Source: Porphyra umbilicalis
Lineage: Eukaryota; Rhodophyta; Bangiophyceae; Bangiales; Bangiaceae
NCBI GenBank assembly: GCA_002049455.2
Contig: KV918807.1
Location: 1-64,000, forward strand
Length of the DNA stretch: 64,000 nt
Direction of reading: 5' to 3'
In this document: positions 1 through 64,000 of the stretch, in pieces
How positions within the stretch are numbered: the stretch's first letter is position 1
Layout: each line of letters begins with the position of its first letter
Program-made: the position numbers and the translations under genes
Notes under the pieces: generated by a model
The model's database searches: none
What the model was told of the DNA's origin: nothing
Seen by the model: only the letters and a program-made list of their open reading frames with translations

Positions 1-190
1 GTTGGGGGTGCGGCTGGTCGCTGTCGACCACCCGCGCGGTGGCGATGCTTTCGTGCCTGGCTTTTCATCCGACGGCTGCTACGGTCCTTCTTGGGCGCGC
101 TTGCTGGACAGGCCACCAGCTGCCAAGCCGGCTCGCACGGGTCAGGACAGGGGTTCGGACCCTGATCCTCGCCGCGGGGCACACTCGCAG

Positions 191-1300
191 ATCGTCTAGG
201 CCGGACGACTGCCCATCCAAACGCGATTTGGATGGGCTTTGGATGGGGCCTTGGATGGGAATGGATGGGCCCCTAAAGCCCATCCAAACGGGTTTTGGAC
301 GGGATACCGCGAGGATTTGGATGGGCGTTTGCAGGCAATGGCGTAGTCCCCAGTTCCGCCCGTGAGTCCCTCGAGGCGAGGAGGCCCGCCGGAGAGACAG
401 CGCGTGATCCTCGGCAGGCTCGGCCGTGTTATATTCGGGAAACTTGAGTTTGAAACCATTCGACCATACCATTGGGTCTCGCACACGGCTTGCACGAGCA
501 GCAGTGTGCGTCTGACCAATTCTTAAGCTCCTGGTCTAAGTACAATCAAAACTCCACTAGAACGAATACATTCCAAGACACTGTCGGTGACTTCGCGCTG
601 GTCGCCGCACGCCGAGTGGCCTCGACGTCCTTCCGACCTTCAGGGATCGGCCGGGAGCGACATCGGCTCACACAACATGCAGGAGAGCGTACAGGCAGAG
701 TGTGCTGACCGCGACCGATGGAAGCAATATGCTTTTAACGGATTTTTTGCCATATCGAAGTGATTTGCTGCGTGCTACGAGGAGCACGGAGTTTTTCTAC
801 ATCGCTCACTTGACGGGTTTTTGACGACCCAGTCGGAACGTGTCGGCGCCGATCAGCGTGAAGAAGACGATCGCTGCCCTGGTCGCGACGACGACGACGC
901 GGAAACAATCAATCTGACTTACTTCACAAATACTACAGCATGCCTAACATTTGTTGGGACAATCCAATTTTGCACCTCGTCCCGCCGCGCATGGCGTGCC
1001 AAGGCAGACAAGAACGGGGGCTACAGTTAGCAGGGCTCGCGACAGGCCAAGAATCGATGCTGGCCCAATCAAACGGCGTTTCTGCTCGGCGGACTCGGGC
1101 GAGCAGGGAAAGGAACGGTTCTGCGGCTCTTTACGGGTGCGAGGCTCAGCCTCAGGTCAGGCTCAAAAGCCCATCCAAAGCCCTCTTGGATGGGAAACCG
1201 GACGGCGCTCACAGCGCCCAAAAACGCCCATCCAAAACGTGTTTGGATGGTGGATGGGCTTGGATGGGAATGGATGGGCTGTGCGTCCGGCCGTGACGAT
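191..1300. mobile_element. Candidate non-autonomous TIR element rich in TGGATGGG motifs
   Basis: Two clusters of the motif TTGGATGGG/CCCATCCAA on both strands lie at about 211-330 and 1170-1280. The outer edges are inverted: ATCGTC, then GGCCGGACG, then GCCCATCCA, read inward from 191 on the plus strand and from 1300 on the minus strand, with two to four mismatched bases between blocks. The 840 bp between the clusters shows no recognisable gene. I saw no clear target-site duplication. This fits a foldback or MITE-like element with subterminal motif clusters, but the family is unknown and the boundaries are tentative. Confidence 0.45.
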
Positions 1301-2504
1301 GGTGGTGGCGGATGCGCCGGCTGCGCCACCATTCGAAAAGTGAGACGCCGCGCCGTCGGGCACAGGGGGACACGCGAGCGCCCCCTGGCGCCCCTGAGGC
1401 GCCTGTTTCTCGTGGCCGCTCACTGTGTTTGGTCGTGAGGGCCCCGCTGGCGCCAATTGCGGTGGAGAAGCCGTGCAAGGCGACAAGTCTCTTGAAAAGC
1501 GACCGCATCCTTCGCCACGCGTAGTTCAACGCTTGACATCTGGCCTTGGTACATCCCTCGGGCGGGCCGCTTTGGATGCCGCGTGTCGCGCCTCCCACGC
1601 GCTCGGTGGACCTCTCTGTTCCTCGATTGCGCATGTGGACGCGCAGGGGCATGGCGACGAACCACGGAGCGCGGCGTGGACGCCGCAGCCTTCTGCTCCG
1701 TCGGGAGAGGGAGGGCGAGCGCCCCGCGGCCGAGCTGCGGTGCCTCGCTCCGGCGGCCCTTGAAGCCGTCCTGAGGGGGATGATCCAGGCATCCTCCGCC
1801 CCAACGCGCCGTACGAGGGGGCTGGGACAGGACCGGGCGATGCGCTGTCCGCCCGGCACCAGGAGAGAGACGGGTCTGTGACCAATGGGGTGGCGGCCGG
1901 CCCCATTCTCTGCGGGCCGCCGCACCGGCGACGCGCGGCAGGCATCCGAACACCCCTCTGTGGGGGACGCGGACGCGTGCATGGAACGAAGGGCGCCTAC
2001 GGTGGGGCCTGAGCCTCTCACTTTATCCAGGGGTTCGTGTGACCGGGAATACGTACGCGGCCGTTGTCTCGACGAGGGCTGCGGTCCGTTCGATGGAACG
2101 GACTGAGTGGCGTCCTACACTGCCCTGGGTGTGCTTTTTGTTGCTGTTCCCCCAAGGAGCGCTCCACCGTACTTGCTTCTTTTGGGTGGTGTGGGTGGTG
2201 GCCCAGCGTGTGGAGAGGCTTGCAGACCGTGCTCGTGGCTACCGGCGTCGGCGTGCGCGGTGGGCACACGTGGTCGGCACGCAGTGGCTGCCGTATATCT
2301 TCGCGCCCATCCCGGAGGGCATTGGCAGTGCACAGTGCCGTCGAGAACGTGCGGTCGTTGTCACATCTCGGGTGATCGTTGTGCACTCTCCTCCTTGCCC
2401 AGCCACCACCCCCCCGTGCACCCCGATTTCGAGCGTCCACTCTCTTCCCCCGATCACAAGGAGTCCATCCCCTCCCCTCTGTCGCGCTGTGCTTGACGGG
2501 AACC
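1301..2504. other. Gene-free stretch upstream of the zinc-finger gene
   Basis: Open frames exist on both strands but none has recognisable protein character; their composition follows GC content. The last 120 bases are pyrimidine-rich and AC-rich, as expected for the promoter and 5' leader of the gene starting at 2505. No RNA gene or repeat was seen. Confidence 0.4.
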
Positions 2505-2934
2505 ATGCCGAGCGGCTATGATTTTCACAAGAACAAGATGAAGAAGTGTGCTGAAGCGGGTGGGAAGCGCCCCTCCGGCAGCAACCTGGCTGCAAACAGG
2601 CAGGCGCTTAGCATTCAATGCAAGGTCTGCTTTCAGGTACGCTGCGCTGCGTCTGTGTTGTTTTCATGCATGATAGGTCCTTGCTTGTACCCCCTGCCTC
2701 TTGTCCTCTGTCGCTGGTTGATGAAGCAATGGCCGCTTTGACTCACGACTCTAACCGACTCGGTGTCTGTCGTGAGAGTTCCTTCTGATGGTGGCTGTTT
2801 GATTGTTTGCTCTGCTCGCCCTCACCTCCGTGGCTCTCCCACAGACGTTCATGTGCACGACTTCGCGGACACTGCTGCAGGATCACGTGGAGCGGCGCCA
2901 CGACAAGCAGACGTATGACGAGTGCTTTGACTAG
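2505..2934 (+). CDS. Small C2H2 zinc-finger protein (At2g23090/4F5-like), two exons
   Basis: Exon 1 is 2505-2636 and exon 2 is 2845-2934, joined in phase 0 across a GT-AG intron (donor gtacgc, acceptor ctcccacag). The product is 73 aa. It has a basic N-terminus, then the hallmark AANRQALSIQCKVCFQ, then TFMCTTSRTLLQDHVERRH, giving a Cys-x2-Cys finger with a distal His pair. Length, the intron inside the finger and the 'IQCKVC-x-TF-x-CT' pattern match the small eukaryotic family typified by plant At2g23090 and the 4F5-like proteins, whose biochemical role is poorly known; nucleic-acid binding is usually assumed. The ATG follows a GC-rich leader with 'aaccATGcc' context. Family call is strong, function uncertain. 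Confidence 0.85.
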
Positions 2935-5744
2935 CGCGTTGACAAGCTGTGTCTGTCGGACCTCTCGTGTTCCCCACCCCCGTTTGTGACCGAGAGGATT
3001 GGTCCGTGTGTTTCCCTGTGGATAGTTTTTTCTTCGCCTGTGGCATGTGTCATAGTTGTGTCGTTGTTCTCTCTTACCGTACATGCCCGAGACAGGCTGT
3101 TTGGTGCCTTTTTTTTGTTCAAGCGGGACTGCAAACCCCCATGACGGGGTCGACGCTGTTCCCCCGGCGTGTACAAGGGGTCTGGCCCCGTTTGAGATGT
3201 CAAGGTGTCAAGGAGTGATGTCTGCATGTTGCTGCCTGCCTTTCCTTGTTTTCTTTGTTTTCGACTCACGTTGGCCTCTAGCTTCTGGGGATGCCCTGTA
3301 ATAATAGAAGAATGACACCGCCCAGTGCCGTACTGCACAAAAAAAGATGTAGTCGCTCACAGAGCACAACGCTTTGTGCACCCACCAAAGACTCGGCTGC
3401 CGACAAGACACGGACCCGCCGACAAGAACCAGAGAGGAACCTTTGCGGGCGACTAGAACCCAGAGAGGCATGGAAGGCACAAGTTCGGGCGAGCCAGGTG
3501 TCGGGGTGGAGGCGGGGCACTTCACACCGGCGGGCATGGTACGAACCGTGGGTGTAGGTTGGCGCCCTCAGCCGGGCACAACCGGGTTCCGCAAGGCGAG
3601 TCGACGTCAGTTTCTCACACCCGACCGCACCACCTCCGTGACGAGGGCCCCCCTTCCAAGCATCCCCACCGTTCAACCCGCGCCATCCATCGACGGGGTA
3701 CCGACGCAACTCGACAGGCACCTCCCCTCTACGCGCTCGATTCGGCCACACGGCGACAACAGCGCAAGGCACAAGGTGCACTTGACGGGGCTGGCGAAGG
3801 CGAGGTGCCTTGCCGGGCGCACCATGCGAGCTGCCTGGGCAGCACACCTCGGACGTCGGCTCCCAGCCGTCCTATCAAGGGCGGGAGCTACACCTGGTGT
3901 GGTCGCCGGCTCTTGGCCGAGATCAGACGCCCGCCCGGCGTCACACAGTGGGAGGGAAACACCGTGGCAGGAAAAGCACCGTCTCCACCGCGGCCGCCAC
4001 CGCCCCTGCCACCACCACTCGCACGCACCACAGTTGCTGACCCCCCAGCACCAACACCACCCCGAGCCGAGCGCCAGCGAAGCGCGCCACCGCAAAAGGG
4101 GAGCTGGGCCGCCGTCGCAACAGCCATTGATCGTGGGCGCTGCCAGCGACGGGCGAAGACCCGAGGGGTGAGGCGCGACGCGGTCCATGGGGAGGCAGCG
4201 GCCGCCGCCACGTTCCACCACGTGCCGACAGCCCGTCGCTGCCCAGCAACGCGCGGGTGGGAAGGCGCCCGGTGATGCGCACGCGCGCGGCTTGCCAGCG
4301 CACGCGAGGTGGAGCAAACCCGGGTGGCCGCCAGCGAGCCAGCCCGCCCGCCTATCTGGCCAGGGACCATCATGGCGATGGATGGGGCCACCATCATGGT
4401 GGCACCTTCATGATGATGGTGGCGCCATCAAGCGCCCGGTAGCCCACTCGTTGACGCCGACCGAACCGTGGCAGCAGCTCGACACGGGGCGTGTCGCCGC
4501 GCCGCCGCCCCCCCCGACCCACCGTGGCGCTCCCAGGCCGGCCAAGGACCCCCCCGGGGGGGTCCCCGTCGGCGGCGCGGCCGTGGCGCCCAGGCGGTAC
4601 CGGCGACCGCCGCCCCGGCGGCCTGGGACGCGCCGCTCGGCGTCGGCGCCGAGGCGCGCCGTGCCCCCTCAATTCCGCACAATCCCCACCCTAATGCCCG
4701 ACCGGCCGCCCACCAATTGGTCGCGTCGACACTGAGGCCGTGCTGTGGTGCCGCAGATCACGGGCGCGGCGCGGAAGCGCCGCCGCGCTGTCCCCGCGCC
4801 GCGCGCCCCGTTGCCGCACACGCCGCCGCCACTGCCGCCGGCCGGGCGCCGGCCGCGCGCGCGCGCCGGGGGGGGGGGGGCGGTCGGCGCGGGGCCGGCG
4901 GCGGGCCCCCCCCCTCCCCCCCCGCCCCAGTGGGGCGGACCGCCCCCCCGCGGCGGCTGCCCCCGACCCGGCGGCCGCCGCGGCTGCGTCGGCGCGCCCC
5001 CCCGCCGCGGATCTGGCGGCGGCGGGCGGGCGGGCGGGCGGCCGCGGCGGCGCGCCCGGCGGCGCGGCGGCGACCCCCCGCCCCCCCCCCCCCGCCGCCG
5101 CCACGTCACGGGCGCCGATTGGCGGCGCGCGCGCGCGCGCGCGGCCGCGCGCGTCGCCCCGCCGGCGGTCGCCAGTGCCCGTTTCGGGCGTGGCGCCGCG
5201 GCGGCCGCGGGCGGCGGCGGCGCTTGCCCCGCCCGCCGCCCGCCCCGCCGGCCCTGACCGCGGGGTGCGTGTGCGCGCGCGCTGCGTCGGGCGCCCCCCC
5301 CCCCCGCCCCCCTCGGCTGGCGACCTGCGGCGGCGTCCGCCCCCCGGGCACTCCCGCCCGCGCGCCACGCATTGCGCGATTGCCGTCGGCGTCGGCGGGC
5401 GCACGCGGCCCCGCCTCGTCCCGGCCGCCGCCCCGACCGCGCGCCCCCCTGGGTAGCCCGTGCCGGCGCGTCGGCCCGCCGGCGCGCTGCCGACCCAGGG
5501 GCGGCGTCGCGCGGCCGCACCGTCGGGCGGCGCGGTGCACCCCCGCATCGTGGCCGGGGGGCGCCGTGACGCGGCGTGGGGGGTGGAGCCGACGACCGCG
5601 CGGCGGGTGGCGCGGCCGCGCCGTGCACAACGGGCCACGGGGGCGCGCGCCACGCGCCGGCGGCGCCACCCCCTCCCCCCCCCCGCCGCTGCCGCCGGCG
5701 GTGCCGCCCCCACGGCTCGCGCCGGCGCCATCCCCCCAAGCGCC
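2935..5744. other. Intergenic, becoming extremely GC-rich
   Basis: From 2935 to about 4400 the sequence has ordinary composition and no recognisable gene. From 4480 to 5740 it is almost pure G+C with long C and G runs. Open frames there are long on both strands only because stops need A/T; none has domain-like content. The 3' part is probably the CpG-rich promoter and leader of the gene beginning at 5745. Confidence 0.35.
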
Positions 5745-6596
5745 ATGGCGATGGGTGCCCCCCCCCCCCCCCCCTCCCCCCTACCCCCCTCCCCCGGCGG
5801 GGGTGCGGACCCCCCCCCGGCGGGGGCGGCGGGGACTCCCCCCCCCCCCCCCCCCCGGCCCCCAATCCGCCCTCCTCGACGACGCTGAAGCTGTCAAAGC
5901 GGCCGCGCGGGAAGACTACAAGCGCCGCCGCGCGGTGGAGCTCGCCTCCATCGGCATTACGGACCGCGCCAAGCGGCGGCGCAAGGGCGACGACTCCCTC
6001 ACGGACCACCAAAAGTACCTCCGCCGGCTGTCGATGAACCAAGACAGCGCCGCCGCCGCGCGCCACGCGCAGGAGGTGTACGTCAAGGCGCTTGAGGTGA
6101 CGATGGAGGCGTTTCCGCCGGGGGGGCGGGTGCGCGCGGCGCCGCCGCCGCCATTGCCAATGGGCCGGGCACGGGGGGGCGCGCCGAGGCGCTCGCGCGC
6201 TTTGGCGCCGCCGCCGTGGGGGCTGTGGGGGGGGGGGGGCACCGCCCCGGCGCACCCGGAAGCGGCGTTTGTGGCCGCCGAGCGGCGCCGCCTCGTCGCG
6301 CGCCGCGCGCACCTCGTGTCGCTCGTGCGGGCGGCGACGGAGCGGGAGCGGCGGGTGGGGGAGGGGGGGGGGGGGGGTTCGCACCCGCCCCGCCGCCGCC
6401 GCCCCCGCAGTTGACGCCGCGGGTGGGGGGGGGGGGGGGGGGTACGACGCCTACCGGGAGGGAGTGCCCGCGGGCGGTGGCGCCGGCGGCGCGCGTGGCG
6501 CCACCTTTGACGGCGGCTATGACCATGGCGGCCGCAAAGAGGCGTACGCGGGGCCGCCGTATGGCGGGCCGGCCGCGTCCAGGGCCGCCACCTTTG

Positions 6597-6627
<31 letters not shown>

Positions 6628-8216
6628 TGGCGGTGGCGGCGGCGACCGGGGCGGCGGCGGCGGCGGCGGCGGCGGCGGCAGCGGCGGGACGACCGGCCTC
6701 GGCTACGCGGCGGCCCCCCCCGGGCCCGGCGCGTACCGGGTGCCCCCCGCCGGCGTCAAGTACGGCATGTCGACGCCTCCCCCCCCCCTCCCCCCCTCCC
6801 GCCACCGCCCGCCCAAGCGACGCCGCACGGCCTGCCGCCGCCCTACTTTCACGGCGACCGGCGGACGCCGTATGCCCACCGGGGGGGGGCCGCACCCCCG
6901 CCGCCGCCACCACCGCCCTACGCGGGTGGCGGGGGGGGGGGGGGGGCGGCGGCGGTGGGGGTGGTGGCAGCGGTGGCGGCGGTGGCTTTGGGGGGGGGGA
7001 GGGGGGGGGGGGGGATTTGGGCGCCCGCCGCCCCCGCCGCCGCCGCTGCCGCCGCCGCCGCCGCCACCCGCCGGTCGGCCGCCGCTGCCTGCGCCGCGGG
7101 GGGGGTACGGCGGCGGCGGCGGGACTGGCGGCGGCGGCAGCGGCGGCGGCGGCGGCGGCGGTGGTGGGGGGCCTGGGTACCTCGGCGCCCCCCCCCCCCC
7201 CAAGGCGGCGGCGCCCGCACGGCCGGGCGCCCCATGGACTGGATGGCCGGCGCGCAGCGGCATGTGCAGCTCGGGCAGTCGCCCCGCGGGTGGGCGCTCC
7301 CCTCACCGGCAGCCGCCGACGGCGGCGGCGGCGGCGGCGGCGGTGGTCGTCGGCCGCCCGACGCTCCCGACTGGGGCGGCCACGACGCTGCCGCTGCGGC
7401 GGCCGCCGCCGCCGCCGTCGCGGCCGTGTCGGTGCACGACGGCCACGAGGGCGGGCGCGGCGGGGGGGGGGGGGGCGATGGCCGTGGTGTCGCCGGCACC
7501 CCCGCGCGGGGGGGGGGCACCGCTCCACGGGGGGGGGGCGCTGGTGGTCGACGCCACCGCGGGGGGGGTTTGGAGGGGAGGCGGGGGGGGGGAGGGCATC
7601 CACCCGCCGGGCGGCGGCGGGTGGCCGCCGCTTGCGCAGCCGCCGCCGCCGCCGCCCATGGGGGCGGCGGCGACGCCCGCCGCCGCCACCTGGGGCGGTG
7701 GCGGCGGCGGTGGCGGTGACGGCGGCGGCGGGTCGACGGCGGCGGGGGCGCCGCCCCCCCCGACTTGGCGCTCTCCCTGGGCGACGACGACGGGGCGGCG
7801 GCGCCGGCGCTGCAGTCGCCCTGGTTTTTGCTGGACGAGGTGGCGGAGCGCGCGTCGGCCGCCTACCGCTCCCCGTCGGCGGCGGCGGCGCGGATGACCG
7901 CCGCCGGCGCCGGCACCGCCGGCGGGGGGGGGTGGGGCGCCCCCGTTGGCGTTGGGGGGGGGGGGGGGGGCGCCGACGGCGGCGGTGGGGGCGGAGGGGG
8001 TGCCGGCGGCAGCGGCGGTGGCGTCGGGGCTGGGGACGGCGGCGGCGGGGGCGGGGGTGGCGGCGGCGGCGGCGGCGAGGGGGGGGGGGGGACCCGCCCG
8101 CCGCCGCCGCCGCCTGGGGCGCCGGCCCGCCCCCGGCGGTGCTGCCGTCGCCCGACCCCCGCACGTGGGCGCCCGACCGCGGGTGGGCGGCGCCGGGGGG
8201 GTGGCCCCACCCGTGA
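5745..8216 (+). CDS. Divergent bZIP-like, Gly/Pro-rich protein; frame broken at homopolymers
   Basis: Start is set at an ATG in good context (gcgccATGG) encoding M-A-M-G-A then poly-Pro. A basic, charged block at about 5870-6100 carries KYLRRLSMNQDSAAAARHAQ, which has the N-x2-S-A-x3-R spacing of a bZIP basic region (N at 0, S at 3, A at 4, R at 8), followed by a possible helix VYVKALEVTMEAF and a second charged helix near 6260-6350 (AAERRRLVARRAHLVSLVRA). Downstream are long poly-Gly and Pro tracts with islands of normal protein (DLALSLGDDDG, QSPWFLLDEVAERASAAY near 7765-7870; WAPDRGWAAPGGWPHP before the stop at 8216). The reading frame must change several times at G/C runs of 9-18 bases. 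Probably a nuclear regulator. The leucine zipper is not convincing, so the bZIP call is tentative. Confidence 0.45.
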
Positions 8217-8503
8217 GGGCGAGGGGGCGGGGGCGGGGCGGGGTCTGGTTCATAGGCTTTCCCTGCCCCACACAAACCGCTGCGCGGGGGTGCGGCGCAC
8301 CCCCCCGCGGCCGACACCACATGTATTTGATCTGGGGGCGTCTCACAAGAATTGGCTCTGAGCGTGGCGGTGGTGACACGAGCAAATTCCACCCGGCCCG
8401 CCGTCGACGTCGGCATCTTGTGCGACGCGGGACCGCTCCCCCCCCCCCGACGGCCATCCGCACGAGCACGGTGGCTCCTCCCCTGCCCCCCCCCACCCTC
8501 ACC

Positions 8504-9285
8504 ATGGCAGGCGGCCGCGAGGCCCTCCTCCGCCAACACCTCGCCCGCGACATGGTGTGGCGGCACCTCGACGCTCGCGGGCAGCCGCTCGGCCGCCTCG
8601 CCGTTGCGGCCGCGTCGCTCCTGCTCGGCAAACACAAGCCGACGGCCATGACGTCCGTGTGGGCGGGGGACCCCGTCCTCATCACCCACGCCGACGCCGT
8701 CGTCCTCACCGGCCGCAAGGCGTCCACCAAAGTGTACCGGCGGCACTCGGGGTACCCCGGCGGCCTCACCGTCACGCCCTTTGCGCAGCTGCAGCGGCGG
8801 CAGCCGGGGGAGGCGATCCGCCGCGCCGTGCGGGGGATGCTGCCCGGCAACGCGTTGCGGGCGGTGCGGATGGGGCACCTGTACGTTGTGCCGGGGGGGG
8901 ACCACCCCCACGCACCCCACCGGCCCGTGACGATGCCGCCGCCGGGGGGGGGGGGGCGCCTCGGCCGGGGGGGGGGGGCGACGCGCTCCGAGGTGGGGGA
9001 CTGGTGGGCCAACCTGCTCGTGGATGTGGGGGAAGCCGACGTGCGGCGGCTGGTGGCGGAGGTCAAGGCCGAGATGGCCGCGGGGGGGGGGAGGGGGGGG
9101 GGGGGGGGGGGGGGGGTCCCCGCGGCCTCGCCGACCTCCTCGCCCCGACCGTCGGCGCGGCCGACGCGGACGATGCGGCGGCGCTGCGGGGGTGGGTGGA
9201 CGCGGCGGTCGCGGGGGGGGGGGGGGAGGGGGGGGGTATCCTCGCGTTTGATGACGCGCCGGCGGCGGCGGCGCCGGGGGCGTAA
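8504..9285 (+). CDS. MRPL13: Bacterial-type ribosomal protein uL13, probably mitochondrial
   Basis: The first 150 residues align well in pattern with bacterial L13: W-R-H-L-D-A-R-G-Q-P-L-G-R-L-A, then LLLGKHKP, the VLTGRKASTKVYRRHSG block, then RRAVRGMLPGN and a final HLYVVPGGDHPHAPHRP corresponding to the 'Y-x-G-x-x-HPH-x-AQQP' end. It is a structural protein of the large ribosomal subunit that initiates assembly on 23S-type rRNA. Red algal plastids normally encode their own rpl13, so a nuclear copy most likely serves the mitoribosome; no clear cleavable presequence is seen. A C-terminal extension of about 100 residues follows. The G-run at 9085-9117 probably hides an indel: after a frame change the product reads GLADLLAPTVGAADADDAAA and stops at 9285, whereas the unbroken frame gives an arginine-rich tail to 9349. 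ATG context is 'ctcaccATGG'. Confidence 0.8.
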
Positions 9286-9472
9286 GCGGGCGCCGCGGCG
9301 CGTCGGTCGCCGTGCGGGCGGCGGGTCTGTGGGGGGGGGGGGGGGGTGAGGCGGCGCACCCGCGTGGCGGTGGCGGTGGCGTCGGCGGGCGACGACCGCG
9401 GCGGCGGTGCGCGCGGTGGGGTGGTGGGTGGCCTCGGCCGCCCCTGTGAGGGGCGGCGGCGTGGCGGTGCGG

Positions 9473-9682
9473 CGCTCGACGGTGGCGGCGGCCGCTCGAT
9501 GGCGGCGGCGGCCGCTCGATGGCGGCGGCGGCCGCTCAATGGCGGCGGCGGCCGTTCAATGGCGGCGGCGGCCGCTCGACGGTGGCGGCGGCCGCTCGAC
9601 GGTGGCGTCGGCCGCTCGACGGTGGCGTCGGCCGCTCGACGGTGGCGTCGGCCGCTCGACGGCGGCGTCGGCCAGTCGACGC
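9473..9682. repeat. 20-bp minisatellite, about ten copies
   Basis: Tandem repeats of GCTCGACGGTGGCGTCGGCC and close variants (GCTCGATGGCGGCGGCGGCC, GCTCAATGGCGGC...) run head to tail. Copies at the 5' side carry ATGGCGGCGG and those at the 3' side ACGGTGGCGTC, so the array shows a gradient of variants typical of stepwise expansion. It lies in the gene-free interval between uL13 and the 3' end of the antiporter gene. Confidence 0.85.
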
Positions 9683-10150
9683 GTGGTGTGGGGGGGGGCT
9701 GCTCGGCGGTGGGGGGGGGCGGGAGCGCCGGGCTGCCTTATGTGTTTTTCGGTTGTGCGTTGACGGGGGGGGCTCCGTGCTCGTGGTCGACTGGCCTCGG
9801 CAGGCACCGCGGGCGCGCGGGTGAACCGGCTGGGTGAGCCCCGCCCCCCCCGACGCGTGGGACCAAGAGCCGGTCGTGCAAAAGCGGTCTGTACATACAA
9901 ACCATTGCGAGAGTTTTGAGTCAGGGAGGCATTCACGCAAGGGAACACAAGCAGCAGTGCAACACGCGCTCGAGGAAGCAGTAACAGCACAAGCAACGAG
10001 TACATATACAAGCAGTCACCTTCGACAGGCACGTGGGCCTCCGACTCTGCACGGCCGTTGGGCCGCCGCACATCCCCGATCGCCGGTGTGGAGTGAGGCA
10101 GGCGACCGCGTCCGCCCCCCCCTGCTGCCCCCGGGCGGCGCAAGCGCGCC
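9683..10150. other. Intergenic, 3' side of two convergent genes
   Basis: No gene recognised. The stretch 9880-10020 is less GC-rich and probably holds the 3' untranslated region of the minus-strand antiporter gene. Confidence 0.35.
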
Positions 10151-13100
10151 TCACCGCCTGAGCCACCGGTGGTCCACGTGCCGGTAGGCGCCAAAGCGGC
10201 AGCTGGCGTCCACAACCTCGGCGCGTGCCGTCCACCGGCTGACGCGGGCGAGCGCAATGTCGAGGACCGACTGGCGGTCCTCCACGAGCAACTCGATGCG
10301 GTCATTTATGGGCACGTCGTAGGGGTTGACGGGCTCTTCCTCCCCCTCGTCCGTGTAGTCGACCGAAGGGGGGAGCGTCGACGACGCATACGAAGAGGAG
10401 GAATACCAGGAGGCGGAGGCGGAGGAGGAGGACGACGATGCCGAGCGCGAGCGCCGGCGGCGGGCGCCGTCGACTTCAGTCCGCCGCCCGCGGGGCGTCG
10501 GCGACGAGGCCGGAGCGCCGAGCGAAAAGTTCTCGAGGGCGGCCATGTGGGCCTCGGCGGGGGCGGCCGCGGCGTCGCCGCCGGCAGACACATCCAGGCG
10601 CGGCTCGGAAACGGCCTCCTCCCCTGAAAACAGCGCGTCAATGATCAGCGCGCCCGCCGGCAGCAGCGCCGGCGACGAGAGCTTCTCGTGCAGCAAGTTG
10701 ATCGCGCCCGCCAACCCCGACCGGTCGACAATCGACACGCGCACGGTGCCGTGCAGCAACACCCCCGGCCCGTGGACGATGCGCCGCCGCCGGCGGCTGC
10801 TGCGAACCATAACGACGAGCGACATGTAGGGAAGCTTGGAGAGCGTCTCTGCGGCTTGCGACACCTTAACATACGACCCGTCCGGGTCGTGGTCGCGTCC
10901 GTCGTGGCTGCTCAGGGAGAGTGCCTCGCGGGAGTGGGAGAGAGCGTACGGCGGCTCGTCGGCGATGAATTCGAGGACGAGCAGTCGCGCCATGGACCGT
11001 GCCAGCTCCGCACGAAAGTAGGGATGCTCCCGGCACAGCTGCTGCAGCGGCTCGAGGGGCAGCCAAAAGACAGTCGCCGACGAGGCAATCTCACACGCGC
11101 TAAACTTGAGCAGCTTGAGCGAGTACATGAGCATCTGCGCGTCGGGCGACGTTTCAGACAGGCCGAGCAGCGCAATGCCCGACGTCGGCCCGCAAAAGAC
11201 GCTGTGCACGGGGAAGCACCAATGCATCGTGCAGCCGGTGGACAGCTGCAAGCTCCGCCGCCCGTCGCCAAGGCTGCCGAAGGAGCCCCGCCCCGGGGGG
11301 TCGTCCATGGATCCCCGCAGGGGCGTGCTGCCCTCCGACCCCTCGCCGTCGACGTGCTCGTCGGAGAGGGACGACCGAACCGAGGCACCATAGGTCGTCT
11401 CGCCGAGCTCCGCGTAAAAGTTAATGACGGCCTCCTTGGCAGCGTCGTAATCCACATCACTGGCCGCCGGCGTGCTGTCTGCGCCCGAGCCCGACGGGCC
11501 ACCGGTGGTGCTGTTGGTGGTCGACGCGGAGATCTCATCCTCGTCCACGTCGGCCGCCGGTGCTGCAGCCGCGGGCGTGCTGTTGCCGGCCGTGTCGGCC
11601 GGCCCGTCAGAGGACGGCAAGACGCCCGACGAGTGGCCGGCGTCGGCCTCGTCCGGTGGCACGTTGAGATGGAAGCCCTTGGGCTTGGGGGACTTGGCGC
11701 CATCGCGGTCGCCTGCCGACAGCGCCGCCGACGCCGCCACGCGTGCCATGGCCGACGGCCCGTCCTCGTCAGAGCCCGACGCGACCGCCTCCGCCTCCGT
11801 CGCCCGTACAAAGTGCCCGTGCCGGTGCGACGGGATGCCCGCCTTGTCTAGCCGCTTCCGCAGCAGCTGCGACCGGCGGTGTGCCATGATGGAAGCGGAC
11901 CCGATGCGCAGCGCCCCGTCAAGGACAAGCATGAAGGAGGAGCCCTCTGGGGGTACCGACTGACGTGGGGAGAGCTGTTGGATGTGGCCAGTCTTGCGGA
12001 CGAGCCGAGAAAAGGTTGCGTCGTCGAGGGGCCCAAAGAAGGGCGACTGCCGCAACACGTCATGCGGGTTAACGACGCCGGGTCGGCGGAAGCGGTCGTT
12101 CCACAAGAAGTAGGTGCACCGCTGCTCGATGAGCTCCTCGCTCAGCTTGTCAAACTCGGACCCGTCGACGGCGCCCGATTGGCGGAGGTCGTCCAACGTG
12201 CCAGTCTGCTTGGTGTAACACAGACGCACAGCCGCGTCGGTTTGGACTTGCGCAAAGACGCGGCCGTCGAGCGTCTCGAGCCGGTTGAGGTAGGTGACCA
12301 CGTTTTCGTACAGGCGCTCCACCTCTTGGGCGACCAGCGGGGACTCGAGGAGCCACTCCTCTTTGAGCACCTCCACGATAGAGCTGGCGAGCACGTTGGC
12401 GACGGCGATGGAGCCCTCCACGTTGCTCTTCCCGAGCAACCCCTGGGCTTTTTTGAATGCATGCCGTAGAGGGGTCTTGTGAAGCAGCGCCGCAAGGTTG
12501 CCGAGTTTGGACTTGTGCAGGAAGACAAACAGCTGGTGTGGGCGCCCTTCGTCATTAGCATCCATGGCCTTAAAGATGTCCTCGGAGAGAGCGGCGAGGG
12601 ACCCGAGCTCCACCACGTTGACGTTGAATCCCGTGCGCACGTGGGCGAGCATGGACGTCAGGACGCGGCGGCGGACTTCCCGGTCCAAATCCGTACCGAC
12701 TTGACCGATGTCCGCTTCCCGCCGCAAGTCGCGGAACATGACGTTGGGCGCCCGGTACACATACGAGGACGTTGTCGCGGAGGACGGGCGCGGCGCGTGG
12801 AACCTGCGGGCGCCGTCAGCTGCCGGGGCGCTCGACGTGTCCACCCCACCACTGGACGACGCGCCGGGCTCCGTCGACGACCCGCTGGCGCCCCCCCCAG
12901 GGGCGGCCCCAGTGGTCGCCGCTCGGCCGCCACTGTCGCCGCCACCACCCGTCGCCGTCCCCGCGGCGTCAGAGGGCTTGCTCCGGTAGCTCCGCCAGTG
13001 GGAGAAGCGGCCCTTGTGCTTCTCCTCCACCGGACGGATCGTCGGGATGAGCAGCGGGCTGCTGCTCGACAGCCGCGGCGACGGCGGCACGGAGCCATGC

Positions 13101-15067
13101 GCGAGGCTCAACCGCGGCGTCGCGTCCCATCCCCGCGGTCGCTCTGTTGACCGCTGGTCGTTGCGGTCGAGGGAGCCCCGCTCGGCGGCACCCGGCGGCG
13201 GCGATCGAGGCGGCGTCCGCCACGGCTGCTGCACCGAGTCGCGGCGGCTGCTGCCCGGGTCGATGCTCATCCGGCGGCCCGCGTGGTGGATGTCCATAGA
13301 CCGCCGCATGTCCGACTGGAGGCCTGACAGGCTCGTCCGCCCCGGGTGGAGGTCGAGGGAGGCTCGCATGTAGTTTTCGGCAACGTCACCATCCGTCCAA
13401 CACTTGGGGATGACGTTGTCCCGCACGTACGACCAGCGGGCGCTCTTGAAGAACCCGTCAATGACGATCGAGTCGAGGATCTGGTACGTCTTTTGCTGCA
13501 TAAGCGCGCGCGCGCGCGCCAGAAAGTCGGCCTTGGTCGGGTCTGGCTTGTTGAGTCCGAGCCACGACAGCGCGGGGCTGATGGCGAGGCCATTGACGAG
13601 CAGCGACAGCGCGACGACGCCGGTCGTCCACAAGACCACCCGAGAGCGCACCTCGTCCGGGACCGTCTCGGACTCGCCAACCTCGAGCGCAAGGATGAGC
13701 GACACGGCGCCGCGGAGGCCCGACAGGCTGACGACAATCGCTTGGCGCCATGTGTACCACTTTTGGCGCCACGCCAGAGCCGGGTGGAAGATACCCAGCA
13801 GCGCAAAGCGGAGAACCTGCAGGAAGGCAAAGTAGGCGAGGATAAACAGGTAGTCCTGCCACTCGTGCGGGACGCCCGCGCAAGACCAGGAGAAGGCCGT
13901 CACGAGCACCCCCGAGTAGACAAACACAATGGTGTTGGCCATCCACCCGAGGAGCTCCCAAAAGTGGGCAAGCGGCTCCCGCGCAGAGGGGGTGATGAGG
14001 GCCTTGCCGAGCGAAGATAACAGCAGCCCCGACGTCACGTTGCAGATGACACCCGAGAGGCGGGCCGGCGACTGAGCCGTCCAAAAGCCGAGAAAGGCGG
14101 TGATGAGGGTGATGGACGTCTCAACCTCAAACATCTCGCACACGAGGGCGAGGCCGACGAGAGCGACCAAGCCAAATGCCAGCCCCATCGCCACGCCACC
14201 GAGGGAGAGGCGGATCAGCTCAACGATAATCTCGCCAGTCGACAACTGCACTCCGTCGACGCGTGCGTTGGTGAAAAAGGCCTCAAACAGCACAAATGCC
14301 GAGCCGTCGTTGATGAGGCTCTCCCCCTCGATGAGCACGTTGAGGTACTCGCTGGCGCCGACCGACTTGAGCGTCGCCGTCACGGAGATGGGGTCCGTCG
14401 CGGAGAGCATCGACCCAAACATGAGCGCAGACCACCAGGTCCACCCCGGCGTCTGGATGACCAGCTTCTGAAAGGCGCCGACCGCAAACACCTGCAGGAT
14501 GACAATGACAAAAGCGAGCAAGCAGATGGGCCGGAAGAGCCGCTTGAAGATGTGCCACTCGGTGTTGAAGGCCGCCTCAAAGATGAGCGGCGCGAGAAAT
14601 ACAAAGAAAAAGGTGTTGGGCGGGCTGAGGTGCACCCACTGCCGGAGCGATGTTGTCAAGAGGCCGAGGTCCACCGCGCAGCCGAGGACGCCCAGCAGGG
14701 CGCCGAGCACCAGCAGCATCAGCGTGTAGGGGAAGCGGATGATGCGCGTCATTGGCTGCGCGATAACCCCGAGCAGCAGCGCAATCAGGGGAAAGATGAT
14801 GACGGTGAAGTCGCGCTTGCAGTCCGCGTCGCACTCCCCGTTGGGCACCGCCAGGAGGCACGAGGAGGGCGTCTGCCGGTTGCACAGGGCGCCAAAGATG
14901 ACCTCCCCATTCTCACCAACGGCGGCCGACGCGCGGGAGACGGGGCCGGGCGTGACCGCCGCGACAGCCGCTTCGGCGATGGCGTCCACGGCGGCGCCGG
15001 CGGCAATGTCCATGGCGGCCAAACCGCCCGCGTGCAGGTGGCCCGACACAGGGGGGGGGGGTGACAT
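10151..15067 (-). CDS. SOS1: SOS1/NHX7-type plasma-membrane Na+/H+ antiporter
   Basis: Intronless, 1638 aa from the ATG at 15067. An in-frame extension upstream has no ATG and looks like leader. Residues about 85-505 form a CPA1 exchanger with roughly 12 membrane segments: FTVIIFPLIALLLGVIAQ, then FFFVFLAPLIFEAAFNTEWH, the ion-site pair in SATDPISVTATLKSVGASEY and IEGESLINDGSAFVLFEAFF, and SLSGLRGAVSLILALEVGE. A cytosolic tail of over 1100 aa follows, with an acidic/Ser-rich linker. It includes a cyclic-nucleotide-binding-like segment (VLRQSPFFGPLDDATFSRLV, then SFMLVLDGALRIGSASI). Long tail plus CNB-like domain is the plant SOS1/NHX7/8 architecture; the family exports Na+ using the H+ gradient. 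A marine intertidal alga would need this. Ser-rich stretches such as RRDSVQQ and RRMSID are possible kinase sites, by inference only. Confidence 0.9.
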   Translation of the reverse strand: MSPPPPVSGHLHAGGLAAMDIAAGAAVDAIAEAAVAAVTPGPVSRASAAVGENGEVIFGALCNRQTPSSCLLAVPNGECDADCKRDFTVIIFPLIALLLGVIAQPMTRIIRFPYTLMLLVLGALLGVLGCAVDLGLLTTSLRQWVHLSPPNTFFFVFLAPLIFEAAFNTEWHIFKRLFRPICLLAFVIVILQVFAVGAFQKLVIQTPGWTWWSALMFGSMLSATDPISVTATLKSVGASEYLNVLIEGESLINDGSAFVLFEAFFTNARVDGVQLSTGEIIVELIRLSLGGVAMGLAFGLVALVGLALVCEMFEVETSITLITAFLGFWTAQSPARLSGVICNVTSGLLLSSLGKALITPSAREPLAHFWELLGWMANTIVFVYSGVLVTAFSWSCAGVPHEWQDYLFILAYFAFLQVLRFALLGIFHPALAWRQKWYTWRQAIVVSLSGLRGAVSLILALEVGESETVPDEVRSRVVLWTTGVVALSLLVNGLAISPALSWLGLNKPDPTKADFLARARALMQQKTYQILDSIVIDGFFKSARWSYVRDNVIPKCWTDGDVAENYMRASLDLHPGRTSLSGLQSDMRRSMDIHHAGRRMSIDPGSSRRDSVQQPWRTPPRSPPPGAAERGSLDRNDQRSTERPRGWDATPRLSLAHGSVPPSPRLSSSSPLLIPTIRPVEEKHKGRFSHWRSYRSKPSDAAGTATGGGGDSGGRAATTGAAPGGGASGSSTEPGASSSGGVDTSSAPAADGARRFHAPRPSSATTSSYVYRAPNVMFRDLRREADIGQVGTDLDREVRRRVLTSMLAHVRTGFNVNVVELGSLAALSEDIFKAMDANDEGRPHQLFVFLHKSKLGNLAALLHKTPLRHAFKKAQGLLGKSNVEGSIAVANVLASSIVEVLKEEWLLESPLVAQEVERLYENVVTYLNRLETLDGRVFAQVQTDAAVRLCYTKQTGTLDDLRQSGAVDGSEFDKLSEELIEQRCTYFLWNDRFRRPGVVNPHDVLRQSPFFGPLDDATFSRLVRKTGHIQQLSPRQSVPPEGSSFMLVLDGALRIGSASIMAHRRSQLLRKRLDKAGIPSHRHGHFVRATEAEAVASGSDEDGPSAMARVAASAALSAGDRDGAKSPKPKGFHLNVPPDEADAGHSSGVLPSSDGPADTAGNSTPAAAAPAADVDEDEISASTTNSTTGGPSGSGADSTPAASDVDYDAAKEAVINFYAELGETTYGASVRSSLSDEHVDGEGSEGSTPLRGSMDDPPGRGSFGSLGDGRRSLQLSTGCTMHWCFPVHSVFCGPTSGIALLGLSETSPDAQMLMYSLKLLKFSACEIASSATVFWLPLEPLQQLCREHPYFRAELARSMARLLVLEFIADEPPYALSHSREALSLSSHDGRDHDPDGSYVKVSQAAETLSKLPYMSLVVMVRSSRRRRRIVHGPGVLLHGTVRVSIVDRSGLAGAINLLHEKLSSPALLPAGALIIDALFSGEEAVSEPRLDVSAGGDAAAAPAEAHMAALENFSLGAPASSPTPRGRRTEVDGARRRRSRSASSSSSSASASWYSSSSYASSTLPPSVDYTDEGEEEPVNPYDVPINDRIELLVEDRQSVLDIALARVSRWTARAEVVDASCRFGAYRHVDHRWLRR

Positions 15068-16161
15068 AAAAGTGGAGGGTGGCGGGGGGGGGGGGGGGCA
15101 GCGCGACACTCGCGGTGCGTCTTGAGGAGGGGAGGGGGTTGTATAGCCGGCAACCAGAAAATAGCGGCCGCGACAACCCCCTGCCGGATACTGTACCAGT
15201 TGGTCGGGCGGCCGGCGCGCCGCCGGCCTGGCCCAGACGGCAACGGCGGCGCGGTGCACGCCCCCCCCCCCCCCCTGAGGTCAATCCGCTGCGCCGGTAG
15301 AAGTCGGAGAGTGCAACGAAGCCGCCGCCCGCCGCGCCCAAACGCCAACGGGCAGCGGCAGCGCCCCCGTGAGTCGACTGCTTGCGGCGGGGTGGCGCAA
15401 CGCCGCCCTCGGAGAACGCACTGTTCCCCGGCGTGTCGACGATGCCAGCGTCTTCGATTGGGCGCACGAGCACAGCGCACGCGCAGCAATTCCGGTCTGG
15501 GTGGGGCTGCGCCGCGGCACGACGCTCGGACCAAAGCGCCCTGCATGCAATTCTACCCTTCTGCCCCCTCGGGATCGCGGTTTTCAGCACGCGCAAAACC
15601 GACTGAGCGAACCCGTCGTCATGCAAGGCACTCCCAGCCCGGTGTCTGATTGGATGAGACGTTGGCCTGGGAGGAGAGGATTTTCGAGTTTCGAGCAGGA
15701 CCCGGTGTGGCGGGCATCCAGTTGTAGAGCGCCGCACGAAGGGACGGGACCGGCCGTCCGACTGTACGCTGCGCAGCTGTGCGTGGCGTTGCCTGTCCTG
15801 CCCAGTGTCGTGGCGGGTCTGGCTGCATCATGCGAAATCGGGGATCGCACCGTGCGGAGGTCTGCGCGTATGGCACGTAGGCCACCTCGGAGTCTCGTAA
15901 GGGAGTGACGGCGGCGGCGGAGGGATCGTGGACACAGAGAATGTCGGGACCCTGGTTTTTTGATGACGGGAGGGCTAATCGTCGACGACCTGCCTGAACG
16001 GAGAGGAGCCAGAGAGGCCACTGGGGAGGACGCCCGCTACGTTTGTTCTTCTTGCGTTCAAAATCCAGAAATCCATTCGAGCGGGGCGCACACAGTGACA
16101 GAATATTCACAATCCGCGCTGGCCCTACGGCACCCGATCTGTGCCCTGGTCCCCCCCACCA
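15068..16161. other. Intergenic upstream of the antiporter gene
   Basis: Contains the antiporter promoter and leader, with G-runs at 15051-15060 and 15079-15098. No other gene, RNA gene or repeat was recognised. Confidence 0.35.
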
Positions 16162-16169
16162 TTTGGAGT

Positions 16170-17149
16170 AAGATTGTCATTTACCGATCGGTACGATTTT
16201 CTGTACCGTTTACCGGGCGGTATACCGGTATACCGATATCGTATCGGTATCTGGGTATCATAATTTCGTAAGTAATTCCGATTCTCAGCACTCGACCGGG
16301 CTGCCCACTGTCCGCCAACCAGCGGAACCACACAGACCAAGCCCTTCCCAGGCCCACTCGACCCCATCCCTTCACCCCCACGCCCATGTTTTCCAACGCA
16401 CGCCAAACCGCACCGTTTAATCATCACGCACCAAGGCAAGCATGTCCACAGTAAACTGCTCCCCCGTCCTGCTCCCAACCAAGTGACGCAGGGGAAACCC
16501 GATGCAGTAGGCAACCCAGTAGTTCGACGCGCTAGTATCGCCCCGCTTGTAGCGCTCGCCCGTCCGTCGAAGCGACTTCCACACGGACATTGTCGTGGCC
16601 TGCATCGTCATGCAGGGGAGGGGGTACGGAGGGGTACAAGCAGAGGAAGGGAAAAGCAAAAGGGCAGGTAGAGGAGTGCAGAGGAGTGCGCGCACGGAGA
16701 CAGGGTGCTCAACGGTATGGGTGGGGAAGCGGGAGAGCGTCGTGCACCTGCCGCTGTGCGAGGCAGAGCGCGGCGAGCGGCCGTTGCGCGGAGCTGTCCG
16801 GACTGGTGCCGCTTCGATCCGGTGCCTGGCGTCTGCGCCGCAGGCCCAGCTGAGCCAAAGCAAGGCTGCTTGGCCAGTGACTGTGAGCAGGTGTGGCCAC
16901 GGGGCCAGGTGGACTGGGGTGGTATGCCAGGCTGTGGTACCCGATGCGCCGACGAACGTAGGTGGCCTGTTGCCAGTCGGGGACAGGTCAGTCGGCAGGG
17001 GGGGGGGAGGTCTCCAAGCATTAAATACTTTATCATTACCGTACCGAATCATACCGACGTGTGAGCATGTGGAAAATACCGTTTACCGATCGGGATACCG
17101 ACCGTCACCGATTTCGTGTACCGACAGAATTTACCGATCTACCAACCTT
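16170..17149. mobile_element. hAT-like non-autonomous element with 8-bp target duplication
   Basis: The element is flanked by identical 8-mers ATTTGGAG at 16162-16169 and 17150-17157. Its ends are imperfect inverted repeats: left TAAGATTGTCATTTACCGATC, right (read inward) AAGGTTGGTAGATCGGTAAA. Both subterminal regions, about 16181-16260 and 17036-17140, are packed with TACCG/CGGTA motifs in both orientations. An 8-bp duplication plus subterminal CGGTA clusters is characteristic of hAT-superfamily elements. Inside is a short ORF (16417-16611, minus) resembling the N-terminal start of hAT transposases. At 980 bp the element cannot code for a complete transposase. Confidence 0.7.
16417..16611 (-). 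pseudogene. Remnant of a hAT transposase N-terminus
   Basis: A 64-residue ORF from an ATG at 16611 contains SVWKSLRRTGERYKRGDTSA followed by SNYWVAYC. This recalls the BED-like start of hAT transposases (V-W-x3-F/L-x-R-T-G-E-x-Y-K, then a Trp and Cys), but the second zinc-ligand cysteine and everything downstream are missing. It sits inside the element with hAT-like ends, so a decayed or internally deleted transposase is the simplest reading. It could also be a chance ORF. Confidence 0.35.
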
Positions 17150-17157
17150 ATTTGGAG

Positions 17158-17920
17158 GGCGCGGATTGACTGCTGCACCTGGTGCGATTGTCAGCGCTGT
17201 TGCATGCCCCTGTCCTCCACGCTTCGCGCAAGCCCATAGCCAACACGTCGCGTCAGCCAGCAGTCTCTCTGACTGCTCGGCCGCCATGTCAGTAGCCGCA
17301 CGCCGTATTTACGGGAGTTGGTCGTCTGTTCTCGTCGCCCGCCGGCATGCGCACCACGTGTCGACTGAACAGCCCGCCTTCTCTGCTGTCGAGGCATATC
17401 ACCTGCCCGGTTCAACGTCTCACAGCACGGGCAGAGTAGGGGTTCGGTGCGTCGGTCTGATGAGCTCTGGAATCGGAGGACTTTATATCCTACCCCTGTC
17501 TGAGGCTGCGAGCCTCACGTGGAGTGCGCGGTGCGTGTCCAGCCAAGACAAAAAACGTGCAGGAGCTTGACAGGACACCTACAGACCAGCTGCGGTCGAG
17601 GACCCCCGCCCACAAAAAAAAGAAAAAAACGGGCAGCGACGGATACGGCGGCTCGACACGCCGTGGTCTAACAAGCAACCCCGGGGCCACGCGCAGCAGT
17701 CCGCAGCACCTGCGGCAATACACCCATACACTGGCCCCCACAGGCCGGGCGCCACCCGCCGTCTAGCACATCCGCCATTGCTGGCGCCGCCACCCAACCC
17801 ACGCGGCTCTTCCAGCCCTCCTCCCGCGGGCGCGGGCCCGCGCCCGCCCGCCCGACATACCGCATACCTCCGCCTGGCCGCAACCTGCGCCGTCGCACCC
17901 CCCACCCCCCTTCTACACTT
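17158..17920. other. Intergenic, 3' of the repeat-protein gene
   Basis: No gene recognised. The A-run at 17614-17627 and the moderately GC-rich flank are probably 3' untranslated DNA of the minus-strand gene ending at 17921. Confidence 0.3.
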
Positions 17921-18803
17921 CTACTCACTCGTCCCCGGCACCTCCCCCTCCCGCCCCCCCCCCCCCCCCCCCTCCCCCCGGCGGCCGCTTGGCAGCCGGC
18001 AAGCTCCCTCCACCCCCCCATGCGCGGGACTCCAAAACGGCGCCCCCGCCGGACTCATCCCCCGCGACCGTGCCGCGAGGTTGTCCCCGTGGCGCCCCCC
18101 CACCGGGGGCGCACCCGCGCCCGCCCGCGGCGGCCCGCCGCGGCGGGCAGGCGCAAAAAAGGAGCCGCCGGCCGGCGACATGCCCCGTGTGCGCGTCGCA
18201 AGGCGGTGGTCCCCCCCCCGGACGGCACCTTGCCCGCTGCCGCGGCGGCGGCGCGGGCGGCCACCACCGCCGCCGCGGTGGGGGTGCCCGCCCCCGGGCG
18301 GGCGGGCCCGCCGCGGTGGCCCGGCCCAAAAAAGGGTGCGCCGGCAGGGGACCACCCCGCCCCGCGGGCGGCGAGGTTGACCCCGACGTGTGTCGGCGCC
18401 TGGGGGGTGCCCGCCCCGGGGCGGGCGGGCGGCGGCAGGTGGCGGGGACCGTAAAAGGGGGCGCCGCGGGGCGACCAGCCAGTCACCCGCAAACGCGTCG
18501 GGCGCGTCATGAGGGGGAGCGGCGCCTCGGCGGGCGCGCCGGCGCGGCGCGTCGCCGCTGCGAGCGCGGCAGCGGTGGCGGCGGCGGCTGCGCGGCGCGA
18601 CACGGAAGCTGGGCCGTAAAAGGGGCGGCCGAGCGGCGAGTAGCCGCGGTGGCCGCCCGAGGAGGGCGCCTTGGCAGCCGAGGGCGGGGGGGGGGGGGGT
18701 CTGCCGATGCCCGTAGGGGCGGGGGGGGGGTCCGGCGCGCGCGCGTCGGCAGGCGAGGAGCCAAGCCGCAGACGCCCAGCGGCGGCGTCGGGACGAAGGC
18801 CAT
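17921..18803 (-). CDS. Plastid-targeted, disordered [W/Y/M]SP-repeat protein (candidate Rubisco linker)
   Basis: No family recognised. The ATG at 18803 begins MAFVPTPPLGVCGLAPRLPT, a good red-algal-style transit peptide. After a C14 run (18686-18699 on the plus strand), where the frame must change, come five copies of a sticker: GYSPLGRPFYGP (18645-18610), GWSPRGAPFYGP (18480-18445), GWSPAGAPFFGP (18357-18322), GMSPAGGSFFAP (18184-18149) and GMSPAGAPFWSP (18061-18026). A second frame change falls in the C9 run at 18211-18219. Start-to-start spacing is about 55, 41, 58 and 41 residues. Linkers are Ala/Pro/Gly/Arg-rich and themselves conserved (P-A-R-x-GAG-T/A-P; NLAAR before copies 3 and 5). 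About 293 aa, basic, no predicted fold. The pattern resembles multivalent Rubisco linkers, especially the W-S-P stickers reported for diatom PYCO1. That function is inference only; a cell-wall or scaffold protein is the alternative. Confidence 0.6.
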
Positions 18804-19875
18804 GGCGGCGCGACGCGGGTGGCGGTGGGAAGAGGGGGACGTCACCGACGCCGACAAAGGCACGCGGGGTCTGGGGGATCAGGGAGGCACGTCGGTTTGA
18901 CAGTGGGGAACGGGGGAGGTCCGCAGAGGTCGGCACGACTGTCGATCCGTGAGGGGGGATGGCGGCGCAGCAGCCCGGCACCAAGCGGGTCTCTTATCCT
19001 CTTGCGCCGCCGCCACACCCGCCGCGAGGCGCCCGCGGCGGGGCGCGCCAGCGTGAGCGCGCTCGTGCAGCCGCGCTGCATCCCTGCCGTGGCGACGCGA
19101 GCGGTGGCTCGGACGCCGGCGGCGCACCGCCTACGTGGCTCCCCCGATGCACCCAGCGGATGCTCGGCCGCCCACAGGTGGCCGTCGGTTCGATCATCTG
19201 GGAGATTCAAAGTTCCACGCCCGTCCCCTGGCCTCCTGCTCGTCGTGGCGGCGACCTGTGGCGCCCTGCTTCCACTCCCACAGCCGCCGTGGAGGCGCCA
19301 GCCCGGCGCTGCGGTCGCGCCCAAGCTGCAGCCGAAGAGCGTATTGCTGCACGCTATCGGGCGGCCGGCACCAGCTGGCACTGCAGTGGGGCGGGGGGAG
19401 GTCACCGAACCTGGGGGCGGTTGTGGCGCGGACAGCTCGAATGCAATGTCGGCCTGTGCTGCGAGCTTCTTCCACTGGCGTTGGGATTTTGGGTGGCGTG
19501 GGACACAAGTAGACCACACTCGAGGAGACGTATCTCAGGCGTCGAGATACTTGGAATCTAGGGTTCTTGGCCAATGGGCACACGTTCAGGAGATTCCACA
19601 CAGCAATGACTCATACGACAGAATTCTGAAATGTAATCAATACAAATGGTAATCGTTCAGTAGATCCATTGCGAAACAGAACAAATCGGGCTGGATCAAT
19701 TGCAATACCAGAAGTAGGTCACCTGTGGTCAGGATCGCTTAGTGATCGCGCCCATGTCCATCGCTTCCACCGCCACCACCACCATCACCACCGTCCCGCC
19801 AGCTCGAACTCGCCAAGCCGTCGAACCCGCCACCTCCGTGACGCTGCATCGACGCCAACCTGCGCAGGCATCACC
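18804..19875. other. Divergent intergenic region
   Basis: Lies between the repeat-protein gene (minus) and the glutathione peroxidase gene (plus), so it probably contains both promoters. It is GC-rich to about 19480, then AT-richer at 19540-19740. No convincing ORF or RNA gene was seen. Confidence 0.35.
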
Positions 19876-21072
19876 ATGGGTGCATTTGTGGCGGCCCCAT
19901 TGGGGCTACTGGCCTGCAGTAGCGGTGGCCTGGGGCCTGGCCCGGTGCGGCTGTCTCGCCGCCGGCAGACTGGCGCGACGGTGCCACCTCGGACGGGGCG
20001 CGTCGCCGCGGCACGGCCGGCGGTCCTCCCATCCATGGTCGCTTCCGGGCCTGACGGAGACTTCTCTCGTCGTGCGTTTGTGGCCGCCGCCGCCGCTTCG
20101 GCCGCAGCGGCCGCGCTGAGCGACCTGCCTGTCACGGCAACGGCGGCGACAGCGGCGGCGCCGTCCACCTTTTTTGACCTCACCGCCACCCGCGGTGGAG
20201 AGCCGACGCCCCTGCGCGACCTATTTGACGACAAAGTGACGCTCGTTGTCAATGTGGCGACCTACTGCGCGCTGACCCCGCAGTACGAGGGCCTCGTCGC
20301 TCTGCACCGCACATTCGCGGCGGGCGGGGAGGGAAAGGCCGGGTTTGACATTGCCGCGTTCCCGTGCAACCAGGTGCGTTTCGTTGACGGACCACAGGTG
20401 TCGATTAGAGTGGATATTTGCGGCGAGCTACTGCGGTGCGTTTTTCGTTGTGTACTGACAGTGCGTTCTGTTGTCTTTTGCATGTTGACCGCTTCTTGTG
20501 TGCCTTCGGATACCACTGACTGCGTGATACGTCGCCCTGCACAGTTTGGTGGTCAAGAACCAGGTACGTGCTGTTTGAGGGAGAGCAGTATGCCTGTCAT
20601 GCTTCATCTGCGCTGATTTTTCTCCCGTCTGTTCTTGTGTGCACTTCGATGACCAGACGGCTGACTAACGAACATGTGTTCTCTATCGACGTCTTGTGCA
20701 TTGACTGCATCGCTCCCCATCTCGGCGCGACCGTGTCCGTTGCCTGTTTGCATCGACACCATGGCAGGCACGTACCAAGAGATTTGCAAGTTTGCCCAGG
20801 AAAAGTTTGGCGCCACCTTCACGCTCTTCGACCCCATCAACGTCAACGGCCCACAGACGCACCCGGTGTACCAGTGGCTCAAAGCCAACAACCCCGAAGA
20901 TAGCAAGCGCATTGAGTGGAACTTTGCAAAGTTCCTGGTCGACCGCCATGGAAATGTTGTGCGGCGATACAAGCCAGGGGTGCTGCCCGAAATGATTGCT
21001 GGCGACATCTCGGCGCTGGTCGCCGACCGGCCGCTGCCCAAGAAGAAGCGTCCGCAGCTTGGGGTGGAGTAG
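19876..21072 (+). CDS. Glutathione peroxidase-family enzyme with bipartite thylakoid-lumen presequence
   Basis: Three exons: 19876-20373, 20545-20563 (19 nt) and 20768-21072, all GT-AG; 273 aa. The N-terminus MGAFVAAPLGLL is transit-peptide-like. At about residues 61-95, a twin arginine (DFSRRAFVAAAAASAAAAAL) and a hydrophobic stretch ending in A-x-A sites resemble a Tat lumenal-targeting domain. The mature enzyme has NVATYCALTPQY with the catalytic Cys (not selenocysteine), AFPCNQFGGQEPGTYQEICK formed across all three exons, and the IEWNFAKFLVDRHGNVVRRY block with the active-site Trp/Asn. It reduces hydroperoxides; plant-type Cys enzymes mostly use thioredoxin. The KKKRPQLGVE tail is unusual. 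The 19-nt middle exon is remarkable but is fixed by the conserved motif it completes. Confidence 0.9.
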
Positions 21073-21425
21073 AAACTTGAGCCGTGATGCCGGTTTTTTT
21101 TCTTCCTGCCCTATTTGATTGGGCGCGCGCTCACGCGGACGAGCTCAGCGAACATACAGCATGTCGTACAGCAAACAAGTCCACCTCTCGCCAGAGGTCG
21201 CAGTAACCTCAACACGACCAGGACGGAACACGCAGTGCAAGTAGCGGGCAACTGAAGTCGCGAGACGGTAGCGCCCGACGCAGCACGGCATTGGCAGCGC
21301 CAATAGCGAGCCAGCCGACACAACCACCGCGTCATCTGTACAGGTAGACACGCCCGTGATGGTGCAACGACCGTCGCACCCTGCCGACGTTGACGCCGCG
21401 CCACACACCCACCGCCCAGGCAAAC
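21073..21425. other. Convergent intergenic region
   Basis: 3' ends of the peroxidase gene and of the minus-strand gene ending at 21426 meet here. No further feature seen. Confidence 0.35.
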
Positions 21426-23801
21426 TCAACCGCGTCGCTGCGGTATCGGTAGCGACCGGAAAAGCCCAGCCCCAGGCGGTTCGGACGGGCGCGTCCGGTC
21501 AAACCCGTCCCGACCATCCTGGTCCCGACGCCGACCATGGCTGTCACAGCTTCCGTCAATGCCATCGCCAAAGCCGTCGCTGTCATCACCACCACCGCCA
21601 AACGCAGGCTCCGCGTCGTCGTCGCCGTCGTCTTCCTCGTCTGCGCTAGCGCCCGACAAGTCCCCAAACCGTCGTGGCGGCCGCCGCGGCGGGTCCGCCG
21701 CGCGGCTCGATCGGCCTGCCACCGCGCCCCGCCACAAGCGCCCGCTCTTGGCCGCCGCTGCCGCGGCGGCAGCCGCACCTCGTGGTCGGGAGACGGGCGG
21801 GTCTGCGCGGCGGCCGCCTCTACTGTCGCTGGCACCCCGCGGCTTGGCGGACCGAGCGGCGGAAGCAGCGGCTTTCCCCCCCGTGCGCCCATCCGGCGGG
21901 TTCTCCTTGGCAAACGCGGCCGCCCAGCGGCGGGCCATGACCAGGCTCAGAGTCGCCACCGTGGGCATGCGGGCAAACCGGTCGCGCGCGTCGTCACAGT
22001 AGGCCGAGCTGAGAGAGTACCACCGGTCGCTGGCGGGCTTGATTTGCTTCTCCCACAGGTCCGCCGCGGCGTTGGCGGTAGAGCTTCCGTCCTCACCCAA
22101 CTACAGCGCGAACGCAGGTGGGGCGCGTTGCGGTCAAAACCACCAGTTAGGGTGGGCAAAGAGAAGCGACCCAAAAAATGCATACGAGCGCCGGAGAGGG
22201 AAAACGCAAGTGCAAGTAGACAAAGGACACCACGTTAGCATCACAGCAGCTACCCATCCACAGCGCGCACACACAGATTCAACCAACTGGCCGGCATGTC
22301 CCACACCCCGTTCCCGCTTGGCCCCACCGCAAATTTCCACAGCGCACACCCGCCGCAAGACCACATGGACGTCCCAACCTACCCGGACGGCAAAGCCACT
22401 ACCAAGCGACTCCAGGTGGGACTTTGGCGGTGGGAACCTTTCCCGAAACGCCCTCATGAGGTTGGCCATGTCCATCTCTTGCAACCGCCGCGGTGGTCGT
22501 GCCGCCGACGACGGTGCCGCTGCCGCCGGCCGCGAGCTGCGGCCCGACGTCTCCCCGGCGGCCCGGGACCGCCGCTTACTCTGCGCCAGCGGCCGGATGT
22601 CGAGACCGCCACCGTCGCTGGCACCAGCGCTGCCGGTGGACGCCTGCGACTGCGACAGGGACAGCGGCACGGGCCCATCGTCGACACTGTCATCCTCGCT
22701 GCTGCCGTCGCCACCGTCGCGCGCGGTCAACGCGGGCCGCCCAGCTGCCGCGCCGACGCGGCGCCGCTTGTGGGGCCCCGCGTCGCCAGCGGCGGCCGCG
22801 TCTGGCCTGCCGCCCCCGAGGGGTACGGGCGGCCGCTGGCGATGGACCGAGTCCTGGGACGGGCGCACCAAGTCCAACGACGACCCCGAGCCGTCGCTCG
22901 GGGCCGCGCGGTCACCGTCGTGGCTAGCGCTACCGCCGCTGCCGAGCGGCGAGCGGCGCTCGCGGAGCTCGCGGCGGCCAAGCGTATCAGTTGCTGCCCT
23001 TCCCTCCCGCCGCCCCCCAGCACCAGCACCGGCCACGCCGCCAGTGCGGCGGTGTTTGCCCGCCCGCATCATCTCAAACACCGCCTCAGAGTCGGCCGGC
23101 GGCCGGTCCCCCCGCAGCAGCGCTTCCACGTCCGACGCCTCCACGTCCGCATCGTCCCCATCATTGGCGGCGCGGCGGGCGCGCATCCGCTCGTACACCG
23201 TCGTGCTGTCCACGGCCGCCTCTTGGGAGGAGGCAAGTCCAATCCCGACAGCCGCCGGCGCGGGCGACGCGCGCCGCCGTCGCGGGGACGGTGGCCGCTT
23301 GGGTGGGCGGCTCGGCACCCGCCGGGGCGACGGCGGGGGCGACACAGGCAAACTCGACAGCCCCGCATCGTCGTCGGCGGCGGCGGCACCCCGCCTCTGG
23401 ACTCGGTGCCGCACCTGCCGCTGCTGTTGCATCCGCTCCACGGTGCGGGCAGCGGCGGCTGCCGCCGCACTGCCATAGGCGGGCACGGGTCCGCCACCGC
23501 CGCCGCCGGGGACATCCTCCTCATCCGACGGCGGGGAACGGCGGCGGCGGCGGGGCGATGGGGGCGCCCCTGCAGCGGCGGCGACGGCGCGCCGTCGCAC
23601 GGGTGTGCGCCCCGTTGAGAGGGCGCGGAAGACGAGGCGCTGGCCCACGCCGATGCCACTGCCGCCACCGCCACCGCCGTCGCCTCCGCCGCCGCCCCCA
23701 CCGGCGCCGACTCCGTCAGGCCTGCTGCCACTACCACCACCGCCTGCTCTCTTGCCGCCGCCGCCGCCTGCCCGCGACAGGGGCCGGAAGAAGGACGCCA
23801 T
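21426..23801 (-). CDS. Unrecognised nuclear-type protein, two exons
   Basis: Exon 1 runs 23801-22383 and exon 2 22100-21426, joined in phase 0 (donor GTAGGT at 22382, acceptor CTGTAG ending at 22101); 697 aa. I do not recognise the family. The protein starts MASFFRPLSRAGG, which resembles a degenerate PCNA-binding box, followed by Gly-rich and Ser/Pro/Arg-rich disordered sequence. A helical acidic block (TTVYERMRARRAANDGDDAD, then DVEALLRGDRPPADSEAVFE) and several KRRR nuclear-signal-like clusters follow. The most protein-like part spans the splice junction: DMANLMRAFRERFPPP, then LWEKQIKPASDRWYSLSSAY and RDRFARMPTVATLSLVMARR, likely a small helical domain. The tail is acidic then RG-rich. 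A chromatin or DNA-replication role is possible but not shown. Confidence 0.6.
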
Positions 23802-25130
23802 TGGGGACGCGGGCGCGCCCACCCCCACCTCTCCGAGTCGCGTTTGCCGGTGGCGGCCGGCGGGGGAGGGCGTGCCCACACTCCCACCCCCGCCACGTCC
23901 ACTGCGGCTGCCACCGCCACCGGCACCGCCGGCACCACCGCCATCACCGCCACCGTCACGGCCGCCGCCGCCAGCATCGCCAGCGGGCCCACCCCCCCCC
24001 CACCGTCATCGCCGCCACTCCCGGCGGGCCCCTTCGATTGCGCCGGCTGCCGGCGCCCCCCTCGGGTCAGCGACACGTAGTCCATGATGGTCGACATCCC
24101 ACTGCGCCACTGCCACCGCCGTCGCTGCCGCCGCCGCCGCCGCCGCCAGTAGTGCGGCCCGTCACCCCCGCGTCGCGCAGGGGCGGGCACGGTGGTAGAG
24201 GTTGTGGCGGCGGTGGTTGGGGCCCGCGGGCGTGCCCCGCCACGGCGCGTGCCGGTGTGGCCGCACGCCGCTGCAGCGTCCCGCACATCGAAACGGCCGG
24301 GCGTGGTGTGTGCCGCGTGCGCAACGCCGCGCAGGCTACCGCCGCGCGCGTGGGCAGCGTCGGCAGCTGGGCACAAGCGACACCCGCCGAGCACCAGGCC
24401 ACCCAATTGAACGACAGGTGGGCCGAGACCCCGCTCGGATGCCGCCCTGCAGGCCGCAGGCCCGCCAGCGGGGGGGGTGAGGCCGGTGCGCCCGTCAATT
24501 GGGGTCCACGTGTGTGAAAGCGAGAGCGATGGTGCATCCTGAAGAGCTACGGGGGCCCACTTGTATGGCAAAACCCCCCCACCGACCAACCAAAACGGCC
24601 GACGCGGCGGCGCAAGCAACGGGCCCCGGATCGCGTGGCGGGAACGGATGGGCGACGGGCCTGCACGGCTGTGCCGGTCGCCTATGGGCGCGGCGCGCGC
24701 GCGCCGAGGCGGGGTCCGAACGTCGCGCGCGTGACAACTGACGGTGCTTCCACCTCCTCCATGCCCGCCGGCGGAGCTGCCGGGGGTGGGGCCCACACCG
24801 GTCGCGTCGGCCCGCTGCGGGACCGCCTCGCGAGTGGTGGCACCTGCACCGCGTCGGCGACCAGTGCAACGCCCCCGCAGCAGCACGCTGTCCGGGCGGG
24901 TGCCGTCCGCTCTGCACACGCTGCAACGAAGACAGCACGTGTATCTCGGCGCTGGGGCGGCCGCGGGCCGCGTGCCCCGTGGCGGCCGTCCAATAGAAAA
25001 TAGCCTACACCCGCGTGGGGTACACCTACTCCCCACACCGCACCGCGGCGGTCGCGCCCACGCCCGCCGCCCATGCGCACAGAAAAGAAGGGCCAAACCG
25101 CGCGGCGCGCTCGAAACCGCCCCCCGCCGC
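23802..25130. other. Intergenic between two minus-strand genes
   Basis: Open frames on both strands are low-complexity and follow the GC composition. No domain or RNA gene recognised. Part of the region is the promoter of the gene starting at 23801. Confidence 0.3.
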
Positions 25131-25243
25131 TCACGTCAACGCGGCCGTCGCTGCCGCCGCCGCCGCCGCGATCAAGGCGTCGTCGTCCTCATAGTAGCCG
25201 CCCCCAAAGCCGAGCGGCGGCCCATCCCCGCCGCCCCGGTCGG

Positions 25244-25274
<31 letters not shown>

Positions 25275-25553
25275 TGCCGGCGGTGGCGGCGGCGGCAGCG
25301 CGGCGGCGGCGGCGGCGGTGGCCGGCGCATAGGCCGCCGCGCGACGCGGCGGGCAGTCGCCGCCGTCCCCCCCGGCGGCGGGCGACGGCGTCCACCCGCC
25401 ATCGTCAGACGGCGCCCGCGGCCCGCTGTCGGCGGCGCTTGCGTCGGCGGGGGAGCCCACAACAGCGCCGCCGCCCGCCGCGCTGCCGCCGCTGCCGACC
25501 GACGCGGTCGCCGCCGACGTGCGGCCGCCCACCGTCGAGGCGACCGACGGGGT

Positions 25554-25590
<37 letters not shown>

Positions 25591-27744
25591 ACGAGGCGGC
25601 GGCCGACTCCGCCGTTGCCGCCAGCGTCCCCGCCGTCACGGCCGCTGCCGACGCTCGGCCGCCGCCGCGGGCGCGGGCGCGCGGCCGGGCTCTCCTCCCC
25701 GCCGCTCTCTGAGTCGCCCCCCCAATCCGCGTCCCGCTCCGAGTCGGCCGAGCGCGCGCGCTTGCGCGAGCCCGACGCGGGGCGCTTGCGGGCCCCTTTG
25801 CCGCCGCCGCCGCCACCACCACCGGCGGCAGCGGCGGCAGCCGCGGGACCGCCACCGCCGACCGACGAGCGGCGTCGACGCCCGCCGCTGCCATTGCCAC
25901 CCGCCTGGCGTGCGCGGGAGCGGGCGGCGCCGCCCCCCCCCCCGCCGCCCCCACCTCGGACCGCCGCGCGCGGGCGGCGCGCCCCCCCGACGCGGGCCGC
26001 CCCGCCGCCCCCGCCGCTGCCGCTGCCGCCACCGCCGCCGCGGCGGCGGCCATCACCACGGGCGGCGGCGCAACGCCCGCCGCGGCGGCGGCGGCGAGCG
26101 CCGCGGCAGCGGCGGCCGCCGCCGTGGCCGCCGCCCCGTCGACGGGGCTCGGCGGCGGCACGCCCGCGACTGCCGCCAGCGCGGCGGCGAGGGGCTTGTG
26201 GTTGCGCCGCGCCGTCGCGAGCGCCGCCGCCGCCTCGGCCGCCGCCGTTGCGGCCGTCGACGCGGCCGTCGCCGCCGCCGCGCGCGCGGCGCGGCGGCGA
26301 GCCGCTTCCGCGTCGACGCCAGCGTCGAGGACCGCGTCGAGGAGGTCGACGATCAGCGCCGCGGCAGCGTCGCGCGCCTGCGCCCGCGACGCGGCGGGCG
26401 GCGGCGCCCGCCGCACGCACTCGATGGGGGGGAGCCGCGCCACGCACAGGGGGGGGGGGGCAGCCGCGGTCGGCATTGTCGCCGGTGCGCCATTGGCGGC
26501 GGCCGTCAATGGTGGCGCCGGCGCCGGCGCCGGCGGCACGCGCGTCGGCACGGGGACGAGGCCCGGCACGACGAGCGGCGTCGACGGCGGCAGGTGCGTG
26601 ACCCGTGGCGGCGTTGTCGTCACGGCGCCCAGCCCGCCGAGCGCGGCGGCGGCGGCGGCCGGCGGCACGGGTGCGGCGGCTGTGTCCACCCCCGCCGGCG
26701 GGCCGAGGTAGGCCACCTGCTGGTGGCCGAGCAGCTGCCCCCGGATGGCCGCCGCGAGCCGCCCGACGTGCGTCGGGCTGAGCAACAAGTCGGCGGCCAG
26801 GTGCGCGGCAAACAGCTCGGGCGAGTTGACGGCGCCCGCCGACAGGTCCCACTCAAACTCCTCGTCGATGCGCCGCACCTCCCCAGACGATTCGGTGAGG
26901 TCGAGGCGGAGGTGGACGTGGCGCAAGTTTTCCTCCTCGGCCGGCCGGGGGTGGGGTGGCCGGCTGCGGTTGGGGACGGGGGGTGCCGCCAATGGTGACA
27001 CCAACGGCGACGGAGACGGCGATGGCGATGGCGATTGCGACGGCGCGCTGCTGGGGGCTACGGCGGTGGCCACAGTGCCACCAGCGCCGGCCAGGCCGGC
27101 ACCGCCGGGCGCGCCGGCAGTAGCGGCAGCCGGCGCGCCGCCACCCGTGGCAGCCTTGGCGTCCCCCCCCCCCCCTCACCGGCCGCCGGCAGCGGCGGCG
27201 GCAGCGTCAGCACGCCCAACCGCAGCAAGCAGCTGCGGATTTGGCGTGCCAGCCGCGGCGCCGCCGTCGGCAGCGGCAGCCCGTACGCCTCACACACCCG
27301 CACGGCGACCGTCTCTGGGCTCTCCACCGCCTCGTCGACGCGCCACTGGAGGACCGTGTCGAGGAGCACCGGCCCGCGGGGCGGGGGGGCACCCCCACCG
27401 GCCCCACCCTCCCCCCTCCTCCTCTCCCACCTCCCCCGCGGCCCGGGGGGGGTGGCGGCCCGAGCAGCCGCACGGGCACGGGCACGGACACGGCGCGCAC
27501 GCTCGCCTCGTCGCCGACCCACCCCGCCTTGACGTACGCGTGGAAGGCGCGGTCGGCGGTCAAGTCGAGCTGGTGCACCGCCTCCCGGTTGGTCAACCCG
27601 AGGGGCGGCGGATCCGCGTCGGCGGGCCGATACGCGGGCGCCGCGGAGCCTGGGAAGGGCAGGGGGGGCGCCGCCCGCGGGCGCTTGCGCGCCCACGTGC
27701 GGCCGGCAGCGACCATGGCGGCGGCGCGGATGGCGGTCGACCGC

Positions 27745-27788
<44 letters not shown>

Positions 27789-30700
27789 CGAGGAGGCGGC
27801 CGCCGCAGCGAGCGCGGCGGCGGCGCCGGGCGCGACGGGGCCCGCGGGGGGGGCGGCGCCGATGCCGACGCCGCGGGCGGCGAGGCGCGCCGCGTCGGCA
27901 GCGACCACCGCCGCCGTCGCCCGCCGCGCGCCGCTCGCCGCAGCGGCGGGGGGCGGGCGCGGCGGCGGCGGCACGCCCGCCCGGGGGGCGGCGCCACCGC
28001 TGCCGCCCCGCGGCGCCCCACTGGCGGCAGCCGCCTTGACCGCCGCCACCGCCGCGTGCTCCCGCTGCTTGCGCTGCCGCCGCGCGTGTTCCAACTCGCG
28101 CTTGCGCTTGAGCTGCCGCTGCCGCCGCGTCGTTTCCGACTCGTCGGCCGAGGTGGCCGACGCCGCGCCGGCCGAGGTCGTCGACGCCGCGCCGCCGCCG
28201 CCGCCGGACGCGGCGGCGGCTACCGCCGCTGCCGCGGCACCAGCGCCGGCCTCGTCGTCTCCCGCAGCGGCGGCCGGGTCGGCGGCGGTCTCGGCCTTGG
28301 CGCCGGCCTTGGCGTCGGCCTTGGCCTTGTCCCCCGCGCTCGCCGTCTTGGCCTTTTTCTTCTTGGTTTTGGACGGCCCGCCACCCCCGCCCGCCGGTGG
28401 CTTGGCCGCCGCCGCCGCTGGGCACGCCGGCGACGGCGCCGCGGCCCCCTTGCTCACCAGGCGGCTCGTGGAGGAGGTAGGGGAGCCCCGCGCCGCCGTC
28501 GCCGGCGACGCGCCCGCGGGTGTGTCGCCGCGAGCGGCTTTGGCCTTGGGGCCCGGCGCGCCCGGAGGGGCCGGGCGCTTGGGCGGACGCGCCGCGCCGT
28601 CGCCGCCGCCGCCCCCACCCCCGTCGACGTGTGGGGTGGGGGCGGCGGCGCCACTCGACGCGCCCCCCCCGTCCGACGGCGTCGTCGTCGCCGCCGCCGC
28701 CGTTGCCGTCGCCGCCACCACCGCCGCGCGGTACTGCTCGGCGGCCACCACCCGCCGCTCCTGCTCCCGCACCACCGCCTCCCGGTTGGCCGTCTGGGTC
28801 GACGCCTCCCGGCGGAGCGCCCCGATTTGGGCCGCAATCCCCCCGAGCGCCGCCTCCGTCGACCCCCCGGGGTCGGGGGCGGCCAGCCGCGCCTGTTGCA
28901 ACCGCACCTGCTCGGCGGCGAGGCGGGAGAGCGCGTCCCCAATCTTGCGTTGCAACGCCACGTGCTGCGCCCGGTGCGCTTCGAGCGTCTCTTCGGGCAT
29001 GGGGGGGGGCGGGGGAGGCGGTAACCCCCCAGGGGGAGATGGCGCGGCGGGGGGAGACGCCGCAGGCGTGGTTGTCCGCGTGGCCGACTGGGAAGGGGAG
29101 TGGGCGGCGCTGCCGCCGCCGCCGCCGCCGCCGCCAGCGACCGCAGGTGCCAGCCGCCGCGCGGCGGCGGCCGCCTGCTGCATAGGGCTCGCCCCCCCCA
29201 TCGGGGTACTGACCGCCGCCCCCGCCGACGATGCGGGGGAACCCGGCAGCAGCTGCCCCGGCCTCGCCGCGCCGTCGGGCACCCCATTGGCAACCGCTGT
29301 CGGTGGGCGGGCGGCGCCGGCCCCACCCCCACCAGCTGATGGCAACGGTGCCGCCGCCGCCGGTGCCGCCGTCGCTGCGCTTGCCGACACTGCCGCCTGT
29401 GCACGCAGCTGCTCTTGCAGTCGCTGCAAGTGGGCGAGCTCAAACTGCTGCCGCCGCGCCAGCTGCGCGGCTTGCGCGTTAAAGTAGGCGGCGCGGGTGG
29501 CGGGGTTGGCAGCAGCGGCGGCGGCGACGCCACTGTCGGCTGCCGCCGCCGCCGACGTACTCGCGCCGCCCTCTGCGACGGCATTGGCGCCCGCGGCCGC
29601 CACCCGCGCCCCATGTTGATGGGCCCGCTGCAAGTGTAGCCGCTCCTGCTGGTGCTTGATCACCAACTGCTGCGTCTGCTCCACGTACTGTTGTTCCGTG
29701 GCGGCACCGGGCGGGGCAGCGGGGGGACCCCGACCGGCGGGGGGTCCACCACCCCCGCCCCCAGACGCAGTTGCCGCCGATGACGGCGCCGCCGCAGCGG
29801 CGGCGGTGCCTGTGCCCGCCGACGTTGGCGGTGGCGGCGGCCGCGCTTGCATCACGTACGCGTTCAGAAACCCCGCCACCACCTTCGCAATCTCCGGGGA
29901 CGGCTCCCCCCCCAGCCACCGGTGCAGGCGGCTTGGGGGCACGCCGAGGTAGGGCGACAACGACGCCATGGTGATGTTGCTCTGTGCGGCGCTGCCGAGG
30001 AGCCACCCGAGCCGCAACGCGTCGCCCGTCGGCACCGCCCCGCCGGTCGCCGCCGCCGCCGCCGCGCGGGCGACGAGGGCGGGGGCGACGGCGGGGAGGA
30101 CGCCGGCAAAGCGCGCGTCGCGGCCAGCCTCCGAGGCGGCCGCCGAAGCAGACGAGGTGGCAGGTCTGGGGGGCGCTCCTCCGACCCCGACGGGTGGTTG
30201 CGGGGCAAGGGGTACCGCCGACGGTGGTTGGGAAGCGGGTGGGGCAACGGCGCCAGCGCCAGCCGCCGCCGTCTGGGACGCCGCCGGCTGCTGCGGGGGC
30301 CGACCCGCCGCGGGCGCGCCGCCACTGGCGGCTGCGGGACCCGCCGTCGTCGGCGCCGTCGCCCGCGCCCCCGACGGGCGCTTGCGGGGCGCCGACCGCG
30401 GCCGCGGCGGCCGGGCCGGCCGGTTGGGGTGGGGCGGTGGCAGGGATGGCGACGGCGCCGCAGTGGCAGACACGGCCGCCGCCGACGGCGGTCGTGGTGC
30501 GCCCGACGCTGGTGGGGCGGGTGGCGGGGCGGGCGCGAGCGGCACTGGCGCCTTGGACGTTGACGGCGCGGGCGGTGCGCTGCTCGCAGCAGCAGACGCC
30601 TTGGCACCCGCCGCCTTGGTCGCCGCCGCCTTGGTCGCCGCCGCCTTGGCTCCCGCCGCTTTGGTCCCCGCCGCCTTGGCCACCGCCCGTGGCCGTGCAG

Positions 30701-30799
30701 GCGGGGACGTCTTGGCGCCGCTGCCGTCGCCCTTGGCGGGCGGCCGCCGACCCGCACCAGCCAGTGGTGGTCGCCGCTTGGCGGTGGGTGGGGCTGTCA

Positions 30800-30875
<76 letters not shown>

Positions 30876-31351
30876 TGCAGGTGCCGCCGGCGGTGGTGCA
30901 CCGCCGGCCGCACCGGGCCCGCCATTCCATGACGGCGACGGCGCGGCCGCACCGCCGCCGTCTCCGCCATTGGCATACGCCCCTCCGCCGGGGACCAACA
31001 GGGGCACGGCCGACCGGGGTGCCAGCCGCATCAACGCCCCCTCGGGCGCCGACGCGGGCGGCGCGGCTCCTTGAGCACCCCCCCGGGGTGGCTCGTGCGG
31101 CGGTGGTGGCGCGCCCTCAAACAGCGCGTCGAGCTCCCGCCGAAAGGTGTCTTCGGTGGCCCCACCGCCCGCCGCACCGCCCCCACCCCCTCCGCCAGAC
31201 GGTAGGGGCGGCGGCACGCCGTAGCGCGGCGCCATGGGCGGCGGCAGCGGCGCCGGCGTGCCCGACGCGTACAACACGGGCGGTGGCAGGCCATTGTACG
31301 TGGGGGCGGTCGTCGGAGGCGTCGACAAAGGCGGTCCCCCGCCCCCCCCAT
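25131..31351 (-). CDS. Giant SNF5/SMARCB1-family chromatin-remodelling subunit
   Basis: Both SNF5 repeats are present. Repeat 1 lies at about 27600-27190: FHAYVKAGWVGDEASVRAVS, then SVPVPVRLLG, LLDTVLQWRVDEAVESPE and RQIRSCLLRLGVL. Repeat 2 lies at about 26940-26740: HVHLRLDLTESSGEVRRID, then FEWDLSAGAVNSPELFAAHL and VGRLAAAIRGQLLGHQQVAY. The family forms the SNF5/INI1 core subunit of SWI/SNF remodelers. The arrangement is unusual: about 1250 residues precede repeat 1, including a helix-turn-helix-like segment (SPYLGVPPSRLHRWLGG, then AKVVAGFLNAYV near 29940-29840), Gln/coiled-coil stretches (YVEQTQQLVIKHQQERLHLQ) and a (Thr-Pro)n tract. A long Ala/Gly/Ser tail follows. Frames change at C/G runs near 27400, 27170 and 25930. 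The start is uncertain: an ATG at 31235 is in frame, but protein-like sequence extends to an ATG at 31351 if the adjacent G-run is miscounted. Confidence 0.7.
30801..30875. repeat. GGCGTC hexanucleotide microsatellite inside the SNF5-family gene
   Basis: About twelve perfect tandem copies of GGCGTC. On the coding (minus) strand they read as alternating Thr-Pro. Slippage here would change protein length without breaking frame. Confidence 0.9.
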
Positions 31352-34300
31352 AGGGGGGGGGCGCCCGTCCCCGCCCCGCCCCGCCACAACCGCGACGGCC
31401 GTGACTGCGAAAAGGGAGAGCCAGCCGGCAGAGACGCGGCTCCCAGCCCGCGGCGACAATGCCCTCAACCGCCAAATGAGTGTGCGCGGCGGCGTGGCCC
31501 GCGTGGGTACTCCGTGCTCCCAGCCCAGCGCCAACAGTCCTCGGTCAGAGAGTGGTGCGTGTGTGTGATGGTCCCCCAAGCGCCCGGGCTCCCAGTGCCA
31601 GACAGGCCGCGCCCGATCAACGGTGCGTAGGATGTGGGCGGCGTGTCGGCCGTCGGGGGCTGCCCGGGATCCGGCCCACCCCGACACGGCCGCCAATCAC
31701 CACGACGGCGACGGCGCGGCGCGGACAATACAGTCAGCGGGCGCCGCGTGAGGCGCAGCCCCCACTCCCACCCACCCTCTGTCCCACCACGTCACCCACA
31801 GTCCACGTCACCAGCACCGGCACACAGCCGTCGGGCGCTGACCCCCCCCCCCCCCCCCCCCCCCTCCCACCTGACCCCCCCGATAGGTGATCGACGGACG
31901 TCACCACCGGCGTGCGCGGCACGGTACGCGCCGGCAGGCGGGCGGGCGGCACCAGCTCGGAGCGCGAGACCCTCGGTCAGGGATTGGCGCGGAGGGGGGG
32001 TCGGGTGGGGTGGGGTGTGGGCGCCGCCACCACCCCCGCCGCGTCGGTCTGCGCGGGACCCGCCCGGGCAGCCGGGCACGTGGGATAGCAAGGGAAAAAG
32101 ACCGCGCCGCCCACCCGCGCGCCCCCCCCCCCCCCCCAAACCAAAAAGAACAGCCGTGCACACCGGCAGTGCCGCCGCGCAACGGCCGCGGCACCACCGG
32201 ACGGCTGCGGGCCGCCACGCGCCGCGGATCTGAGAGTCAGCGCGCGCCGACACACAGGCAGCCCCGCCCGCCCCCGCCGCAGAGGCCCCCGCGGAGAGGT
32301 AACACACACGCCCCCCAACCGGAGGCACACGCTGGCGGGGTGTGTGTCACCACCCCCCCCCCCCGCCACCAAAAAATGCCCTCACCGGCGCGCGTGCCGC
32401 GGCTGCTGCCGTGCCGGTGCGCGACGTGCGCAGCGGTCGCCAAACAGCACAGCCGCGGTGTGCGTCAGCCGCCCGCGCTGCTGCCCCGGCGGCGGGCCCG
32501 CGACGCTACGTGACCGGCGTGCGTGGCGGTCGCGCCGGTGAGTGGGTGGCGGGCGTGGACGTCGCCGTCGCTGCGCGCCTCGCCGAAACCTCGTCTGACC
32601 CGGGTGGGGGGGGGGTTTGCGGCACAGCCGCCGGGACGGGACAGCGTGTGCAAGCTTGCGACGCGGGCCCTCACCCACACACGCAACACACCCTGTCAGA
32701 AGGCCGACCGGACGAGCTGCAGCACCGGCGTGCTGGCACGCAAGCGCGCGCACCCTCCCCGGCGAGGGCCGCGGGAGGGGGGCCCCTTGGAGACGCGTAG
32801 GAAAGCGGGCCCGAGCCACAACCGCCGCCACGGCGTGCGACACAGGCGCTCGCTGGCCGGCCCCAGTCTTCCGGCCAACCGGATTTCGGCGCTGTGATGC
32901 GCGGGGGGTTGCGAACCAGGGCTGGGCTGGCCGCCGCGCAGGCGGCCAGGACTGTCACTGGGCGGCCGGCAGAGCGACGGCCGACCAGAGGATTCGGTGC
33001 CGCTTCGCCATTTCTTCCAGTAGCAAGCCGCTCGGTGCGCGGCCGGTGTGGCCTTGGCTGCCCCCGAAGCCGCCCTGTCTCAGGCTGCGGCGGTGGGGGG
33101 CCCTCTGGACGACGTCGCCTTGCCCCGCCTCCTGACCTCCCCCAGACGGCCACTTCCACGCCTCGTGGCGTCCGCAGTCGCCCACTCGCCGTCTGCCGCG
33201 GCGTCGGCTCTGTTCCAATAATGGCCAGGTGGCAGCGGCAGGGGATCCACGGGCGGCGGAATGGCGGGCCCCGGGGCGCCCGTTTCTGGGTCCGAGGCGG
33301 GGGTCGACCTCGGCGGGCGCGCGTGTGCGCCTGCGTCGGTCTGGCCGATGATCGGGGCGGCACGGCGCGGGCGGAGGTCCTCGGCTGGCCAGATGCCGTG
33401 CACGGCCGGCCGGGTGTGCGGTGGAGGAGGCCTGTCGTGTGGTGAGTGAAAGAAAAAGTCGAGCTGTGCCGCGTGTTGCCGCTCCCCGCGCGAGGCCCGG
33501 GCCCACGCACGGTGCGGCAACTCGGGAGGCGTGGCGGCCACCACGGGGGTGGAGGGAAGCCGAGCAGGGGGTGTCACCGAGCCGCCGGTTCGGTGCGGGC
33601 GGGAGGGGAAGACCAGCAAGGACACGGGAGCACGAGGCGCGGCGGCCAAGTGGGTGGGCTGGCGGGCGGGGCGGGGCGGGCCAGAGGGTGGGCCGTCAGG
33701 CGAGTGGGCAGCAGACTGCCAGGAGCCGGTCCCCCTGTCAACCAGAGATAGAAAAACAGGGGGTGGCACCTCATGGGGAGAAAAAATCTGCGAGCAGATG
33801 GCGATACGGCAGTCCCCATCTCCGCCGGATGGGCACCGACGACGCACAGGGGACGTTGGGGCTCGTGGCGCCCTCCGCACAGCGAATAGAGGTTGGTCCA
33901 GCGGGTTTCCTTCCAGGAAAGGCTCCAAGGGTGGAAGGAACCCCTCGGCTCCACCAGACCGGGTGCTGTACAGCTCGGGCGTCTTTCAATGGGGAACTGT
34001 CTACTTAACGACCGTGGCGTGCACTGCACAGGAGGTGGGTGTCTTGGCGACACTTCTTGGCGGCACGACCGTGTTGCCACGAAAGTGCGCAGGGACCTGT
34101 TGGTGGCACACAGTGCGTTGTATCAATGGCGGAGAGCAGCGTGACTGTGCCGAGCTCAGCAGCAGGTCCCACGGCCCATGGGGCCAGCGCTATGCCCCGT
34201 GCTCCGTCACACAAGAACTTGATGAAATAGCAGGAGACTGGGCGTTCTGAAGCCGACAAAACCCCTGTATGCACTTATGTCACTTCTGCTGACACTCACA

Positions 34301-35258
34301 TCCTGAGATGCAGGAGCGCGTGCGGGTTCAGCAGGCTCCCAGCTCTGGGAGGTCGCAGGTCTTGGCCGTTTAGTTCTACTGTTTTTTCTCCGTACTGCGC
34401 AAGACTGCTATGAGACCATCCGCTTCGTTCCCAAAAGTACACGCGAGAGTCTCCTGCTGCCCATCCCGTAAGAGGAAGCTCGGCTACGCAAGCTCTGCTG
34501 TATTAACGATTCAAAGGGACGTGCAGGACGACCCCTGCTGTCTACGCCGCCAATAATAGACAAGCAGTCGCATGGTGTTGAAAGGAAAAGAGCAGAGCGC
34601 ACCGTCACGATACGGAGGCAACGGAAAAACAGAAACTCCGTGCAGCTGGCCACCACTGATTGTTGCAACCTTCTGGAGCGTGTTCCGTCCTCGTTTGGTA
34701 TGCGTTTCGGGTCACGAGTAACTGTCAGGGAGAGGGATTGGTGGCGCAGGCGCTGGCAGACCACTTGGTAGGTACTCGCTTCTTCCTGTCTACCTCAAAA
34801 TGTTGGCTTCTGAGACTGAAACGTAGCAGAGCTGTCAGATGCAGCTAGATGGCGGCCGCAAACACCCTCATGTTCGCGGTGCCGACGATGTGGCTGCGGC
34901 GTCGACTTGATTCATCGCTGCCTCTGCTCCGTCGTGGCAGTTACCAACGATAGAGTACTCTAGACAGGACACTACACTGGAGCATTCGTAAGAGTATGCA
35001 TAGGCGTATGCATGGGAGTCTGCATGGGAGTCCGCAATAGGGTGCAGGCTGGACTTCAGCTGCCTTTCGTTATGGTCTTCTTGGTGGTGATCTTGGCCGC
35101 CGTGAATGCAGACAGATACAATGCGCTGGTCATGATGGAGGGCGGGAATAGGGAACCCCACTCTGTGCTTTTTCTGGCTATTCAAGCCACTTCTCCTGCG
35201 GCCTGTCACTTCTGCTGTTTGCAGCAGTGACACCATGCAGCCAGTCAGAGTTTGACTC
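31352..35258. other. Long gene-free region
   Basis: No gene, domain or RNA gene was recognised on either strand. It begins with the probable promoter of the SNF5-family gene, with a C-run at 31843-31864, and becomes less GC-rich after about 34000. Confidence 0.35.
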
Positions 35259-35260
35259 TA

Positions 35261-35383
35261 CAGCCGTTCTCTCAAAAACCTCGCACGCCAACTGTTGCAC
35301 CACTCTGACAAATTGGCCTCTGCGACCCCGTGAAGGCCGGTTTGTCAGAGTGGTGCAACAGTTGGCGTGCGAGAGAACGGCTG
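35261..35383. mobile_element. Foldback MITE, TA-flanked, copy 1
   Basis: A 123-bp nearly complete inverted repeat. It opens CAGCCGTTCTCTCAAAAACC and closes with the complement GAGAACGGCTG, flanked by TA at 35259-35260 and 35384-35385. TA duplication and full-length foldback structure suggest a Tc1/mariner-related MITE. A second copy abuts it directly and another lies at 41001. Confidence 0.8.
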
Positions 35384-35385
35384 TA

Positions 35386-35479
35386 CAGCCGTTCTCGCAA
35401 AAACCTTTACGGGGTCGCAGAGGCCGATTTGTCAGAGTGGTGCAACAGTTGGCGTGCGAGGTTTTTGAGAGAACGGCTG
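35386..35479. mobile_element. Foldback MITE, internally deleted copy 2
   Basis: A 94-bp copy with the same CAGCCGTTCTC ends, sharing the TA at 35384-35385 with copy 1 and bounded by TA at 35480-35481. Most of its left arm is missing, so it can fold only partly. Tandem placement suggests insertion into the target TA of a pre-existing copy. Confidence 0.75.
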
Positions 35480-35481
35480 TA

Positions 35482-37506
35482 TGGTTCCGTCACTGTCATC
35501 GCATTCGCAGTCGTGTAAGCAAAATGATCTGACACAGGGACACGACGACCGCACACAGCGGAACGTTGGCAAGAGTCGTCGTACCCCCAGAGTTTTTCCT
35601 TGCACAGCACGTTGTCAAATTGGGTCACGGAGAACTTAAAATATATGCGAACCGTGAGAGGTCGTGAGAGAAATATTTTTCCATGCAGCAAACCTCGTGA
35701 CACCATCCTCGCAAATGTCGCTGTGTCGATCTCTAAAAGGCTCTGTCTGAGAAGGCTTTCTGACACCCCCAGAGACCTTCTTACCCCACCCACCTGGTCA
35801 CCCCTACCCATGTGCGTACTCGTCTACTCCCAATAGCTGCGGGCACCGCCCAACCACGGACACTTGTGCTTGCCTCCTTTCCTGTCCTCTCCCACTCCTT
35901 TCTCCTGCTGGCAGGGGGGGGGGGGCGAGGGGGGCTGCACATACATGCCGAGGGGGTCGGGGAGGATGGGGGCGCAAACGGTGTCGCTAGAGTGGGACGG
36001 CTGCTGGCATTGCCGTGCAGAGCTCTGGCAGGGTCATGGGGCAGGTCCTCCTTGCGCGATCAAACGGCACCCTTCACACCCAGTTCAAGGCAGACTTGGC
36101 GTACACAGTATGCATTCTTGCGGGCACATGGAGACCTCTGCTCGGACGCCTCACCGTCGTAGCTTGTGTCAGCCAGACTTTGTTCAGTACCTGTTGGCAT
36201 GATAGTCTGCTACCAATGGGGACCCAGGATGCGCCCCCGGTCAACCGGGCAGCCAACCAGCGGGCTGGAAAACGTCAAGCCTTGTGCTTGGGGATAGCGG
36301 GGCGATTAATAATAATTCGAAGTGCTGGGCGGCGCCAATGCGCGCCCTCGGCATGTGTGCAGGTGACTGCCATGCTGCCCCCAGCCCCGCTCCTGGCTGC
36401 CGCCCAAGTGCACAAGTGCTGCCAACATCCCCGCTCGCTCTCCTGGCCGACCGCTCGGCCCACCCTCCTGGCGGACCGCCCCGCCCACCCTCTGGTCGAC
36501 CGCCCCACCCACCCTCCTGGCCGGAAGCCCCGGCCACCCTCTGTTCGATCGCCCCGCCCACCCTCCTGCCGACCGCCCTCGTTCCTGTCGTATTCTTATC
36601 TGCATCCCCTCCATCCCACGCATTCTCTCCAGCTCGCACGGGGGCGGGGGGGAGTCACTCTACGACGGGCCGGACGACGTTTGCAGTCGCTGGACTAGTG
36701 GTGGTGGCGATTGGGTGGGGATCCACACTGGCGCAGTGTGGATAGTGTGACGCGCGCGGTGGGTGGGTGGTGGATGGGTTGGATGAACTGACCACGTACT
36801 TCTTTTTCGTGTTCGCTCGCCCGTCCCCCATGTATCCTTACCATGCATATGTGCGATGGCTTCCTCTTTCTTGGCTTCTGTTTCTTTGCAAACCAATGGG
36901 TGTTGCTGACATCGAAGTCGAGTAACTTGTGTCATACGCACATGCATGCGTGGTGTCCGCGAGTCGCTGACATGGTGAGCTTGCTGTTGTCCGGTGGCCT
37001 GTAGCTCTGTCAGAGTTTGCGGCTGTGTGCAGTTAGCTACATGTCTGCGTGACTCTGTAGCACACCGTGGCTTTCTTATCGATTTCGTGTCTGCTCTGCC
37101 ACCCGTGCCCGCGCCGAGCAACAATAAAGCGACCGTGTCTTTCAATGCATCTTTGGCATGTATCCTCAATGCTGGCCGGTGTCACATCCTTTCCTCCGTC
37201 AGGGTCTTGCTCCACTTCTTCCCCGAGACCTCCGAGGGATCATTGCGGCGAGTCTCGCAACATATGTCTCGAAGGATGTGAACTTCTCCTTAAAGATTGG
37301 GCAAAGAGGAGTTATGTACTCATTTTCGATCTCTCTCTGAACGCAAAGGGGTCGAGCAGCAATACGGTTCGGCCTTGTTGCAGATACCTTGGAACCTGAC
37401 ACGAGATTTCATCAACGCGCTGTGTGTACGCAGAAACGAGCAAACCAAAAGTGGAGAGGAAGAAGACCCATAGAAACGAGAAAAGGGACAGGAAAAAGAA
37501 TGAGGA
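35482..37506. other. Gene-free stretch 3' of the bZIP gene
   Basis: No coding sequence recognised. A degenerate tandem repeat occupies about 36455-36590 and is listed separately. The last 400 bases are AT-richer and probably include the bZIP 3' untranslated region. Confidence 0.35.
36455..36590. repeat. Degenerate tandem repeat of CCACCCTCCTGG...GACCGCCC
   Basis: Five or so imperfect units of about 24-31 bp, each containing CCACCCTC(C)TGG or CTG followed by a GACCGCCC or GATCGCCCC block. No coding sense is apparent. Confidence 0.6.
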
Positions 37507-38924
37507 CTAGGCCCCCCCGCCCGTCGGCGGCAAGCGCCCGCCCGGCATCAGCGACTCCATCAATGCCAACAACGTTGCGTTCTCCCCCGACAGATCCAGT
37601 AGGCGCGCCTCCATCGCCGCCACCTTTTCCTTAATCTTGGCGCGGCTGCGGCGCGCCGACTCGCGGTTCTTCTCCGCGCGCAGCGCTTTGAGCTGCTCCT
37701 CTGTCAGCTCCTCCGTTGCCGATCCGCCCGGCGCGGCGGCGGTGGCGGTGGCGGCGGCGGCGGCGCCTGCAGTGGTCCCGACTTTGCGGCCGGCGGCGGC
37801 AGAGACGGCCGACGGGTGGGTAGGCGCCGCCGCCGCCTTGCCGCCGGGCCCGCGCGAGCCGCCGGCGGGGGCGTGGGAGCGCGCCGACGCGGCACGCTTA
37901 CCCCCCCGACCGGCCGCCACGCCCGACGGCGCCTTGGCGGGAACCGCCGACGCCGCGGCGGCAACGGCGGCGGCAGCGGCGGCGGCAGCGGCGGCAGCGG
38001 CGGCTGCGGCGGCCGACGCCGCGCCGCCCGCCTTTTTGGCGCCGACGCGCGCGCGGCGCGGGCGCGGGGCAGGCACGGCCCGCTTGGCCCGCTTGAGCGG
38101 CCGCCCCTCGTCCGCGTCGCCCGCGCCGCCGCGTGCGCCCGGCGGCGGGGTGTCCTCCTCCGACTCGACGTGCGTGACGGGCACCGGCGGGCCGCCGGCG
38201 GGCGTCGTCCACGGGAAGGCCGACGGCGGCGGGAAGGGGGGAGGTGGGGGGGGGGGGGCGGCGGCGCCACTGGCGGCGCCCCCACCGCCAACCTCGACCG
38301 CGGGGAGGCCAACCACAGGTCGCTCTCGAGCGAGTCGAGCGACGCGGCCGACGCGGCGACGCGGCGGGCGGGCGGCGGCGGTGCCGCCGCTGAGGCCCTC
38401 CACGTCGGTGGTGGCGGCGGCGGAAGTGGCAGTGGCGGCGGCGGCGGCGGAGGCGGCGGCGCGGCGACAGCCGACGGCGCCACTGGCGGCTCGGAAAAGA
38501 TGAGCTGCTCGAGCTCCCGCACCTTGGACTCAATGGCGTCGGGCAGCTCGGTCGGCAACAGCAGCGTCAGTGGCGGCGACGTCTGCCCGGCAGATGCCGC
38601 GGCGGCGGCGGCAGCTGCGGCGGCGGCGGCGGGCGTTGCCACCCCCGACGGCGGCACCGTCACCGGCGGCAGCAGGGGCGGCGGGGCCACCCCCACCATG
38701 GGCGTCTGGTCCATCCCGAGGAGCGCCGCAAAGCTCGTCATGTCGTCGCCAGTGGGCACAGCGTTCGCGGCGGCACACCGCCGCGGCGCCTCGTCAAACA
38801 GCGTCACGTCGCTGCCCGCATCGGGCGACGCGGCGACGGCGCCATAGACATAGGCCTTGGCAGCGGGCGCGGCGGGCGCGGCGGGCGCGGCGGGCGCCGC
38901 CACCCGCGGGAGCGGCGGCGCGGC

Positions 38925-38972
<48 letters not shown>

Positions 38973-39410
38973 ATGGTCGCCCCCCGACGTCGGGGGCAGG
39001 GCGAGAAACGGCAAGTCGGCGGGCGGCCCGAGCCCCCCCGGGTCCCCGCCCGCGGCGGCCCCGTCGGCCCAGGCGAGCCCCATCCCCGCGCAGCTGAGCA
39101 GGCTGTGCTCGTCGGCGGGCACGTCCCACGGGGAGCACGCCAGCGCCGCGCCGGCGGCGGAGAGGAAAAGCGGCGACGCGACGCCGCCGGTCGGCGGCTC
39201 GACGGGCGCGGCGGCCGAAGGTTTGGCCGACCGCCGCGCGTCGCCGTCGCGACCTCCGCCGCCATCGTCACCGCCGTCGCCGCCACCACCGAGCGGCGGA
39301 CCGTCGAGCCGCCACCAGTCGTCAGACGTGACCGTTGTGGGGCTGATCGCCGCCAAGTCGCAGGGGGGTAGCAGCGCCCCGGCATCTCGTTGCCGTACCA
39401 GTCTGTTCAT
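37507..39410 (-). CDS. bZIP transcription factor with long disordered N-terminus
   Basis: ATG at 39410 (M-N-R-L-V-R-Q-R), stop at 37507, about 634 aa. The C-terminal 70 residues are a canonical bZIP: LKALRAEKNRESARRSRAKI with the N-x7-R basic region, then a zipper KVAAMEARLLDLSGENATLL with Leu/Met/Ala heptads continuing to LMESLMPGG. The N-terminal 400 residues are disordered, acidic to aromatic (TVTSDDWWRLDGPPLGG, SDVTLFDEAPRR, FAALLGMDQTP), with Ala and Pro runs and a nuclear signal (PLKRAKRAVPAPRPRRARVG). It should bind DNA as a dimer; targets are unknown. The frame changes once, at the G-run at 38248-38258, where the disordered linker continues sensibly in the new frame. The short zipper has only three to four heptads. 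Confidence 0.85.
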
Positions 39411-40180
39411 GGCTGCCCGGCGTGGGGGGGAAGGGGGAAGCGAAGGGGGAAAAAAGGCGAGAGAGATGGGGGGGGGGGGGCAGGAAGAACAACCTAGACG
39501 GTAGCGGGGATCGTTGAAGGTGTATCGGCGTTGCTCTTGGAAACGAGGCGGGTCGGGTCCCGTTCACGCGGCGCACGCGAGAGGGTGCATCCCACGCAAT
39601 GGGCCCTCAACGTCGCTAGGCAGGGAACCGCGTCGACCGTCACCTCTTGTATCAACGCCGCCCTCTGAGCGGCCACCCCACCCCATCGGTCGTTCCGCGC
39701 AGGCAATGAGCCGTGGTCGCCAACGTGCGCTGCGATCAAACGCCGGGCAGGCCGACCCCCGCTCCCAGCGCGCGGCATCGTGCGATATCAGTGTGCATTG
39801 TAATCAAAGCGTGCGGCACGCGCGGGGGGGAGGGAGGGGCGCGCCCCGGCGTCAACGCCATCCCCACCGCTGCCATGCTGGCGGCGGCTGCGCCGGACCG
39901 TTGGCCGGTGCCGCCACATGCTACGGGCGCGGCCACTCCCCCCGTCGCCTCAGTCCATTCCGCCTCCTCCACCGCAGGGGCCACCCCCCCCCCGCGCCAC
40001 CGGCCGCCTCCCCCAAGGGCCCCTCCCCCGGGCAAAGGCCGCCCACCGCAGGCGGTGCTGGATTGGAAACAGGTGACCGTCGGCCGGGGCGCTGCGCCTG
40101 CCCTCCCCACGTCGCGCCGCGCCGCACCGCGACGCGCCGGGCAGCGCCAAGCCACGGCCGCGGCCGAGCAGAGGCGGCGC

Positions 40181-40218
<38 letters not shown>

Positions 40219-40549
40219 CAGCAGACCCCACGAGGCGCTGCGCCAGCCACCCGGGGGCGGGATCGGCAGACAGCGGCGGCGGTGGGCGGGGGGGGGGGTG
40301 GCGTGCGTCTGCGAGGGATGCATGCAAGTCTGGTCACCGGGAGATGGCCAGCGTCAGCCGCAGCGTCAGCTGCACCAGCTGCGGCTCCAGAGCGTCGGTG
40401 TCAAGCCATAGTCTGCGGCGCTTCGCGTGGACGTCAAATTTCGTGTGCGCTCAGTCTAAATCGACCGTCGAATTGGATGGTGCACGGCGCTGCCAATGTG
40501 CCATTGGCCCAGGAACGCCAACAAGGAGGCTTGGCGCCTGGACCGGGCT

Positions 40550-41330
40550 GCGCAGTGGTGCTTATCGTGTGTTCACGCGCAAACGCGCTTTTCTTGTAAA
40601 AAGCTCCGAAACCCCCTCCGTAAGGCCCTCCGCAAGGGCATCGATTTGTGGAAGAACTGTGGAAGAACTGCGAGACAGGCCGCAAGAGTTGGTGGCCTAC
40701 ATTTTACAGGGTGACCCACAAGCTGGTACAGAGAAAATCTCCAGCTGTCAAGAGCGACACGGAGCCAATCGCCATGACGGCTAAGGGTCTCCATGATCCA
40801 ATCGTCAATCAATATCGACCGCATCACCGCATGTGTGGCTGTTGTTAGCCAGCTACACAGGCTGCTGACTGCTGGGAGATTGTCAATGCCTATGGCGTAA
40901 GCGACATCGTCGTTCTACAGCTAGGCCTCCTCCGTAAGATGCTGACGTCGCAACTATTTGCGACGTGCAGGGAAGCGGCGACCGGGTTGAGGGAAGGCTA
41001 CAGCCGTTCTCGCAAAAACCTCGCACGCCAACTGTCGCACCACTCTTACAAATCGGCCTTCACGGGATCGCAGAGGCCGATTTGTGAGAGTGGTGCAACA
41101 GTCGGCGTCCGAGGTTTTTCAGAGAACGGCTGTATGGCCGTGCTCAGTGCCTCGAGACGGTTCGGATGGTATAAAGTTGACAAACCGGACAACGCGCTCT
41201 TCCGCTGCGCAAATTGTTGTGGGCGAAATCGCCGTTTACGGCTACATGCAGGCCGGTCCGCAAGATTGTTACGGAGATTTTGACAAGAATTGCTCGTTTG
41301 CGCGTGAACACACGATAAGCACCACTGCGC
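40550..41330. mobile_element. Inverted-repeat element with about 60-bp TIRs and a nested MITE
   Basis: The left end GCGCAGTGGTGCTTATCGTG and about 40 further bases (to about 40612) recur in inverted orientation at about 41267-41330 with few mismatches (shared: TGTTCACGCGCAAACG, TTCTTGT, CTCCG). Ends near CAGTGGTG resemble some hAT termini, but I found no target duplication, so the superfamily is open. There is no transposase between the ends. A TA-flanked MITE at 41001-41132 is inserted inside, so this element is older than that insertion. Confidence 0.6.
41001..41132. mobile_element. Foldback MITE, TA-flanked, copy 3
   Basis: A 132-bp foldback element with the same CAGCCGTTCTC ends as the copies at 35261 and 35386, flanked by TA at 40999-41000 and 41133-41134. 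It differs from copy 1 at scattered positions, so the copies are not recent duplicates of each other. Confidence 0.8.
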
Positions 41331-41742
41331 TGGCGTGGAGGCGAGCTCTTTCGATCATCTTGCGAGTTGATCCTGCGCAAATAACCGAAAGCCAAACGGA
41401 ACTTGTCTGGAATGAGTTAGATGCAGCCGGAAGGCCGGAGTGCAGATCACGGGCCGCCACAATCACACGTGGCACCACCCCAGAGGCCTGCAGGACATTC
41501 GTCATCGTCGTGTCGGTGCCATGCATCGGCTGCGCATCCGCCTCATCGACGTCTGTCGATCCCGCCTGCACCCCCCCCCCCTACAGTGGACGCCGCATTG
41601 GTCGTCTTGTCGACGCCAACCCCACCCCGCGTGTGGACCGGCGCACCGTTGCGCGACCGGCTGGCGGTCTGCGTGTCACCTCTCCGGGCACGGACAGGCC
41701 GGTCGGGCGCGTGCTGCCCCCCCCCCCCCCCCCCCTCTCACC

Positions 41743-43646
41743 ATGGTCGCCTTTGTCGCCCCGCTGGGCGGCACCCCGTCGACGCTGCGGGCGTCGCGGT
41801 CGACGGCGTCCTGTGCAGGCCGTGGCCTTCGTGGCACCGTGTTTGCGGGGGCCCGCCTGACGGGGACGGCCGGCGCGGTCGGCGCGCCTGCGCGGCCGAC
41901 GCTGTCGGCCACGGCGGCGGCCCCGACGGCCGAGGTGTCGGAAGTCAAGGCGGCGGTGGAGGTGACCCCGATTTCCAAGGTACGTGTGTCGCTCTGCAGT
42001 GGCGTCTGCTTTGGCCATTGGGGTGTCTGGTGTTTATTGGCAGCGCGGGCGTGGGGTGGTTGCGACGGTCGGACGGTTGTGGGCCCTGGCACAGTGGGGC
42101 AGTGGGTTTGGTGGGTGATTGATGGGCCGTCTCCCGTATACGGTTATAGCTTTCGCTAGTGCTTGTTCTGACGTTATGGGTCTGTCTATCACTGCCCCTC
42201 GAGTGGCCTCGTCCTCCTTCTTCCTCCCTCTCGTCCCCGGCGTGGCCACAGATTCTCATTGCCAACCGCGGTGAGATTGCCGTGCGCGTCATCCGCACCT
42301 GCCGGGAGCTTGGCATTGCGACGGTGGCCGTCTACTCCACCGCCGATAAGGAGTCCCTCCACGTGCAGATGGCCGATGAGGCCGTCTGCATCGGCCCCCC
42401 CGAGTCGGCCAAGTCCTACCTGTGCATGCCCAACATCCTCGCTGCGTGTGTCTCGACGGGCGCCGAAGCGATCCACCCCGGCTATGGCTTCCTGTCGGAG
42501 AATGCCGAGTTTGCCGACATTTGTGCGTCGATGGGCATCAACTTTATCGGCCCCTCCTCGTCGGCCATGACCCAAATGGGCGACAAGGCAACGGCCAAGG
42601 AGACGATGCTCGCCGCCGACGTGCCGTGCGTACCGGGCTCCCGCGGCCTCGTCCACACCCTGGACAACTGCAAGGAGGTGGCCGCTGCGACGGGCTACCC
42701 CGTCATGCTCAAGGCCACGGCCGGCGGCGGCGGCCGCGGCATCAAGATTGTGCGGGAGGAGGAGGGCCTGGACATGGCCTTCAAGACGTGCTCGACCGAG
42801 GCGGCGGCTGCGTTTGGCAACGGCGGGCTGTACATGGAGAAGTTTGTGGAGGGGCCCCGCCACGTGGAGATCCAAATCATGGCGGATAAGCACGGGAACG
42901 TGGTTGCCCTCGGCGAGCGCGACTGCTCCATCCAGCGCCGCAACCAGAAGCTGGTGGAAGAGGCGCCTTCCCCCGCCCTGACCGAGGACCTCCGCCGGCG
43001 CATGTGTGAGGCGGCGGTCGACGCGGCCGCGGCGATTGACTATGTCGGCGCCGGCACCGTCGAGTTCCTCCTCGAGACGACCAGCGGCGAGTTTTACTTT
43101 ATGGAGTGCAACACGCGGCTGCAAGTGGAACACACCGTCACCGAGTGTGTGACCGGCTATGACCTCGTTGCGGAGCAGATCCACGTTGCTGAAGGACGCC
43201 CACTCTCCTTCTCCCAGGCGGACGTCAAGCTGGTCGGCCACGCCATCCAGGCGCGCATCAACTGCGAGGACCCGCTGCACGGCTTCCGCCCAAACCCGGG
43301 CCTGGTGTCGGGTTTCCTCGCGCCGGGCGGCCTCGGCGTGCGGTGGGACGGCCACTTGGCGCCGTTTGAGGACGGCTACCGCATTCCGCCCAACTATGAC
43401 TCGCTGCTCGGGAAGCTCATTGTGTGGGCGCCGACGCGGGAGCAGGCCGTTGCCAAGCTCCGCCGCGCCCTCGCCGAGACCATTGTGGTGGGGGTGCCGA
43501 CGACGATCAACTTCCACCTGGTGGTGATGGACAACCCGACGTTCAACAGCGGCCAGTTCACGACCGACTTTATCGAGACGCAGGACATCATTACGACGTT
43601 GAAGGAGCGCACGGCGGCGGCCAAGCTGAACGCGTCTTCGTCTTGA
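41743..43646 (+). CDS. accC: Plastid biotin carboxylase, acetyl-CoA carboxylase subunit
   Basis: Exon 1 is 41743-41979 and exon 2 is 42252-43646 (phase 0, donor gtacgt, acceptor gccacag); 543 aa. Exon 1 encodes a transit peptide (MVAFVAPLGGTPSTLRASRS...) and exon 2 the complete enzyme. Landmarks are ILIANRGEIAVRVIRTCREL at the N-terminus, the ATP-grasp Gly loop KATAGGGGRGIKIV, RDCSIQRRNQKLVEEAPSP, the metal/catalytic FMECNTRLQVEHTVTE, and the C-terminal substrate-domain RINCEDP. It carboxylates biotin on the carrier subunit with ATP and bicarbonate, the first half-reaction of fatty-acid synthesis. In red algae accA, accB and accD are typically plastid-encoded, so this nuclear subunit must be imported to complete the complex. 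Placing the intron exactly between transit peptide and enzyme suggests exon joining after gene transfer. Confidence 0.95.
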
Positions 43647-44192
43647 GCAGACTGGGGGGTGCCGCGAGGCTGGGTGTCCTTCCTTTCCGGTTACGCCCGG
43701 GCCTGGGTCGTGTCCATGCGATTGTGTGCCTGTGCGGGTCTTTTTCAAGAATTTTCCCCTCTTCTCCTTGGCACCTGTTTGGTGCGCGTGTTGCTCGGTT
43801 GTCTTTTTTTTTCATCGGGTTGGCTCTTTCTCTTCGCTGTTGTTCCTTTTCGCAGTGGGGCAGCCCGCGGTCGGCCGAGTCAGCAGAAAAGTAGGATGCG
43901 CGTTTTACTTGCATATCAGCGCACAAGCCGGACGCTTCCCATCTGGATGCCGCTGGCTGGACGCGGTGGTCGAGCGACCCGCTTCCTCAGCGAGACAACT
44001 GCGCAACGCGGCACGAGCGGGCCACCTCCGCATCGCCCAGAGTGCACTGGAGCCACTGCAGCTCGATCATTGGCCCGATACGCAGCAGAAAAAAACGGGG
44101 GGAGAGGATATTGACAAATCTAAGACGCTCTGGACAAGATAGGTACAAGGACAAGAAACGGTGCAGCCAGTCCTGTCCACCATGCCGCGAGT
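43647..44192. other. Convergent 3' region between accC and eL6
   Basis: T-rich tracts after the accC stop are probably its 3' untranslated region. No other feature recognised. Confidence 0.4.
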
Positions 44193-45152
44193 TTAAAATT
44201 TGAGCTCGTGCGGCGCCTGCCCGTCTGTCAACGTGAACAAGGATGACAGGTACGGCTTCAGGAGGCTGTCCTTCTTGATCTCAGCAATGAGCGCCGCGTC
44301 AACGGCCTTCTGGTCCGCAATCTTGTGCTCCGGCACGGGGCGCTTGGCCGACTCCTCCATGTCGACGTCAACGCCCGACGGCTTCTTGGTGCGCTTGAAG
44401 TAGGCGTCGTCGTACTTGGACACGTCAACGCCCGAAACGTCCACGATGGTGGACGTCGCAATGACGTAGGCAGCGTCCACGCGCCGCATCGGCACGCCAT
44501 TGATCGCGTAAGGGCCGGTGACCAGGAGCAGGCCCGACGGGAGGGAGCCAAGCATAACCACCCGCTTGGCGCGGTGACGGCCGGACAAAAGGATCAAGAC
44601 GGCGCCGGGCTTCAGGGAAGCCCGCAGCTTGCGGGGCTTATGGACGTGCTTGCGCGACGCCACGGGCGTCTTGACGTTGTCCGCGTTGTACCACTTGGAG
44701 CCGACGGTCTTGGTGATCGTGCGCTCGCCACCATTCTTGTCACCACCAATCTTCTTGGTGATGGTCGTGGTCGTCTCCTACAGGGACGACGACCGAGACG
44801 GAGCAGAAAAAATACATAAAACCAAAAACTCAATGCACAAAGGAGGGTTGCATTGTGTCAGAACGCACTTGATACAAAAGTGCAAAGGCAATCGCCCGAA
44901 CCCATGAGCGCGCTTCCACAGTCCGCTCAGCTGCACGAGATACTAGCCACACCAGTGTGTATAGCTGCGACCCATCCAAAAATGGCGAGAGGGAAACCTC
45001 AAACAACCGGTACATCAGACAGCGCCGACGGTTCACAGGCGGAACTTCGGTCGCAGAATGGTCCGACCGCCATCCAGCCGCGTTGTCACTCCGACACAAC
45101 GTACCTGCGCAGCCTTGCGCTTGACGCGCTGGTCACGGGTAGCGGACACCAT
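44193..45152 (-). CDS. RPL6: Cytosolic ribosomal protein eL6
   Basis: Exon 1 runs 45152-45105 (16 codons, M-V-S-A-T-R-D-Q-R-V-K-R-K-A-A-Q), with a strong donor CAG|GTACGT. Exon 2 runs 44777-44193 after acceptor CTGTAG. Total is 210 aa. Diagnostic eL6 sequence includes KWYNADNVKTPVASRKHVHK, then LRASLKPGAVLILLSGRHRA and KRVVMLGSLPSGLLLVTGPY, followed by INGVPMRRVDAAYVIATST. A 60S subunit protein. The short first exon is inferred from frame continuity, the basic N-terminus expected for the family and strong splice sites. Confidence 0.9.
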
Positions 45153-46058
45153 GATGAGATGGTGCAGGCGGCAACAGGGGGACGGTGCCAGCTGCCGGGG
45201 ATGTCGGTGGGGGAACTGGTGACCGCGGACGAAGACGCGCTTGGCAATGCGCCGACGGCGTCTGCATCGACGCTCAGCCGGACCAGGCGGGGAGACAGCT
45301 CACTGCTCTCAGACGGGAACGTTACAATCTCTGGCCGTCGTGATGTAATTCAATAAAATACGTACAACGTTGCTGGATCAAGTTGGCCTGGCACGTGCAG
45401 AAAGTACTGTGTCGACCGCAAGGTTCCAGTAAAAATGCTTTTTTTCCGAGTCTCGGCTCAGCCAATGGCGTGCACGAGTAGCGAGACATGACCAATCATG
45501 CTCGGTCAGACACCCTGATGGTTGCTGGTTTTTTGGTGCTGGAGAGAGGCAACGGCAACGCGCCTGGGACCCACCCACACCAGGAGCGCACCGTGGATCC
45601 GTAGCCTGCAGCTATCGAGGTGTCGCGCTGGCCACGCACGGGGGCCCTCCCAAAGGCAGCCCAGGGTCCCATGTGCTGGTCGCTCGCTGGTCGGCCGTGG
45701 CCAAGCCGCGCTCCAACAAGATGGCAGGCCGGGTCGGCGCTGGCGGCTCTCTTCCACCCCTTTTTGGGGCCCGCGACGTCGCGTGTGATGCCGCATAAGA
45801 CGGAACCGCTGAGTCACGCCGCCGGCGCGGTCGCTGACGGCACCCGTTCAGCTCCCATCACCCCCACTCGCCTTGGACGACGGCGCTCAGCCGACGCTGT
45901 GGTGATTTGGTTCTGATCGAAAGGCCGTCCCGCACCTTCTACCTCTCTCACCGACGCGGCGATCTTCTCTCAATCCGTACCCACCCACCTGTCCACACCG
46001 CCCTCCGCCAATCTACTCACTCCAATCCTCCCTCTACTTCCATCTAGCCACACTAGAC
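45153..46058. other. Divergent promoter region, eL6 and B12D-like genes
   Basis: No coding sequence recognised. The last 130 bases are pyrimidine-rich (ctctc, cctcc), like leaders of other highly expressed genes in this window. Confidence 0.4.
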
Positions 46059-46499
46059 ATGGCCGCCCCCCAATCTCTCTCCAAGTGGGCCAACTTCAAG
46101 CGCTACTATGTTCGCCCCGAGGTGTTCCCATTGGTCGGCGCGGTCGGCACCGCGGTCGGCCTCTTCTTCTTCTTTGGCGTACACAAGGCGTCGGCTGACC
46201 CAACAGTCACCTGGGACAAGGACGTGCGCAACGCAGGCAAGGGGGGCGGCATCGGGCGAGATCCCGCGGCTGTTCTGGCGGACGACGTGCGGCCCGAGAT
46301 GATGGACGCCGCGCAGCTGGCGGCCGACGAGGGCGCGTGGGCGGGCAAGCTGTGGGCGTCTGCGGTACGGCGCTCGACGGGCATCTTTACCAAGACGGAC
46401 AATGCCATCACGGCGTCCAACCGACAGCCAAACCCGGTGTTTCCCACCGTGGCAGAGGTGCGGGCGGCGGAACAACGGAACTCGGAGGTGTCGGGGTGA
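46059..46499 (+). CDS. B12D / NDUFA4 (MLRQ)-like mitochondrial membrane protein
   Basis: 146 aa, intronless. The N-terminal 55 residues fit the B12D/MLRQ family: RYYVRPEVFPLVGAVGTAVG then LFFFFGVHKASADPTVTW, that is an 'RPEV-x-PL' start, one membrane helix, and a short 'R/K-x-x-x-x-P-x-V' segment. Family members are small single-span inner-membrane proteins associated with complex I or IV. The remaining 90 residues (GGGIGRDPAAVLADDVRPEM..., RRSTGIFTKTDNAITASNRQ) are an extension I do not recognise. ATG context is 'tagacATGG'. Function is inferred from the family only. Confidence 0.65.
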   Translation: MAAPQSLSKWANFKRYYVRPEVFPLVGAVGTAVGLFFFFGVHKASADPTVTWDKDVRNAGKGGGIGRDPAAVLADDVRPEMMDAAQLAADEGAWAGKLWASAVRRSTGIFTKTDNAITASNRQPNPVFPTVAEVRAAEQRNSEVSG

Positions 46500-47292
46500 G
46501 GGGACGATGTGGGAGCGCTGTCCTCTCTTTTTTGTGTCATGTGGCGTCCGCACCACTGTAGTTTGCTGCGCCCTTCTTACGAGGTCTTCATTGTCACTCT
46601 TTCGTGGAACGTTTGCGCAGCTCGACCGGCTCATTGGGGGCGGCGCCGCACCTGTTACCTCGGCTGCAGACGCTTGTCCTCCACCAAGCCACGGGGATGA
46701 AGCGGTGTTCGTGTATCAGTGTCGGCAGGCCGCAAGACTATTCTGTTTTGCTCAGACGCCGCTCGTGAGACATGGACGTCTCACAGCTGTGTGGCCGCTT
46801 GCAGGCTTTCAGACCCGTGGGGCAGAGAAACGGTGCTTGGCGCGTCGCAGTGGTCCAGTCGTCGTCAAGATCCGCTCTTCTCTTCAATTGGGTCGTTTGG
46901 AATTGTAAGAAAGTTTCACGGCCCACTGGGAGGTCCGACAGGTTCGGCATGACAGTGCGCCGGCGTCGTCCCGACGACGGGGGACTGGCTGTCCAGAATT
47001 CTGGCATGTGTCGAATAAGCCGGTGCTACTTGGATGTGCCGCCGGGAATCCCCCCCCTTGAGAAACGGCACTGGAGCAGCTTTGGCACCACCCGCGTTTG
47101 TCGGAGCCCTGACCCCTTTCCCGCGGGTCTGTCAACCCCCACGCACAGCCGCCGACGTTGGCCGCGTCGGATCTTGCTCGACCGCCCGCCTGCTCTTCAG
47201 CGCCTGCCCTCCCCATTCCTTCTCTGCCCGTCGGATTCGGCCCGCCCTTCTCTCCCTCTTAACTTGTCGCCGTTGCCCGTTGTACACGCACC
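46500..47292. other. Intergenic upstream of eIF5A
   Basis: No ORF with protein character. The last 100 bases before 47293 are C/T-rich leader sequence. Confidence 0.4.
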
Positions 47293-48223
47293 ATGGGTGA
47301 CGATGCGTCTGGGTCGGGGGCGTCGGACTGCATCCCCATCCAGGCGGGTGCGCTGAAGAAGGGCTCCCACGTGGTGCTCAAGGGCTTCCCGTGCAAGATT
47401 GTGGACTACTCGTGCGTTCTGTCCCGCTTTATGATTGCGTTGATTTTTCGTTCGGGCCGCGTGCGATTGTCGTCTGCTTGTCCTCTCAATGTGGCTCTCA
47501 GCGGCCGATGGCCGTCTGGTCGGCGTCGTCCATGCGTACCGGGAGCGCGGTCACGTTCCGGACGGGCCTCCCCTCTTTTATTCCGCCTAGCCTAGGACGT
47601 CACCAGCTGGCGTTGGATTGGGCCCGGCGTCGGCGCATGGCTGTTGCCGTGGCATGTCCAGTGGTGCTGCAAGGACCCCTTTCATGACGCTCGAGCATCG
47701 CTTTTGGGCATATCTATCTGGGTGCATAGTCCTCGCTGGATGTTGCGTGTGCACGCTTGTGGGCTGGTGCGTGGGATCACGTCTCTGACAGACTGCTCGT
47801 TCCAAGTTCTTGTTTTTGCTCTCCTGACAATGCCACTTGTACCCACGCTCTCATATGTGCATCGACCCCTTTCTGCTCCGCAGCACGTCCAAGACGGGCA
47901 AGCACGGTCACGCCAAGGCCAACATCACGGGCATCGACATCTTCACTCAGCGCAAGTATGAGGATATCTCGCCGACGTCCCACAACATGCTCCAGCCGCT
48001 CGTCAACCGCAAGGACTACCAGCTGGTTGACATCGACGACGAGGCGTACCTGACGCTCATGGACGACAAGAACGACACGCGCGCGGACCTGAAGCTGGAC
48101 CTGGACGGCGACGATGTGCACAAGAAGATCAAGGAGGAGTTTGACAATGGCAAGGACCTGGTCGTGACCGTGCTGGCGGCCATGAAGACCGAGAAGGTCA
48201 TCGCCTGGAAGGAGCTGCAGTAG
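47293..48223 (+). CDS. EIF5A: Translation factor eIF5A
   Basis: Exon 1 is 47293-47411 and exon 2 is 47884-48223 (phase 2; donor gtgcgt, acceptor ctccgcag); 152 aa. The splice joins VDYS to TSKTGKHGHAK, the loop containing the lysine that is converted to hypusine. Upstream GALKKGSHVVLKGFPCKIVD and downstream GIDIFTQRKYEDISPTSHNM complete the SH3-like domain; the OB domain runs to AMKTEKVIAWKELQ. eIF5A relieves ribosome stalling, classically at polyproline, and promotes termination. This matters in a genome whose proteins carry so many polyproline tracts. The gene for its plastid homologue EF-P is the next gene, convergent, 482 bp away. Confidence 0.95.
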
Positions 48224-48705
48224 TCGACATGCTTCTCCCCGTTTTTGTCTTGGTTGGGGAAAGGTCTGTCCGCACCGTCTCTTTTTTTTTGTGTGTCGTT
48301 CTGCTTGTTCTCGGGGGCGTTAACAGGTGCAAGGTCTGTTGCGCGCACACATGGTACATTCTTTGCGTCTCTGTCGCCCAGGTCATGGCGCCGGCCATGG
48401 ACGGTGCGTCGACTGGGCATGTGCGCGTCGTGTTCCAGAGAAGCGCGCGATGCGGCTTGCTTTGTCGGCAGTGGCTGTTTCGCTAAGCGAAGGGCGGCCA
48501 CCACGGGGCGGACGGCAAGTAGCACAGGCTTTGTTGATGGAACTTGGTCAGGCACCCGGTGTCGCGGTGCGACGTACACGCGCGGCGGCTGGGACCGACC
48601 TGCACTGCGCGCGCGCGTGCGACTGAAGCCGCTGACAAGCGGGGCGCGACAAAACACGAGACATTTCGACAGACAACAATTGGGACGGCTGGCCCCCGCA
48701 CACGC
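48224..48705. other. Convergent 3' region between eIF5A and EF-P
   Basis: T-rich just after the eIF5A stop. No additional gene recognised. Confidence 0.4.
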
Positions 48706-49682
48706 CTACTCTTTTGCCCGCGACACGTACTTGCCCTCGACGGTGTTAACGGTGATCAGCTCGTCAATCTCAATGAAGAGCGGCACCATGACCGTCGCCC
48801 CCGTCTCGAGCGTCGCCGACTTGAGCGCGTTGTTGGCCGTGTTACCCCGCACCCCCGGCTCCGTATCCGCCACCCGAAAGGTGATGTTTGTCGGCAGGTC
48901 CACGTCGAGCACCCGCTCATCATACTTGAGCACCTCCACGTCGAGGCCCTCCTTCATGTACTTGACGCGGTCACCAATGACCTTGGCGGTGAGGCGCTCC
49001 TCGTCGTACGTCTCCATGTTCATGAAGACATAGTCGTCGCCGTCGACGTAGGTGTGCTGCATGACAACCTTTTCGAGGGAGGCCTGCTTCACATTCTCCC
49101 CCGCCTGCAGGAGACACGGACAGGGCAGGGGGGCGGGCCACGCCAGCAAGTCACACAGCAGCCACCAGGCGCATTCATGCAAACGAGAATCACAAGGTTA
49201 GCAGCCACACCAGTGCCGGTCATCCCCCCCCACACGAGCGTCGCCACCTGCATCCCGTCGTCGCCACCACCCGCGCCACCCTCCCGCCACCGCCGTCCTC
49301 CCCCCGAAGCGCCCCGCCCCCCCCCCCGTACCTTAAAGGTTCGCTCCAGGGCGGCCCCACTCTCCATGTTCTTGAGCTTGGTGCGCACAAAGGCGGCGCC
49401 CTTGCCCGGCTTGACGTGGAGGAACTCGGTGACGCGCCACACCGTGCCGTCGAGCTCCACGGTCGTGCCCGGCCGCAGCTCGTTGCTCGACAGCATGCGC
49501 ACGCCGCCGCCACACCCACACGGGGCAGACGGGGCGGGTGTGGGGGGCAGCAGGCGCGCCGCGCCGCCGCCGCCGCCCGTGCGCCACGACGTGCCGCCGG
49601 CGCGGACGATCGCGGCGGCGGCGCGGGGGCGGCTGGCACCGCACCCCGGGGGCCCCGCGGCGGGGACAAAGGCGCAATCCAT
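48706..49682 (-). CDS. efp: Plastid translation elongation factor P
   Basis: Exon 1 runs 49682-49332 and exon 2 49104-48706 (phase 0; donor AAG|GTACGG, acceptor CTGCAG); 249 aa. The first about 65 residues ([10 protein letters not shown]... Arg/Ala-rich) are a transit peptide. The mature protein starts near [20 protein letters not shown]. It contains [20 protein letters not shown], whose K in P-G-K-G is the position modified in many bacterial EF-Ps, then [19 protein letters not shown] across the splice. It ends with the domain III signature [20 protein letters not shown] and [23 protein letters not shown] stimulates peptide bond formation at proline stretches on bacterial-type ribosomes. Confidence 0.93.
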
Positions 49683-50385
49683 GGTGCCGATACGAGCGGG
49701 CGGCAGGCGCAGAGGCAGGGGCGTAGCCAGGAGCTGCGCAGCCACGGTGGGGGGGTGGCCAGGGAGGGAGTGGGACGCGCCGCGGGCCGATGCGGCAATG
49801 GATGCGGCCGAGGGGGATCGCCACGGCAGCTTGGTCGCGGGAGCGGCACTGGGAACGCCGAGCTCGATGCTTCAAGATGACGAAATGCGTGACCGAATTG
49901 ATGAAGATTCGGCATCCACAAAGATCGAACACTTGACTAACCACGTTTGTAGGGCCTGCTCAACCCAGTTCCCGAGCGCGAGCTCCTGTCTGTCGCTGCT
50001 CAAACCAGTTCCCGTGCGCACACGTGCGCGAGCTCCTTTCTGTCGCTGCTCAAACCAGTTCCCGTGCGCCAGCTCTTTTCTGTCTCTGCCACACGATCGA
50101 CGCCAGCCGCGCCCCTGCTCCTCCACCAGGCGTCCGCACAGTCCCAACCCCATCGCTCCAGGCACCGGCTCGACAGCCCCAGTACCCACATAAACGGCCC
50201 TGTTGTAGTCAAAAAACCCCGATCGTACTGCCACCCGCGGCCGGCGCGGCGGGGCCCCCCACCGCCCCGCCCCGCGTCGCCACCCGTCGCGCCCGCCAGA
50301 CGCCGCGCCAACCCCCGGGGGCGCCCCACCGGGCCGCCGCCCATGCGGGCGCATCCCCCCCCCCCCCCCCTTCCCCCTCCCCTGC
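49683..50385. other. Intergenic, EF-P promoter side
   Basis: Contains a three-copy tandem repeat (separate entry) and a C-run at 50355-50370. No gene recognised. Confidence 0.35.
49956..50095. repeat. Three-copy tandem repeat, 40-50 bp unit
   Basis: The unit CTGCTCAAACCAGTTCCCGT followed by GCGC and GAGCTCCTTTCTGTC occurs three times in a row. The middle copy has an additional ACACGTGCGC, so unit length varies. It lies in non-coding DNA between EF-P and the flavohemoglobin-like gene. Confidence 0.75.
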
Positions 50386-51706
50386 TCACGCCGGCACAAA
50401 CGCGGCGTGGCGCACGCGCTCCGCGGGCACCTCCCCCCCCCCACCAGCACGTCGCGCACGTCCCCCGCGAGTGCCGGCGGTGTGGAGGCGACAAAAAATT
50501 CCGCGTCGGCGGCGACGCCCGCCCCCACCGCCGCCGGCACGTCGGCCACGGCAGCAACGACGAGCTGCCGCAAGTCCCCCGGCGACGCGTCGGCGGCCGC
50601 CGCCAACTCGGCGCCGAGCAGCTGCTCGACGGCCGGCGCGTCGGCGCCCGCCCCCGTGACCAGCCGCACGAGGGTGACGGCGCGGGCGGCGGTGAGCGCC
50701 GCGCGCACCATGGTGGCCACCTCGGGGAGGCCCGCCACGGACGTGACAAACACGGCGGGCGCGTCGGGGAGGCACGACCCGAGCGCCGGGCTGTCCCACG
50801 TAAAGGGCCCGAGCGGCGCGCTCACCTCGACACCCGCGCCCGGCGCCACGTCCATGAGCGCCTCCACGACGGGGTCGGCGGGCACGTCGGGGCCGGCCAC
50901 GAGCGTGACGCGGAGGTCGGCGGGCACGTCCGCGTCGGCCGCCGCCGGGGGGGACGTGATAAAGACGGTGCGGCGGGTGACGGCGGCGGCGCCGTCGCCG
51001 TCGCCGCCGCCGTCGCCGCCGCCGCCGTCGGTCGGCACGGGCAGGCGGAGGCCGATATACTGGCCGGCCTTCCACGTGGGCGCGAGCGGCGACGCGGGCG
51101 CCCCCGCCCCCCCCCCGCCGCGGGGCGGAGGACGAGCGACGCGGCGCGCCCCGGCGGCGGCACCGCCTCCTTGGTCACCGACGCCACCACAAAGGGCGCG
51201 TAGCCGGTCCACCCCCCCCCCCCGTCAGACGCCAGCCCCGCCGCAATTTTGGCCTCGGTCGCCATGAGCGCGTCGGCCAAAAACCCATACGCTTCCCCCC
51301 ACGCGCCGACAATTTCGGGCGTCGCCGCGTCGCCGAGCACCCGCCCGATGGATTGGAGGAGGCACGCGCCGACGGCCGGGTAGAATTCGGCGGGGATGCC
51401 GCGGCTCGCGTGCTTGGCCGAGATGCGTTCGAGGACCGGGCCGAGCGTGTCGAGCTGGTCAATCGACTCGGCGTAGAGGAGGACGGCCATGGACAGGCGT
51501 TGGATTTGGGCCTTGGATTGGCCCCGCCCGCCGCCGCCGCCGCCGCCGCCGCCGTCAGTGGGGACGACGTTAAAGTAGGCGGCGGCGGCGGGGTGTTGTT
51601 CAAAGAGGAGCGCGTAAAAGCCGTCGACGATGGCGCCGCCGTGGACTTTGAGGACGGGGGCGGTGCTCTTGACGATGCGCACCGTGTCGTCGCTGAGGGC
51701 GCCCAT
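50386..51706 (-). CDS. Flavohemoglobin-like protein, copy 1, with degenerate reductase domain
   Basis: ATG at 51706, stop at 50386, about 440 aa, intronless. The globin half is well kept: GFYALLFEQHPAAAAYFNV with Tyr B10, a Gln at the E7 region (GQSKAQIQ), proximal His in ISAKHASRGIPAEFY, and GAWGEAYGFLADALMATEAK. This is the heme domain of flavohemoglobins, which act as nitric oxide dioxygenases. The reductase half has the right length, and PTWKAGQYIGLRLPVP marks its FAD-domain entry. But the FAD motif R-x-Y-S is RRTVFITS, the NAD(P) Gly motif (G-x-G-Q-T-P) is SVAGLPEVA, and the C-G-P motif is missing (FFVASTPPAL). The frame changes at C-runs near 51110 and 50435. A paralogue starts at 63021. 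NO detoxification by a normal reductase is therefore doubtful. Confidence 0.75.
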
Positions 51707-52453
51707 GGTGGCGGCGGGGGGGGGGGGGGGGGAGATGGCAGCAGCAGGAACGAGGGGGAGGAAGGTGTGCCGGTGGGCGGGGGGGGAGCGCCACGAAAAT
51801 TTGAGGGGGGGGGGAGCGCGTGAGGAGGTTGGGTGTCGGAGAGCGCGGTCGGGGTGGACCGGGACGGCAGTGTGTCACGGCGGTGGTATCGAGGGCGGCG
51901 GCCGCGCTCTTCCAGGCACGCAGTGGGCGGCCGTGCCGCCCGCACGGCACGGCGCAGGCGCCCACCAGCCGGCCCTAACACCCCCTGCCGGGAGCGAGGC
52001 TGCGTGGCTGGCCGTGGCCGCCCGACTGGTCTGGGGCGACGGGCGTTGCGCGCCCGCCCCCGACCCCCCACCCATCCGCTTGACGCGTCGGCGGCGCGGC
52101 GCGGGCGGTTGCCACGGCCGCGGCCGCCGGGGGGTCCGCCGCGCCCGACCGCGACCGCCGCCGCGCGGGGCGGTCGCAGACGCGCCCGCCGCGGGGCGCG
52201 GCGGGCGGCGCCGCGCGCGCCGCCGCGCGCCGCCGCCTTGCGTGAGCGCCCGTGCAAGGCGCCGACGGGCGGGCGTGTGCCCCCCGCCGCGGCGCGGGTG
52301 CCGGCGGCCGCTGTGGGCCACGCGGGGGTCGTGGCCGCGCGCAACCGCCAACGTGGGGGAGATCTGCGGGGCATTCCCCGCCAATGAATCTGGGCCCCCC
52401 GCCCGCGCGGCCGCGCGCCGCCTCGTCGACCGGCGCGGCGGTTGAGCTCAACC
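51707..52453. other. Promoter side of flavohemoglobin-like copy 1
   Basis: Very GC-rich, with G-runs at 51719-51732. No gene recognised. It ends at the left terminus of the DNA transposon. Confidence 0.35.
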
Positions 52454-52554
52454 CACGCCTAGTTTGTCGTGCTCTTCTGGGTCTGAGCTTTACACGAGAC
52501 GTTCGAAAATAGTTCCTTCAACGTGCTAAAATCTCAGTGGTCGAGAGAGCGTGA

Positions 52555-52630
52555 TCCCTCTCACAGAGGCCGTAGGGGCAGAATTGGCGACGCGTCGCCA
52601 ATTATGCCTCTACGGCCTCTGTGAGAGGGG
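52555..52630. repeat. Near-perfect 76-bp palindrome in the transposon left end
   Basis: Arms of 38 bp with about two mismatches meet at GGCGACG|CGTCGCC. The outer arm sequence is CCCTCTCACAGAGGCCGTAG. Possibly a subterminal transposase-binding or cruciform site. Confidence 0.85.
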
Positions 52631-52836
52631 TCGCCGGAACAGGGGACGCGACCCGAACCGGGCTTTCCGGCCGATTTGAGAGGGGTCTGCAACAGAGGAT
52701 GAGCCGGGGACGGCGTGTGACTTGATCGGCCGGATCAAGTCTTGCCCGCGCGCTGCTGCGCGTTGCGCCTGCAGGTGATTCAGAAGCCACTTAGTACTCC
52801 CTGTGCCGTTGCCGTCTTCCTGTGGTGGTTCCCAAA

Positions 52837-52862
52837 ATGGCGGACGACGATGAAGACCGGAC
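52837..52862 (+). other. Possible first coding exon of the transposase gene
   Basis: ATG at 52837 encodes M-A-D-D-D-E-D-R followed by a strong donor (GTAAGT at 52863). It lies inside the transposon upstream of the main ORF. The acceptor could not be fixed. A second frame at 53150-53390 encodes QCVDCMRLLLKPTKGMQAW and GRCGKCYARR, two Cys-x2-Cys pairs that could be a spliced N-terminal zinc domain. Confidence 0.3.
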
Positions 52863-53493
52863 GTAAGTTCTGTTGTTGTGTAACGTTTGCTCGTGTTGAC
52901 AGGACAAGCACACCAGCGGAGGGTCAACGGGGCTGACGGGGTTCGATAAATTCGTCCTGGGCTGGACGGGCGCAAGACGGACGCGTTGGGCACGCAAAAG
53001 GAACTTACGCTCACCTTTTCCTCCTGTCCACGGCTTCAATCTATTGCATGTCAGCGTGCCACCTGTCCTTTTCGCTGCATCTTGAAACTACACTGTGAAC
53101 AGGGCAACCGCAGCAGACATTGGCGTTGCGTTCAAAGGCACAGTGTGGGCCTACAGTGTGGGCCTATCAATGCGTCGACTGCATGCGGCTCCTCCTCAAA
53201 CCCACAAAAGGGATGCAAGCGTGGCGGGAGTGGGCTCAGTCTCACCCTCCTGGCTCACCTCATGCCGTCGTTGCCAGCCTTCCAGTCATATTGTGCAAAC
53301 AAGGGGCCCAGGTGCTTGGCATGGACGCGTCTGGCACTCCCCGCGGCCGTTGCGGCAAGTGCTATGCCAGGCGCACACGAGCGGCACGTCGCGCGGCGCC
53401 CGCTACACCTGCTACTCCCACCCCCCACCCCCCGCCTCTGCCGGCGTGCAGTCTCGCGTTTGGGGACCCTCTACGTGTCTGGCTTCGAGCACG

Positions 53494-55827
53494 ATGGCTA
53501 CGAGCGCGCCGGTGGTCAGCCTGATGCCTTCAGGGGGCTGCACAGATACTTCTGCATCCGTTGGGAACGCTCGGGTCACGGACGAGCCAGATGACGCGTG
53601 TCATCTACAGGCACGGCAAGAGCGAGGCCGTGCTGCGGCGCCCAAGCCTGGCGAGGCCGCGGACGCGCAGCTGTGTCCCCCGGCCGACCCCCACGAAGGT
53701 GCGCCAGCTGCGACGGGTGGCGCGGAGCCTTTACCCGCTCCGACGCAGGCGGCCGAGCCTGCGGCAATTCCAAGCTGCAAGGATTTCCTTGACTGTCTTG
53801 TGGATGGGAATTACGGCGGGGAGGAGGACAAGTCGGTGCTGGAGGCAATTGCCAACGCAATTTTGCTGCGTGGCAAGCGCCCCCAGATCCGGCTCAAGCA
53901 CACGAATGGACGCGTGGTCGTGTACGCGCGGCAGATGTCGCCGCGGAAGGCTCTGGTCAAGAGCAGTCAAGCTAACAAGCGCCGCGCTGCCGCGCGTAAG
54001 CTGCAGGAAGACACGCGCGGTGGAATGGTGGGGACGAGGCGCGACAGCCCGCGACCCGCCCGTGAGCCCGTGCGGCTCACTGTGGCCGAGCAGGTGGGCC
54101 TGGCAGCGGCCCTGCGACTGAGTCATATCGGGTTCAACCGGTGGCGCTTGGCTCTGGGGGGGCGCCGCAGTGGCTTAGCCAGTTTGTCTGTGCTCCGGGC
54201 CGCGCGGCGGCAGCTCTCTGATTTACCGGGGAAGCAGGTCATCGTCACGGGCTCGGGCGCCCATCTGGCATCCCTCACTGCGGCCATCCAGGAGAGGGTC
54301 TCGGCTCTGTGTGACGCGGACGCCTTCGTCGAGAGACCTCTGGCTGACACCCAACGGGAGCCCAGTGGCTCCGCCGGAGCCCCGGCGGTCGCGGTTCTTC
54401 CCGGGTCTCCCTCTCCGTCTGAACTCGACGTGCAGATCACCCTCGGCCTCGACAAAGGAGGCGACCCGGGGACGGTGAAAATTGTGGCAACAATTATTAA
54501 CCAAGCCCACCCCAACAGTCCATCCAACACGATACTGGTGGCCGTTTGCCCCTGCCAGGACGACAAGTACGAGGAGCTTGCGGCAATGCTCGAGACGCAC
54601 CTCCCGCAGGTCGACGCTCTGCTTCGGGATGGGGTGTTGGTGCGCGGTGTGCACCGCCCAGTGCGGCTGCTGCTCGGCAGCGACTACGCAGCGCAGTGCA
54701 ACGTCCTGGGCCACAAGGGTGCGTCTGCGACGCAGCCCTGTCTGGGATGCAAGAGCACGCGGTTTCCGAGTGTCGCGCAGGCCGTACTCGACGATGCCTA
54801 TGGTACCCTCCAAGACGTTGGCACCCGCAGGCACCTGCGAGAGGCAACGCACTTTGCCGATCGGATGGTTGCTGAAGGCGCTGCGGCGGTGGTGGGCGAG
54901 CATGGCACAGCCGAGCACCACTGCTCGGTGGAGCGAAGCCCCCTACTTGCCATCAACCCGCGGCAAATTGTACCAATTCCACTGCATTGCACGCTAGGAA
55001 TTAACTATCGGTATTTGCGGCTTGCTGTTGAGATGGTGATGGTCTTTCGGAGCTCAGCTGACGGCGCTGCTGCTGGGCGACAGGCGGGCGCCAGCTTTGC
55101 CCTCGAGCTTGTTGGCCTGCTGCACGAGAAGGTGCGCGTGCGGCCTACGCCGTACCATGGCGGGCTCTTCATTGGCCGCGACTGTCACACTATTGGGGAC
55201 AGCAGTGCGCTCGTGTGTAACGCGCACAAGGGAAAGGTCTCACAGAGCCACCTTGATGCCTACGAACAGGCGTGGTCGCTGTGGAATCGGGTGCGAAAAA
55301 CCCTTAACCGTGCGTCGATCATCCCCCGCGCTGAGGCCGCGCTCTTTAGGGCGGACACCGCTGCAATGGTGCGCTTGCTGAAGGGAAGCTTTCCTTGGGT
55401 CTCCATCTCACCGAAGTTGCACATCCTGATGTGCCATGCTCCGGCTTTTCTGGAGTCCTTTGGCAGTATCGGGCTGTATGGGGAGCAGGGCTTAGAGGCG
55501 TGGCACGGCCGCTACGGCCAGAGTGCTGTCAAGTACCCCGGTGCCACGGAGCTGGAGCGTGCGGCGGCATTTATGAGGGCTATGGCACTCGCACGAGAGG
55601 CAGGGGCTGATGTGCTTGCGCGCTACGCGCCGCGACGAAAGCCTGCTGTACCGGGGGCCCGCATGGCACGTAAGGTCGGTGACAAGCGGCGGCGGGAGAA
55701 CAAGCCGCAGCTCCCAATTTGTGGGGCAGAGAGCCGAAAAGCCGCGAAGAAGCGCAAGATGTGGGCGGCGGGGATTACCAAGGAGGCGGCTACAACAGTT
55801 GGCGCGCACATGCAGCGCGCCATCTGA
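53494..55827 (+). CDS. Transposase of the 4.1-kb element, DDE-like, family uncertain
   Basis: 777 aa from ATG 53494. The frame is open further upstream to 53095 but without protein character. Candidate catalytic acidic residues lie in TLGLDKGGDPGTVKIV, in RLLLGSDYAAQCNVLGHKGA and in SIGLYGEQGLEAWHGRYGQS. A Cys-x2-Cys (ATQPCLGCKST) and paired His motifs (IPLHCTLGINYRYL, PKLHILMCHAPAFLESFG) lie between and after them. This D-D-E order with an embedded Cys/His cluster suggests an RNase-H-fold transposase related to the KDZ-like or other large eukaryotic families, but I could not assign a superfamily. An N-terminal CKDFLDCLVDGNYGGEEDKS domain precedes it. The C-terminus is basic (KRRRENKPQ, KAAKKRKMW), nuclear-signal-like. 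No internal stops, so probably intact or recently active. Confidence 0.65.
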   Translation: MATSAPVVSLMPSGGCTDTSASVGNARVTDEPDDACHLQARQERGRAAAPKPGEAADAQLCPPADPHEGAPAATGGAEPLPAPTQAAEPAAIPSCKDFLDCLVDGNYGGEEDKSVLEAIANAILLRGKRPQIRLKHTNGRVVVYARQMSPRKALVKSSQANKRRAAARKLQEDTRGGMVGTRRDSPRPAREPVRLTVAEQVGLAAALRLSHIGFNRWRLALGGRRSGLASLSVLRAARRQLSDLPGKQVIVTGSGAHLASLTAAIQERVSALCDADAFVERPLADTQREPSGSAGAPAVAVLPGSPSPSELDVQITLGLDKGGDPGTVKIVATIINQAHPNSPSNTILVAVCPCQDDKYEELAAMLETHLPQVDALLRDGVLVRGVHRPVRLLLGSDYAAQCNVLGHKGASATQPCLGCKSTRFPSVAQAVLDDAYGTLQDVGTRRHLREATHFADRMVAEGAAAVVGEHGTAEHHCSVERSPLLAINPRQIVPIPLHCTLGINYRYLRLAVEMVMVFRSSADGAAAGRQAGASFALELVGLLHEKVRVRPTPYHGGLFIGRDCHTIGDSSALVCNAHKGKVSQSHLDAYEQAWSLWNRVRKTLNRASIIPRAEAALFRADTAAMVRLLKGSFPWVSISPKLHILMCHAPAFLESFGSIGLYGEQGLEAWHGRYGQSAVKYPGATELERAAAFMRAMALAREAGADVLARYAPRRKPAVPGARMARKVGDKRRRENKPQLPICGAESRKAAKKRKMWAAGITKEAATTVGAHMQRAI

Positions 55828-55872
55828 CGGTTAGGGCAAATAAAACACCACCGGTAGGCCACAAGTAGATTT

Positions 55873-56245
55873 GAATACGTCTGCTGCTCTGAGAGTCGCT
55901 CACAAAGAGAAGTGGCAGTGACATGAAAACGACGGACTATCTTTTTTCTGCGACATTTTCATGTTCATTTGTGCGCACGGCAGCGTTCCTCTCGCCGAGA
56001 CCTATCGAATGAGCTATAGAACACCGCCATAGGATAACCACAGCCAGAGATAGTCGCATTTCCCACTCCGTGACCACTTGCACCCGGTTGCATTTTGAGT
56101 GTCGTGCGGCATGGGCCACGCGGGCCACAGTTGCAGAAGTTCCCCCTATATGTACATGGGTGCTGAGGGGACACTGAGTCATAATCTGCCGTCAGGAAGT
56201 GGTTTTGAGCACGTCCGCGGCTCTGAGAGTCGCTCACACCGGACA
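55873..56245. repeat. Direct repeats in the transposon right end
   Basis: A block of about 45 bp containing CTCTGAGAGTCGCTCACA occurs at about 55873-55920 and again at about 56200-56245, in the same orientation with several mismatches. Subterminal repeats of this kind often bind transposase. Confidence 0.6.
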
Positions 56246-56570
56246 GTGGCGATGGTATTGGTACTGTCGTACGATCCGTTGCGCAGTGTTGCGGGACGTC
56301 CGGAAGAGGCTCGGCCTCGCTTCCTTTTCGTCGGATCAACTCGAAACAATCGTTGCCCGACTGGTCCCAATGCGTCAAGGAGAGCGGGTGGGCTTGGCCA
56401 CGTTGTATTCCGCCATGGAAATCTGGCGCCTGATTCGAAGGACGGCCCGATCAGCTGACAAAATGTCAGGTGACCAATGAGCTATCGTATTTGGGACGAG
56501 GAGCCAACCAGGCGCATCAGTGCCCTTGAAAACCCAGAAGAGCACGAGCACTCAGTGCTAACTAGGCGTG

Positions 56571-57252
56571 TGAGAGCCCCAGGTGTTGCAAGTACTGACC
56601 TAGACCGTGCATTTGCGTCGCTGCCGCTGACGGGCGCGGAGGGATGACGGGGGCCACTTGAGGGATCTCGCCGTGCCCCCGTTCAAACTTTCAAAGGCCT
56701 TGGCGCCACCCCACCCGCCCCCGCCGTTCAAACAACAAAACGGGATGCGCCGTCGGCCGCGCGGCGCCGACGGGCAGACGCACGGGGGGGGGGGTTTCCC
56801 GCCCCCGCCCCGCCCCGCGGCGGCCGCCGTGCGCCCGCGGCGCACCCGCCGCGCCGCGGCAGCCGCGGATCCGATCCGCCGCGCGGCGGGGGGCGCCGCG
56901 GCCGCCGCCCGCCCGCCCGCGCGCGCGCGCGCGCGCGTCCGCGGCGGCTCTACACCACCCCCCCCCGCCGGCGCCGCCGCGTCGCCGCCGCTGCGCAGCG
57001 GCACCGCCGACCCGTCCCCGCGCGGCCGCCCGTCGCCGAGCCGCCGCCGCGTCCACGCCCGCCCCCCGCCCCCCCGCCGGCGCGGTCGTCACGCCGTTGC
57101 CGCCACCCCACCGTCCCTGCCGCCACCGCTGCCACCGCCGCCGCCGCCGCCGCCGCCGCCGCTGCCGCCACCGCCGCGCCGCCCGCGGTCGTTGCGTGCA
57201 CCGCGACTTGCCCCCCCCCGCCGGCCGTCGGCGCGCCGCGGCCGTCGTCACC
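56571..57252. other. GC-rich promoter region of the RhoGEF gene
   Basis: Starts at the right edge of the transposon. From about 56780 it is nearly pure G+C, like the region in front of the bZIP-like gene at 5745. No gene recognised. Confidence 0.35.
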
Positions 57253-58333
57253 ATGGCGCCAACGCCGTTAGCCCCCCCCCCCCCCCCCCCCCCCCCCCAC
57301 CTCCCCCATCAAGGAGCTGCGGCGGCGCTTTGAGCCCCCCCCCCCCCCCCCCCCCAAGCGTCGTCGCCGCTCTCTGACGGGGGCGCCGCTCCCCCCCCCC
57401 TGCCCCCCCCCCCCCCCCCCTCCCCCTCCCCCCCCCCCCTCTCCGCGGCGACCCCCACCCCCCACCCCTCCCTCTCCGCCTTTGTCGCTGGCCGCGTGCG
57501 GGCGTCGGGGGGCGGCGCCCCGCGGGGCCCCGTCGACCGCTCCGTCGCGGCGCGCATTCGGGCGTTGGAGACGGCGCCCGCGGGGGGGGGCGCCCCCTCC
57601 CCCTCCTCCGCCTCTGCCTGCTCCCTCGCCGGCGGCGGCGGCTCCTCCCTCGGCGCCGACACCTTTGGGGACACCTTTGACCTCCCCGCCGCGCGCGTGC
57701 CCCGGTCCGACCCGGGGGCGCTCGGCCGCTTTGCGGCGCTCCAGGCGGCGGGGTGGGCCCCCGTGGGGGGGGGGGGGAAGGAGGGGGGGGGGGGCCCCCG
57801 CCCTCCCACAGTGACCCCCTCGTCGGCGGCCGGTCGGCGGTGGTGGCGGCGGCGGCGGTGGGGGCGGGGGGGGGGGGGGATGCCGCCCCTGGGGGGGGCG
57901 GCAATGCCGCCCCCCGCCTGGGCGGGGACTGGGAGCTGATGCGGCGCCTCCACGAGGCGCTCCCGGGCGCGGATGGGGCGGCGGCGGGGGCGGGGGCCGC
58001 CCCCCCGCCAGAGGGGGGGTGGGCGTGGACCGCCGCCGCCCTCGACGCCCCCGTCGAGTCGGCGTCGGCCAACCGGCGGGCCGTCGCGACGGGCGCGGCG
58101 CTCGCCGAAGGCTACGCCTTCCTCACCGAAGCCGACGGGGAGGCGGAGGAGCCGCCGCCGCCGCCGCCGCCGCCACCCGCCCCGTCCCCGCCCGCCGAGG
58201 CGGCGGCGGCGGGGGCGGCGGCGGCACCCGCCGCCGCCGCCGCCGCCGCCACGCCCGCCCCCCCCCGCCCGCCGTCGCGGGGCGGCGGGGGCGAGCCCGC
58301 GCCCCACCCCGGCGGCCGCGCGCCGTCCACCCC

Positions 58334-58373
<40 letters not shown>

Positions 58374-58919
58374 CCCACTGGCGCGACGGGCGGGGCTGCC
58401 CCCCCCCCCCCCCCCCGGGGCAGGCGGCCGACTCCCCCCGCCGCGCGCTCTTTGCCCAAGTCGCGGAAACGGCGTCGGCGGCGGCGGCGTTGGATATGGA
58501 CGGGGACTACCTCGCCGCCTACCCGCTGTACATTGCGGCCGTGGACCTCTTTGTCCGCGTCATCCCCTCCCTGCCGGCGGCCGAGGCGGCCACCTGCCGC
58601 GCGCAAGCCGCCGCTTTCATCGAGCGGTGTGAGGACCTCAAGGCGGCGGTTGCAGAGTTTGCCGTGTCTGACTCGGAGGGCAGCGCGGGGGGGGGGGGGG
58701 GGGGGGGGGGGGCGGGGGGGGAGTGCCAACGGGGGGTCACCACCCCCCCCCCGATTGGGGGGGGGGGGGGGGGGGGGGGGGCGCCACTCGCCGAGGCGCC
58801 CCCGGCCCCGCCGCCCCCGCCGCGGCGGGGACGCCGCTCCTCCACCGCCTCGCGGTCGGCGGCGGCGGCGGCGTCGTCGTCGTCGTCGTCGCGTCGCGGC
58901 GGCGTCGCGGCGACGCGGC

Positions 58920-58950
<31 letters not shown>

Positions 58951-60620
58951 TCCCGCCGTGCCGGCGGCGGCGGGCGCGGCGGGCGCGGCGGCGGTGGTGG
59001 CGGTGCCCGCCGGCGCGCGGCGGGCGGCGGGGGGGCGGCGGGGGGCGGCGGACTCGGTGGATCGGCTGCTGACCGACCCGTCCCGCGCGCTGCTGCCGGG
59101 CTTTGATGACCCGGACGCGGGGGGGGGGGGGGGGGGGGGGGCGGTGCCGCCGCCGCGCCGCCGCCTGGCGTATGGGGGGGGGACGAGGGGGAGCGCCGGC
59201 GGCGGCGGGGGCGGTCGCGGTCGGTGGGGGCGCCGGCGGCGGCCGCCGCCTCGGGCCCTCCCCATCGGGTGGGGCGGTCGCCCCCCCGCCCCGCGGCGAC
59301 CGCGCGCCGTCGGCAACGGTTGCCGCCGGCAGTGGCGGGGGCGGGGGCGCCCCCCCCCCCGCCCCCCCCCCTCGACGGTTGGGGGCATGGTCGCGGCGGT
59401 CCCCCCCCCCCCCGCCACTCCCCCGCGCGCGGGAGCGCGCGGGACTCTGCCGACGGCACGCGGCGGGGCTCCGTCTCCCGCTCCCGCCTCGCCGACCAGT
59501 CGGCGCAGTTGGCCAACATCACCCGCCTCTACCACATCCTCGCGCTCGGCAATGACGTGTCGGGGGGCGGCCACGGGGTGTCCCAAGCGCTCTTCATGTC
59601 CGAGGGGCTCACCAACCTCGGCTCCCGCACCTTTGGCGAGTACAAGGCGCTCGCGCCCCTGCCCCCCGCCTACGTGCGGGCGTGGCGGGAGGAGGTGGAG
59701 CTCGGCTACTTGTCCCCGATTCGGTCCATTGTCGTCAAGGTCGCGCGGCCGGCGCCGGGGCCCGCGGGCCACGCGGTCATGGTCGACGTGCAGCGGGAGG
59801 ATATCGCGACGCACCTGCCCGTGTTGGAAGACGCGGACGCGTCGCTCGTGCGCGTGTGCGAGGGCTTTGCGGCCCTGGGGGGGGTGCTCACGTATGGGGA
59901 GCCGGCGTGCGAGCCGCCGTCGGGCGGCCGTGGGGAGGGGGGGGGGGGGGGGGGGGGGGTGGCGGCGGCGGCCGTCGGGGGCGTGGCGACCACCGGTGGT
60001 GGCTGCCCCCGCCGATCGTCCCCGCCGGCGGCCTCCCCGCGTCGGCGCGGGCGCTGCTCGCCGCCGCGCGCGAGTCGCTCGCGTCCATCTACGCGGTGAC
60101 CGCGTCGATCAACGCGTCGGTGGTGGCGGCCATCCCGACGCCCCGCGACTGGGAGGCGGCGCTCCCCGCCCACACGCGCGACGTCGTCGGCGCGGAGCTG
60201 GTCGTCGCCCTCACCACGTGGCACGTCTTCCGCGTCAAGGACTATGCGGTGACGCGGGGGTTGTGGCACCCCGCCGCCGCCCTGGAGCTCACCTCCAACC
60301 TCGAAAAGGTGCACGCCATCTGGTCGGCGCGCGCCGACGCGGCGGCGGGCGTGCGCGCCCTCCTCCCGTCGTCGGCGGCGCGGCGGCGGGGGGTGGAAAA
60401 GGCCAAGCGGCGCGTCCAAGACGCCCTCGCCGTCCTCCGCGCCGCCTTCCCGGGCATGGGGCACACGGCGTTGGAGCAGGCGAAAATCCGCCACAACCGC
60501 GACGCCGGCAAGGCCGTCCTCGAGGCGTACAGCCGCGCCCTCGAAGGCCGCGCCGCCCGCGTCCTCGACCGCCTCGAGTCGGTGGTGGCGGCGGATAAGG
60601 CGGCGCGCCGGCGGGGGTGA
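57253..60620 (+). CDS. MIT plus PRONE-domain Rho/Rac guanine-nucleotide exchange factor
   Basis: ATG at 57253 (M-A-P-T-P-L-A-P then poly-Pro), stop at 60620. Frame changes at many G/C runs. At about 58443-58655 a MIT-like helical repeat reads AALDMDGDYLAAYPLYIAAV, then DLF, RAQAAAFIERCEDLKAAV. At about 59480-60600 lies a complete PRONE domain: LALGNDVSGGGHGVSQALF (usual L-L-G-E-D-M-S-G-G-G-K-G-V), LTNLGSRTFGEYKALAPLPP, the Trp loop RWWLPPPIVPAGGLPASAR, VTASINASVVAAIPTPRDWE, and FPGMGHTALEQAKIRHNRDA followed by GKAVLEAYSRALEGRAARVL. PRONE catalyses GDP release from Rop/Rac GTPases and is best known from land plants. MIT domains bind ESCRT or microtubule partners. The G-run near 59940-59959 splits the PRONE domain into two frames; the protein sense continues on both sides, arguing for a miscount rather than decay. 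Confidence 0.8.
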
Positions 60621-61452
60621 GGGGGGGGGGGGGGGGGGGGGGTTCCACGGAGGAAGAGGAGAGGGGGGGTTGGAGGGCGCCTGGAGGGACCGGCGACGGG
60701 TGTATGTAGGGGGGACCGCCGCGTCGGGCTGCGGGCGCCCGTCGGTGGGGGCCTCGCTTGCTATTTTCTTTTTTACTCTCCCGCGCGTGTCGTCGTGCCG
60801 CCGCGCGCCGCCGCGTCGTCGACGGCAGCAGCGGGCGGCGGCAGCGTCGCCCCCCGCACACCCGCCGTCGGTCGCTGCCGCGCGGCGCCGACCCCGCGGC
60901 GGTGCCCGCCGCCACGGCGGCGGCGGCGGCGTGCTGTGCGCGCGCGCGCCTCGACGCGGGGCGCACCGGCGGCGGCTGCCGCCGTCGGTGCGCTGCCGTC
61001 CCCGCGCCGTCGAGGGCGCCGACGGCGGCGTCGGGGGCGGCGCCGCCCGCCGCTGCCGCACCGCCGCTGGCGGTGGGGGACGGGCGCGCGCGCCGTGGCC
61101 GCGGCGGCCGCGTCGGCGGCACGACGCGGCGCGTGCGCACGGGCCGCGCCGACCCGCATCCCACCCGCTCGTACGCGGGGGGCGCCGGCGACGGGCGGGG
61201 GCGAGTGGGGGGCGGTAACTATGCACCACCGCGGTCGCGTTGGCACACGCGTCGCCCCGACCGTGGGTGGCGCGGTCGCGACGGCGAGCGCCGCGGCGGC
61301 GGCGGTGGCGCCGATTAACCAGCGGCCCTCCCCCAGAGCGACTAACGCCGGAACTTGTAGGAGAGCACTTCATACGCAACCTACGAACACATGGGAAATT
61401 GTAGGGTATTAATCACAGACGAATCTGCGGATGTCAACAAGTTACCGTTCAT
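60621..61452. other. Intergenic, GC-rich then ordinary
   Basis: A G-run follows the RhoGEF stop. No gene recognised. From 61320 the sequence becomes AT-richer in front of the tRNA gene. Confidence 0.35.
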
Positions 61453-61541
61453 GCAGTCGTAGCTCAGTTGGTTTCTATCCAACCAAACAGAGCGCGCGCC
61501 TCACACGCGCGAGGTCGTGGGTTCAAGTCCCACCGACTGTA
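61453..61541 (+). tRNA. tRNA-Val(CAC) with about 16-nt insertion in the D-loop
   Basis: A full cloverleaf can be drawn. Acceptor stem GCAGTCG (61453-61459) pairs with CGACTGT (61534-61540), discriminator A61541. D-stem GCTC/GAGC. Anticodon stem CGCGC/GCGCG around loop CTCACAC, with anticodon CAC at 61502-61504 after U33. Variable loop AGGTC. T-stem GTGGG/CCCAC around TTCAAGT. A-box TAGCTCAGTTGG and B-box GGTTCAAGTCC are intact. The D-loop is 24 nt instead of about 8; removing about 16 nt (for example 61473-61488) leaves a normal AGTTGGTA loop. The insertion contains CCAAC, complementary to GTTGG in the loop, so it can form a hairpin. Ectopic D-loop introns are known in nuclear tRNAs of the red alga Cyanidioschyzon. 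Confidence 0.88.
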
Positions 61542-63020
61542 CGATTCTCCTTTTGGCGTTCCACTCAGCCAAGAACATGACCTACACGTGCGTGGGCCCT
61601 ACACATTCTGTACAGTATCGGATACATTGAGGGAGGGAGATGGAGACGAGACTCGGGGCGCTTTGGCCCAACCAGAGCTGGCAGCGCAGCTTCGACAATC
61701 GCTGTACGCTCCTCTGTCAAGTTGTTCTATCCACCTCCGTCGTGCCGGTTGGCGGTGCGCCGTCACTGCGCTGCGGCCGGCCGATGCGGACGCACATTAA
61801 GCGGGAGACCCCGCCAACGCCACAAACCGGAGTGCTCCACGTGCCCACGACTTCGTTTTCTCTTTCGCCTCGAAACCATCTCGGAGTCGACGACGTGTCG
61901 GTTCCCTCTCAGTTCCGCTGCGCTTACATCCGCCTGCCCTTCAGCCGGGAGCAGCGTCGGCCACATGCGCGCCCAAACTCATGCGTGCCCATCGGCCCGC
62001 GGCGCTGCCCCTTCCTTCTGCCGCCCGATATCCGGCGGTGCGGGCGGTGCCCAAGCAGTGGCCGGCCGCGGCCGCACCGACGCCGCTCCTGCCTGCCGCC
62101 GCCGCCGTCACGCTTGCCTTGCCGCCTTTCCTCACGAGACACCACGAACGCCCCGCTCTGCACAGAGCGCCCAGCCGACCACGCTCGTCGCGATAAAAAA
62201 AAAAGGCGCCGCTGGATTTGATCAACGCGCCAAAATCAGCACGTTTCTGGCGGCACACGCAAGTCGGCACCGCCGCACGGCGCCGCGCGGGGCCCCTCGT
62301 CAGGACTGCGACAGCCGACCGCGGGCAGAACTAGCTAGAGACGCAGGTGCGCGTAGGCCACGCTTTTCCGCCATTGGCGCTGCGGTCCGTTGTCCTGGCC
62401 TTTTTTTCCGTGGCACAGCCCCGGAGCTGCGCGGCGGCACGGAGGCGAGAAACCCCTCGGCATCCATCCGCCGGCGGTCGCTTTCGATCAGCGCTCTGGG
62501 AGAGCCAATCCCGCCAATCATTGCCATGGCACCTGCAGATGCACGAATGTCCCCTACACGCAGACCACTCGCGGCGCAGAGCGTGTGACTTGACTCCCGC
62601 ACCCGGCCGTTGCGAGCTGGGGCACCCCTCGTGGCTGACACCACCTCCACCAGTTCCACTGTCTTCGGCACCTGATGCCGGGGCGAGGTGCGTGCGTCCT
62701 GTCCATCGCCCCGTGCTCTCCCAACCCTGCTGCCCACGAGGGCTGCTGAGTACGGCGGTTGCCGAGTGGACAGCTTGCTCGCCACGCGCTGCGGGCGGTC
62801 AGCAAGGATGCCGACCGCCCAGACTGCCGACCCGACGGTTCATAAGAGCGTGGGCTTCTGGCGGACCTTGGCTTGCTTTCAACTCCCCAACCACCTGCCT
62901 CATTCGCTGGCTACCCCCCTCTCCCATCACGTTCTTGCCCGTTACCTCTTTCTCTCCTCCGTGGGCACCCCTCCCCCCCTCGCCTTTTGCATCGCTGCTT
63001 CCTCACCCCCTCTACCACCA
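61542..63020. other. Promoter side of flavohemoglobin-like copy 2
   Basis: No gene recognised. The last 100 bases before 63021 are C/T-rich leader (cctccccccctcgcc, ctctaccacc). Confidence 0.35.
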
Positions 63021-64000
63021 TGGGCACCCTGAGCGACGACACGGTGCGCCTCGTTAAGAGCACCGCTCCAGCCCTCAAGGTCCACGGCGGCGCCGTCGTT
63101 GAAGGCTTCTACGCGCTCCTCTTTGAGAAGCACCCCACCGCCGCCGCCTACTTCAACGTCGGCCCGACCGACGGCGCCGGCGGGCGCCGCGGGCAGTCCA
63201 AGGCCCCAATCCAGCGGCTGGGCATGGCCGTCCTCTTCTACGCCGAGTCGATCGACAAGCTCGATACGCTCGGCCCCGTCCTCGAGCGCATCTCGGCCAA
63301 GCACGTGAGCCGCAGCATCCCCAACGAGTTTTACCCGATCATCGGCTCGTGCCTCCTCCAATCCATCGGCACCGTGCTCGGCGAGGCAGCGTCGCCCGCG
63401 GTCATTGGCGCGTGGACAGAGGCGTACGGCTTCCTCGCCGACGCGCTCATGGCGACCGAGGCCAAGATTGCGGCCCGTCTGGCAGCGTCGGCGAGCGGGT
63501 GGACCGGCTATGCGCCGTTTGTGGTGGCATCGGTGACCAAGGAGGCGGTGCCGCCGCCGGGGCGCGCCGCGTCCCTCGTCCTCCGCCCCGCAGGGTGGGC
63601 AGACGGCCGCGCGCCGGTGGCGCCGGCGTGGAAGGCGGGCCACTACGTCGGCCTGCGCGTGCCCGTGCCGGCATCCGCCGGCGGCGGCGACGACGACGCG
63701 GCGGGCGCCGTCACCCGCCGCACCCTTTTTGTCACCTCCCCGCCGGCGGCCGCCGACCTCCGCGTCACGCTCGTTGCTGGCCCAGACGTGCCCGCCGACC
63801 CGGTCGTCGAGGCGCTCATGAACTACACGCCGGGCACGGGCGTGGAGGTCAGCGCGCCGCTCGGTTCCTTTACGTGGGACAGCCCAGTGCTCGGGACGTG
63901 CCTCCCGGACGCGCCGGCGGTCTTTGTCACGTCGGTGCCGGGCCTCCCCGAGGTGGCCACCATGGTGCGGGCGGCGTTGACCGCCGGCCGCGCCGTCACC
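63021..64000 (+). CDS. Flavohemoglobin-like protein, copy 2, partial at window end
   Basis: ATG at 63021 in 'ctaccaccATGG'. 326 codons are present, open at the window edge and unbroken. It is very similar to the gene at 50386-51706: GALSDD/GTLSDD start, STAPALKVHGGAVVEGFYAL, YFNVGPTDG, proximal His in ISAKHVSRSIPNEFYPIIGS, and EAYGFLADALMATEAKIAAR. As in copy 1, the reductase half keeps PAWKAGHYVGLRVPVP but has RRTLFVTS in place of the FAD R-x-Y-S motif, and SVPGLPEVATMV in place of the NAD(P) glycine loop. Because both copies share these changes, the substitutions predate the duplication. Copy 2 has shorter linkers (GGRRGQS rather than poly-Gly) and no frame breaks, so it confirms the reading of copy 1. 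Confidence 0.85.

Follow-up and report, generated by a model that had tools for sequence, protein, structure and literature searches.

Linker proteins are named for Chlamydomonas, diatoms and Chlorella, with a candidate in a chlorarachniophyte, in the available part of one account (PMC13159521). Among them is PYCO1 of Phaeodactylum tricornutum (PDB 7YK5), a protein with six repeats, a pI of 10.03 and the sticker KWSPRGGS, four copies of which fill the central solvent channel of Rubisco (available excerpts of PMC10288592). According to the same excerpts, W476 packs against the GGS of the next sticker, S477 contacts N133 and G137 of the small subunit RbcS, S482 contacts N105, and the W476A substitution abolishes binding (PMC10288592). 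The sticker is described there as absent from other Phaeodactylum proteins except a PYCO1 isoform, and the traits of the PYCO1 family as KWSPR/Q repeats, GTGYNP repeats, a large-subunit helix (AAEWGSMNQ) and prion-like domains (PMC10288592). More generally, the FLIPPer pipeline takes the repeated elements of linkers to be spaced 20-120 residues apart (available part of PMC11570498).

For red algae, the sequence-only reading that preceded this analysis knew of no such linker. None is evident from the titles or abstract openings of the matches listed, which cover few subscription papers or preprints, and the available portions of PMC10473226, PMC12368222, PMC7423979, PMC11740840 and PMC9833100 mention none. 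Cyanidioschyzon, described as pyrenoid-less, yielded no homologue of the Chlamydomonas linker (available part of PMC10154280). Here we consider a locus of Porphyra umbilicalis whose product we propose, tentatively and clearly short of an even chance, as a red-algal pyrenoid Rubisco linker from the primary red lineage, with a bipartite sticker of the form [W/Y/M]SPxG + F[Y/F/W]xP. A linker from a red alga would show whether red algae and diatoms condense form ID Rubisco by a common sticker logic, and pyrenoid engineering would gain one more component. Being small, the candidate lends itself to assays with peptides and purified Rubisco.

Layout and composition of the candidate protein

The candidate gene lies in a window of 64 kb, by which we mean the whole stretch of DNA that was analysed, and is read through three successive minus-strand frames, the first holding the ATG segment (MAFVPTPPLGVCGLAPRLPTRARRTPPPPLRASA), the second stickers 1-3 and the third stickers 4 and 5 (Table 1). 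All five copies of the motif G-[Y/W/M]-S-P-x-G-x-[P/S]-F-[Y/F/W]-x-P that had been reported for this DNA are present on the minus strand (5/5), their S-P parts taking the forms SPLG, SPRG and SPAG, and once the frames are joined their starts fall 55, 41, 58 and 41 residues apart, the spacing claimed. The linkers were likewise said to be conserved, and they contain GAGTP twice, GAGAP once and NLAAR twice. An Ala-rich stretch is common to the two long linkers, and stickers 2-3 with their linker align with stickers 4-5 and theirs as one duplicated unit at 48% identity.

Table 1. Features of the candidate locus and its homopolymer runs (window positions).
Feature	Position	Strand	Remarks
Candidate coding region	17921..18803	minus	ATG at 18803, stop at 17923-17921; two frame breaks to bridge
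N-terminal transit-like segment MAFVPTPPLGVCGLAPRLPTRARRTPPPPLRASA	18700..18803	minus	0 acidic residues; putative plastid targeting
G10 run	18721-18730	plus	Other possible site of the first frame change
G14 run (C14 on minus)	18686..18699	plus	Likely site of the first frame change (N-terminal segment to sticker 1)
Sticker 1 GYSPLGRPFYGP	18610..18645	minus
Long Ala-rich linker after sticker 1	18481..18609	minus
Sticker 2 GWSPRGAPFYGP	18445..18480	minus
Short linker after sticker 2	18358..18444	minus	Contains GAGTP and NLAAR
Sticker 3 GWSPAGAPFFGP	18322..18357	minus
Long Ala-rich linker after sticker 3	18185..18321	minus	Spans the second frame break
C9 run (G9 on minus)	18211..18219	plus	Likely site of the second frame change
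Sticker 4 GMSPAGGSFFAP	18149..18184	minus
Short linker after sticker 4	18062..18148	minus	Contains GAGAP and NLAAR; repeats the linker after sticker 2
Sticker 5 GMSPAGAPFWSP	18026..18061	minus

The joined chain, taken as 277 residues with the C-terminal tail left out, has a pI of 12.0 and a net charge of about +29 at pH 7, with 35 Arg and Lys against 6 acidic residues, and 66% of it is Ala, Pro, Gly or Arg, in line with the basic background described earlier. The C terminus itself is uncertain because of a C19 run at 17954-17972. Thirteen of the 14 aromatic residues (Trp, Tyr, Phe) are located inside the stickers. Its composition suggests that the chain could be disordered; on the charge-hydropathy plot it lies just across the boundary into ordered territory (H 0.463, boundary 0.451), and its mean TOP-IDP value is 0.215. 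The transit-like start, MAFVPTP, is indeed present, beginning at 18803, and opens a segment free of acidic residues. Judging from this N terminus, the protein may be imported into the plastid.

Relatives of the protein were sought in its own genome (83.8 Mb, 665 contigs) with the whole chain and four sticker peptides as queries, the best candidates being scored. Among these best-scoring candidates, the sticker queries recovered the candidate locus and three weak matches, all judged to be chance: C194 (E 0.092) shares SPAG and HRGGPxRP and misses both aromatic parts, C278 (E 0.228) covers the N-terminal segment only, and C114 (E 0.324) has no S-P. No Pfam family scored above its cut-off (DUF3772, 14.1 against 25 bits), NCBIfam gave no match for the protein, and no relative was above noise among solved structures (best E 0.98, ribosomal protein S10). 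Two scans each of bacterial, archaeal and viral contigs likewise yielded no relatives; these collections are not intended to contain algae and hence do not bear on conservation.

As for the surroundings of the locus, a Pfam scan of seven chosen open frames in the window matched several neighbours, none of which has a direct link to carbon concentration. A glutathione peroxidase gene (19878-21072, plus strand) is divergent from the candidate gene; the Pfam match covers its first part only, the remainder, by eye, seems to occupy another exon around 20762-21072, and its N terminus combines a plastid-like start (MGAFVAAPLG) with a twin-arginine-like SRRAFVAAAA. A Na/H exchanger is encoded at 10154-15280 on the minus strand in a frame of 1709 residues, the exchanger domain spanning residues 168-573 and being followed by a very long C-terminal region in which Pfam matched nothing. 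A biotin carboxylase is also among the neighbours, as are a globin-domain frame that runs to the window end (62846-63999, plus strand; E 1.2e-12) and a 913-residue DUF1280 frame (53086-55824, plus strand; 26.9 against a cut-off of 25 bits), which is perhaps a mobile element.

Host Rubisco and possible partners of the stickers

The product of this nuclear gene would be synthesized in the cytosol and taken up into the plastid stroma. It would be a very basic protein of low complexity in which five aromatic stickers, 41-58 residues apart in an Ala/Pro/Gly/Arg chain, would repeatedly bind one partner. As partner, the alga's own form ID Rubisco would be the most likely. Within the sticker, the [W/Y/M]-S-P-x-G-[A/G/R]-[P/S] half would lie close to the small subunits that surround the central solvent channel, like KWSPRGGS of PYCO1, with the F-[Y/F/W]-x-P half providing a further hydrophobic contact. 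With five stickers on each chain and eight small subunits on each Rubisco, such binding could cross-link the two into a pyrenoid-matrix condensate. The identity that we favor on the evidence of the sequence, at not far short of an even chance, is that of a multivalent scaffold in the stroma, with the linking of Rubisco as its most likely role.

That red algae carry form ID Rubisco had been part of the original argument, and the assembly bears this out for the present alga: on its plastid contig (185,000 bases) rbcL, rbcS and a cbbX-like gene adjoin one another, which is the red-type arrangement. The last of these we take to be cbbX-like from its sequence. When the host RbcS is aligned with chain I of 7YK5, N105 is kept, N133 is replaced by Lys132 and G137 by Ala136, so that one of the two side-chain contacts of PYCO1 is kept (N105) and the other is changed (N133). 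In the seven other chains with alignments shown, residue 105 is Asn five times; 8bdb has Tyr, which we do not read as a pyrenoid-related difference, and 1bxn has Asp. With Asn in most of them, its retention in the host is weak evidence. The proposal of a Rubisco-condensing scaffold, with which the sequence-only reading had concluded, comes through in part: the probable gene, its layout, the transit-like N terminus, the basic charge, the form ID genes and the overlap with KWSPRGGS speak for it, whereas Trp in only two of the five stickers, Pro at the Ser482 place in four and Lys for N133 in RbcS speak against it.

The same anatomy favors multivalent binding while naming no partner, and the protein could instead be a plastid-targeted multivalent scaffold for a complex other than Rubisco, for instance the phycobilisome, the thylakoid or another stromal assembly. 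The absence of the PYCO1 tryptophan from three of the five stickers and the partial retention of the PYCO1 contacts on RbcS fit such a scaffold, which we nevertheless regard as rather unlikely, given that form ID Rubisco has a known sticker with which the motif overlaps and that the solved chains, with nothing above noise, point to no alternative partner.

Less probable still is a role in compacting plastid or nuclear chromatin, in which a basic, linker-histone-like Ala/Pro/Arg protein would touch DNA through its S-P motifs. The pI of 12, the excess of Arg and Lys over acidic residues and the Ala-rich linkers would suit such a factor, which may resemble histone H1 with its SPKK motifs. However, the motifs here are SPLG, SPRG and SPAG rather than SPKK, the aromatic residues are concentrated, all but one, within 12-residue stickers, and no Pfam family is recognized in the protein, all of which make this role improbable.

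Reading frames and signs of selection

The Rubisco linker proposed above presupposes a protein-coding gene, and the sticker copies carry marks of selection on protein. Over the ten pairs among the five stickers, codon-position differences number 28 at first, 37 at second and 68 at third positions, and pN/pS between copies is 0.46; shuffling the columns gives a median of 1.07 and a value as low in only 3 of 2000 cases. The sticker Ser is preserved across TCG, TCC and AGT codons. One antisense frame has a comparable pN/pS (0.301/0.559), and therefore the test by itself leaves the strand unfixed. Codon usage bears on the strand as well: with a score trained on 1191 codons from neighboring genes, the claimed frame ranked top of six in all three segments compared (claimed against next-best frame, 0.0 against -5.0, 11.0 against -2.0, and 0.2 against -4.6 in segments 1-3), although the scores of the first and last segments are near zero and their support is therefore only relative. 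Since the sticker copies differ mostly at silent positions and codon usage is best in the claimed frame, the locus is probably a real gene. It likely encodes a plastid-targeted, multivalent protein built of stickers and spacers.

Two frame breaks interrupt this gene in the assembly. From the ATG to sticker 1 there are 158 bases and from sticker 3 to sticker 4 there are 173; either distance leaves a remainder of 2 when divided by 3. Long C/G runs are prone to miscounting, and as both stretches are one base short (or two over) and both hold C/G runs, the breaks suggest miscounted runs in the assembly. The window at large contains 49 C/G homopolymer runs of at least 12 bases, 31 of them of at least 14. 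Splicing was considered as another source of the breaks. Between stickers 3 and 4 (18321-18185) none of the six length-compatible candidate introns is of the GT-AG type, all six being GC-AG, and a spliced intron was rejected as the cause of the second break. Before sticker 1, one of eight candidates is a GT-AG intron (18773-18670, 104 bases) that would restore the frame and yield an alternative N terminus lacking the Arg-rich part.

The two frame changes can also be taken at face value, as true mutations in a gene that has decayed or was never functional, its repeats being relics; that no second copy turned up among the best-scoring candidates of the own-genome protein searches would be in keeping with this. 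Such decay has a low probability in our view, because both distances leave the same remainder with C/G runs (14 and 10; 9) inside each stretch, silent changes predominate among the sticker copies on either side of the second break, and on either side of each break the claimed frame outscores the other five in codon usage. Finally, that the frames are an accident in DNA of about 80% G+C is highly improbable, even though the window often has long frames open in several overlapping registers, since the strict motif, a pattern composed after its copies had been seen, occurs five times in the six frames of the window and in none of 40 simulated order-2 Markov windows (mean 0.0), and a loose version occurs five times against a mean of 0.125 in such windows.

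Comparison with PYCO1, EPYC1 and CsLinker

PYCO1 was picked as comparator post hoc, after the motif had been seen. As far as the available excerpts describe it, it shares with the candidate the character of a basic repeat protein with several short stickers containing W-S-P-x-G, and it acts on form ID Rubisco, the genes for which are also present in the host of the candidate (PMC10288592). The stickers of both are unevenly spaced (PMC10288592, in part). At the level of residues, the Ser477 and Gly480 places of PYCO1 hold Ser and Gly in all five candidate stickers, whereas the Ser482 place holds Ser in one and Pro in four. The Trp described as essential in PYCO1 is found in two of the five, with Tyr in one and Met in two, and the candidate sticker continues into a further aromatic half, F-[Y/F/W]-x-P, which is missing from the PYCO1 sticker as printed (PMC10288592, in part). 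The best match to KWSPRGGS covers five of the eight places (stickers 2 and 4), a level that column-order shuffles of the stickers attain 218 times in 20000 (119 of 20000 for the summed score). Whole-protein shuffles also reach it in 90 of 3000 cases, so that the likeness is weak by itself, and the resemblance of the stickers to KWSPRGGS is suggestive only. A query with the printed PYCO1 peptides found no PYCO1 chain in the PDB list. If the proposal is true, the overlap with PYCO1 would mean that a WSP-type sticker for form ID Rubisco either existed before the secondary red plastids did or evolved on two occasions, each time on the same surface of the small subunit.

As regards family membership, KWSP does not occur in the three minus-strand frames of the candidate region, nor do GTGYNP or AAEW in those of 17901-18900. 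With two defining features of the PYCO1 family sought and neither present, the candidate falls outside it.

EPYC1 of Chlamydomonas, compared here by description, similarly has five stickers and a positive charge, and its chain, described as mostly disordered, cross-links Rubisco (PMC10288592, in part); its stickers, unlike the short motifs of the candidate, are helices that bind two helices of the green-type small subunit. CsLinker of Chlorella, also compared by description, has in common with the candidate the general linker design and the 20-120 residue repeat spacing, and it binds the large subunit of green-type Rubisco (available part of PMC11570498). The 41-58 residue spacing of the candidate stickers falls inside that range, and its positive charge likewise fits the linker class. 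If Rubisco is indeed the partner, the candidate, which by its sequence is not a member of the PYCO1 family, would nonetheless work like EPYC1 and PYCO1.
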